Of a stretch of 35,618 bases of DNA, positions 1 through 35,618 are shown piece after piece. How positions within the stretch are numbered: the first letter of the stretch is position 1; each line of letters starts with the position of its first letter. The notes beneath the pieces are model-generated. The model saw nothing but the letters and a program-made list of their open reading frames with translations. It ran no database searches and was not told where the DNA came from. The stretch is from a virus: the IMG/VR virus record IMGVR_UViG_3300031825_000402, positions 1 through 35,618 of that record; one strand, 5' to 3'. The translations under genes and the position numbers were made by a program.

Positions 1-843
1 TCATGCGAATAGCGCCAACGTGGCAGGGCACGCGGGATCGAGGCGCAATTGCCCTGGGAGATAAGCATAAAGGGCGGTCGTCGGAATCCAGTCGGTTGTC
101 TCCGACTCCGCAGCGGCAGTGAACTCGACCTCCAAGTCATACACCGCTAACCACTCGCCGCCGACGTATTTTTGGTAGTGAAAGGTGAGCAGGTAGTCGG
201 CATCGACCGTCAATCCCGTTAGGTTGGCCCGTGGCTGGGTTATCAGATAGCTGAAATCCCCTGTCCCGAGATCTGGCGAAGAAGTGTCCATGCCGCAGTC
301 CACATCCTCGGTCCATGGCCGGGCGGGATCTTCGGCGAAGGCATCGAGCAAAGGCTCAAGTGCCGCCTCGGGAGTTTCTACAATCGGGCCTGGGGCATAG
401 CCTCCCGTGCCGCCGCCGTTGGCGGGTTCATGGACCGAGCTAAAGAAAACGACGGCTCCGGTGGGTGCCTGACTGCATGCGCCCGCATCTATATCGTTTT
501 CTTTTGCGGCATTGCCAAAAATCTCGGGCTCAAAGGGCGCAATAAACTCGGGGACGGTGCCCCGATCTACGCTGCCGCTAAAATGCCACTGCCCGGAGGA
601 ATAGGTCCAGTTGATGGACACATCGACAGTCCAAAAACTCCATGGAACGGTGCCGCTGAAATTATATCCTCCTTGCGGCAGGCAGCCGCTGTTGTCGTGA
701 TAGCCTCCATCTTCAGGGTCTGGCGGGCCGATTGTATCGGTGGCGTTTTTTTTTCGACATGTAATATCGGAGATGCAACTCGCGCACCCGCAGGGGTTGT
801 AGCTGGTGGTGCAGGGGCAGCCGCATTTCTTGATGACGAACAT
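1..843 (-). CDS. Cys-rich putative tail-tip protein (280 aa), family not recognised
   Basis: Last gene of the minus-strand late operon, beginning 2 nt after the tail hub stop; its TGA is the first three bases of the window, so the gene is complete. The first 29 residues hold seven cysteines (7, 9, 11, 18, 20, 23, 29) in CxCxC and CxCxxC spacing, which looks like a metal-binding or disulfide-rich knot. The rest is rich in Gly, Pro, Trp and aromatic residues with beta-type patterns (around residues 60-95 and 190-280), as in receptor-binding or tip proteins. Position after tape measure and hub suggests a tail-tip or host-contact role; this is inference from order only. GC content is lower here than in the neighbouring hub gene, with a T-run near 748-757, hinting at separate acquisition. 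Confidence 0.6.
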   Translation of the reverse strand: MFVIKKCGCPCTTSYNPCGCASCISDITCRKKNATDTIGPPDPEDGGYHDNSGCLPQGGYNFSGTVPWSFWTVDVSINWTYSSGQWHFSGSVDRGTVPEFIAPFEPEIFGNAAKENDIDAGACSQAPTGAVVFFSSVHEPANGGGTGGYAPGPIVETPEAALEPLLDAFAEDPARPWTEDVDCGMDTSSPDLGTGDFSYLITQPRANLTGLTVDADYLLTFHYQKYVGGEWLAVYDLEVEFTAAAESETTDWIPTTALYAYLPGQLRLDPACPATLALFA

Positions 844-845
844 GG

Positions 846-2246
846 TCAGCTGATCCGGGTGCCGACGGCGCGGAAGACAGCAGGCACATCATCGACGCAG
901 CCGACTATGTCCACCGTCGAGAACATGCCGGGGGGCTGCGGGGGGAGGGCTTTGTCGTCGCTGGGGGTGGGCGTGGGGGGATCGACCTCGCCTTCGGCGG
1001 GGGGGGCGACGGGGACGGTGGGGAATTCGTCGCTGGGATCCTCGACGTCGATGCCTTCGGTGCCGTTGTGCTGCTTGGCGGAAAAGTCGCTGGCGGGCTT
1101 GCGCTCGCGGAAGGGGGTCATGATGGCGACGAAGTCTTGCGGGCCGAGGTGCTCGGGGGGGCCGAACTCGGCGTCGGTGGTGCCGGCGAGGAGATCCTCG
1201 GTGACGGCTTGCACGGTGGCGTTCATCGTGGCCCAGGCGGTGGCGCCGTTGGCGAGGTTGAGCACGAGGCCGGGGCGGAGCGCGCCGGTGCAATCGCGCT
1301 GCTTGAGGCGGATGCTGCCCTGCCATTGGAGCGTGCCGCGGGCGGCGTAGAAGGCGGCGGCGAGGCCGGCGGGCACGGTCTCGGCCTGGGCGGTGCCTTG
1401 GTTGGCGAGCTCGATGGTGGCGGCGACCACGCCTTCGCCGGTGATGGCGCCGGCGGTGTCGCGGGTCTCGCGGGTCCAGGTCTTGCCGTCGGCATCCTCG
1501 GCGGTGGTGATGTAGGTGAAGAGCACGCCGCGGATGAGGAGATCATTGCGCGGGCCGATGTTGGAGAGGACTTCGACGAGGTTCTTGTCGGCGAGGTCGA
1601 GCGTGAGGGTGGAGAGGGCGGCGCGGCGCTGGAGGCGCATGAGGCAGCTGCCGGTGGAGTAGTCGCACCAGCCGACGCAGTCGGGGCTGAGGGCGATCAT
1701 GCGGCGGATGGCATCGGCGCAGGTGATGTCGCGGGCCTCCTGGAGATACGGGGTGACGAGGGTGGCGAGGGCGGCGCCGAGGCTGAGGCCGCTGCCGTGG
1801 CCGGCGGCATAGCTGACGATGTCGGTGATCTGGTAGTTGGTGGTGATCTTGCGGCCCCAGCTGTCCTGGCCGAGCACGACTTTGGTGGAGTAGGAGCCGA
1901 GGAAGGTGGTGAAATCCTCGCTCTTCTTTACATAGGGCTGCTGGTAGATGATGCGCTGCAGCTTCCACCAGGCGGATGACGCGACGTAGGTGCGGCGCTC
2001 CTCGCCGGCGCGGCCGGTGGCGGGGAGCGTGGTGATGGTGCCGACGAAGATGCAGGTGCCGTCGCGGTAGATGCGGATCGTGTCGCCGTAGGCGTAGATC
2101 GGGGCGGCGTAGAGATCGGGGGTGGCGACGGTGAGGGTGAGCGTCTCCACATCGAGGTTGTAGCGGTTGATGACGGCCGCGATGATGTTGGGCGTGAGGA
2201 GGGGGGTGGAGGCGCCGCCGTTGTGGGAGATGTAGAAGGTGCTCAT
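846..2246 (-). CDS. Tail hub / baseplate-like protein (466 aa)
   Basis: Follows the tape measure gene in the late operon, the usual place for the tail hub (distal tail/gp27-like) protein. The N-terminal half has the pattern of a hub domain: a short beta-rich start, a segment about an orientation or axis (residues ~25-75), then a mixed domain with TTNYQITDIV and an ADAIRRMIAL helix at ~160-185. The last ~80 residues are a Pro/Asp/Glu-rich linker (PPAEGEVDPPTPTPSDD) ending in a short hydrophobic tail, so a flexible C-terminal extension is likely. The start at 2246 is set by the upstream tandem repeat at 2247-2277, which separates it from the tape measure stop. Family assignment rests mainly on position and general composition. 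Confidence 0.6.
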   Translation of the reverse strand: MSTFYISHNGGASTPLLTPNIIAAVINRYNLDVETLTLTVATPDLYAAPIYAYGDTIRIYRDGTCIFVGTITTLPATGRAGEERRTYVASSAWWKLQRIIYQQPYVKKSEDFTTFLGSYSTKVVLGQDSWGRKITTNYQITDIVSYAAGHGSGLSLGAALATLVTPYLQEARDITCADAIRRMIALSPDCVGWCDYSTGSCLMRLQRRAALSTLTLDLADKNLVEVLSNIGPRNDLLIRGVLFTYITTAEDADGKTWTRETRDTAGAITGEGVVAATIELANQGTAQAETVPAGLAAAFYAARGTLQWQGSIRLKQRDCTGALRPGLVLNLANGATAWATMNATVQAVTEDLLAGTTDAEFGPPEHLGPQDFVAIMTPFRERKPASDFSAKQHNGTEGIDVEDPSDEFPTVPVAPPAEGEVDPPTPTPSDDKALPPQPPGMFSTVDIVGCVDDVPAVFRAVGTRIS

Positions 2247-2277
2247 GGACGGTCGACGGTGGACGGTCGACGGTGGA
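2247..2277. repeat. Tandem 14-nt repeat, GGTGGAC/GTCGACGGT family
   Basis: Two full copies plus 3 nt of the 14-mer GGACGGTCGACGGT fill the whole gap between the tape measure stop and the hub start. The unit contains the palindrome GTCGAC and related cores recur at 3756-3780 and 21664-21690. It lies exactly between two genes and leaves no other leader for the hub gene. Confidence 0.85.
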
Positions 2278-3744
2278 TCAACCGCCGCCGCCTTCGCGGG
2301 AGTTCTTCATCTGCTTTTTCAGCGTATCGGCGGCTTTGCGCTCGGCGGCGATGCTGTCGCCGATGCCTTTGTAGAGCACGGCGCGCTCGGTATTCAGCTT
2401 GGTCATCTCGGCGGCAATCTTGTTGGCTTCGCCGTTGTCGGAAGTCCCCTTGAGCTTCCCGGCCAGTTCGTCGTAACGGCTGCCGACCTCACCGGCGCGG
2501 GTGCGGGCGCCGGCGGCGTCGAACTTCGGCGCGGCATTCGCGGCCGCGGCCGGCGCTGATGGACGTGATGGACTGGAGGGCTTGGCGGATTCAACGGCGA
2601 GGGTCTGCGAGCGGATCGGTGCGATCTCCTTGACGAGCGAGGCGCGCTCGCGTTGTTCCTCCGCGGCTTTGGCCAGGGGATCGAGCTTGGCGGCGGCTGT
2701 CTGCTCGAAAGCTTTTGCCTCCTCCACGCCTTTACCTAGCGCTCGCGCACGGGCCTGCGCCTGCAGGGTCTCTGGCGAGGCGCCGGTCTTTTCCATAAGG
2801 TTGGCGGCGGTCTGTTTGGCTGCGTCGAACTTGGCCTGCCGCTCGCGGGTGTTGGCCGCAGCGCTATCGGCCTCGGCCTTCGCACCCTGGAAAGCCTTGT
2901 TTGCCGCTTCTTCCCGGAGCTTGGCATTGAGCACATCGCTCTCGTTGGCGGCGCCGGAAAAACTCGCCTCGACGGCTGATTTCTCTTCCGGGGTGCTGGC
3001 CTGAGCGAGCGCGAGCTCTTTTCTGGCGGCGGTGATCGCCTTGGCGCGGGCTTCGGCCTTGTCCATGGCGGTGATCAGCTCGGCATAATCGGTGGTGAGT
3101 GTGTCGATGCGGCGGCTCTGCGATTCGATGCCGGCATTGACTGAGGCGGTAACCTCGGCGACAGCGCTCTGATAGGTCTTGCTGGCTGCGATGGAGGCAT
3201 CCCACATCTTCTTCATGTCGGCCTCATTGTCGGCGGCGATCTTTCTGAGCGCGACCAAAGCGGCGCCGGCGGCGGCGACAGCGCCAAGAAAAACCGCGCC
3301 ACCGATCGAGATACTGAGCGACTTGAAAACCGTGATGGCACCACGGGCCGCTTGGGTGATGCCCATCAAACCGCCTTGGCTCAGGCCCTGCATCACCTGA
3401 TTGGCCCCGGTGCCGGCTTGCTGGAGGTGGCGGAGCTCGCCGCCGAGGGCCTTGGTGGAGGCGGCCGCAGTGTCGCCGGCCTTGGCGCCGGTGAGGTAGT
3501 GCAGGGCGAGCTTGGCTTGATCCTGCTGGGCTTCGTTGGCGGCGTCGCCGCTCTCGGTGGTGGCCTTGGCTGTCTTGGTGAGGGCGGTGGCGATGGAATC
3601 GGCCGAGGTCTCCAGGGGCTTGCCGGCGGCGGCGGCTTGCTGCATCGAGGCGGCCAGGCTCTTGATGTCAGCCTCCGTCGTGGTGATGCCGCGGGAGTCG
3701 GCGATCGTCTTGATCAGGATTTCGAGGCTGAGCTGGTTGGCCAT
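2278..3744 (-). CDS. Tail tape measure protein (488 aa)
   Basis: Determines tail length and helps DNA delivery. The sequence is Ala-rich and almost wholly helical, with a hydrophobic Gly/Ala stretch near residues 115-165 (LGAVAAAGAALVAL), the transmembrane-like segment typical of tape measures, followed by long coiled-coil regions (~170-350) and a Pro/Ser/Ala-rich break near 385-405. It sits after the tube and before the hub, as in siphoviruses. At 488 residues it is short; at roughly 0.15 nm per residue, the usual rule for these proteins, the tail would be about 70 nm. The gene starts 4 nt after the stop of the small lipoprotein. No frameshifting chaperone pair is seen before it. Confidence 0.8.
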   Translation of the reverse strand: MANQLSLEILIKTIADSRGITTTEADIKSLAASMQQAAAAGKPLETSADSIATALTKTAKATTESGDAANEAQQDQAKLALHYLTGAKAGDTAAASTKALGGELRHLQQAGTGANQVMQGLSQGGLMGITQAARGAITVFKSLSISIGGAVFLGAVAAAGAALVALRKIAADNEADMKKMWDASIAASKTYQSAVAEVTASVNAGIESQSRRIDTLTTDYAELITAMDKAEARAKAITAARKELALAQASTPEEKSAVEASFSGAANESDVLNAKLREEAANKAFQGAKAEADSAAANTRERQAKFDAAKQTAANLMEKTGASPETLQAQARARALGKGVEEAKAFEQTAAAKLDPLAKAAEEQRERASLVKEIAPIRSQTLAVESAKPSSPSRPSAPAAAANAAPKFDAAGARTRAGEVGSRYDELAGKLKGTSDNGEANKIAAEMTKLNTERAVLYKGIGDSIAAERKAADTLKKQMKNSREGGGG

Positions 3745-3747
3745 GGT

Positions 3748-3882
3748 TCAGTTGCCGGTGGACGGTGAACGGTGGACAGTGGCCGACTGCACATAGTCGA
3801 ACTGCGGAACAGTGGGACGCGTGGCGCACCCGGCGGCCGAGAGAACGAGAACGATTAGGAGAATGAGAACGAGTTTGTTCAC
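3748..3882 (-). CDS. Small lipoprotein (44 aa), GTG start, repeat-derived
   Basis: Encoded from a GTG that overlaps the previous stop by 4 nt (GTGA), a common coupling arrangement. Residues 1-19 form a signal peptide (MNKLVLILLIVLVLSAAGC) with a clear lipobox SAAGC, so the mature protein would start at Cys19 and be lipid-anchored. The hydrophobic core is encoded by an NGAGAAC-type purine repeat (3840-3873), and the last dozen residues (SATVHRSPSTGN) fall in a GGTGGAC-type repeat, so nearly the whole protein is made of short repeats. Its place before the tape measure suggests no obvious virion role; a lysis, Rz1-like or superinfection function is possible. It could also be a chance ORF, but the lipobox and overlap argue for translation. 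Confidence 0.5.
   Translation of the reverse strand: MNKLVLILLIVLVLSAAGCATRPTVPQFDYVQSATVHRSPSTGN
3756..3780. repeat. GGTGGAC-type repeat copy
   Basis: The stretch reads GGTGGACGGTGAACGGTGGA and belongs to the same family as the tandem repeat at 2247-2277 and the copy at 21664-21690. It encodes the C-terminal end of the 44-aa lipoprotein. Confidence 0.7.
3840..3873. repeat. GAGAACGAGAACGA-type purine repeat
   Basis: An imperfect array of GAGAACGA / GAGAATGA units on the plus strand. A second copy of this family is at 10691-10726. On the minus strand it encodes the Leu/Ile/Val core of the lipoprotein signal peptide. Confidence 0.75.
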
Positions 3883-4271
3883 CAGAGGAGGAAGGTGGCG
3901 CTGTTGCGCTCGATCTCGGTGAGGTCGAGGGCGCGGCATTGCTGGGGCTCGTAGGGCTCGATGCCGCGCTCGGTGCGGACGACGTTGATCATGTGGCAGC
4001 GGGCGGCGTCGCCGGCGACGTTGTAGATGAGCACGCCGACCGCGACATCCGTGGCCGTGGCGCGGCCGACCACCCAGGCGGCGTAGTGCATGACCGCGGC
4101 AATGACCTTGAAGAAGAGGCTGAACTTGTCGCAGTCGAAGAAAGCCTTCCAGGTGGCGATTCCGAGGCCGGCAAGCGTGGCGCGGGCGAAGCTGCCCCAC
4201 TTGGTCAGGGAGTCGTGCGTGGGGATGTTGTAGCCGGCGCCGAGGCAGAGCACGTAGGCGCGGCAAAACAT
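3879..4271 (-). CDS. Possible papain/transglutaminase-like protein (130 aa)
   Basis: The frame is open back to 4418, but the upstream part is repeat sequence (two-hairpin element), so I place the start at the ATG at 4271, 33 nt after that element. An AGGA lies about 10 nt before this ATG inside a 6-bp hairpin (GCCAGG/CCTGGC). Visible motifs are DCDKFSLFF (Cys about residue 47), a hydrophobic helix, RCHMINVV with a His, and IEPYEPQ, an order of Cys, His and acidic residue seen in papain- or transglutaminase-like folds (DC...H..N...EP). This resemblance is by eye. It lies between a coiled-coil exported protein and the lipoprotein in the tail module. A longer product starting at 4418 would carry a repeat-encoded N-terminus. 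Confidence 0.5.
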   Translation of the reverse strand: MFCRAYVLCLGAGYNIPTHDSLTKWGSFARATLAGLGIATWKAFFDCDKFSLFFKVIAAVMHYAAWVVGRATATDVAVGVLIYNVAGDAARCHMINVVRTERGIEPYEPQQCRALDLTEIERNSATFLLW

Positions 4272-4304
4272 CGCCAGGGATTCCTGGCGGAGTTGGGCGG
4301 CGGT

Positions 4305-4400
4305 CACCGTTGCCGGCTGCTGCCGGCCCGGTGTTTGTCCGCAGTTCTCGACGCGCTCGTGTCCTTCGGCACGAGCCGATCGCGTCGAAACAGCGGCAAA
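4305..4400 (-). repeat. Two-hairpin element, copy 1 (long upper stem)
   Basis: Read on the minus strand. Hairpin I: lower stem TTTG/CAAA and CCGC/GCGG with a bulged A, extended by TCGACGCG/CGCGTCGA and GCTCGTG/CACGAGC. Hairpin II: CACCG, one G, GCCGGC, loop AGCA, GCCGGC, AA, CGGTG. Its last 45 nt (4305-4349) match copy 6 (28835-28879) exactly on the opposite strand. It ends 33 nt before the ATG at 4271, in the sense orientation. Confidence 0.85.
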
Positions 4401-4425
4401 TGTGAGGGGGGAGGGCATCGGAGGC

Positions 4426-4453
4426 GGGCGTCGTCAAGCGACGCCCCTACGGG
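4426..4453 (-). repeat. GGGCGTCG hairpin repeat supplying a stop codon
   Basis: GGGCGTCG (4426-4433), loop TCAAG, then CGACGCCC (4439-4446): a perfect 8-bp stem, directly next to the TAG stop (4447-4449) of the 163-aa gene. It resembles the dispersed 'GTAGGGGCGTCGC' repeat type. It could act as a terminator or 3' stabiliser, but no T-run follows the stem on the minus strand. Confidence 0.65.
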
Positions 4454-4938
4454 ATGAGCTTGGCGAGTTCGGCGTCGAGGGCGGCGCGCTGGGACTGGAG
4501 GGCTTCGCGTTTGCGCTGGGCCTCGCTCTTGCGGGCGGCGCGGAGCGCGGCTTTGTGCTCGGCGGGGAGCGCGGTGGCTTCGACGATGTCGAGCAGGGGC
4601 ACGAGGGCGGCGAGGCGGGCCTCGGCGGCGGTCTTCGCTTCGCTCAGGGCCGTGATCTCGGATTTGAGATTCGAGATTTCAGAGTCCTTGGCTTGGGTGG
4701 CGGCTTGGAGCGTGGCCTGTAGGCGCTGGATCTCGGCCTGGGCAGCGAGCTCGCGGGCTTCGAGGGCGTCGAGGATGGCGTTGCGCTTGGCGGGGTGCTG
4801 CACGATCGCGGTGGCGAGGTCGCCGGCGGATTGGCCGTCGAGCTTGATCTGCGTCAGGGAGTCGATCTGGACCTGACCAAGGCAGTTAAACGCGGAGAAC
4901 GCGAAGAGCGCGGAGAGAATGAGGAGGCGGGTTTTCAT
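4447..4938 (-). CDS. Exported coiled-coil protein (163 aa)
   Basis: Begins with a signal peptide (MKTRLLILSALFAFSAFNCL, cleavage perhaps near residue 21), followed by an Ala/Glu/Arg-rich coiled coil over residues ~45-160 with regular heptads. Two parts are written in dispersed repeats: the signal-peptide core (4889-4921, the AACGCGGAGAACGCG family) and an in-frame KDSEISNLKSEI segment (4656-4684, the GATTTGAGATT family). The stop codon touches another repeat at 4426-4446. It lies between the fibre and the 130-aa gene in the tail module. An exported coiled coil is unexpected for a virion protein; a spanin-like or fibre-accessory role is possible but unproven. Confidence 0.6.
   Translation of the reverse strand: MKTRLLILSALFAFSAFNCLGQVQIDSLTQIKLDGQSAGDLATAIVQHPAKRNAILDALEARELAAQAEIQRLQATLQAATQAKDSEISNLKSEITALSEAKTAAEARLAALVPLLDIVEATALPAEHKAALRAARKSEAQRKREALQSQRAALDAELAKLIP
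4656..4684. repeat. GATTTGAGATT-type repeat inside a gene
   Basis: The stretch GGATTTGAGATTCGAGATTT lies in frame inside the 163-aa coiled-coil gene. Related copies are at 15542-15571 and 30846-30868. The heptad-like translation (SEISNLKSEI) fits the coiled coil without breaking it. Confidence 0.65.
4889..4921. repeat. AACGCGGAGAACGCG-type repeat, copy 1
   Basis: Same family as 7970-8000, 9209-9236 and 10633-10662: units of GCGGAGAACGCGGAGAGCGC. On the minus strand this copy encodes the hydrophobic core of the signal peptide of the 163-aa protein. Confidence 0.75.
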
Positions 4939-4972
4939 GGGAGGATGGAGTTGAAAAATGCGTTGAGCGCTG

Positions 4973-4992
4973 CCCTTCGACAGGCTCAGGGT
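4973..4992. repeat. CCCTTCGACAGGCTCAGGG repeat, copy 1
   Basis: A 19-nt core identical to the one at 26480-26498 in the transposase gene. CCCT and AGGG at its two ends can pair. On the minus strand the TGA stop of the fibre gene (4986-4988) lies inside this repeat, which also encodes the last residues. Confidence 0.8.
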
Positions 4993-7169
4993 GCTGGTAG
5001 ATACTCTACCAGCAGACTTCTTTGAATGATGTCGTCGGTGGAGACGGCTTCGCCGGTGAGCTTGAAGGTGACGGAGCCGCTGAGCGTCTCGGCCGCGGTG
5101 GTGAAGTTGGCGGTGCTGGCGAGCGTCGAGTTGGAGCTGTTGACGCGGGCCTCGATGTTCTGGGTGGCCGCGCCGGTGCGCGTGACGATGACCTCGATCC
5201 AGATCGTGCCGCCATTGAGCAGGAGAGCCGTCGTGTCGTAGCAGGTGGTGGCGCCGTAGAGTGCGATCACCTCCTTGCTGTTGACGTTGCCGGCGAGGGA
5301 GACGAGGGCGGTGATGCGCAGGCGGTCACCGGTGGTCGCGAGGGTGTTGGCGGCGATGGCCTGGGTGATGAGGTCGTCGACGCCGGTGGTGATGTTGCCG
5401 GCGGCGGTGGTGGATTGGTAGAGGGGGCCGGCGAGGTTGGCGTAGGCGGTGCTGCTGCCGCCGGTGGTCTTCACCACGTTGGCGCTGACCTGGCCGTCGA
5501 CGCCGAGGCCGGCGCCAGCCGCTGACAAGATAAAAGCGCCGGTGGCCTTGCTGGTTGAGGCATCAGGGGCCACTGAGCTTATGTTACCTGCAGCGCCGAT
5601 GCTGAGCGAGCCAGACGGTGCGGTATTGCTGATCGAAAATGGGGTGCGCAGGACGGTATTTGCTGGATCATTGAGCGCTTGAATTACGAAGATCCCGCCC
5701 GACGAATTGCTATTCCCAAACCTCATATATTGTGAGTTCGTTGGATTTGATCGGGTGACGACATTGAAGTAGCTCTCTTGCTTGCCGTTCGCGGTGAAAT
5801 AGGCGCCGCCGTTGGCGCCGGTATGGTCTCCATAAACACTGAGAAAGATTCTGCCGTTGCTATCTACGCTGGACAGCAGGTAGCTCCCCTGTGCACTAGA
5901 AGACGCCTGAAATAAGTTGCCAACTGAGGCTGTCGAAAGAATCAAGGTGGCAAAGGTAGGTGTGCCCGTAGTGCGCAGATCCTGCACCGTATCGAGCGTG
6001 GTGGTGGTGATCGCGATGCTGTTGCCGGGGGCCAGCCAGGTGGCCGCGCCGGCGGAATCATCCCAAAACAAAATGCGGTCGGCGGCGGGATCGGTGAGGC
6101 TGGCGCCGGTGCCCCCATCGGCGAGCGAGACATCGGTGCCGCCCGGCGCATAGTAATCAGTGCCGGCGCTGGCGATGCTGGGGACGCCGGTCGACGTCGT
6201 GTTCTTGAGCAGACCGGTGGCAAGACCGGCGAGGTTGGTGCCGTTGATGGCGACGACCGTGGTGGCGTTGCCGGTGCTGGTGACGTCGCCGGTGAGGTTG
6301 GCGTTGGTGGTCACGGTGCCGGCGGTAAGGCTGGCGGCCGTGCCGCTGATGTTGGTGCCGACGAGGGCGGAGGGCGTGCCGGCATCGCCGTTGAAAAGCA
6401 CGGGCGCGCCGGCGCTGCCGGTGTTGACGGCGAGGGCGGTTGCAATGCCAGTGCCGAGGCCGGAGATGCCTGATGCAACGGGCAGGCCGGTGGCGTTGGT
6501 GAGGGTGCCACTGCTCGGCGTGCCGAGGGCGCCGCCGCTGTAGAGGAGTGTGGAGCTGGCGTCGGGGAGCGTGAAGATCTTGGTGCTCGTGGTCGGGCCG
6601 GTGAACTGCACGAAGTCGCTGCCGGCGGCGAGCGCGGCGAGCGCGGCGTCGTAGGCTTGGATGTTGGTCCCGATGGCGAGGCCGAGGTTGGTGCGGGCGG
6701 CGGCGTAGTCGGCGGAGCCGAGCAGGCTCTGGATGTTGGCGCTGGGGGTGATGCCGGCATAGGTGGTGAGGTCGGCGTCGTAGGCCTGCACGTCGGTGCC
6801 GATCTCCAGGTTAACGTAGGCTTTGAGCGCGGCTTCGTCGGCCAGGGCGAGAAGGGCGCGGCCGAAGCTGGTAGTGGTGAGGGCCGCGATGCTGGTAAGG
6901 TCGCTGTCGAGGGGCTGGTAGCCGGCGGCGAGTGCGGCCGTGGTGGCGAGGGTGTAGGTGGTGCCGCCGGAGCGGTATTTGAGGGTGTCGGCGGTGGTGG
7001 ACGACAGCCAGAGGTCGCCGGCGGCGGGGCTGGCGGGATCGCTGATCGCGGCGAGGTTGAGGCGATCGGTGATCTGCTGCTGGGAGGTGGAGACGGGGAT
7101 AACCGCAAGGCAGGTGCCCACGAAACACACGAATGACACGAAAAGAAAAAGATGCTTTTGGATTTTCAC
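4986..7169 (-). CDS. Long tail fibre protein with signal-peptide-like N-terminus (727 aa)
   Basis: A Gly/Thr/Ser/Ala-rich fibre. Residues ~35-180 carry a repeated module (IGTDVQAYDADL and IGTNIQAYDAAL), residues ~215-345 are NTGSAG / TNISGTAASLTAG-type repeats common in trimeric phage fibres, and the C-terminal ~200 residues look globular. The stop at 4986 is within a dispersed repeat. The first 22 residues (MKIQKHLFLFVSFVCFVG plus TCLA) form a convincing signal peptide, written in an ACGAAACACACGAATGACACG-type repeat at 7117-7143. A secreted fibre is hard to fit with cytoplasmic tail assembly. The real start may be further in, or the protein may be a surface adhesin. It lies between a tail protein and the tape measure, an unusual place for a fibre. 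Confidence 0.7.
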   Translation of the reverse strand: MKIQKHLFLFVSFVCFVGTCLAVIPVSTSQQQITDRLNLAAISDPASPAAGDLWLSSTTADTLKYRSGGTTYTLATTAALAAGYQPLDSDLTSIAALTTTSFGRALLALADEAALKAYVNLEIGTDVQAYDADLTTYAGITPSANIQSLLGSADYAAARTNLGLAIGTNIQAYDAALAALAAGSDFVQFTGPTTSTKIFTLPDASSTLLYSGGALGTPSSGTLTNATGLPVASGISGLGTGIATALAVNTGSAGAPVLFNGDAGTPSALVGTNISGTAASLTAGTVTTNANLTGDVTSTGNATTVVAINGTNLAGLATGLLKNTTSTGVPSIASAGTDYYAPGGTDVSLADGGTGASLTDPAADRILFWDDSAGAATWLAPGNSIAITTTTLDTVQDLRTTGTPTFATLILSTASVGNLFQASSSAQGSYLLSSVDSNGRIFLSVYGDHTGANGGAYFTANGKQESYFNVVTRSNPTNSQYMRFGNSNSSGGIFVIQALNDPANTVLRTPFSISNTAPSGSLSIGAAGNISSVAPDASTSKATGAFILSAAGAGLGVDGQVSANVVKTTGGSSTAYANLAGPLYQSTTAAGNITTGVDDLITQAIAANTLATTGDRLRITALVSLAGNVNSKEVIALYGATTCYDTTALLLNGGTIWIEVIVTRTGAATQNIEARVNSSNSTLASTANFTTAAETLSGSVTFKLTGEAVSTDDIIQRSLLVEYLPAP
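7117..7143. repeat. ACGAAACACACGAATGACACG-type repeat
   Basis: The plus-strand text CACGAAACACACGAATGACA is a typical dispersed intergenic repeat of the NCACGAA type. On the minus strand it encodes the core of the fibre's signal-peptide-like N-terminus. Confidence 0.65.
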
Positions 7170-7183
7170 AGGAGGGAACGGAG

Positions 7184-7855
7184 TTAGAGGGAGGCGAGCA
7201 CCAGAAGGCTGTAGCCGGTGGCCGGGATCTTCTGCGTGAACTCGAAGGTGACACCTTCAGCCGTGCGCGTGGAGTTGATGGGCTTGGCGTCAATGGCTAC
7301 ACCGGCGTCGGTTGAGGCAGGGCCGGTGATCTCGCCCCGAACAAACTTCGGGGTGGTGGCAAACGGTGTGGTGAAGACGACGGCCTTGGCTTCATCGTTG
7401 ATGGCGAGCGCGTATTCGTAGGTTTTCAAGGTATCGGTTTCCTCAAGGCTGCCGGGGACATCGTCGGACTCAAAGCGTCCGCCGGTGAAGGTGTATTCAA
7501 CGATGATGCTGACACCGATCTGCTGGACGATGCGGGCCGAGCACACGGCGTCGGCCATGGTATAGGCGACGCCGGCGGTGTCGTCGGCCCAGGTGAGATC
7601 ATCCTGCACGGGCAGCGTGTCCTCATGCGAGAGAGCGAAGGCCTTGGCCGCGGCGATGGTGCTGAAGAAGCGCTGCACCGTGACGGAATACTCCCGCGGG
7701 CCGCGGCCCTTGCCGTAGACCGTGGAGTAATCGGCTCGGAATGGTAACCAGGCATCAATAAACGTCTCGCCCTGGTAGCGGGCGCCGACGGGCACGCGGC
7801 CGACGGCCAACGAATCGCTGGCGAGGATCGAGCTGCCGTATTGGAGGTATTGCAT
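7184..7855 (-). CDS. Putative tail protein downstream of the tube (223 aa)
   Basis: Not firmly recognised. The N-terminal ~125 residues contain a tail-like pattern: REYSVTVQRFFSTIAAAKAFALSHEDTLP, then a beta-strand pair ending in VEYTFTGGRF, as in distal-tail or tail-assembly proteins. A second, beta-rich domain (~145-223) with TTPKFVRGEI and TGYSLLVLASL may be a small carbohydrate-binding or packing domain. It starts at the ATG at 7855, 21 nt after the end of a two-hairpin element, and no Shine-Dalgarno sequence is seen in those 21 nt. The stop lies 14 nt before the fibre start, so the two are likely cotranscribed and perhaps work together at the tail tip. Confidence 0.55.
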   Translation of the reverse strand: MQYLQYGSSILASDSLAVGRVPVGARYQGETFIDAWLPFRADYSTVYGKGRGPREYSVTVQRFFSTIAAAKAFALSHEDTLPVQDDLTWADDTAGVAYTMADAVCSARIVQQIGVSIIVEYTFTGGRFESDDVPGSLEETDTLKTYEYALAINDEAKAVVFTTPFATTPKFVRGEITGPASTDAGVAIDAKPINSTRTAEGVTFEFTQKIPATGYSLLVLASL

Positions 7856-7876
7856 GGCAGGTCAGCCGGCGAGCCG

Positions 7877-7931
7877 CACCGTTCCCCACTGCTGTGGGGC
7901 CGGTGTAAGTCCGGGCCGGTCGCCCGGCTTA
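7877..7931 (-). repeat. Two-hairpin element, copy 2
   Basis: Minus-strand sense. Hairpin I: TAAG/CTTA, bulged A, CCGGGC/GCCCGG. Hairpin II: CACCG, G, CCCCAC, AGCA, GTGGGG, AA, CGGTG. The upper stem of hairpin II differs at most positions from the other copies but remains perfectly paired. It ends 21 nt before the ATG at 7855. Confidence 0.8.
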
Positions 7932-7969
7932 TATTGGAGGTATTGTGACACAAGTTGTGATCAGTTTTT

Positions 7970-8000
7970 AAACGCGGAGGACGCAGAGGACGCGGAGAGA
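7970..8000. repeat. AACGCGGAGAACGCG-type repeat, copy 2
   Basis: Plus-strand text AACGCGGAGGACGCAGAGGA and its continuation lie between the tube stop (8007) and the two-hairpin element. No gene is seen in the 151-nt gap 7856-8006; it is filled by these two repeats. Confidence 0.8.
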
Positions 8001-8006
8001 ACCGGC

Positions 8007-9179
8007 TTACGGGGCGGCGGTGGCGAAACGAAACAGGTCGCCGTCGTCGTTCTGGCTGCCGACGATTTCCAGCTGGCCGGCGAGCGGGCCGGTGGTCTGG
8101 AAGGTCTGCGGGAGCTGGCGGGGCGCGCCGTTGTAGAGGGTGCAGTGCACGCCGGTGCCGGAGACAACGAGGTCGCCGCGGACCTTGCTCTTGCCGCGGG
8201 CGATCGTGCCGCCCTGCATGCCGAGGAGATCGAGCAGCTGCGCGTGGCTGAAGCCCTCGGGGGAGAGCTGCGCGGAGATCCCGCGGCCGGCCACCTGCAG
8301 GCCGAGCGTGCCGATCTCGTCGTTGGTGATGGGGGTCGTGGAGAGCGTGGGCGTGATCGTGACGGGGCCGCGGCTCTTGAAGCTGGCAAAGGGGGCCGCG
8401 CCGAAGACGCAGGCGCAGGCCTGCGTGGGGATGTCGGCCGGATCGGGCAGCGTGTCGGAGAGGGCGACCTTCTCGATCGTGTAGAGGCTGTTGGCATCGG
8501 CCAGGGCGGCGCCTTCCTTGCGGAAGCAGCCGAAGGCCACCTGGCCGAGCATGGTGGCGATGGCGCTCATGATCGCGGGCGGCGGCACGACCACAGCCGC
8601 GTTGTGGAAGGTGATGCGGCGGTTGACCGTGATGGCGTCGATCACGAGCGGCTCCTGCTCGATGAGGAAGATGTCGCCCGTGCCGTCGTCGGAGAAGTTG
8701 ATGAGGCTGGCGCCGGCATCGGCCACGGCGTGGGCCTGCGTGGTGTAGAACTTGCCGGTGGCGCTGAGGTAGATGAGGCCGGCGAGGCTGCCGGCGCTCA
8801 CGGCCGGCATGGTGGCGTCGGGGGCGGCGATCATGCGCATGGGGCAGCCGGTGCGCGGCGTGGCGCGGCCGATGTAGGTGACGACATCGGTGCCGGAATC
8901 GATGGCGGTGATGTCGTAGCGCGGAGTGATGATCTCGCCCTTGCGCAGGGCGGCGGTGCGGTAGAGGGCGGCGATCTGCGCGGCCGTCCACTTGCCGATG
9001 GGGGTGCCGGTGAGGGCGACGGTGTTGTCCAGGCCGAGCTGCACGAGCGCATCGTGGATGTCGGACTCGATGGGGAAGAGGTCGGCGATGGGCGTGAGGT
9101 TGAGGCCGCCGCGGAAATGGAAGTCCTGGCCGAGGTGGGTGACGTTGGCCGGGCCGTCGAGGAGGGAAGCGAGGTTCAT
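8007..9179 (-). CDS. Major tail tube-like protein (390 aa)
   Basis: Lies after the terminator-like protein and before the tape measure cluster, the place of the tail tube in siphoviruses. The first ~75 residues (NLTPIADLFPIESDIHDALVQLG) resemble the N-terminal part of tube or capsid-like proteins found in phages with long non-contractile tails. The rest is beta-rich with a Thr/Ile pattern (RGPVTITPTLSTTPITNDEIG), consistent with a tube fold plus an added domain. At 390 aa it is larger than typical tube proteins, so an additional surface domain is likely. No sheath gene is adjacent. The start at 9179 is the only ATG matching the conserved beginning; the upstream gap (9180-9236) is another repeat. 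Confidence 0.55.
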   Translation of the reverse strand: MNLASLLDGPANVTHLGQDFHFRGGLNLTPIADLFPIESDIHDALVQLGLDNTVALTGTPIGKWTAAQIAALYRTAALRKGEIITPRYDITAIDSGTDVVTYIGRATPRTGCPMRMIAAPDATMPAVSAGSLAGLIYLSATGKFYTTQAHAVADAGASLINFSDDGTGDIFLIEQEPLVIDAITVNRRITFHNAAVVVPPPAIMSAIATMLGQVAFGCFRKEGAALADANSLYTIEKVALSDTLPDPADIPTQACACVFGAAPFASFKSRGPVTITPTLSTTPITNDEIGTLGLQVAGRGISAQLSPEGFSHAQLLDLLGMQGGTIARGKSKVRGDLVVSGTGVHCTLYNGAPRQLPQTFQTTGPLAGQLEIVGSQNDDGDLFRFATAAP

Positions 9180-9208
9180 GGGATGTGCGGGAGTTTAGTT
9201 TCGGAGTT

Positions 9209-9236
9209 TAAACGCGGAGAGCGCAGAGAGCGCGGA
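9209..9236. repeat. AACGCGGAGAACGCG-type repeat, copy 3
   Basis: AAACGCGGAGAGCGCAGAGA and continuation, immediately before the stop codon (9237-9239) of the 232-aa gene and within the 57-nt gap before the tube gene. It lies in the same place relative to flanking genes as copies 2 and 4. Confidence 0.8.
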
Positions 9237-9935
9237 TCAGGAAAATTCAGCTTCGGCGACGCTGCTGGGTTGGAGGCCGGATTTCTCGGCGGCGGCTTTC
9301 AGCGTGCCGGCGACGGCGGCGAAGGGCGCGGCGTAGAGCGTGGCCTCGGCATTCGTGCTGCAGGGATAGCTGCCGTCGGTCGTGTAATAGATCGCGGCGC
9401 CGGAAGTGGCGCAGGTGAGCGTGATCGAGGCGCCGGCGGCGCCTTCATCGGGATCGATGAGCGGAGTGCCGACGCGGACATCGGCATCTTCCTGGTCGAG
9501 GCGCTCGAAGGTGACGACGCGGGAGCGGCGGCTGGGATCGGACTGCGGCGCGGGGCTGGTGCTCTTCCAGACCAGCACACCGCGGCCGAGGGAGCGGCGA
9601 TGCAGGAGCTGGCGGATGCGGCGGGTGAGCTGGAACACGCTCTTTCCGGTGCCATCGGCGCCGTTGTTGAAGAGCTGAGTCTCGAAGACCTGCACGCCGA
9701 ACTGGATCCGGAGCTCCGGGCTGGGTGTATCGGGATTGGTGGGCGTCTCCTCGGGCTCGAGGACGAGCGCATAGGCGCCCATCTTGCCGGCCTTGGTGTT
9801 GAGCGTGCCGAGGCCTTTATCGATCTCGCTCTCGATGTCGCCCTTGTCTTCGAGATCGACGGTGACAGTCGCGAAGAGTGCATCGAGATCGAGCACGGTC
9901 TTGATGTCGGCCTGTTCCTGTTCGGTGCGGTCCAT
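9237..9935 (-). CDS. Tail terminator-like protein with C-terminal chitobiase-C-like domain (232 aa)
   Basis: The N-terminal ~150 residues lie where Mu-like and siphophages encode a tail terminator or gp37-type protein (after gpG, before the tube); the pattern with LRIQFGVQVFETQLFNNGADG and a helix QLTRRIRQLLHRR fits a small connector fold. Residues ~155-232 read as a CHB_HEX_C (chitobiase C-terminal, FN3-like) domain: TPLIDPDEGAAGASITLTC, then IYYTTDGSYP, then ATLYAAPFAAVAGTLKAAAEKSGLQPS. This domain usually binds surfaces or sugars and is found fused to many phage proteins. So the terminator-like core probably carries an outward-facing decoration. The start at 9935 is 2 nt after the gpG stop. 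Confidence 0.6.
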   Translation of the reverse strand: MDRTEQEQADIKTVLDLDALFATVTVDLEDKGDIESEIDKGLGTLNTKAGKMGAYALVLEPEETPTNPDTPSPELRIQFGVQVFETQLFNNGADGTGKSVFQLTRRIRQLLHRRSLGRGVLVWKSTSPAPQSDPSRRSRVVTFERLDQEDADVRVGTPLIDPDEGAAGASITLTCATSGAAIYYTTDGSYPCSTNAEATLYAAPFAAVAGTLKAAAEKSGLQPSSVAEAEFS

Positions 9936-9937
9936 GG

Positions 9938-10615
9938 TCAGTTTTGGTCCAGTGTTCTGCCGCGCGTGGGGGTCGAGCGCTGCCAGGTGCGCTCGGCCAG
10001 GCTGAGGATGGCGCGGGAGGCGGCGCGGGTGACGATGGCGGGCTCGGGCAGGACCGTGGGATCCTTCTGCACCGTGATTTCCTTCTTCAGCCAGAAGAGG
10101 ACTTCGCCGCCCTGCACGCCACGGCTGCCGACCGTGACGGCGCCGGTGTTTTTGTTGCGCTTGACGGAGAGCTGGGTGCGCACGGTCTTGGCCAGGGCGT
10201 AGGGACCGTTGCGGCCCCAGAGGATGATGAGGCTGTCGAAGTCGGCGGCGGTGCGGCCCTTCGCCTCGTCGCGGGCGGGGATGGTGAGGTATTTGGTGGG
10301 CCGGCCCGTGGCGCGGGAGATGCCCTTGCCGGCCTTCACCGTGCCGCCGAAGAAGTGCAGCGCGATGCCGACATGCGCGATGGAGATGAGCACGCCACCG
10401 GGCACGACCTGGTAGCCAGTAGCCTTGGCGGCCTTGCCGTAGTAGTGGGAGTTCGGCGAGTGGGATTTTTCGCGGGCGATGAAGTGCTGCTGATAGACCG
10501 TGGCCGCGGCCTCGCCGACGACCTCGTTGACGACGGCGGGATCGAGAGTGGCCGCGAGGGCGCGGACGCCTTCGCTGGCGTGGTCCTGGAAGCGGAGATC
10601 GATGGAGGCGCTCAT
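9938..10615 (-). CDS. Virion morphogenesis protein, Mu gpG-like (225 aa)
   Basis: Family of phage virion morphogenesis proteins (Mu gpG / tail completion), which join heads and tails. Recognised by the segment VYQQHFIAREKSHSPNSHYYGKAAKAT and the IAHVGIALHFFGGTVK motif, both characteristic, followed by PTKYLTIPARDEAKGRTAADF. Two starts are possible: a TTG at 10624 and an ATG at 10615. I choose the ATG because an AAAAGGA Shine-Dalgarno lies 9 nt before it but touches the TTG directly. Position after the F-like gene matches the F-G pair of Mu, though here the pair comes after the capsid and gp36 genes rather than before the protease. Confidence 0.8.
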   Translation of the reverse strand: MSASIDLRFQDHASEGVRALAATLDPAVVNEVVGEAAATVYQQHFIAREKSHSPNSHYYGKAAKATGYQVVPGGVLISIAHVGIALHFFGGTVKAGKGISRATGRPTKYLTIPARDEAKGRTAADFDSLIILWGRNGPYALAKTVRTQLSVKRNKNTGAVTVGSRGVQGGEVLFWLKKEITVQKDPTVLPEPAIVTRAASRAILSLAERTWQRSTPTRGRTLDQN

Positions 10616-10632
10616 CGCGGACAATCCTTTTT

Positions 10633-10662
10633 AAACGCGGAGGACGCGGAGGGCGCGGAGAA
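10633..10662. repeat. AACGCGGAGAACGCG-type repeat, copy 4
   Basis: AAACGCGGAGGACGCGGAGG and continuation, upstream of the gpG gene. Its edge (TTTTTAAACGCGG on the plus strand) abuts the Shine-Dalgarno of gpG, so the repeat forms part of the leader. Confidence 0.8.
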
Positions 10663-10690
10663 CAGACGACAGAGGCAAGAGGGCAGGCCC

Positions 10691-10726
10691 GAGAATGAGA
10701 AAGAGAACGAGGAACGAGAAAGATTC
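10691..10726. repeat. GAGAACGAGAATGA-type purine repeat, copy 2
   Basis: GAGAATGAGAAAGAGAACGA and continuation, next to copy 4 of the GCGGAG family. Together the two families fill the 112-nt gap between the F-like stop and the gpG start. Same family as 3840-3873. Confidence 0.75.
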
Positions 10727-10727
10727 A

Positions 10728-11567
10728 TCAGTTCATTCCTCCGATATATTTGAGGACGCCGTCGACGATCTGGGCCTGGATGCCTTTGTTGCGGAGATCC
10801 TCGATGATGGCGGCTTGCAAGTCCTCGGCAGTGATCTTGCCGGGGGTCTGCAGGCCGTCGTTCATCGCGAGGTTGGCGGGGGCGACCTGCTCGTCGCGGC
10901 CGATGATGCCGAGGCGCATGGCCTCGTCGCGATCGATGGCGATGCGGTCCATGCCGGAGTTGAAGGCAAAGGGCGCATAGGGGTTGTCGAGGCCGTCGTC
11001 GAAAAGCTCGGTGCTGCCGAGCATTTGCCAGACCTCGGCGTCTTTGCGCGCGATCATGCGGCCGTCAAAAAATTCCCCTCCGGCCTTGGTCCAGCGCGCG
11101 GGCCAGTTGCGCTGCTTTTCGAGATCGGCCGGGCCGAAGAAGCGGACGAGTTCCCAGGCGGGATACTGGTCGCGCACCGCGGGAGTGTCGCCCTGGAGGG
11201 TGCGGCCGATGGACTGCATCATCTGCACGTTGGTATCGAGCTGGAGGTTGATGCGCTTCTCGTCGCTGAAATCGGTGAGCGTGCCCTCCTCGCCTTCCGC
11301 GGGGCGATAGCCGAGGGAGTTGACCAGGTCGCGCAGGATGCCGCGCTGCTTGGCGCGATCGGTGGTGCCGGTGAGGATGGCCTGCACGCTGTCGTTGAGC
11401 TGCTGCAGGTGGCCGGCGTGGGTGCCGCCGGCGGTTAAGACGGAGCGGCGGCGCAGCTCGGGATCGATCTCGCGGAGGAGCGTGGTGCGGAGATCCGTGG
11501 GCAGCAGCGTGCGGGCGGCCTGCGAATCGAGGGCCTCTTTGAAGGGAACTGGAGCGCGGAAGTTCAT
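10728..11567 (-). CDS. Head morphogenesis protein, related to the C-terminal region of Mu gpF (279 aa)
   Basis: Residues ~80-225 carry the sequence signature of phage minor head (F/gp7-type) proteins as I know it: a LGYRPAEGEEGTLTDFS turn, a helix with DTNVQMMQSIGRTLQG, the PAWELVRFF segment, WPARWTKAGGEFFDGRMIA, and NPYAPFAFNSGMDRIAIDRDEA. The usual N-terminal portion of full-length F (over 400 aa) is absent, so it is a shorter version or a split form. The N-terminal ~60 residues match nothing I know. It probably works at the portal vertex or in head assembly. It is paired with gpG in the next position. The 88-nt gap before it holds a 12-bp perfect inverted repeat. Confidence 0.65.
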   Translation of the reverse strand: MNFRAPVPFKEALDSQAARTLLPTDLRTTLLREIDPELRRRSVLTAGGTHAGHLQQLNDSVQAILTGTTDRAKQRGILRDLVNSLGYRPAEGEEGTLTDFSDEKRINLQLDTNVQMMQSIGRTLQGDTPAVRDQYPAWELVRFFGPADLEKQRNWPARWTKAGGEFFDGRMIARKDAEVWQMLGSTELFDDGLDNPYAPFAFNSGMDRIAIDRDEAMRLGIIGRDEQVAPANLAMNDGLQTPGKITAEDLQAAIIEDLRNKGIQAQIVDGVLKYIGGMN

Positions 11568-11591
11568 TTCAGAGGTGCACCCATTCGACGC

Positions 11592-11605
11592 GGCCCATGC
11601 GGGCC
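11592..11605. repeat. Short hairpin GGCCC-ATGC-GGGCC
   Basis: A perfect 5-bp stem with a 4-nt loop in the leader of the F-like gene, between its start (11567) and the longer inverted repeat at 11616-11658. It may affect translation of the F-like gene. Confidence 0.4.
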
Positions 11606-11615
11606 TTGCTCAGGG

Positions 11616-11658
11616 TGATCGATGCACGGGTAAATATTTCCAAAGAGTGCATCGATCA
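11616..11658. terminator. Perfect 12-bp inverted repeat after the gp36-like gene
   Basis: TGATCGATGCAC (11616-11627) and GTGCATCGATCA (11647-11658) are exact reverse complements separated by 19 nt. The right arm contains the TGA stop of the gp36-like gene. It may be an mRNA-stabilising hairpin, an attenuator or a protein-binding site. There is no T-run, so a plain Rho-independent terminator is unlikely. Confidence 0.5.
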
Positions 11659-12114
11659 GAGGCCGGAGAGCTTGTCGCGGCCGTAGCGCTTGGTGGTGGT
11701 GGAGACGTTCTCGATCGCGGCGCCGCCGGCCTGCTCGTCGCCAGGGGCGGCGGTGGTCGGCGGCACGATCGCCACATCGCAACGGGCGACATCGCGCAGG
11801 AAGGCGATGGCGTTGGCATTGGCGTCGCTGCGCTCGGCGGTGAGCACCACGCGGCCGGGGATGCGTTTGCAGATCCGGTAGATCGCGATGTCGATGGCGG
11901 CGGACTCGCACTCATCGGGGATGGTGCCGGCCTCGCCCAGGACGTTCTTCGCGCAGGCGGCGACGCGAGCGCGGACCTCGGTCGTGACCTGGTCGAGGAT
12001 TTCCTGCACGACGCCAGTCTGGCCGGCGACGAGCGCGGCCGTCTTGACGGCGGTCAGCTCCGGGCCGGTGAGGCCGGAGGCGAGATCGGATTCGACGAGG
12101 GTGATGTAGCTCAT
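11656..12114 (-). CDS. Head-tail connector, Mu gp36-like DUF1320 (152 aa)
   Basis: DUF1320 (gp36) proteins are about 140-150 aa and lie after the capsid gene in Mu-like phages. The length, position and pattern fit: a short N-terminal helix, an all-helical core with VQEILDQVTTEVRARVAACAKN, then SAAIDIAIYRICKRIPGR and a DANANAIAFLRDVARCDVAI helix, and a Thr/Gly-rich tail. It should act in head completion or as an adaptor between portal and tail. The start at 12114 follows a TCAGAGG-type repeat (12115-12146) that fills its leader. The stop codon is inside the inverted repeat at 11616-11658. Confidence 0.75.
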   Translation of the reverse strand: MSYITLVESDLASGLTGPELTAVKTAALVAGQTGVVQEILDQVTTEVRARVAACAKNVLGEAGTIPDECESAAIDIAIYRICKRIPGRVVLTAERSDANANAIAFLRDVARCDVAIVPPTTAAPGDEQAGGAAIENVSTTTKRYGRDKLSGL

Positions 12115-12146
12115 CAGAGGACGGAGGTCAAAGGACAGAAGTCAGT
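12115..12146. repeat. GGTCAAAGGACAGAAGTCAG-type repeat
   Basis: The stretch CGGAGGTCAAAGGACAGAAG and its flanks belong to a dispersed TCAGAGGNC-type repeat. It lies directly before the start of the gp36-like gene and after the terminator hairpin, so it is part of the leader. Confidence 0.6.
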
Positions 12147-12165
12147 TTCATGTGCCGGAGGTTTC

Positions 12166-12197
12166 TAAAAAGCCCCGGCCGGCGGGTGGCCGGGGCT
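12166..12197 (-). terminator. Rho-independent terminator after the capsid gene
   Basis: AGCCCCGGCC (12171-12180), 7-nt loop, GGCCGGGGCT (12188-12197): a perfect 10-bp GC-rich stem. On the minus strand it is followed by TTTTTAG, a short T-run. It is 22 nt after the capsid stop and would limit expression of downstream genes relative to the capsid. Confidence 0.75.
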
Positions 12198-12219
12198 CGA
12201 AGAAAACACCTGGGCTCGA

Positions 12220-13269
12220 TTAGCTGGCGGTGATCGTGCGGGTGACGATGCCGAGGCCGGTGGCGACGATGTTGGAATACATCTCGACCGAGACATCGGT
12301 GAACTTCTCGTGCTCGACCACGTAGACGCCGTAACGGAGGCCGTTGCGGGACTTCGAGGTGAAGCGCTTGACCGCGCTCGGGTCGTCCTTGCTGATGCCC
12401 GGATAGGCGCTGTAGGCGTAGACCGTCGAGGGCACGATCAGGCCCTTCGCCGTGGCGGTGGACTGGTAGCGGGCCTTCACGACCTCGACCTGGTCGACCA
12501 TGAAGTAGCGGGCCAGCTCTTCCATGGTCTTGTCGGCGCGGTTGGTGGGCTGCACGCGCGCCGGATCCTCGTAGGCGTCGAGGCGCAGATCCCAGGCGGC
12601 TTCGCCGTAGATCACGACGTTGGGGCGCACACCCGTGATGTCGGCGCTGGCCTTGAGGGCGGCGCGCACCAGACCGTCGGGGTTGGTGGTGGCGGAGAAG
12701 ATCGCGCCGGCCGTGGTGTCGTTGGCCTCGAGGAGCGTGATGCCGCGGCGCAGATCGTTGCGCGCCAGGCGGGACTGGAGGCGCTCGATCGCCACCGCGA
12801 TCTCGACCTGCACATCGTCACACTGGTCGTGGTCGATGCGGACGGTGAGGCCCTTGTTCTTGGTGCTCTCGTTGGCCGTGGTGCCGGAGTATTCGACCCG
12901 CTTGAACGAGTCGCCGATGGCGCGGATGTCATCGACCTCGGAGAGGAAAGCCTGGGCGTTGGTGGCCTTCTTGAACTCGAAACGCCGGGCGACCGGGATT
13001 TCGGGGAAGAGGCGCTGCAAGACCTCGTCGACCTTCTCGGGATCCTTCCAGCCGACGGTGAGGCCGGTGAGGGGCTCGGAATAGTGGGCGGAAGTGAAGC
13101 GCGACTCGTTGGCGGCGCAGATGACGCCGTGAGGGTTGCGGCCCTCGCCTTGATCCTCGGCCAGGGGCGCGAGGCCCATGAACATGCTGGCGGCCAGCAT
13201 GGCGGCCTTGGTGACGCGGCCGCCGCGCGCGAGCGCGACATCGCCGTTGGAGAGATGAATGGATTTCAT
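12220..13269 (-). CDS. Major capsid protein, Mu gpT-like (349 aa)
   Basis: The capsid shell protein. At 349 aa it is in the usual size range. Sequence features of the family include a helix-rich start with an Ala/Met-rich segment (AAMLAASMFMGL), the conserved VEVAKARYQ-like strand (QVEVVKARYQSTATAKG), the VVIYGEAAWDLRLDAYED segment and the ending MYSNIVATGLGIVTRTI. The longer open frame upstream is a shadow of the preceding gene; the start at 13269 gives MKSIHLS. It is downstream of the protease/scaffold and decoration genes and is followed by a strong terminator, so it can be made in excess. Confidence 0.75.
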   Translation of the reverse strand: MKSIHLSNGDVALARGGRVTKAAMLAASMFMGLAPLAEDQGEGRNPHGVICAANESRFTSAHYSEPLTGLTVGWKDPEKVDEVLQRLFPEIPVARRFEFKKATNAQAFLSEVDDIRAIGDSFKRVEYSGTTANESTKNKGLTVRIDHDQCDDVQVEIAVAIERLQSRLARNDLRRGITLLEANDTTAGAIFSATTNPDGLVRAALKASADITGVRPNVVIYGEAAWDLRLDAYEDPARVQPTNRADKTMEELARYFMVDQVEVVKARYQSTATAKGLIVPSTVYAYSAYPGISKDDPSAVKRFTSKSRNGLRYGVYVVEHEKFTDVSVEMYSNIVATGLGIVTRTITAS

Positions 13270-13319
13270 TTTGATAAGAGCTGAGTGATTGATGGTAGTG
13301 GTGGTGGAGCGGTGGGGGG

Positions 13320-14273
13320 TTAGGTCGTCGCGAGGGCGACGCCGGCCTTGGCGGCGGCGAGGCTGGCGGCGGTGAGGCGGGCGTCGTCGCCGATCTTCTC
13401 GACCTCGGCGACCAGCAGCGTGTATTTCGCATGCAGGAGGCGGATGTCGTCGGAGGCTTTCTCCATTTCGGTGATCGCCGTAGCGAACTTGGCGCGGACA
13501 TCGCGGGTGTCGTCGCCGATCTTCTCCGTCTCGGCCGCGAGGGCGGCGAGATCCGCGGCGGCCGCGGCGGCCGTGCCGTTGGTCGAAGTCTCGGCCGCGA
13601 GCGTGACAGCAGCGAGGGCGCCGTTGGTGCTGGTGAGCGCATCGGGCGCGGACGTGGCGCTGTAGCCGTTGGTGCTGGTGAGCGCGGCCTGGATGGTGAG
13701 CTTCTCGGGGATCGAGGGGATGACCTCGACGACTTCGCCCGCCGACCAAGCGCCGCGAGCATTGCCGACAAACCAGTAGGTGCCGGCGGCCGTGGGCTTA
13801 ACGACGACGTCACCGTCGGCGTCCATATAGAGGGCTGCGCCGTCGGTGATATTGCCACCGGCGACCATGGGCACGGTGCCATCGTGGGCGCCGAGCATGA
13901 TGACGGTGACGGGATCTTCCGCGGCGGCGGGCTCGTCGATGCAGATGCCGATGGGCTCATCGGAGACGGCGGTGGGAATGGCAATGTGATTGGCGTCGGT
14001 GCCTTTCTTCACGAGCTTGTAGCGCGTGGTGATGGCGGCATCGGCCAGCATGGTGATCTTGCCGCCGGCATGCGTGCCCCAGTTGGCGGGGGCCGTATTG
14101 ATGGCGGGGAAGAGCGCATTGCGGCGGGATTGCCGGCTGATGTTGGCGACGACGTAAACCGTGGCACCGATGACGGCGCAGACGGTAAGCACGCTCAGCG
14201 TGGCTTCGGGGGCATGGTAGAGGCCCGCGAGCACGGCGAGTGCGACAAGAAGGGAGATGAAGAACGATTTCAT
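13320..14273 (-). CDS. Decoration-type protein with N-terminal membrane-like segments and C-terminal repeats (317 aa)
   Basis: Residues ~60-190 form a small beta-rich domain typical of capsid cement or decoration (DUF2190-like) proteins: TMLADAAITTRYKLVKKG, DEPIGICIDEPAAAED, ITDGAALYMDADGDVVVKP, YWFVGNARG. This comes after two hydrophobic segments (~4-20 and ~27-48), unusual for a virion protein. The C-terminal ~110 residues contain three TSTNG repeats (~200-245) and two EKIGDD repeats, probably a stalk and coiled coil, giving a longer spike-like extension. Its place between protease and capsid is usual for cement proteins. If the hydrophobic start is retained, the protein could be a membrane-bound assembly factor instead. 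Confidence 0.6.
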   Translation of the reverse strand: MKSFFISLLVALAVLAGLYHAPEATLSVLTVCAVIGATVYVVANISRQSRRNALFPAINTAPANWGTHAGGKITMLADAAITTRYKLVKKGTDANHIAIPTAVSDEPIGICIDEPAAAEDPVTVIMLGAHDGTVPMVAGGNITDGAALYMDADGDVVVKPTAAGTYWFVGNARGAWSAGEVVEVIPSIPEKLTIQAALTSTNGYSATSAPDALTSTNGALAAVTLAAETSTNGTAAAAAADLAALAAETEKIGDDTRDVRAKFATAITEMEKASDDIRLLHAKYTLLVAEVEKIGDDARLTAASLAAAKAGVALATT

Positions 14274-14338
14274 GACTGGATGGATTGAGGATGAGTTGAC
14301 GGGTGGAGATTCGATGCGGGAGAGAGAGCGTTGGACGC

Positions 14339-14932
14339 TTAGCTCTTGTCGTTGGGGAACAGCTCCGGCTTTTCGGACTGGAGCGCGATGTAGGCCGTGG
14401 TGCGGTCGCACTTGGCCGTGGTCATCTTGGCCTGGATGGCCTCGTTGATCGCGTTGATGCGCTGCTTGGCCTCGGGCGAGACCGGCTGGCCGCGGCGGGC
14501 GCCGATGTCGGTCTTCGACTTCGTGTTCACGGCCTTGGTGAGCTTGCCGAGGTCGGCGGCGACAGTGTCGAAGCTCGCGCCCTGGGCAGTGAACTTGCCG
14601 AGCCACTCGGCGCGGCCAGCCTCGGTGAGCCGGCCTTCGTTGATGGCCGTGGTGATAACCAGGCCGGCGCGGGCGGCGCGCTCGGTGGCGAGCGACGTGC
14701 GCACGTTGGAGGCCTCGTTGACGGCGGTGGTCACCTGGCCCTGGGCGGCAGTGAGCTGGGCCTTGACCGTGCTGACCTCGTTGACGGCGGTGGCGAGTTT
14801 CCCCTGGTCCGCAAGGGCCGACTGGACCTTGGGCAGGGCTTCGTTGATGGCCGTGGTCGCCTGGGCGTCCGTGGCATCGGCGCCCAGCGTGATGCCGAGG
14901 AGCGCGAGGAGTTCGATCAGTTTCTTATTCAT
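14339..14932 (-). CDS. Possible internal in-frame scaffold start (Z-like, 197 aa)
   Basis: An in-frame ATG at 14932 begins MNKKLIELLALLGITLGAD, the point where the protease domain ends and the scaffold begins. In Mu the equivalent internal start gives the Z scaffold. No strong Shine-Dalgarno is visible before it, so production is an inference from the family. Confidence 0.4.
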   Translation of the reverse strand: MNKKLIELLALLGITLGADATDAQATTAINEALPKVQSALADQGKLATAVNEVSTVKAQLTAAQGQVTTAVNEASNVRTSLATERAARAGLVITTAINEGRLTEAGRAEWLGKFTAQGASFDTVAADLGKLTKAVNTKSKTDIGARRGQPVSPEAKQRINAINEAIQAKMTTAKCDRTTAYIALQSEKPELFPNDKS

Positions 14933-15535
14933 GGGATCTGAGTTTTTGGTTTCGGGAGGGAGGGCTTCGTTAAGCCCGATTAAAGTGCCGGGGATGTTGG
15001 GCTGGTTGGTGAAGCCGATGGAGTAGAGCTCCACCGGGCGGAAGGCCTTGCGGCCCTTGTAGGTCGTCTCGACCATGCCCCAGTTGGGGCTGTAGGCCTC
15101 GAATGCGGGGGCGTCGCCAAGGACCAGGCGCTTGCCCTCGTCGTTAAAGGCGGTGCGGAACTCCAGGCCTTTCTCGCCGACCCGCATCTCGCGGATGCGA
15201 GCAACGGCCTCGGCGCGGACTTGCGGATTCTGCTTCGCCCAGGCGGGATCGTCGGGGTGGCCGACGTAGCCGGGCAGGCCGCGAAAGGCATCAGCGAGGC
15301 GATCCAGCCGGGAGTTGAACGTCTTCACGATCGCCTCGGCGGCCTCGCGGTCGAAGACCTGCAGCCCGACGGCATTCGGATAGACGCCGTATTTGAGCGT
15401 GCTCCATTCAACCTTCGGATCGAAGGCGACGTTGATGGCGGAGACGTGGCTGGCCGGCGCGACCGGCGCGACGTTGATGGCCGCGTATAGCTTAGCACGC
15501 GGTTGGAGGAATAGGGGGCGGAAAAAGGATTTCAT
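14339..15535 (-). CDS. Head maturation protease with C-terminal scaffold, Mu I-like (398 aa)
   Basis: Mu I proteases combine a protease domain with a scaffold, and a shorter scaffold (Z) is made from an internal start. Residues ~45-190 give the protease: a GVYPNAVGLQVFDREAAEAI opening, a PGYVGHPDDPAWAKQNPQVRAEAV segment with a conserved His, then LEFRTAFNDEGKRLVLGDAPAFEAYSPNW and the FRPVELYSIGFTNQPNIPGT end that is strongly characteristic. Residues ~200-398 are a helical scaffold with repeated INEAL/AVNE motifs. The gene starts 6 nt after the portal stop. A likely internal start is at 14932 (MNKKLIELLALLG). Confidence 0.85.
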   Translation of the reverse strand: MKSFFRPLFLQPRAKLYAAINVAPVAPASHVSAINVAFDPKVEWSTLKYGVYPNAVGLQVFDREAAEAIVKTFNSRLDRLADAFRGLPGYVGHPDDPAWAKQNPQVRAEAVARIREMRVGEKGLEFRTAFNDEGKRLVLGDAPAFEAYSPNWGMVETTYKGRKAFRPVELYSIGFTNQPNIPGTLIGLNEALPPETKNSDPMNKKLIELLALLGITLGADATDAQATTAINEALPKVQSALADQGKLATAVNEVSTVKAQLTAAQGQVTTAVNEASNVRTSLATERAARAGLVITTAINEGRLTEAGRAEWLGKFTAQGASFDTVAADLGKLTKAVNTKSKTDIGARRGQPVSPEAKQRINAINEAIQAKMTTAKCDRTTAYIALQSEKPELFPNDKS

Positions 15536-15541
15536 CGGGAT

Positions 15542-15571
15542 CTAAGATTTTGGATTTGAGATTTGAGACTC
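15542..15571. repeat. GATTTTGGATTTGAGATT-type repeat ending the portal gene
   Basis: The plus-strand text AGATTTTGGATTTGAGATTT is the dispersed repeat whose relatives are at 4656-4684 and 30846-30868. On the minus strand it encodes the last residues (ESQISNPKS) and the TAG stop of the portal protein. Confidence 0.75.
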
Positions 15572-17110
15572 AGCGGCCGTGGCGGCGCCGGAGACGAGGG
15601 CGGCGCCGAAGATTTCCTCCCAGGCGTCGGCGACGGCGGAATCGGAGAGAATGGTGCGGTAGAGCTGGGGCAGCTCGGCCTGCAGCTGCTTGAGCGCGGC
15701 ATCGAACTCGGCATCGGGCAGGCCGGCGATGCGCTCCAGGCGCGTGACCAGGGGCACGAGCGAGGCGCGCTGCGCAGAGGTGAGGCGCTCGATGGCGGTG
15801 GCCTTGAAGGCGGCCGCCTTGGCGAGATCGGATGCCGGCTTCTCATTCGCCGTGCGCACAAACGGATTCACGGGAGCCGGCTCAGCAGCGACCGTGATAA
15901 GTTCCTCGCCTTTCTTCGGCTCGGGGAGGTTCAGCTCCTGGCGGACGTAGGCGACGGAGAGCGGCACCTTGTATTTCGCGGCGGTGTCGATCTTCTTGGC
16001 GGACTCGTCGGTGCTCTTCTTCTTCGGCACGACGAGCTGGAAATAGGCGAGCGGATCCACGCCCTCGCCGAAGAGCATGCGGATGACTTGCGGGTCGACG
16101 TAGCTCTGCAGGGCATCGGTGAGCATGCCGGCATCGTCGCCCTGGATCTTGTCGAGGTCGTCGGTCTGCGGGTTGGAGCCGGTGCCGCTGGGGCCGGTGG
16201 CGCTCATCGTGGCGAGGTCGCCGCCCATCCAGAGGCGCGAGATGGCGCGGTCCTGGCGCTCGACGAGGGCCGGATGCGGGGCCTGGCCGCCGTTGGGCAT
16301 GGTGAGCGCCTGGATCTTGGTGCCGTCGTCGGTGACGAGGCCGAGATCCTCGCCGTAGCCGCTGACGGCGTCGACGACCCGGTCCCACTCGGCGGTGCCC
16401 TGGGTGGCGCTGGTCGTGGCATGGATCGGGGGCTGGCCGAACTTTTCCATGAAGCTCACCCAGGCCTTGAGGCCGGCGGGGACCTTGAAGAGGTAGGCGA
16501 CGGAGCTGGCGACCATCAGGCCGCGGCCGGCATTGCACATCCAACCGCCGGGGCCGAAGATCTCGTCGAGGTCGCGGCCGTAGACGGCGGTATCGGTCTC
16601 CAAGTAGCGGAGGCGGCCGGTGGTGTTCTCGAAAAACTGGAGCGGGAGGAACTTGAACTCGGCGGTGAGTCCGCCGGCCGCACCGGGCTGCCAGATGATC
16701 TCATGCATGGCGTAGCGCATGCCGACCGCGGTCATCATCTGCTTCAGGAGTTGGCGGACGCCGCCGCGCTCCATCTCGTTGAGGCCGTCGAAGGCCGTGA
16801 GATTGTTGTAGAAGTGCTCCAGGGCGGCCTTGTGCTTGGCGGCCTCGGGTGAGTCGTCGACGGGGAGGATCTCCCATTTGAGGGAGGTGACGGCGCGGGC
16901 GCGCTTGTCGACGCACGGGCCGATCTGGTCGTCGCGGTCGATCATCTGCTGCCACAGGAGGACGGCCTGGCGCAGTTCGCCGCGGCTGAAGGCGTTGAGG
17001 TAGCTGACCAGGCGGGCCGGCGTGAGCCCCGAGATGGGGTTGGCGTAGGACTGCTTGAAGATCCGGGCGCGCTCGGCGCCGACCTTGGACTGGGGGGTGG
17101 TTTTGGCCAT
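15542..17110 (-). CDS. Portal protein, Mu gp29-like DUF935 (522 aa)
   Basis: DUF935 portals form the dodecameric ring through which DNA enters. Recognised by the start SKVGAERARIFKQSYANPISGLTPARL, the LLWQQMIDRDDQIGPCVDKRARAVTSLKWEI segment, EHFYNNL and MRYAMHEIIWQP, the GWMCNAGRGLMVASSVAYLFKVPAGLKAWVSFMEKFGQPP block and ERQDRAISRLWMGGDLATMSA. Length is normal. The frame is open further upstream, but MAKTTPQSKVG at 17110 is the family-like start. It lies 28 nt after a two-hairpin element, and its TAATG overlaps a short upstream reading frame. The C-terminus is encoded by a dispersed repeat that supplies the stop. Confidence 0.9.
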   Translation of the reverse strand: MAKTTPQSKVGAERARIFKQSYANPISGLTPARLVSYLNAFSRGELRQAVLLWQQMIDRDDQIGPCVDKRARAVTSLKWEILPVDDSPEAAKHKAALEHFYNNLTAFDGLNEMERGGVRQLLKQMMTAVGMRYAMHEIIWQPGAAGGLTAEFKFLPLQFFENTTGRLRYLETDTAVYGRDLDEIFGPGGWMCNAGRGLMVASSVAYLFKVPAGLKAWVSFMEKFGQPPIHATTSATQGTAEWDRVVDAVSGYGEDLGLVTDDGTKIQALTMPNGGQAPHPALVERQDRAISRLWMGGDLATMSATGPSGTGSNPQTDDLDKIQGDDAGMLTDALQSYVDPQVIRMLFGEGVDPLAYFQLVVPKKKSTDESAKKIDTAAKYKVPLSVAYVRQELNLPEPKKGEELITVAAEPAPVNPFVRTANEKPASDLAKAAAFKATAIERLTSAQRASLVPLVTRLERIAGLPDAEFDAALKQLQAELPQLYRTILSDSAVADAWEEIFGAALVSGAATAAESQISNPKS

Positions 17111-17138
17111 TAGAGGGATGCTCCCATGGTTACCGCGG

Positions 17139-17193
17139 CACCGTTGCCGGCTGCTACCGGCCCGGTGCATGTCCTGACCGTCGTCAGGCATGC
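17139..17193 (-). repeat. Two-hairpin element, copy 3
   Basis: Minus-strand sense. Hairpin I: GCATG/CATGC, bulged A, CCTGAC/GTCAGG, loop GACG. Hairpin II: CACCG, G, GCCGGT, AGCA, GCCGGC, AA, CGGTG (one U-G pair). It lies in the 187-nt gap between TerL and portal and ends 28 nt before the portal ATG. Confidence 0.8.
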
Positions 17194-17297
17194 CTTGCAA
17201 AGCCGTTGCAAACCTTCCAGGTGGCCCGGAAGGGGGGTCGCTGGGGTCATGGGTGCTACAAAGCCGCCCAGTGGGCTAGGATTGGCGGTGTTGGGCA

Positions 17298-19352
17298 TCA
17301 GAAGTCGCTCCATTTGCGGCCGCGGCCGGAATCAGCGGTCTCGGACTGGCGGGGGATGCGGGAAGCGCCGGCCTTGCCGGCCTTGGCGCTGCCGCCGATG
17401 GTCTCGGCCAGGGCGCTGTAGGCGTCGGCCAGGAGGAAGTGGTTTTCGCACTTGTCCACGTAGTCGCCGCTTTCCTCCTCGCGCTCGGAGCCGACGAGCA
17501 GGTGCTCATCGAGCACGTCGAGGATCTTGGGCGAGCCGTTGCCCCGGCGGGGCAGGCGCAGGGCGGGCTCGGTGCGGATGTAGGTGCGGCCTTTCTCGAT
17601 CTCGATGACCTCGGCGACGTTCTCCAGGGGGGTGAGGAATTCGCGGACGACGCGGTCGATGGTCTCGAACCGGTTGGCCTCGATCAGGGGCACGAAGACG
17701 TTGCGGTTGGCCTTCTCGAACTGGTCGAAGCCCTGGACGATGCCGGCGCCGCGCTTCTTGCGGGTGAAGGACACGACGGCACAGCGCAGGCCCTCCCAGC
17801 GACCGGCCGGCCCGTTCCAACGCAGACCGCCGGGGAAGCTGATCGTGGCGTCGGCCTTCTCCGGCACCTTTGGCCAGGTGGTGACATCCTCCAGGCCGTT
17901 GAGGCGCAGGGCGAGCGTGCGGGCGAGATCGGTCTCCGGGCCTTGGTCGATGAACAGGCAGGCCACGCCGAGCAGGGCGTGCAGCTGGGTGACGCGCTCC
18001 AGGGTGTTGCCGAGGGCGATCTGCTCCAGGTGCAGCACGCGCTTGTCGTCGGGCCGGGCGACATCGCGGGAGAAGAACCAGCAGCGGCGGCCGGTATCGA
18101 GGCCGGCGAAGACCTTGGCCCCCTCGCGGGCGCGGGGCGCCATGTCGTAGACCTCGACCTTGCGGGCGCGATCGAGGACGGATGCGCTGATCTTCTGCTC
18201 CGTGCTCTCCGGCATGGCACGGCGGTCGCAGTTGAAGGTGATCATCTGGTCCGGATCGACCACGGCCTTGGCCCAGTGGGCGACGATCTGCGAGGCGTCG
18301 ATCGCGGGGATGCCGAGCTGGGAGATGCGATAGGAGGTGTTCTCCAGGCGGCGCTGCTCGGGCTTGCGGTGGTGCCAGCGGAAACCCTGGCGCGAGCGGT
18401 CCAGCTCGGTGCCACACTTCACGCAGGCGTAATAGTAGCGGTGCGCGGGATCGTGCGTGGCGAGCACCGGGCCATCGTCGGCGCGCTTGAACTCGGCGGT
18501 GAGCGTGAGGTGGGGATCGTCGGTGCGCGGCGTGCCGCTGAGGGCGACGCGCAGGCACTGCGGGAAACTCTCCTCCAGATTCTGCTCGTGCGCGCAGCTC
18601 GGGCAGCGGTGCAGCTTCACGCCCTGGCTGCCATCCTTCCACTTCTTGTGCATGCCGCGGCCGGCGATGCGCTGCGTGCCGATGTTGATCGTGAGGCGCA
18701 GGTCGCTGGAGGTCATGCGCGCCGCGACAAACTTCTCCAGGCGGGGCTTGATGTCGTCGACCTCGTCGAGGGTGGTGAGGTCGAAGGTGAAGGTGGTCGG
18801 CACCTTGTTGAGGCCGATGATCATGCCCTGGCTCTTGCGCTGCCCGTCGGTCACGGTGAACGCGCCCTTGCGGTTCACGGCCTTGCCCGACTTGTTCACG
18901 GCGCGGCCGACCTTCGTCATCTCGGCGAACCATGGCAGCTGGTCGAGGATGTCGGGGCGGAACTTGGTATCGATCATGCCCTCGACGAGATCCTTGTCGG
19001 GCAGGTAGAAGCCCCAGCGCAGCCAGGCGATGCCGGTCGAGTAGGCGCCGAGATTCAGTTCCAGGACGGATTTGCCGAACTGGGCGCCGCCCGCGATCGA
19101 GATCGTGGCATCCTTCACGGGCTTGCCGGTGTGCGAGCCGAGCACGCGGTCGATGTCGTCGACGATCTCCAGCAGGGCCTCGCGACCGGTGAAGGTGTAG
19201 GGACCGTATTCGCCGCGCGCGATGGGCACGCGGGCATGCTTCTCCAGGAACTCCTTGAACGACTTCACGTCCGGCCCGTGCACGGCGCGGCCGTCGTCGG
19301 CCAGGCCGGCGGACATCTTGTCGAACGCGGAGACTTTGCGCGGAGCGGCCAT
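17298..19352 (-). CDS. Terminase large subunit, GpA/gp28-like (684 aa)
   Basis: The packaging motor: ATPase plus nuclease. The Walker A-like motif GGAQFGKS is at residues ~88-95, with the Walker B-like TTLDEVDD near 193-200. Two zinc-ribbon motifs, RCPSCAHEQ (with a partner Cys about 12 residues on) and ACVKCGTELDRS, are a feature of the GpA family. The nuclease region has acidic motifs FAGLDTGRR and LFIDQGPETDLA. The open frame continues upstream, but the ATG at 19352 shares its A with the small terminase stop (TGATG), so the shorter start is right. The 684-aa length is normal for GpA-type terminases. Small and large terminases, then portal, follow the gp27-28-29 order of Mu. Confidence 0.9.
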   Translation of the reverse strand: MAAPRKVSAFDKMSAGLADDGRAVHGPDVKSFKEFLEKHARVPIARGEYGPYTFTGREALLEIVDDIDRVLGSHTGKPVKDATISIAGGAQFGKSVLELNLGAYSTGIAWLRWGFYLPDKDLVEGMIDTKFRPDILDQLPWFAEMTKVGRAVNKSGKAVNRKGAFTVTDGQRKSQGMIIGLNKVPTTFTFDLTTLDEVDDIKPRLEKFVAARMTSSDLRLTINIGTQRIAGRGMHKKWKDGSQGVKLHRCPSCAHEQNLEESFPQCLRVALSGTPRTDDPHLTLTAEFKRADDGPVLATHDPAHRYYYACVKCGTELDRSRQGFRWHHRKPEQRRLENTSYRISQLGIPAIDASQIVAHWAKAVVDPDQMITFNCDRRAMPESTEQKISASVLDRARKVEVYDMAPRAREGAKVFAGLDTGRRCWFFSRDVARPDDKRVLHLEQIALGNTLERVTQLHALLGVACLFIDQGPETDLARTLALRLNGLEDVTTWPKVPEKADATISFPGGLRWNGPAGRWEGLRCAVVSFTRKKRGAGIVQGFDQFEKANRNVFVPLIEANRFETIDRVVREFLTPLENVAEVIEIEKGRTYIRTEPALRLPRRGNGSPKILDVLDEHLLVGSEREEESGDYVDKCENHFLLADAYSALAETIGGSAKAGKAGASRIPRQSETADSGRGRKWSDF

Positions 19353-19885
19353 CAGGTGCGGGCCTTTTTGATGAGGGCGCCGGCCTGCTCGATGAGCCGG
19401 CGGGCCTCGGGAATTTCCTTTGCCTCTTCGAGCAGGGCGTCGATGCCGTGCTCCCAGTCCTCTTTCTTCGAGTGCTCGAACTTCTCGCGTTCGAGCTGGA
19501 GCTTTTCCTTTTCGAGCGAGGCCTTGCCCAGCATGGAGAACATCGCCGGGTCGCGATTCTCCGCGGCCATCAGCTCGAAATTCACCTGCGCGACCTTGCG
19601 GGCCAGATCCGCTTTCTCGCGCAGCTCGGGCATCTTGTTGAGCGAGGCCTCCAGCTGATCCGAGGTGCGGGCGGCGCGGCGCAACACGCAGGAGCGCGGA
19701 TACCATTGCCAGAAGTTGGTGGCGACACCGGCCGATACCTTCAGGCCGTGCGTTTCCTCCAGCCACTTCAGGGCCTTGGCCTGCGTGGTGTGGCGCAGCT
19801 GCTGGTAGAACTCCTCCTGGAGCGCGTCGCCCATGGTCTTGAGCACGGCATCCCCGCGGGCTTTTTTGTCCTGGGCGTTGCTCAT
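19352..19885 (-). CDS. Small terminase, Mu gp27-like DUF3486 (177 aa)
   Basis: Recognises phage DNA for packaging. The DUF3486-type order is visible: LGDALQEEF-type helices, then KALKWLEETHGLKVSAGVATNFWQWYPR with a helix-turn-helix-like turn, then a long charged coiled coil (~60-150: KMPELREKADLARKVAQVNFELMAA and KEKLQLEREKFEHSKKED). Length is in the family range. It overlaps the exported-protein ORF by 4 nt (ATGA) and the large terminase by 1 nt. The start at 19885 (MSNAQDKKAR) is chosen over an upstream in-frame ATG, which lies inside the overlapping gene. Confidence 0.8.
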   Translation of the reverse strand: MSNAQDKKARGDAVLKTMGDALQEEFYQQLRHTTQAKALKWLEETHGLKVSAGVATNFWQWYPRSCVLRRAARTSDQLEASLNKMPELREKADLARKVAQVNFELMAAENRDPAMFSMLGKASLEKEKLQLEREKFEHSKKEDWEHGIDALLEEAKEIPEARRLIEQAGALIKKART

Positions 19886-20244
19886 GAGCGGGCGCGCTCC
19901 TGGCGGGTCGCAGCGCTCACGGCCATCGCTGCGCGTTTGCATGCACCCTGGGCCGCATGGTCTTCACTGGTTGGAACAAGGGAGTTGCCGGCGGCGCTAC
20001 CCCTAACGCCGCCGGCGGAGGTTACTCCAAATTCCGCGAACATGACGGACGCGGAAAAGTGTTGGCCTTCTCTGGCCCTCGTTGCGTCGGGTTTCGGAGC
20101 GTGGAGGGTTGCAACCCCGACTTGCGCCGGGGTGGCCAAGGCTCCTGCGTGCACGGGTGGCACGAGGAAAAGAAACGCCAGCAGCATCAAGGTATCGATG
20201 AAGCCGCGGGGCATGCCGATGAAGGTGTGGGCGCCAGGGATCAT
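19882..20244 (-). CDS. Small exported protein (120 aa), unknown
   Basis: ATGA overlaps at both ends (with the gp26-like gene at 20241-20244 and with small terminase at 19882-19885) argue that this frame is translated. Residues ~14-33 make a signal peptide (TLMLLAFLFLVPPVHA). The rest has low information, rich in Ala, Gly, Val and Ser. It contains a perfect 10-bp hairpin at 19987-20016. The region from about 19960 to 20150 may be an inserted repeat that became coding. Mu has no exported protein in this place. A chance ORF inside an inserted repeat is the main alternative. Confidence 0.45.
   Translation of the reverse strand: MIPGAHTFIGMPRGFIDTLMLLAFLFLVPPVHAGALATPAQVGVATLHAPKPDATRAREGQHFSASVMFAEFGVTSAGGVRGSAAGNSLVPTSEDHAAQGACKRAAMAVSAATRQERARS
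19987..20016. repeat. Perfect 10-bp hairpin in the exported-protein ORF
   Basis: GCCGGCGGCG (19987-19996) and CGCCGCCGGC (20007-20016) are exact reverse complements around a 10-nt loop. It lies inside a coding frame with low sequence complexity, which suggests an inserted repeat. A second weaker CCCC/GGGG hairpin lies near 20115-20135. Confidence 0.6.
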
Positions 20245-20507
20245 GTCGCGTTGGCGGCGAGCCAGAGGCGGCCGGCGTCGGTGAGCTGGAGCTTGCGGCC
20301 GCGCTCCGTGGGCAGCGCGACCGTCAGCCGCTCGGTGTCGATCGTGCGCAGGGCGGCATCCAACTCGGCCGTGGTGGGCTGAAGGAAGTCCACCTTGAGC
20401 GTGGCCTGGTCGCGGAGACTCTCCTCCCGCACGGGATAGCTGCCGCAGTCGGCCAGCGACTGGATGAGGGCGCGCTTGAGGAGGAAGGTGCGTTCGGGGG
20501 CGTTCAT
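20241..20507 (-). CDS. Winged-helix-like protein, Mu gp26-like (88 aa)
   Basis: In Mu-like phages the gene between DUF2730 (gp25) and small terminase (gp27) encodes gp26, a small winged-helix-type protein. The gene here has that place and the pattern ERTFLLKRALIQSLADCGSYPVREESLRDQ, then a TAELDAALRTID helix and a beta-hairpin ending LTDAGRLWLAAN. It overlaps its neighbours by 4 nt on both sides (ATGA). The true start is 20507, since the longer frame reads through the upstream gene. Function is unknown; DNA binding during packaging or regulation is possible. Confidence 0.55.
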   Translation of the reverse strand: MNAPERTFLLKRALIQSLADCGSYPVREESLRDQATLKVDFLQPTTAELDAALRTIDTERLTVALPTERGRKLQLTDAGRLWLAANAT

Positions 20508-20914
20508 TTTTGGACCATCCCCTGCAGTTTGCTCACGGCGGCGAGGACCTCGTTGATGCGGGTGTGCACGCCCTGGTTGTCCGCCTTGATCTCCAGGCGC
20601 AGGGCATTGACAGAGTTGGCGAGCTTGTCGGTGCTGGCGCGCAGATCCGCGCGCAACTCCGCGATTGCAGCATCCACTTCCCCACGCTCGCGCGCGATGC
20701 GGCCGTGCGCCAGCTTCAGGTCCTCCTTGGTGGCGTAGGCCGTATGCGGCTTGACCTCGAAGGGCTGCGGCGGCGATTCGGCCGGCGGCTCGCGTAGGCT
20801 CTGCACCGCGACAAAGCAACCGAGCACAGCGGCGATGCCACCAGCCAGCCAGAAGAAGTTTTCCAGCCAAGGCTTGATAGTCTCGGGGGCGGATTGAGCG
20901 ATGAGCGTGAGCAT
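20504..20914 (-). CDS. DUF2730-like membrane/coiled-coil protein (136 aa)
   Basis: Mu gp25-type (DUF2730) proteins have one N-terminal transmembrane helix and a coiled coil; here the helix is at residues ~18-40 (FFWLAGGIAAVLGCFVAV), followed by a Pro-rich linker and a coiled coil (~65-136). It is cotranscribed with the gp26-like gene, with ATGA overlap. Roles suggested for this group include lysis-related and assembly-accessory work, but none is established. Confidence 0.6.
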   Translation of the reverse strand: MLTLIAQSAPETIKPWLENFFWLAGGIAAVLGCFVAVQSLREPPAESPPQPFEVKPHTAYATKEDLKLAHGRIARERGEVDAAIAELRADLRASTDKLANSVNALRLEIKADNQGVHTRINEVLAAVSKLQGMVQK

Positions 20915-20934
20915 GGCAGCGTGGGTGCGGGCGG

Positions 20935-21207
20935 TTATTGTTTCCGCTCGCGGACGATCTTCGCGGGCTTGATGAGCCAGGGATTGCTGTGCTCCAGCGT
21001 GGTGGTGATCACCCCGTCGTTCACCTCGCGGGTGTAGTCGGTGTTGGTGACACGGCCGGGGATGTGGGCCTCCTTGATCCCGAGCTGGTCGAACTTCTCC
21101 AGCTGGGTGACGAGGCTGGTGCAGCCGGTGGTGGCGAACACGACACAGAGGGCGCAGAGGCCGACACAGAGGCCACGGAGGGAGGCAGGGCGGGTTTTAT
21201 TTTTCAT
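20935..21207 (-). CDS. Small lipoprotein (90 aa), possibly Rz1/spanin-like
   Basis: Residues ~1-28 are a signal peptide ending in a lipobox-like ATTGC, so the mature protein should be lipidated at Cys28. The core (LRGLCVGLCALCVVFA) is encoded by a CTCTGTGT-type dispersed repeat at 21144-21185. The mature part (~60 aa) has no recognisable family. The place between the amidase and gp25-like genes fits an outer-membrane spanin subunit, but no clear embedded Rz partner is seen. Confidence 0.55.
   Translation of the reverse strand: MKNKTRPASLRGLCVGLCALCVVFATTGCTSLVTQLEKFDQLGIKEAHIPGRVTNTDYTREVNDGVITTTLEHSNPWLIKPAKIVRERKQ
21144..21185. repeat. CTCTGTGTCGGCCTCTG-type repeat, copy 1
   Basis: The plus strand reads ACACAGAGGGCGCAGAGGCC and continues with ACACAGAGGCCACGGAGG. 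Its complement appears at 31909-31950 in the transglycosylase-like gene. Both copies encode hydrophobic signal-peptide cores in the same reading frame. Confidence 0.75.
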
Positions 21208-21211
21208 ACCG

Positions 21212-21727
21212 TTACGGGATTAAAAATGGGCTGCGGACGAGCAGGCCGGGGGAGACTTCCCAGGCATTGGTGACGCGGAGGAGCTTGATGCCGGCGGCGG
21301 CGATGGCGGCGAAGACCAGCTCGGAGCAGAACCACTTGCCGCCGCTCTCGTGGCCCTCGACGGAGGAGCGCGACACGAAACCGAAGACCATGGGCCAGTC
21401 GTAGCGCTTGCCGAGCTGGCGCTGGGCGAAGGCGAAGACCTGCTCCTCCTGCTCGGGCGTGAGGCCGGCGACGGAGAACACATCGACGCGCTCGCTCGCC
21501 CGCTTGGGCATCATGGACAGGGCGCGCACGCCCTTGAACTCGCGGCTCTCGATGTAGCCGCGGCCGGGGAAAAAGAGGGAGGCGTGCGAGTAGTTGCCGC
21601 GCTGCTGCCAGCGGATGAGCGAGCCGATCAAGCCGGGCGAGCGATGCAGGCAGACGAATACCCGTGGACGGTCGCCGGTGGACGGTGGCAGCGTGCTCAA
21701 GGTGGAAGACGGAACGACGTCGCTCAT
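21212..21727 (-). CDS. Permuted papain-like (YiiX/NlpC-P60-like) protein (171 aa)
   Basis: The order of catalytic motifs is permuted: a His in RGNYSHASLFF about residue 45, then a C-terminal Cys in KWFCSELVFAA about residue 130. This is the pattern of YiiX-like permuted papain-fold hydrolases, which cleave amide or ester bonds. The segment HRSPGLIGSLIRWQQ is also typical. In this position the protein could be a peptidoglycan amidase used for lysis or entry. The start at 21727 overlaps the HTH gene stop by 4 nt; the longer frame is only overlap. A GGTGGAC-type repeat (21664-21690) encodes residues 13-21 (PPSTGDRPR). Confidence 0.65.
   Translation of the reverse strand: MSDVVPSSTLSTLPPSTGDRPRVFVCLHRSPGLIGSLIRWQQRGNYSHASLFFPGRGYIESREFKGVRALSMMPKRASERVDVFSVAGLTPEQEEQVFAFAQRQLGKRYDWPMVFGFVSRSSVEGHESGGKWFCSELVFAAIAAAGIKLLRVTNAWEVSPGLLVRSPFLIP
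21664..21690. repeat. GGTGGAC-type repeat copy within the amidase gene
   Basis: GTGGACGGTCGCCGGTGGAC and continuation match the family seen at 2247-2277 and 3756-3780. It is in frame near the N-terminus of the papain-like protein. Confidence 0.65.
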
Positions 21728-22266
21728 GTGGCGGCCTTCTGTGCTTTCGCGGCAAGGGCGATAGCACGCTGCTTGTAGGTCCACTGGTGAATCGTGTTGG
21801 GGCGGATGCCGATCTCGGCGCAGGCCTGCTTGAGCGACTTGGTGCCGGCCGCATCCTCGGCGACGATGCGCGCATAGAGCGCAGCCTTGGCGGGATCGAG
21901 CCGGGTGCGGCGTCCACCGCGCACTCCGTGGCCGACTGCGGCCGGTGACTGTTTAATTGCCGGAGCGTTTTTGCACACCGGATTCGTGATGCGGAAAATC
22001 TCGCGGCCGAGCGCGGCGCGCACGATGAAGCGGCCGGAGCCGGCATCGGTGCGGAGGAGGAGCAGGTAGTCGCCGCCCTTGATCACGGAGACGCTGGCGA
22101 CCTCGACCAAACACGTCGGCACGCACACCGTTGCGGCCTGCTGGCCGCCCGGTATCTGTCCCGGATTCTCGCCGTTCATAGCTGGCGAAATCCTGGCAGA
22201 CGCTTTGACGGCGGCGGGATTTTCTGCTTGGGTCTCGGTTGTCGAGAGATGGGAAGCGGCTGACAC
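21724..22266 (-). CDS. HTH DNA-binding protein opening the late operon (180 aa, start uncertain)
   Basis: The C-terminal third reads as a helix-turn-helix: AKAALYARIVAEDAAG, then SLKQACAEIGIRPNTIHQWTYKQRA, like HTH_23/terminase-small-type motifs. Residues ~60-100 form a beta-type domain (VIKGGDYLLLLRT, FIVRAALGREIF). As first gene of the late operon it may be a late activator or a packaging-related protein; it does not look like Mor/C. The N-terminal ~48 residues run through a two-hairpin element (22126-22200), so the real start may be a TTG or GTG after it (22110, or the GTG before IKGGDY). The annotated ATG at 22266 may be wrong. Confidence 0.55.
   Translation of the reverse strand: MSAASHLSTTETQAENPAAVKASARISPAMNGENPGQIPGGQQAATVCVPTCLVEVASVSVIKGGDYLLLLRTDAGSGRFIVRAALGREIFRITNPVCKNAPAIKQSPAAVGHGVRGGRRTRLDPAKAALYARIVAEDAAGTKSLKQACAEIGIRPNTIHQWTYKQRAIALAAKAQKAAT
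22126..22200 (-). repeat. Two-hairpin element, copy 4, in the 5' part of the HTH gene
   Basis: Minus-strand sense. Hairpin I: TCTG/CAGA, bulged A, CC/GG, GGATT/AATCC. Hairpin II: TACCG, G, GCGGCC, AGCA, GGCCGC, AA, CGGTG. If the HTH gene starts downstream, this copy is a 5' leader; if it starts at 22266, the copy is translated in frame (ENPGQIPGGQQAATV). Confidence 0.8.
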
Positions 22267-22499
22267 GCCCCCACCTTAAACGAAAACCCGAAAACCGGGG
22301 TGGACTGCTAGGGCTGCACGGGCTGCGTGCCGATTATTTTATGCCTCTGTTTCGTGCGCAGCGCGAGAACTGAGGACATACACCGGGCCGCGAGCACGCG
22401 GCAACGGTGTGGCTCTGGCTATCGGGCCGACCCCGCTTTGAGCATCACGCGTCGCCTGAGCGTGGCATCGGGGAATGCCTGATGCGCGGACGCCACCCC
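22267..22499. other. Intergenic region between late operon and membrane protein gene
   Basis: No gene is supported here. It holds a small hairpin CCCG-AAAAC-CGGG at 22287-22299, a repeated CGAAAAC (22281, 22289), and a plus-oriented two-hairpin element (22340-22409). The late-operon promoter should lie here, reading leftwards, but I cannot identify a -35/-10 pair with confidence. Confidence 0.5.
22340..22409 (+). repeat. Two-hairpin element, copy 5
   Basis: Plus-strand sense. Hairpin I: TATG/CATA, bulged A, CCTC/GAGG. Hairpin II: CACCG, G, GCCGCG, AGCA, CGCGGC, AA, CGGTG. Compared with copies 1 and 6, both hairpins show paired changes (CCGC/GCGG to CCTC/GAGG; TTTG/CAAA to TATG/CATA). No sense gene follows, the only copy without one. 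Confidence 0.8.
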
Positions 22500-23204
22500 T
22501 CAGAATCCGACACTAAAATCTACCACGCGCCCGCCCTCGACCTGTGCGGTGAACCGGCGGCGCTCACTGGAGAAGCTGCCGCCCCAGATCGAGTCGTAAT
22601 AATTGTAGCTCACTTGGCCGGCGACTTCGTAGCGCCCGGTCCAGCCTGGCACTTCGCGAGGTGAGTCGAGATCGACATCGAGGGCAAAGACCAGCGTCTG
22701 CCCTGAGCCGTTCTTGCGGCCATCGGAGAAATGCCGATCGGCGTGGCGGCGCACGACGGCCAACACACTGGACAAATCCGGAGCGGCGGCCGTTCGCACG
22801 GCCGGAGAAGAAGCCCGGCGCACGGTTGGCGCAGCAGATTGGCGCACGACGCTGATGCGCGGCTTTTTCAGCTCCTGAATTTCCGCCTGCAGGCTGGCAC
22901 TCTGCCCTTCAAGGGCGGCGATATATTCATCCTTCGCGGCAATAAGCTCCTTCGCTCTTTCATATCCAGCGACGACCTTATCGGAAAGCTTGTCCCTCTG
23001 CTCATCCATCGTCTGAAGCCGCGCCATCGCAGTGGCTGTGAACTCGGCACTCTTGGAATGCGTCTGTAGTGCATCCTCATATGTTTTTGCCAGGGCATCG
23101 AATTTGTCGGCCGTTAATCTTGCGCGCTGCCACTGCCAGATATTGCCAGCGCCGCTGGCAACGACTGCGATGCAAAGAATGAGAGTAAGAGCATGTTGCT
23201 TCAT
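22500..23204 (-). CDS. Membrane-anchored coiled-coil protein, possible moron (234 aa)
   Basis: Has an N-terminal transmembrane or signal segment (LTLILCIAVVASGAGNIW), a coiled coil (~28-118), a Pro/Ala/Arg-rich linker, then a C-terminal beta-type domain of ~90 residues (TLVFALDVDLD, GRYEVAGQVSYNYYDSIWGG, RFTAQVEGGRVVDFSV). It lies between repressor and late operon on the same strand as the repressor, so it could be expressed in the lysogen. Such position and membrane anchoring fit a superinfection-exclusion or lysogenic-conversion gene, by inference. I recognise no family. It starts at the ATG at 23204, 36 nt from the repressor stop. Confidence 0.6.
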   Translation of the reverse strand: MKQHALTLILCIAVVASGAGNIWQWQRARLTADKFDALAKTYEDALQTHSKSAEFTATAMARLQTMDEQRDKLSDKVVAGYERAKELIAAKDEYIAALEGQSASLQAEIQELKKPRISVVRQSAAPTVRRASSPAVRTAAAPDLSSVLAVVRRHADRHFSDGRKNGSGQTLVFALDVDLDSPREVPGWTGRYEVAGQVSYNYYDSIWGGSFSSERRRFTAQVEGGRVVDFSVGF

Positions 23205-23240
23205 TGGAGATAAAGCACTCTGGCCCGAGCGCGGTTGAGG

Positions 23241-23660
23241 TTATTCTGGTTTTGGTTCCCTCAAATGCGGAGGAAAATTGTTGAATAGCCAATCGTAGAC
23301 GAACGGGTAAGCGTTGGGATTGCCGGTGCGCGCGGCGGCGTCGAGCAGATCGGCAAAGAGAACCTCGCAATCCGCACGCGTCGAAGGCGCGCCCGGCGCG
23401 GGGGATAAGCGCGAGGCGACCATTGGTGGCCCGTCCTCGCCAACATGGCTGGCTCTGTCTGTGCCGCCAGCGGGATAAATTGTGCCTAGTTCAGTTTTCT
23501 TGCGCCTCTCCAGATCGCTTAGGCGCAGCTGTATGTCTTCGCTCAGCGCTTCTTTGCCCCGGATCAGTTTGCTATACCACTCAGGAGTAATGCGCAGCTC
23601 CTCTGCCATCTGGTAGCCTTTGAGGCCAAGCCTCCGCTGGACGCGTTCGAGTGGATTCAA
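23241..23660 (-). CDS. XRE-family phage repressor (139 aa)
   Basis: The N-terminal HTH of the Cro/CI type is clear: VQRRLGLKGYQMAEELRITPEWYSKLIRGKEALSEDIQLRL at residues ~8-50. The C-terminal part (~75-139) has no protease signature and differs from LexA/CI-type; it may form dimers (residues ~100-130: VLFADLLDAAARTGNPNAYPFVYDWLFNN). Divergent orientation facing the Ner-like gene across an operator-rich interval makes it the likely lysogeny repressor. It would control early transcription to the right and perhaps its own. Confidence 0.75.
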   Translation of the reverse strand: MNPLERVQRRLGLKGYQMAEELRITPEWYSKLIRGKEALSEDIQLRLSDLERRKKTELGTIYPAGGTDRASHVGEDGPPMVASRLSPAPGAPSTRADCEVLFADLLDAAARTGNPNAYPFVYDWLFNNFPPHLREPKPE

Positions 23661-23729
23661 GAAAATTGAAGCTAGATTAAGTTTTGTGCTTGTCTTGAAG
23701 TGGGTTCAAGTATTTGAACTTGTTTCAAG
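23656..23729. promoter_or_regulatory. Early operator region with repeated TTCAAG/CTTGAA half-sites
   Basis: AT-rich compared with its surroundings. Half-sites: TTCAAG (23656, 23705, 23724), TTGAAG (23666), CTTGAA (23694) and TTGAA (23714). CTTGAA-N5-TTCAAG (23694-23710) is a perfect inverted repeat, TTCAA-N4-TTGAA (23705-23718) overlaps it, and CTTG-N3-CAAG lies at 23719-23729. Placed between repressor and Ner-like genes, this is the expected operator cluster and contains the divergent early promoters. Confidence 0.75.
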
Positions 23730-23733
23730 ACTT

Positions 23734-23925
23734 ATGACCCGCCCCGCACAAGCCAAATCTTCTCATCAGAGAAAGACCCTACGCGTAGGCATGGAGCGTG
23801 CCGAAATGACATTCACGGCGCTCGCCGCGACGGTCGGCCACGACATCAGCGTCGTGAGCAAAGCGGTGAACCACGGGAAATATCCGCGCGTAGTTCGTAA
23901 GGTGAAGGAGGCTCTCGGTGTCTGA
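23734..23925 (+). CDS. Ner/Cro-like HTH regulator (63 aa)
   Basis: Residues ~16-63 form a compact HTH: GMERAEMTFTALAATVGHDISVVSKAVNHGKYPRVVRKV. In Mu, Ner represses early transcription from the same region, and this gene has the same place right after the operators. The open frame extends upstream, but that part is the operator region itself, so ATG 23734 or 23790 is preferred. An AAGGAGG at 23904-23910 serves the next gene, not this one. Confidence 0.7.
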   Translation: MTRPAQAKSSHQRKTLRVGMERAEMTFTALAATVGHDISVVSKAVNHGKYPRVVRKVKEALGV

Positions 23926-24133
23926 GGTATCACCATCGGTCTGCGCGGCGGTGCGGATTGCGAACCGCCTTTTGGGCCAGCTCACCGAACACGAGCAGGA
24001 ACAGGCGCTCGTTGCGTTAGTTGAGATCGGCACGCCGACCGAGGCCGCTGCGGCAAACGACGTCCTCTATCATCAGCGCGAGCAGCGCCGGCACCAGCTG
24101 GTGCTCAAGTCCATTTTGGAGGCCGCGAAATGA
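23918..24133 (+). CDS. Small early protein (71 aa), GTG start
   Basis: A strong AAGGAGG (23904-23910) lies 7 nt before the GTG at 23918, which overlaps the Ner-like stop by 8 nt. The protein is short, helical and Glu/Gln/Ala-rich (HEQEQALVALVEIGTPTEAAAANDVLYHQ). No family recognised. It belongs to the early operon by overlap on both sides (ATGA with the next gene). Confidence 0.65.
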   Translation: MSEVSPSVCAAVRIANRLLGQLTEHEQEQALVALVEIGTPTEAAAANDVLYHQREQRRHQLVLKSILEAAK

Positions 24134-24354
24134 ACTCCTACGATCTGCACTGTGCGCACGTCGCGCCGGCCGAGTTGAACTCGCTCGGAGCGCTGACCCC
24201 CGAGGACCGGGCCGCGCTGGATTTCCAGCAGCAGGAAGCGCTCAACGAGCAGGCGAGGCAGGCCCGGCGGCAGGCCTGGTATGCCACGCGCCGCAGCCTG
24301 GGGGCGTGGTTACCGATGCCGCAAAGCGAAGAAACCCTTGGAGACAAATTCTGA
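24130..24354 (+). CDS. Small early protein (74 aa), unknown
   Basis: Starts with ATGA overlap of the previous gene. Contains a Gln/Ala/Arg-rich helix (DRAALDFQQQEALNEQARQARRQAWYATRRSLGAW), probably nucleic-acid or protein binding. No family recognised. Its stop TGA shares its last base with the next candidate ATG (TGATG). Confidence 0.6.
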   Translation: MNSYDLHCAHVAPAELNSLGALTPEDRAALDFQQQEALNEQARQARRQAWYATRRSLGAWLPMPQSEETLGDKF

Positions 24355-24794
24355 TGAGCGCCGCCAAGATCAGTTCCGACCGGGCAAGCCAGGGCACCGA
24401 AGGGTCGGCCACATTCTCAGACCGATCCTCTTCCATTCGGTTATCAAAATCCATCGCAGCCGCGGGCCGAGCCCTCCGACAGGAGCTGAAGGTGGAGGAC
24501 CAGCGCAAATCCGGGCAATCTCCTCGGCAAAAATCAGGCGGGCCAACAGCCAGGGCCGCAAAGCCGCGGGAGAATCCAATTCGTCGGCGGGAGCGCGCAG
24601 CAACGCTTCGCACCATGCGTCGCAGGCTGCGTCGTCTGCTAGCGAAATTCGGCTATCGCGCGGCGGTGGAGCCACGCGCCACTCGGCAGAATACAATTCG
24701 CGCAGTCGGCGGAGCAGCTCCTGCACGTCGCCCCATGTCGCATCTCTCATGCGGCCAGCCTGCACGCACCGACCGGAGGCTCAATCGCAAATGA
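24354..24794 (+). CDS. Candidate basic protein (146 aa) on the plus strand
   Basis: Starts at TGATG directly after the 74-aa gene and ends in ATGA with the HTH gene at 24791, so it fits the overlapping chain of the operon. The product is extremely basic and Arg-rich (RRRERAATLRTMRRRLRRLLAK), with low-complexity Ser/Arg regions. The opposite strand has a rival ORF (24370-24750) with a more protein-like composition. I cannot decide; codon and position-specific analysis would. If neither is real, this is a ~440-nt stretch without a clear gene. Confidence 0.4.
   Translation: MSAAKISSDRASQGTEGSATFSDRSSSIRLSKSIAAAGRALRQELKVEDQRKSGQSPRQKSGGPTARAAKPRENPIRRRERAATLRTMRRRLRRLLAKFGYRAAVEPRATRQNTIRAVGGAAPARRPMSHLSCGQPARTDRRLNRK
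24370..24750 (-). CDS. Rival antisense ORF (126 aa) in the early operon
   Basis: Reads MRDATWGDVQELLRRLREL, then RISLADDAACDAWCEALLRAPADELDSPAALRPWLLARLIFAEEIA, with balanced Leu/Glu/Asp/Trp content typical of a real helical protein. A second frame on the same strand nearby reads MDFDNRMEEDRSENVADPS, which might be its continuation after a frameshift. It opposes the early operon and no ribosome site is clear. It may be a remnant of an older gene. Confidence 0.3.
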   Translation of the reverse strand: MRDATWGDVQELLRRLRELYSAEWRVAPPPRDSRISLADDAACDAWCEALLRAPADELDSPAALRPWLLARLIFAEEIARICAGPPPSAPVGGLGPRLRWILITEWKRIGLRMWPTLRCPGLPGRN

Positions 24795-25165
24795 CCGCCG
24801 TGCTCTCAGCCCCGGTCCGCCGCGCCGCCGAGAAGGCGACGCTGGAGCTGCCGTTCAAGATCCCGGCGCGGGAGTGGTTCTCCCTGCGCGGGGCGGGTGA
24901 GGTGCTGGGGCTCTCCGAGAGCACGGTGGAAAAACTCTACGACCGCGGCCAGCTGACGGGCCACAGCCACAACGCCGGCCGCGGCGAGCGGGTGCATAAG
25001 CGCGTGCTGCGCGTCTCCCTCCTGGCCTACGCGCTGCGCACGGCCGACTACAAAGACAACGACAGCCTGGTCGATAGCCTGTGCTCCTCCCTCCACCAAT
25101 GCAGCCGCGAGCAGCAGCGCCGCGTGCACAACGCGCTGGGGCTGTTTTTGGAGGTAAAGTCATGA
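24791..25165 (+). CDS. Helix-turn-helix protein, excisionase/HTH_17-like (124 aa)
   Basis: Residues ~23-60 give an HTH_17-type motif: REWFSLRGAGEVLGLSESTVEKLYDRGQLTGHSHNAGRGERVHKRVLRVSLLAYAL, the classical 'helix-turn-helix plus wing' of excisionase or MerR-like proteins. The remaining ~60 residues are helical and hold QCSREQQRRVHNALGLFLE. In the early operon it may act as a transcription regulator or an architectural protein for transposition. The ATG at 24791 overlaps the preceding candidate stop; ATGA coupling with the next gene. Confidence 0.7.
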   Translation: MTAVLSAPVRRAAEKATLELPFKIPAREWFSLRGAGEVLGLSESTVEKLYDRGQLTGHSHNAGRGERVHKRVLRVSLLAYALRTADYKDNDSLVDSLCSSLHQCSREQQRRVHNALGLFLEVKS

Positions 25166-25431
25166 GGACCGCCCTCCAACTCCGCGGACTGATCCGCAAC
25201 ACCGAGGAGAAGCTGCGCCTCTACGAGCAGATGCGCGCGGACCTCACGCCCGAGCAGCTCGTCGAGCAGGGCAACTTCCACGCCCGGTGCGTGCTCGCCG
25301 GGCAGCAGCTCGCGATGTTCCGCGAGCAGCAGGCCGAACTAATTTCCCCGGCTGTGCCGGCAACTGCAAACGCTGAGGGCCTGGCAGGTTCCTTGGTCAC
25401 CATCGACGCGCAGCCGGGGACCCTTTCATGA
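25162..25431 (+). CDS. Small helical early protein (89 aa)
   Basis: ATGA overlap with the HTH gene. Helical and Gln/Glu/Leu-rich (LRLYEQMRADLTPEQLVEQGNFHARCVLAGQQLAMFREQQAEL), then a Pro/Ala tail. No family recognised. Coupled to the next gene by another ATGA. Confidence 0.6.
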   Translation: MRTALQLRGLIRNTEEKLRLYEQMRADLTPEQLVEQGNFHARCVLAGQQLAMFREQQAELISPAVPATANAEGLAGSLVTIDAQPGTLS

Positions 25432-26165
25432 CCATGGCCAACCCCGAAGAAAAATCCGCAGTCCTCGCCGTCTTCTCGACGTCGAAACTCTCCACCAGCC
25501 AGCGCGCGCGCCTGGTCGATGTCGCCAAGGCGCAGTTGACCACGCTGGTCAACCACCGCGCCGAGGCGCCGTATCGCGCGATCCTCACCGGCCTGACGCT
25601 GCACCGCATCAAGGCCGACTGCGCGCACGGGGAGTGGATGCCCCTCTACGAACAAATTTTGAAGAACGTCAAATTTTGCACGCCGAAGACCGCGCAGACC
25701 TATTGCTCGCAATGGATGCGCGCTGCCACGGAGTTCCTGGTGGAGGCGAAGATGGCGACGCCCGAGGCGGTGGCCATCGCGACCAGCGGCAACGAGCTGA
25801 GCCTGGAGACTACGGATGCGAATGAGCGGACGTTCGTCAGCAAGATGGAGAAGTTTATCGACGGCCGCTCGCTCGACGAGCTGCTCATCGACCTCGGCCT
25901 GCGCAATGGCGCGACGAAGAAGAAGCGGAAGCTGCTCGCCGCGGAGTCGGCCCCGGCCCCCACCGCGGCCGAGAAGGAGCAGACCGTGCAGGACCGTTTC
26001 AACGAGATCGAGGAGGCCCTGCAGCTGGCCCGCAAGGGCGCCACCGACAAGGGCACCTGGATGAGCTTCGACAAGAAACAGCACGACGCCCTCAAGGCGA
26101 TCTTCGAGCACGCCGCCGACCAGGTCGCGGCGATCCACCTGAAGACGCACGGCCGCAAAAAGTAA
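25428..26165 (+). CDS. DUF3102-like early protein (245 aa)
   Basis: The N-terminal half contains a segment like the DUF3102 family: GLTLHRIKADCAHGEWMPLYEQILKNVKFCTPKTAQTYCSQWMRAATEFLVEAK, with the characteristic HGEW and a C-terminal helix with a conserved (T)AQ. DUF3102 proteins occur in mobile elements and prophages with unknown function. The middle has a basic segment KKKRKLL, and the end a coiled helix (~185-240). It starts with ATGA overlap; a second ATG is 6 nt later. It lies before the transposase and its HTH partner and may be a DNA-binding accessory factor. Confidence 0.6.
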   Translation: MTMANPEEKSAVLAVFSTSKLSTSQRARLVDVAKAQLTTLVNHRAEAPYRAILTGLTLHRIKADCAHGEWMPLYEQILKNVKFCTPKTAQTYCSQWMRAATEFLVEAKMATPEAVAIATSGNELSLETTDANERTFVSKMEKFIDGRSLDELLIDLGLRNGATKKKRKLLAAESAPAPTAAEKEQTVQDRFNEIEEALQLARKGATDKGTWMSFDKKQHDALKAIFEHAADQVAAIHLKTHGRKK

Positions 26166-26172
26166 TTTCCCC

Positions 26173-26421
26173 ATGAGCACGCACCAACTACCCGCCGAGT
26201 TCATCACATTCTGGCAAAGCCTGGTCGAGAGTTTTCAGCGCCGGAGCACACGCGCCACGCATCGCGAGCTAGTCCGCCGCTGGTATGCCGGCGTCGCGAT
26301 ACCTGGTTACCCCAGGCACAGCCCAAACGCTTCGCTCCCCAGTGGCTGGTCCTACTGCAACCTGCTCCGCCATCTGCCCAGCAAGGCGCAGTTCATTCTC
26401 CGCCGCCACGGCCGCAACTAA
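26173..26421 (+). CDS. Free-standing HTH paralogue of the transposase N-terminal domain (82 aa)
   Basis: Residues ~11-72 align by eye with transposase residues ~130-206: EFITFWQSLVESFQRRSTRATHRELVRRWYAGVAIPGY against FTRRLCAMVLREHRSRKQAIERVRAAWRAGEIVPGY, then SGWSYCNLLRHLPSK against EGWSDTNLRNQMPSR. The leaders are also similar: AGTAATTTCCCC before this ATG, AACTAATTTCCCGCC before the transposase ATG. So the gene looks like a partial tandem duplication of the transposase start, keeping one DNA-binding domain. It might compete for transposase sites or regulate transposition. Function is inferred. Confidence 0.6.
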   Translation: MSTHQLPAEFITFWQSLVESFQRRSTRATHRELVRRWYAGVAIPGYPRHSPNASLPSGWSYCNLLRHLPSKAQFILRRHGRN

Positions 26422-26430
26422 TTTCCCGCC

Positions 26431-28797
26431 ATGCACGACTCGAACGCCCAGGTATCGGTCCCGCTCTCGCAGCTCAACTGCCCTTCGACAGGCTCAGGGC
26501 TTGCAGCAACTGAACAGTCAGGCTCGGGGCTGACTGCGCAGGAGGGCGAGTTTATCCCGTTCCAGCACCACGAGGAGTGGATCAACACGGGCACCGACGA
26601 GAAGCAGCGCATCAAGGAGCTGCTCCTGGCCATGCAGCTCATCAAGAGCGACGACCGCGGCGTCGTGCGCGCCTGCGAGGCCCTCGCCCTGATCAACCGC
26701 GGCCGCAAGGGCTGGAGCAAGCACAACCTCAAGACCCTCTACTACGCCTGGGTGCAGACCGAGGACTGGCGCCTGCTCCGCCGGAATTACCGCCACGACA
26801 GCAGCCTGCCGGCCGATTTCACGCGCCGCCTGTGCGCCATGGTCCTGCGCGAGCACCGCAGCCGCAAACAGGCCATCGAGCGCGTGCGCGCCGCCTGGCG
26901 CGCCGGCGAGATCGTGCCGGGCTACGGCACCTGGCGCCAGTGGTTTGCCGACCGCTACCCCGACCGCGAGATCCCGAAGCACTTCTGCGGCGACTACCCC
27001 GAGGGCTGGAGCGACACCAACCTGCGCAACCAGATGCCGAGCCGCCTGCAGCACGCCTACGCCACGGGCGGCTTCTTCGCCGCCCAGCGGGATCTGCCGC
27101 ACCTGATCCGTGACACCAGCAAGCTACGGCCGCTGGAGCTGGTGGTGTTCGACGATTTCAAGACCGACATCCGCGTCTACGCCTACAACCCCGTGCTCAA
27201 GAAGTGGGAGTGCGTGCCATGCGTGGGCCTGATCGCGATCGACGTGGCCACGCGCTGCATCATCGGCTTCGGCCTGCTGCCGCGCCTCACGCTGCCCAAG
27301 CGGATGAACCGGGCCGCGCTCGACGCCGCCCGCCCGCTCACCGACGCCGAGATCGCGGCCGACGAAAAGACCCGCTCGATCGCCATCAGCCGCGCCGACC
27401 TGCAGCTCGTGCTCAAGGGCATCTTTATGCGCATCGGCGTGCCGGCTGATTACATGATGACGCTCCTGGTCGAGAACGCGGCCGCCGCCGTGACCGACGG
27501 GCTCGAGACCGCCCTTGAAATCTATTTTCACGGCCAGGTGCGCGTGTGCCGCACCGCCATGCTGGAGCACCGCACCGCCGCCAACGGCTTCACCGAGCGC
27601 GGCGGCACGCCCTGGCAGAAGGGCTGGGTCGAGAGCGCCATCCGCTCGATGCACGACCGCGCCGGCAACCTGCCGGGCCAGACCGGCAGCCTGGAACAGG
27701 TGAACGCCCCCGGCGACCTCGTGGGCCGCACCGTCTACACGCTCGCCGCGCTCGACGGCATGACGCCCGAGCAGGCCGCCAAGATGGAGCTGCCCGTGCT
27801 CAGCGTGGAGCAGGCCACCGAGGCCTACGCGCGGATTTTTGGCATGATGGATCAGCGCGGCGAGTTCTGCCCGCACCGCATGCAGGGTTTCGAGACGATC
27901 AAGGTGTGGCGCACCGGCCCCGGCCAGGAATACCAGCCGATCAGCACGCTGCGGATCACCGCGGGCGACGATACCAGCACGCTCGACATAGTCGACCGCC
28001 AGCAGAGCCCGCGCGAGCGCTGGGCCTGCCTGATGGGCCAGGTGAAGCCGTTCGTGACCGTGGAGCCCTTCGTCATCGCGCTGCTGGCCTTCACGCCGAA
28101 GACCAAGATGAAATACCGCAACGGCAAGCTCACCTTCGAGCACGCCGGCACGGGCTACACCTACCTCGACCTGGAAGGCCACCTGAAGGACCTCAGCGAG
28201 GGCAGCAAGGTCATCGGCTATTTCGACGAGCAACAGCCCACGCACCTCTACGTGACCGACCTGCAGGGCCGGCCCCTCGGCGTGCTCGTGCGCCAGAACG
28301 ACAAGACCGACATCACCGACCCGGCCGCCATCGGCGCCGCGCAGGAGGTGATGCGCCGCTTCTTCTACGGCCAGGTGGCGAACCCGGTGACCGAGCTGCT
28401 CGCGGACGACCGCGCGAAGAGCCTCGCCGATGCCGCGCACAACGACGCCGAGCGCGCCCGCCTCGGGCTCGCTCCCATCCCTTCCTCGGCGCGCCCCGGC
28501 GCGTCTCGCGCAATCAACGGACCGGCCCCGGCCGGCTCACCTAATGGGGATAACGCGGCCTCTGCCGCCCAACCAGCGCCGAGGAAAACTTTGACCGACA
28601 CCCTGGCCCGCGACGCCTTTGCCGCGCCGGCCGATCGCTTCGCCCAGGCGAAGGACACCGCCGCCGCCATCGCCCAGGCCACGGTGCAGCACAATGCACA
28701 GGCCGCCGTCGAGCGCGCCACCGAGAGCGACAAGGCCGCCGCCGCCCGCCTCGTCGAGAAATACGCCCAGGAGGAGGACAACTCCAAATACATCTGA
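26431..28797 (+). CDS. A: Transposase A, MuA-like integrase-fold (788 aa)
   Basis: Catalyses strand transfer in phage replication and integration. Residues ~45-210 contain DNA-binding helices and HTH domains; ~230-410 is the integrase (rve) core with first Asp at 241/242 (LELVVFDDFKTDI), a beta strand IAIDVATRCIIGFG, a second position LLVENAAAAV (Glu348 where Asp is expected) and the third, Glu401 (GWVESAIRS). A beta-barrel-like region (~480-640, KVWRTGPGQEYQPI through LTFEHAGTGYTYLDLEG) follows, then an Ala/Pro/Asp-rich C-terminus that would contact the ATPase. The N-terminus includes a dispersed repeat (26480-26498). Length (788) exceeds MuA (663). B follows after a two-hairpin element. Confidence 0.85.
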   Translation: MHDSNAQVSVPLSQLNCPSTGSGLAATEQSGSGLTAQEGEFIPFQHHEEWINTGTDEKQRIKELLLAMQLIKSDDRGVVRACEALALINRGRKGWSKHNLKTLYYAWVQTEDWRLLRRNYRHDSSLPADFTRRLCAMVLREHRSRKQAIERVRAAWRAGEIVPGYGTWRQWFADRYPDREIPKHFCGDYPEGWSDTNLRNQMPSRLQHAYATGGFFAAQRDLPHLIRDTSKLRPLELVVFDDFKTDIRVYAYNPVLKKWECVPCVGLIAIDVATRCIIGFGLLPRLTLPKRMNRAALDAARPLTDAEIAADEKTRSIAISRADLQLVLKGIFMRIGVPADYMMTLLVENAAAAVTDGLETALEIYFHGQVRVCRTAMLEHRTAANGFTERGGTPWQKGWVESAIRSMHDRAGNLPGQTGSLEQVNAPGDLVGRTVYTLAALDGMTPEQAAKMELPVLSVEQATEAYARIFGMMDQRGEFCPHRMQGFETIKVWRTGPGQEYQPISTLRITAGDDTSTLDIVDRQQSPRERWACLMGQVKPFVTVEPFVIALLAFTPKTKMKYRNGKLTFEHAGTGYTYLDLEGHLKDLSEGSKVIGYFDEQQPTHLYVTDLQGRPLGVLVRQNDKTDITDPAAIGAAQEVMRRFFYGQVANPVTELLADDRAKSLADAAHNDAERARLGLAPIPSSARPGASRAINGPAPAGSPNGDNAASAAQPAPRKTLTDTLARDAFAAPADRFAQAKDTAAAIAQATVQHNAQAAVERATESDKAAAARLVEKYAQEEDNSKYI
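26480..26498. repeat. CCCTTCGACAGGCTCAGGG repeat, copy 2, inside the transposase gene
   Basis: The 19-nt core is identical to 4973-4991. It translates in frame as CPSTGSG, followed by a degenerate second unit (CAGGCTCGGGG) near 26519-26529. The extra N-terminal ~35 residues of the transposase are therefore probably repeat-derived. Confidence 0.8.
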
Positions 28798-28806
28798 TCC
28801 CAACCC

Positions 28807-28879
28807 TTTGCCGCTGTTTCGCGGGGCACCTCGCGAGAACTGCGGACAAACACCGGGCCGGCAGCAGCCGGCAACGGTG
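28807..28879 (+). repeat. Two-hairpin element, copy 6, before ATPase B
   Basis: Plus-strand sense. Hairpin I: TTTG/CAAA, bulged A, CCGC/GCGG, with an upper stem CGCGGG/CTCGCG. Hairpin II: CACCG, G, GCCGGC, AGCA, GCCGGC, AA, CGGTG. Its last 45 nt are identical to copy 1. It lies 21 nt before the B start codon, in the gap between A and B. Confidence 0.85.
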
Positions 28880-28900
28880 CAACCACCCCCCGATAAAAAC

Positions 28901-29980
28901 ATGACATCACCCACCGACAGCATCGAACCCATCCTCGACGACACGCGCCGCGTGCTTAACGGCCGCATCCCGGCCAGCCTCGTCACCGCCTGCACCGAGC
29001 CGCTGCAGGCCGACGAGCGCGACGCCATCCGCTGGTTCCACGCCCATTACTGGGACGAGGGTTTTTCGCTCAGTGAGAGCGGCGAACTCATCGGCTACGA
29101 CGGCACTACCATGTCGCGCCTGTTCCGCGGCCAGTATGAGGGCCGGCGCAGCGAGGTGGTGGCCAAGATCGAAGCCTACCGTCAGGAGCTGGAGGGCAAA
29201 CGCCGCTCCGTGAAGATGCCATGGCAGCCGACTGCGCTCGGCACTGAGATCAAGGAGAACTGCGACGCGGCCCGCAAATATCAGGCTATCATCTGCGGTT
29301 TCGGCGAGAGCCAGGTGGGCAAGACCGAGAACCTCCGGCACATCGAGCGCGAGGACAAGGAGGGCACTACGCTACTCCTCGAGATCGCGCCGGGCGCGAC
29401 CGAGAGCGAATTCCTGCCGCTGGTGTGCAGCCGCCTCAGCCTCAGCTCACGCTCGCGCGTGGGCGAGTTGTGGCTGAAGCTTGCGAGCCATCTCGCCGTG
29501 CGGGATATGCTTTTGATCATCGACGAGGGTGCCCGCGCCGGCGGCCTGCATGAGTATGGCGGGGGCAATTTCCGCCTGCTGGAGCGCCTGCGCTGGCTCT
29601 ACGACCGCTGCCAGTTCGGCCTCTTTTTTTGCGGCACCAACACGACGCGGGACCAGATGCAGGCCAAGGAGCACGAGAAATACCTCAACCAGTGGAACCG
29701 CCGCGTGCTGCGCAAGGTGCAGTTCCCCGACCTGCCGAGCCGGGCGGATCTCAACGTGTTCAGCCGCTACTACGACCTGCCGGCGGCCACGGGCGACGCG
29801 CGCACGCTGGAGAAGACCATCGTCTCCACCATGGGCCTCGGCCAGTGGCTGAAGACGCTCAGCATGGGCCAGGTGCGCGCCGCCAAAGAGCGGATGACCT
29901 GGGAACACGTGCTCCGCGCGAACGCCTGGATGAAACGCGACGAGAATCCCGAGCGCCGCAAATCCAACACGGAGGCCTGA
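28901..29980 (+). CDS. B: Transposition ATPase B, MuB-like AAA+ (359 aa)
   Basis: Helps the transposase choose target DNA. Walker A is GESQVGKT (around residue 133), Walker B MLLIIDEGA with the D/E pair (around 205-211), and sensor-like FFCGTNTT follows at ~240. The N-terminal ~100 residues include a helix-turn-helix (SLSESGELIGYDGTTMSRLFRGQYEG), as in MuB. ATP-dependent DNA binding is expected. The reading frame extends upstream, but the earlier part is another frame of the transposase and the repeat element, so I start at 28901. No Shine-Dalgarno is visible in the 21 nt after the repeat, so the repeat may matter for translation. Confidence 0.85.
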   Translation: MTSPTDSIEPILDDTRRVLNGRIPASLVTACTEPLQADERDAIRWFHAHYWDEGFSLSESGELIGYDGTTMSRLFRGQYEGRRSEVVAKIEAYRQELEGKRRSVKMPWQPTALGTEIKENCDAARKYQAIICGFGESQVGKTENLRHIEREDKEGTTLLLEIAPGATESEFLPLVCSRLSLSSRSRVGELWLKLASHLAVRDMLLIIDEGARAGGLHEYGGGNFRLLERLRWLYDRCQFGLFFCGTNTTRDQMQAKEHEKYLNQWNRRVLRKVQFPDLPSRADLNVFSRYYDLPAATGDARTLEKTIVSTMGLGQWLKTLSMGQVRAAKERMTWEHVLRANAWMKRDENPERRKSNTEA

Positions 29981-29983
29981 GCC

Positions 29984-30514
29984 ATGAGCAAGAAATCAAA
30001 ACACCGTCGCGCCTGCCACTTCACCCCGAGCACGCAGCAGATCCAGCGTGCGCACGAGCTGGGCCTGACTCGCCCGGACTCCTGGGTCCCGGAATCTCTT
30101 TCGGCGCTGCAGCTCGATTCGTTCTTTCTGCAGATCGAGGAGGAGTGCCGGCGCATGGCTTCGATCTATGCCGACATCGCCAAGGAAGAGCGCGGGATTC
30201 CCTCAATGGAGAATTCCTATCTCTCCGAGATGCTCAAGCAGGCGGGCTTTGCCGAGGTGCTACGCTTCGTCCGCACCCGCATCCTGTCGCAGCCGCCGAT
30301 CTTTGAGGTAACGGCCACGCCCAACGGCGGACAGACGACCAAGCTCATCGGCTTCGTCGCTCCCGCCGCCAAGCTCTCAAACGTCCGCCCTGCCGCCAAA
30401 CCGCTCACCCTGAAGCTCGAAGGCGGCAAGGCCACGATCAAGCCCTGGCTCAAGACCGACCTCGAGAGCCAGTTCAACGAGATCAACCGCCGCAAGAAAG
30501 GTGGCCGGTCATGA
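29984..30514 (+). CDS. Early protein (176 aa), unknown
   Basis: Starts 4 nt after the B stop and overlaps the next small gene (ATGA). N-terminal half helical with a Trp and Arg cluster (RAHELGLTRPDSWVPESLSALQLDSFFLQIEEECRRMASIYADIAKEERG); C-terminal part basic, with Lys/Pro repeats. No family recognised. It is in the place where Mu has small semi-essential genes between B and gam. Confidence 0.65.
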   Translation: MSKKSKHRRACHFTPSTQQIQRAHELGLTRPDSWVPESLSALQLDSFFLQIEEECRRMASIYADIAKEERGIPSMENSYLSEMLKQAGFAEVLRFVRTRILSQPPIFEVTATPNGGQTTKLIGFVAPAAKLSNVRPAAKPLTLKLEGGKATIKPWLKTDLESQFNEINRRKKGGRS

Positions 30515-30675
30515 GCCGCATGATATTCTACACTTCCATCGTAGTTCTCGGCGGCCTGTTTTTGCTGGTTACCAATGACACTATGCCATTGGTGCAGGTC
30601 GTTCGCGTCGGCATTTTCTACATTCTAATCGCTATCGCTCAGCACCTGTTGGGCAACGAGGAGAAGCGCAAATGA
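30511..30675 (+). CDS. Small membrane protein (54 aa)
   Basis: Begins MSRMIFYTSIVVLGGLFLL, with two transmembrane segments (~5-20 and ~30-47) and a charged end NEEKRK. ATGA overlaps with both neighbours (30511-30514 and 30672-30675) make it a real gene. Function is unknown; a toxic or exclusion membrane peptide (Mu kil-like position) is possible. Confidence 0.65.
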   Translation: MSRMIFYTSIVVLGGLFLLVTNDTMPLVQVVRVGIFYILIAIAQHLLGNEEKRK

Positions 30676-30839
30676 GCGCCTACGACGCCCTGCACCTCGC
30701 GCTGATGCGCGGCTTCCTGATCCTCGGCGCCATCGCCGCGTTCTTCGTGGTCGTGATGTGCCTGACCGCACTCATCTCCGCGCTGATCGACCGCTTCATC
30801 CATCGCCCGGCCAAACGAGCCCACCGCCCGCAGCACTGA
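30672..30839 (+). CDS. Small membrane protein (55 aa)
   Basis: Starts MSAYDALHLALMRGFLILG with one strong transmembrane helix (~14-38) and a basic tail (IHRPAKRAHRPQH). ATGA overlap with the previous gene. Paired with it, possibly as a two-gene membrane unit. No family recognised. Confidence 0.65.
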   Translation: MSAYDALHLALMRGFLILGAIAAFFVVVMCLTALISALIDRFIHRPAKRAHRPQH

Positions 30840-30845
30840 CCCCCT

Positions 30846-30868
30846 CAATCGAGAATCCATAATCCAAA
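30846..30868. repeat. GAGAATCCATAATCCAAAAT-type repeat
   Basis: ATCGAGAATCCATAATCCAA fills the 29-nt gap before the Gam start; its complement is the GATTTTGGATT family (15542-15571, 4656-4684). It is the only Gam leader and has no Shine-Dalgarno. Confidence 0.6.
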
Positions 30869-31423
30869 ATGAAAAAGCCCACCCGCATCAAAGCTCCTCA
30901 GATGGTCCGCGAGGATTTCGACTTCGCCATCGCGGAAGTCGCCCGTCTCACGGTCGAACTCCGCGCTCTCACCGCCGAACGCGACGCCGAGATTCAACAG
31001 GCGCAAGAAACTAACCAGCGCGCTATCAAAGAAGTGTCCGACGAGATCGGACACTACGCAGGCCGCGCCGAGAAATACGCCGATGCGCATCGCGCCGAGC
31101 TGTTGCCCGATGAAACCAAGGCGAAGAGCGCCGAGACGCCGCTGGCGGTCTTCGGCTACCGCACCGGCATGCCTCAGCTCAAGACGCTCCCGAAATGGAC
31201 CTGGGACCAGGTCACGGCCGAGCTGGAGAAATACCACTTCCGCAAGTGGCTCCGCGTTAAAAAGGAGCCGGCCAAGGACCTCATGCTGGCGGCCTACCAG
31301 AAAAGGCCCGGCCGGATCGGTGAAGTGCTGAAGAACCTCGGTGTGCGTGTCGCGCAGGTCGAGAGCTTCTACATCGAGCCGAAGGTCGCCGGCGCCAAGC
31401 AGGTCAAAGGAGGTGCGTCTTGA
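30869..31423 (+). CDS. gam: Host-nuclease inhibitor Gam-like protein (184 aa)
   Basis: Mu Gam binds the ends of phage DNA and blocks exonucleases. The family pattern is clear: VREDFDFAIAEVARLTVELRALTAERDAEIQQAQ with a long coiled coil, then a beta domain (ETPLAVFGYRTGMPQLKTLPKWTWDQVTAELEKYHFRKWLRVKKEP) and a conserved ending on KNLGVRVAQVESFYIEPK. Length matches Mu Gam (174 aa). It lies in the early operon after B, as in Mu. Confidence 0.9.
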   Translation: MKKPTRIKAPQMVREDFDFAIAEVARLTVELRALTAERDAEIQQAQETNQRAIKEVSDEIGHYAGRAEKYADAHRAELLPDETKAKSAETPLAVFGYRTGMPQLKTLPKWTWDQVTAELEKYHFRKWLRVKKEPAKDLMLAAYQKRPGRIGEVLKNLGVRVAQVESFYIEPKVAGAKQVKGGAS

Positions 31424-31695
31424 ACCGCGTGCGCAAGCCTACCGAGCAAGAAGTTGTCGCGGAACTCGACGCACTCCGGGAGCTTAATCCGGTCGGACAA
31501 TTTGCGAGGAAGACAGCGGCTTCTATCCAGATCGCGATCGATGCGCTCCTAGGAAATGTTGATGAGACGTCGGACGAGTTCAACAGCGAGCTAACCGATG
31601 ATCAGCAGCAGGCCGCGCTCGACGCCATCAACTGGAAGAACGGCGACAGCGATACCAAACCCTCAGAAGGCTGGGGAAATCTGGTGGAGACCTGA
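31420..31695 (+). CDS. Small acidic early protein (91 aa), TTG start
   Basis: An AAAGGAGG (31406-31413) lies 6 nt before the TTG at 31420, which overlaps the Gam stop by 4 nt (TTGA). The product is acidic and helical (QEVVAELDALRELN, TDDQQQAALDAINWKNGDSD). No family recognised. The Shine-Dalgarno strength justifies the rare start. Confidence 0.65.
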   Translation: MNRVRKPTEQEVVAELDALRELNPVGQFARKTAASIQIAIDALLGNVDETSDEFNSELTDDQQQAALDAINWKNGDSDTKPSEGWGNLVET

Positions 31696-31698
31696 GCC

Positions 31699-31902
31699 AT
31701 GCCCGAGCCAACCACATCGCAGCAGCACATCGCCCCGTCGACCACGCCCTGCGCGTGCTGCCGCGAGCGCCCGCACGACGCCGTGCCCGACCGGGATCTC
31801 GACGCCTACGTGTGCCGCGAGTGCGCCCCGCTGCTGCGCGGCGCCGAGCGCGTGCTCAAGCACGCCGGCTACCCCGGCTCCACAATGGAGACGAAGTCAT
31901 GA
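31699..31902 (+). CDS. Zinc-ribbon protein (67 aa)
   Basis: Two Cys pairs, CACC (about residues 18-21) and CREC (about 39-42), separated by 17 residues, form a small zinc ribbon. Such small zinc proteins are common in phage early regions and often bind nucleic acid or protein partners. ATGA overlap with the next gene. Confidence 0.6.
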   Translation: MPEPTTSQQHIAPSTTPCACCRERPHDAVPDRDLDAYVCRECAPLLRGAERVLKHAGYPGSTMETKS

Positions 31903-32450
31903 CGCGCTTGCTCTGTGCCCTCTGTGTCGGCCTCTCCGTGGTCTCTGTGACCACCGCCTCGGCTGCCTTGGACCCCGCCCGGCTTGCAGACGCGATTCGC
32001 CCGGTCGAGAACTGGCACGGCCTCGACGGCCGGCACGGCGAGCGCGGCCCCTACCAGATCACCCGCGGGGTGTGGTCGATGCACATGCCCGGCACACCCT
32101 TTGCAGCCGCCCGGCAGGAAGGCCCCGGCCGTGCCTGTGCGCTCAAGCATATCGCCTGGCTGGCCCGCCAGCTGAAGGCGGCCGGCTGGCCCGACAACGC
32201 CCACACGATCGCCCTGGCCTACAACGCCGGCCTCACGGCCGTGCTCACCGGCAAGGTCCCGCTGGAGAGCTACGACTACGCGCTGCGGGTGGAGAATCTG
32301 TATTTGCTCGGCGCTGCCATGGCGCCGCGCATTCCCAGCGTTTGCACGACTGATGAGCGTCCGCTTCTGCCTTTGGCGGCCGCGGTCTCACGAGTGTGTT
32401 TGCCGAGCACCGACCATCGTGCGAATCGGCCCATTTTCCTGATCCCCTGA
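31899..32450 (+). CDS. Exported transglycosylase-like (SLT) protein (183 aa)
   Basis: Residues 1-22 are a signal peptide (MTRLLCALCVGLSVVSVTTA then SA), written in a CTCTGTGT-type repeat (31909-31950). The mature part shows SLT/lysozyme-like signatures: VENWHGLDGRHGERGPYQITRGVW, with a Glu at the expected catalytic place and a GPYQI motif, and IALAYNAGLTAVL. So it could cut peptidoglycan. It is unusual to find it in the early operon; it might serve DNA entry or lysis. The last ~45 residues are not part of the fold and may be repeat-derived. Confidence 0.65.
   Translation: MTRLLCALCVGLSVVSVTTASAALDPARLADAIRPVENWHGLDGRHGERGPYQITRGVWSMHMPGTPFAAARQEGPGRACALKHIAWLARQLKAAGWPDNAHTIALAYNAGLTAVLTGKVPLESYDYALRVENLYLLGAAMAPRIPSVCTTDERPLLPLAAAVSRVCLPSTDHRANRPIFLIP
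31909..31950. repeat. CTCTGTGTCGGCCTCTG-type repeat, copy 2
   Basis: CTCTGTGCCCTCTGTGTCGG and continuation; reverse complement of the family at 21144-21185. In both genes the repeat is read in the frame that gives LCALCV-type hydrophobic residues. Confidence 0.75.
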
Positions 32451-32454
32451 CCCC

Positions 32455-33465
32455 ATGAAAAACTCCCACATCCAATGGTGCGACCACACCTTCAATCCCT
32501 GGATCGGCTGCACCATCAAATCGCCGGGCTGTTTCAACTGCTACGCCTGGGCGATGAATCGCCGGTTTGCCGATGGCGTGAACTGGGGCAAGGGCGCCCC
32601 GCGCCGCCGCACCAGCCCCCACTACTGGAACGATCCGCGACGGTGGGATAAGCTGCAGCAGATAGAGGAGGCTGATGCACGAGTTGTCGGCCGCGTCGCT
32701 CGGCCGCGCCCCCGCGTCTTCTGCGCGAGCCTCGCCGACTGGCTCGACGACGAGGTGCCGATTGAATGGTTGGCCGATCTGCTCCAGCTGATCCATGAGA
32801 CGCCGAACCTCGACTGGCTGCTGCTCACCAAGCGACCGGAGAACTGGCGCGAGCGCATCCTACGGGCATTAGCTCATGTCGAGGGAATCGACTATGGGTG
32901 TGCCGACGCATGGGAGGGTGACGCGCAGACCACGCTCGGCATTTGGCTCAACGATTGGACGGCGACAGATGGCACCGGCATTCCGGATAACGTCTGGATC
33001 GGCACGACCGTCGAGGACCAGGCTCGCGCCGACGAGCGCATCCCGCTGCTGCTCCAGATCCCCGCGAAGATCCGCTTCCTATCCTGCGAGCCGTTGCTCG
33101 GCCCGGTGGACATCTCCGCGCACCGGCCTCGCATAAGTAAGACACTTGATTCTCAGCTGTTGCTGCCAGACTGGGTCATCTGTGGTGGCGAGAGTGGTCC
33201 CGGCGCGAGGCCATTCTTCGTCGAGTGGGCGTGGGATATTTTCCTGCAGTGTCGGCGCGCCGGCGTGCCGTTCTTCATGAAGCAGCTGGGCGCGCACGTG
33301 CGGACCTCCAACGCCAACGCGCTCGACTGGCCCGAGCACGTGACCTTCACCGAGGTCGAGAACGACCCCGCCTTCGCGGCCGCCCGCGTGGGCCTCACCG
33401 ACAAGAAAGGCGGCGACATGGCCGATTTCCCCGAGGAACTGCGCGTCCGGGAGTTCCCGAAATGA
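32455..33465 (+). CDS. DUF5131 (phage Gp37/Gp68) protein (336 aa)
   Basis: The family is recognised by the start HIQWCDHTFNPWIGCTIKSPGCFNCYAWAMNRRF, with the WCD...NPW.GC...SPGC.NCYA pattern of three close cysteines, and later segments DLLQLIHETPNLDWLLLTKRPENW, VWIGTTVEDQARADERIPLLLQIPAKIRFLSCEPLLGPVD and WVICGGESGPGARPF. The Cys pattern suggests a radical-SAM-like iron-sulfur site. No activity is established for the family. It is followed by a C5-methyltransferase with ATGA overlap, so it may act in DNA modification. Confidence 0.85.
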   Translation: MKNSHIQWCDHTFNPWIGCTIKSPGCFNCYAWAMNRRFADGVNWGKGAPRRRTSPHYWNDPRRWDKLQQIEEADARVVGRVARPRPRVFCASLADWLDDEVPIEWLADLLQLIHETPNLDWLLLTKRPENWRERILRALAHVEGIDYGCADAWEGDAQTTLGIWLNDWTATDGTGIPDNVWIGTTVEDQARADERIPLLLQIPAKIRFLSCEPLLGPVDISAHRPRISKTLDSQLLLPDWVICGGESGPGARPFFVEWAWDIFLQCRRAGVPFFMKQLGAHVRTSNANALDWPEHVTFTEVENDPAFAAARVGLTDKKGGDMADFPEELRVREFPK

Positions 33466-34355
33466 TTCCTCGCGGCAAAGGCTTTTTCTGCGGCGCCGGG
33501 CTGGCCCTGATCGGGCTGGAGGAGGGGGGCTGTGAGATCGTCGAGAGCAACGAGATCGACGCCACCTGCTGCGCCACGTTGCGCCGGAATTTTAGCCACA
33601 AAGTCAATGAGGGCGATATCCGGCAGAAGCTGGTGCTCGATGGCGGGCCGGAAGCCGACTTCTATCTCTTCACCTGGCCGTGCGACCGCTACGCCGAGAT
33701 CGCGGCGGTGCATGGCTGCCGCACAGGGGACGATCTCTACCTCCACGCCTTCAGGCACACGGTGATCGATCCGCCCGAAGTATTCGTGGCGGAGAACGTC
33801 CCCGGCATGCTCAAGTTTCCCGTGGTGATGGAGCTGCTCACGAAGCTGCCGGGCTACCATGTGACGATCTTCGACTCCGTGCAGGCGGAGAACTGGCTGC
33901 CGCAGCGGCGCGAGCGCGTGATCATCTTTGCCAGCCGGCGGCCGTTTGCATGGGCGGCGCCGCGCCGGGCGGCGCACCGGCCGACGCTGGCCTCGCTGCT
34001 GGAGAAGGACCCGCAGGTGTCGATCCCGCCCTACGTCTACAAACGGATGCGCGGTGGCTATCGCGACCTGCCCATCATCAGCGACCCGGCCCGCGGCGAC
34101 ATCGCCCCGACCTGTGTCGCGCATTACGGCAAGGATCGCAGCACGCGGCTCGTGGCCGACCAGCGGTTCAAGCAGGGCGTGCGGCCCTACAGCGTGCGCG
34201 AATACGGCCGCCTGCAGGGCGTGCCCGATTGGTTCGAGTTCTGCGGCTGCAGCTCGGAGATCTACACGCAGATCGGCAACGGCGTGCCGGTCGACATGGG
34301 CCGGTGGATCGGGCGTAATATCGTGCGGTATTACAACCATCGGAGAGCGGCATGA
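33462..34355 (+). CDS. DNA (cytosine-5) methyltransferase (297 aa)
   Basis: Dcm-type motifs in order: motif I GKGFFCGAGLALIGLE, motif IV TWPCDRYAEI (catalytic Cys, with Trp where Pro is common), motif VI VAENVPGM, motif VIII QRRERVIIF, motif X EIYTQIGNGVPV. All key residues are present, so the enzyme should be active. The target recognition domain (~175-250) is short. It lies between DUF5131 and a C39-like gene, all coupled by ATGA. No restriction enzyme is near, so it probably protects phage DNA from host restriction. Confidence 0.9.
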   Translation: MIPRGKGFFCGAGLALIGLEEGGCEIVESNEIDATCCATLRRNFSHKVNEGDIRQKLVLDGGPEADFYLFTWPCDRYAEIAAVHGCRTGDDLYLHAFRHTVIDPPEVFVAENVPGMLKFPVVMELLTKLPGYHVTIFDSVQAENWLPQRRERVIIFASRRPFAWAAPRRAAHRPTLASLLEKDPQVSIPPYVYKRMRGGYRDLPIISDPARGDIAPTCVAHYGKDRSTRLVADQRFKQGVRPYSVREYGRLQGVPDWFEFCGCSSEIYTQIGNGVPVDMGRWIGRNIVRYYNHRRAA

Positions 34356-34843
34356 AGCTGAAGCTGATGTTCAACGCGGCGGATGCGAACGCGGCCAACG
34401 ATGCCTGGGGCGCCAATTGCGGGCCGCTATCGCTCGCAGCGGCGCTGGCGCTGGATCTGCCGACCGTGCGGACCTTCATCCCTAACTTCGAGCAGAAGGG
34501 CTACACGAACCCGACGATGATGGAGGCGGCGCTGGTCAAGGCCGGCATCCGCTACACTCGCACGACCAAGCTCATGACGCAGGTGCCTTGCGAGGGCCTG
34601 AATCGAATCCAGTGGGAGGGGCCTTGGCTCAAGCCTGGCGTGCCGCCGATGGCCGCCTACGGCTACACGCACTGGATCGCCTACAGCGAGGGCCGAGTTT
34701 TCTGCTCGGCGGTCGTCCTTATCGGCTGGTTGCCGATGGCCGAGTGGCGCGAGGAAATCGCCCGTGTCTGCAAGGAAGAGATCAAGCGCTGCACCGGCTG
34801 GCACATCACCCATCACTACGCCTTCGAGGTTTTGGCCAAATGA
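34352..34843 (+). CDS. C39/papain-like peptidase-fold protein (163 aa)
   Basis: Shows ANCGPLSLAAAL with a Cys at about residue 23, and YGYTHWIAYSEG with a His at about 110, the arrangement of papain-like C39-type folds (NCGP...HW). It has no signal peptide. It may be an internal protease or a factor acting on a host target. It overlaps the methyltransferase (ATGA) and the next gene. Confidence 0.6.
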   Translation: MKLKLMFNAADANAANDAWGANCGPLSLAAALALDLPTVRTFIPNFEQKGYTNPTMMEAALVKAGIRYTRTTKLMTQVPCEGLNRIQWEGPWLKPGVPPMAAYGYTHWIAYSEGRVFCSAVVLIGWLPMAEWREEIARVCKEEIKRCTGWHITHHYAFEVLAK

Positions 34844-35082
34844 TCACCGTCCCTGCCTCCCTCGCTCGTATCCAGGCCGCCGGAAAATTGGCCGGCAGGA
34901 CCGGGCAGCTGCACACGGTCAACCCGCATGCGGAGACGTCGGAGGAGGCGCTGGTTTGGTTCCACTCCTGGCACCTGGCCGTGATCGAGAAAGAGGAGGG
35001 CGAGAAGATCCTGGTGGGCGAAAACTACGCGCACGAGGATCTGATGATCTGCCGACGCTCGGCCGTGGGGGATGACCTATGA
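34840..35082 (+). CDS. Small early protein (80 aa), unknown
   Basis: ATGA overlap with the C39-like gene and with GemA, so it is certainly in the operon. Contains WFHSWHLAVIEKEEGEKILVGENYAHEDLMI, a compact beta-type segment. No family recognised. Confidence 0.6.
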   Translation: MITVPASLARIQAAGKLAGRTGQLHTVNPHAETSEEALVWFHSWHLAVIEKEEGEKILVGENYAHEDLMICRRSAVGDDL

Positions 35083-35618
35083 GCCCCGCCCAGACAGCTC
35101 TCTATTTCCGCGAGTGGGGCAAGGTCCGCGCCCACTACATCGCCAAGGGCATCGACCCGAAGCAGGCGGAGAACAAGCGGCACGAGCTGCACAAGAAGGC
35201 CCTCGGCACCGACAAGTCCTCGAAAAGCTTCACGAACGCCGACCTCGACCGGGTCCTGGCCGCGTTCTACGCCATCACGCGCCCAGCCGACCTCACCGCC
35301 CAGCTCCGCCAGATCGACCAGCCCGAGCTGCGCCGGCAGGAGTGCTGGATCCGCATCCTCGACATCCTCATCGAGCTGCGCGTCGGCAATAAATACGCCT
35401 ACGACGAGGACGATCTGCTCGCTCGCCGCGTGGCCTACGTCGACGGCCTCGTCGGCAAGGTGATCAAGGGCCAGCAGCGCTGGGACCAGCTCGACGACAA
35501 GCAGGCCCGCGTCCTCCTCGGCATCATGCAGCGCCGGCTGTTGGCCGTGCGCCAGGCCGCCGCGAAGCACGAGGCCCCGGCCGCCGCGCACAAAATGCCG
35601 GACAACTTCCCCTGGTGA
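35079..35618 (+). CDS. gemA: GemA-like regulatory protein, DUF1018 (179 aa)
   Basis: GemA of Mu affects host gene expression and DNA supercoiling. The family pattern is present: AKGIDPKQAENKRHELHKKALGTDKSSKSFTNADLDRVLAAFYAIT, then QLRQIDQPELRRQECWIRILDILIELRVGNKYA and LLGIMQRRLLAVRQ at the end. Length is normal. It ends at the last base of the window, so Mor or other genes and the right end of the phage may lie just outside. Confidence 0.85.
   Translation: MSPAQTALYFREWGKVRAHYIAKGIDPKQAENKRHELHKKALGTDKSSKSFTNADLDRVLAAFYAITRPADLTAQLRQIDQPELRRQECWIRILDILIELRVGNKYAYDEDDLLARRVAYVDGLVGKVIKGQQRWDQLDDKQARVLLGIMQRRLLAVRQAAAKHEAPAAAHKMPDNFPW

Follow-up and report, generated by a model that had tools for sequence, protein, structure and literature searches.

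A free-standing DNA-binding subdomain of the MuA type, Iγ, appears to be encoded by a separate small gene next to the transposase gene of a Mu-like phage. The window analysed in this study is the whole virus record of that phage, 35,618 bases in length (IMG/VR record IMGVR_UViG_3300031825_000402). It holds an open reading frame (ORF) of 82 aa with an ATG start and a TAA stop, and the transposase gene lies directly downstream (Table 1). Judged by sequence comparison, the small protein comes from a transposase clade different from that of the resident transposase and is not a copy of the latter. The interpretation that we favor, though only somewhat, is that the small ORF is the relic of a foreign short-form transposase left behind when transposase modules were exchanged; the fragment is probably still translated and folded and would have a weak function or none. 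The short-form clade of L057, L034/G122, L058, and L060 would best explain the kind of donor.

Table 1. Coordinates of the features discussed, in the window unless a locus is named
Feature	Position	Strand	Remark
245-aa early gene	25428..26165	+	Unassigned function; upstream neighbor of the small ORF
Left junction repeat CACGGCCGCAAAAAGTAATTTCCC	26148..26171	+	End of the 245-aa gene and spacer
Small ORF, 82 aa	26173..26421	+	Free-standing short-form MuA-type Iγ subdomain, probably of foreign origin
Right junction repeat CACGGCCGCAACTAATTTCCC	26407..26427	+	End of the small ORF and spacer
MuA-like transposase, 788 aa	26431..28797	+	Resident, long form; phrog_310
Iγ region of the resident transposase	26782..27078	+	Long form with GTWRQWF segment; resembles the small ORF
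MuB-like ATPase	28901..29980	+	phrog_296; nearest relatives differ from those of the transposase
Palindromic repeat CACCGTTGCCGGCTGCTGCCGGCCCGGTG...	4305-4350, 7877-7912, 17139-17174, 22126-22161, 28834-28880		One copy between the transposase and MuB
242-aa Iβγ protein of other prophages	L046:7900-8628, L047:4138-4866, L048:7963-8691	+	Strand opposite to the transposase

The start (position 1) and the end (position 35618) of the record coincide exactly with ORF ends, as would result from cutting a provirus at gene borders, and the record probably lacks the phage ends.

Residues 6-73 of the small protein were aligned with residues 126-207 of the resident transposase at 30% identity (BLASTP, E = 2e-6), close to the segment of about residues 130-206 named in an earlier sequence-only reading of this DNA. 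When the small protein was used as a single phmmer query, all significant matches were transposases, dozens of different ones and nothing else; hence, the similarity is not due to chance. The best matches were the short-form transposases L057 (E = 7.5e-17) and L034 (E = 2.9e-16). Full transposases of other phages were matched at E values of ~1e-16 to 1e-11, whereas the resident transposase was matched at E = 0.005. The homology to the Iγ region of MuA-like transposases was also recovered by a profile search. The small protein comprises Iγ only and has no DDE catalytic domain. Its model (pLDDT 85) contains four predicted helices (residues 8-20, 26-39, 61-65, and 71-80). No PDB structure matching this model was found with Foldseek or VIA, and the sole match of the Iγ profile among PDB sequences, citrate synthase (E = 1.1), was taken as chance.

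The identity of the domain was assessed from the resident transposase. The profile of the transposase group matches MuA in the Mu transpososome (PDB 4fcy, E = 7e-7), with matching stretches in the Iβ, catalytic, and C-terminal parts. The Iβγ model of the resident transposase (pLDDT 94) had 4fcy as its top PDB match (Foldseek probability 0.66, but E = 0.41), followed by TnsB. Superposition of model residues 4-176 on residues 89-242 of MuA gave a VIA Z score of 7.7 and an rmsd of 12.3 over 132 residues, which is weak alone. The large rmsd would fit two domains that are oriented differently relative to each other. Jointly, the structural match and the sequence profile support the presence of a MuA-type Iβγ region in the resident transposase; the part common to it and the small protein is the second one, Iγ. 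In MuA of bacteriophage Mu, Iγ is the second of two end-binding subdomains, located between Iβ and the catalytic domain, and the transposases of the window's group resemble MuA in both profile and fold. In contrast to Iγ of MuA, the small protein is Iγ standing by itself; its 82 aa include nothing of the Iβ, catalytic, or C-terminal regions. Single-sequence searches of IMG/VR, phage, and plasmid records returned no close relative of either the small protein or the transposase, a first search of genome contigs with MuB gave no matches, and literature searches yielded nothing on such a protein.

The transposases of this group fall into two forms. The long forms, which include the resident transposase, L002 (50% identity), L004, and L018/L068, carry a near-invariant PGYGTWRxWF segment, predicted to be an extra helix in the resident protein. 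This segment is absent from the short forms (L034 in G122, L057, L038/L060, L058, and L045/L067) and from the small protein. The closest short-form relatives (among L057, L034/G122, L058, and L060) share 44-45% identity with the small protein over the domain; unlike it, they are full transposases of about 670-760 aa. In an Iγ tree calculated with the insert columns left out, the small protein was rejected as sister to the resident transposase (AU p = 0.015) and as a member of the resident transposase's clade (AU p = 0.028); this tree had 75 columns only and many open forks. In a placement against a backbone tree of 31 full-length transposases, the small protein scored best at positions within the short-form clade; next to the resident transposase, it scored 40.9 log units worse (AU p = 0.0017).

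These placements contradict the proposal, made in the sequence-only reading, that the small gene arose by tandem partial duplication of the transposase gene. The adjacency of the two genes, their identity, and the doubled start context are what such a duplication would produce, but transposases of other phages are closer to the small protein than the resident one, the long-form segment is missing, and the doubled context derives from the end of the 245-aa gene and not from the transposase. We consider a duplication very unlikely. Thus, the notion of a DNA-binding domain in a gene of its own stood, whereas that of a copy of the adjacent transposase did not.

A sequence common to the two start contexts had been noticed in the sequence-only reading. 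The 30-nt contexts before the small gene and the transposase gene are near-copies (CACGGCCGCAA..TAATTTCCC); 0 of 20,000 dinucleotide shuffles gave such a likeness, and of the 136 pairings of gene starts across the window, this one ranks top. The repeat extends upstream into the coding ends (CACGGCCGC..TAATTTCCC). What is repeated is the 3'-terminal part of the upstream reading frame together with the spacer (HGRKK-stop versus HGRN-stop), and not transposase sequence. The word TAATTTCCC, located at 26163-26171 and 26419-26427 with a third copy at 25340, is within chance when taken alone, with 29 of 100 shuffles giving as many matches at one mismatch. It was dropped as a candidate special site because the word itself is non-significant and relatives have similar pyrimidine-rich leaders. 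Pyrimidine-rich spacers without a Shine-Dalgarno sequence, resembling TAATTTCCCGCC of the window, were observed upstream of the transposase starts in L005, L058, L061, L068, L071, and L073.

A clear homolog of the 245-aa protein (E below 1e-13) was present in eight relatives. In all eight, at most 21 nt separate its gene from the transposase gene, or the two overlap by 4 nt; therefore, the small ORF is most simply explained by a later insertion on the lineage leading to the window. The early region is mosaic. In the MuB tree, the window's protein has L071 as its sister, and a pairing with L002 (L002:8430-9533) is rejected (AU p about 1e-110), whereas the transposase has its nearest relative in L002. 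Nearest relatives of MuB and the transposase differ across the phage group as well, which indicates that the two have been exchanged independently. Because L071 is a long-form phage, the MuB tree gives no indication of a short-form donor, and MuB was dropped as direct proof of one. A tblastn search of the window for other remains of a short-form transposase returned the small ORF and the resident transposase, and everything else had an E value above 0.5. Bacteroides hankyphages are generally conserved and differ mainly in the MuA-like transposase, the tail fiber, and the reverse transcriptase of the diversity-generating retroelement (DGR), which offers a precedent for transposase exchange (PMC12135933).

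Clade membership, late insertion, the mosaic early region, the junction repeat, and the intact ORF emerge from the data, and a transposase swap could connect them as follows. The starting phage would have carried the 245-aa gene followed by a short-form transposase gene. Recombination with a long-form phage may have occurred at the microhomology CACGGCCGC, which occurs both at the 3' terminus of the 245-aa gene and in the HGR codons of the short form. A deletion would then have taken away the remaining old transposase, leaving an Iγ fragment with the 245-aa gene on one side and today's long-form transposase on the other; the order of these steps is conjectural. A doubled 245-aa gene end and leader with a fragment of the old transposase in between would be the expected trace of a recombination joint at CACGGCCGC. 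The product would be small and basic and would bind DNA weakly if at all; it would be mainly a relic, and its frame may have been kept open by its place in a translational relay to the transposase.

The coding state of the small ORF bears on this interpretation in both directions. Its codon usage falls below that of all 137 windows taken from five neighboring genes, with the caveat that this measure differs a great deal among short coding sequences. The comparison covered about 60 transposase loci on viral contigs and in genomes belonging to the same phylum as L011 (a Verrucomicrobiota genome), and the small ORF is the sole stand-alone short-form Iγ ORF among them; further short Iγ matches were either truncations at contig ends (L054, L055, L100, and L101) or weak. 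The distant codon usage and the lone occurrence count for a relic. The intact ORF, its conserved residues, and its confident fold count against one, but need not do so if the relic is recent. The long-form sister of MuB and the shortness and open forks of the Iγ tree also count against it. The ORF has a coding-like periodicity (GC1/2/3 = 0.60/0.54/0.78) and keeps 19 of 22 conserved positions (rank 10 of 40). An origin as a chance ORF or an assembly artefact is scarcely credible: a single metagenomic record holds the ORF, but homology over the whole domain, the conserved residues, and the coding periodicity speak against it.

Neither the small gene nor the transposase gene is preceded by a Shine-Dalgarno sequence, and the stop-to-start gaps are 7 and 9 nt. 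Because both starts lack this signal and lie 7-9 nt past a stop, translational coupling is likely, and the gene arrangement indicates that the small ORF is probably translated in this stop-start manner. Coupling alone may explain why the ORF has stayed open. The small ORF might even be a mere translated spacer that passes ribosomes from the 245-aa gene to the transposase gene, with an irrelevant amino acid sequence. The two starts fit this idea, as does the finding that, in relatives, the upstream gene directly adjoins the start of the transposase gene or overlaps it. The domain's conserved residues have been retained, which makes it an unlikely explanation, although a recent origin would also account for the retention.

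A functional alternative is that the foreign Iγ was captured and selected as a free DNA-binding protein. Such a protein might act as a competitor or modulator, at the ends of the phage or at internal sites, or it might regulate the early operon. The ORF is intact and periodic, its start and end are close to the domain limits, and its position gives translation coupled to the transposase. The encoded protein is strongly basic (pI 11.6), well folded in the model, and conserved at most key positions. However, it was found in one record only, without close relatives, and has no Iβ partner; in MuA, it is the Iβ partner of Iγ that contacts the end sites. A match between a domain of a foreign clade and the phage's own ends is also doubtful. 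We regard this alternative as less likely than a relic but as a serious one. In particular, the role put forward in the sequence-only reading, competition at the phage's own ends, seems less likely because the domain derives from a transposase of another clade, presumably with a different end specificity.

A protein found in other prophages lends this alternative some support. The Mu-like prophages of G081, G048, and G241 encode a 242-aa protein with Iβ and Iγ but no catalytic domain, and its C-terminal segment looks coiled coil-like by eye. In G081 (locus L046), its gene is preceded by an HTH repressor-like gene. It matches the transposases of G406, G030, and G066 at 39-42% and those of its own phages at 35-36%. 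The three genomes count as one case because the protein is nearly identical across them. Like the small protein, it is a transposase DNA-binding region without a catalytic domain and is closer to foreign transposases. Unlike the small protein, it contains both Iβ and Iγ, is of the long form, lies on the opposite strand beside an HTH gene, and has a separate origin. By analogy, it suggests that such fragments can persist.

Known transposase-derived inhibitors offer a further comparison. InsA of IS1 and Inh of Tn5 are derived from the element's own transposase and have been demonstrated to act. The small protein resembles them as a transposase part present as a separate protein beside the transposase, but differs in its foreign origin and in that an inhibitory role is only putative. 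If its binding is specific, its expected targets are the ends of short-form phages and not those of its own phage, because the domain comes from the short-form clade. The end-binding domain of a rival clade might then have been retained in free form, in which it would sit on the ends of the rival and hamper superinfecting or co-resident transposable phages; we consider this quite unlikely. A working domain would be a natural example of a MuA-type end-binding subdomain that acts without the remaining transposase. If, as we favor, it is a relic, it marks the site of a transposase swap within a transposable phage and illustrates how translated domain fragments, possible seeds of new regulators, can be left by module exchange.

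Other repeats were observed in the window. A palindromic repeat (CACCGTTGCCGGCTGCTGCCGGCCCGGTG...) of 36-46 nt is dispersed in five copies on both strands (Table 1). A 34-nt repeat of the TTTTTAAACGCGGAGGACGCAGAGGACGCGGAGA kind occurs four times, at 4883-4916, 7965-7998, 9205-9238, and 10628-10661. A 22-nt repeat, CTGCCCTTCGACAGGCTCAGGG, is present in identical copies at 4970-4991 and 26478-26499, and the latter copy lies within an N-terminal stretch of the transposase that is absent from L002.
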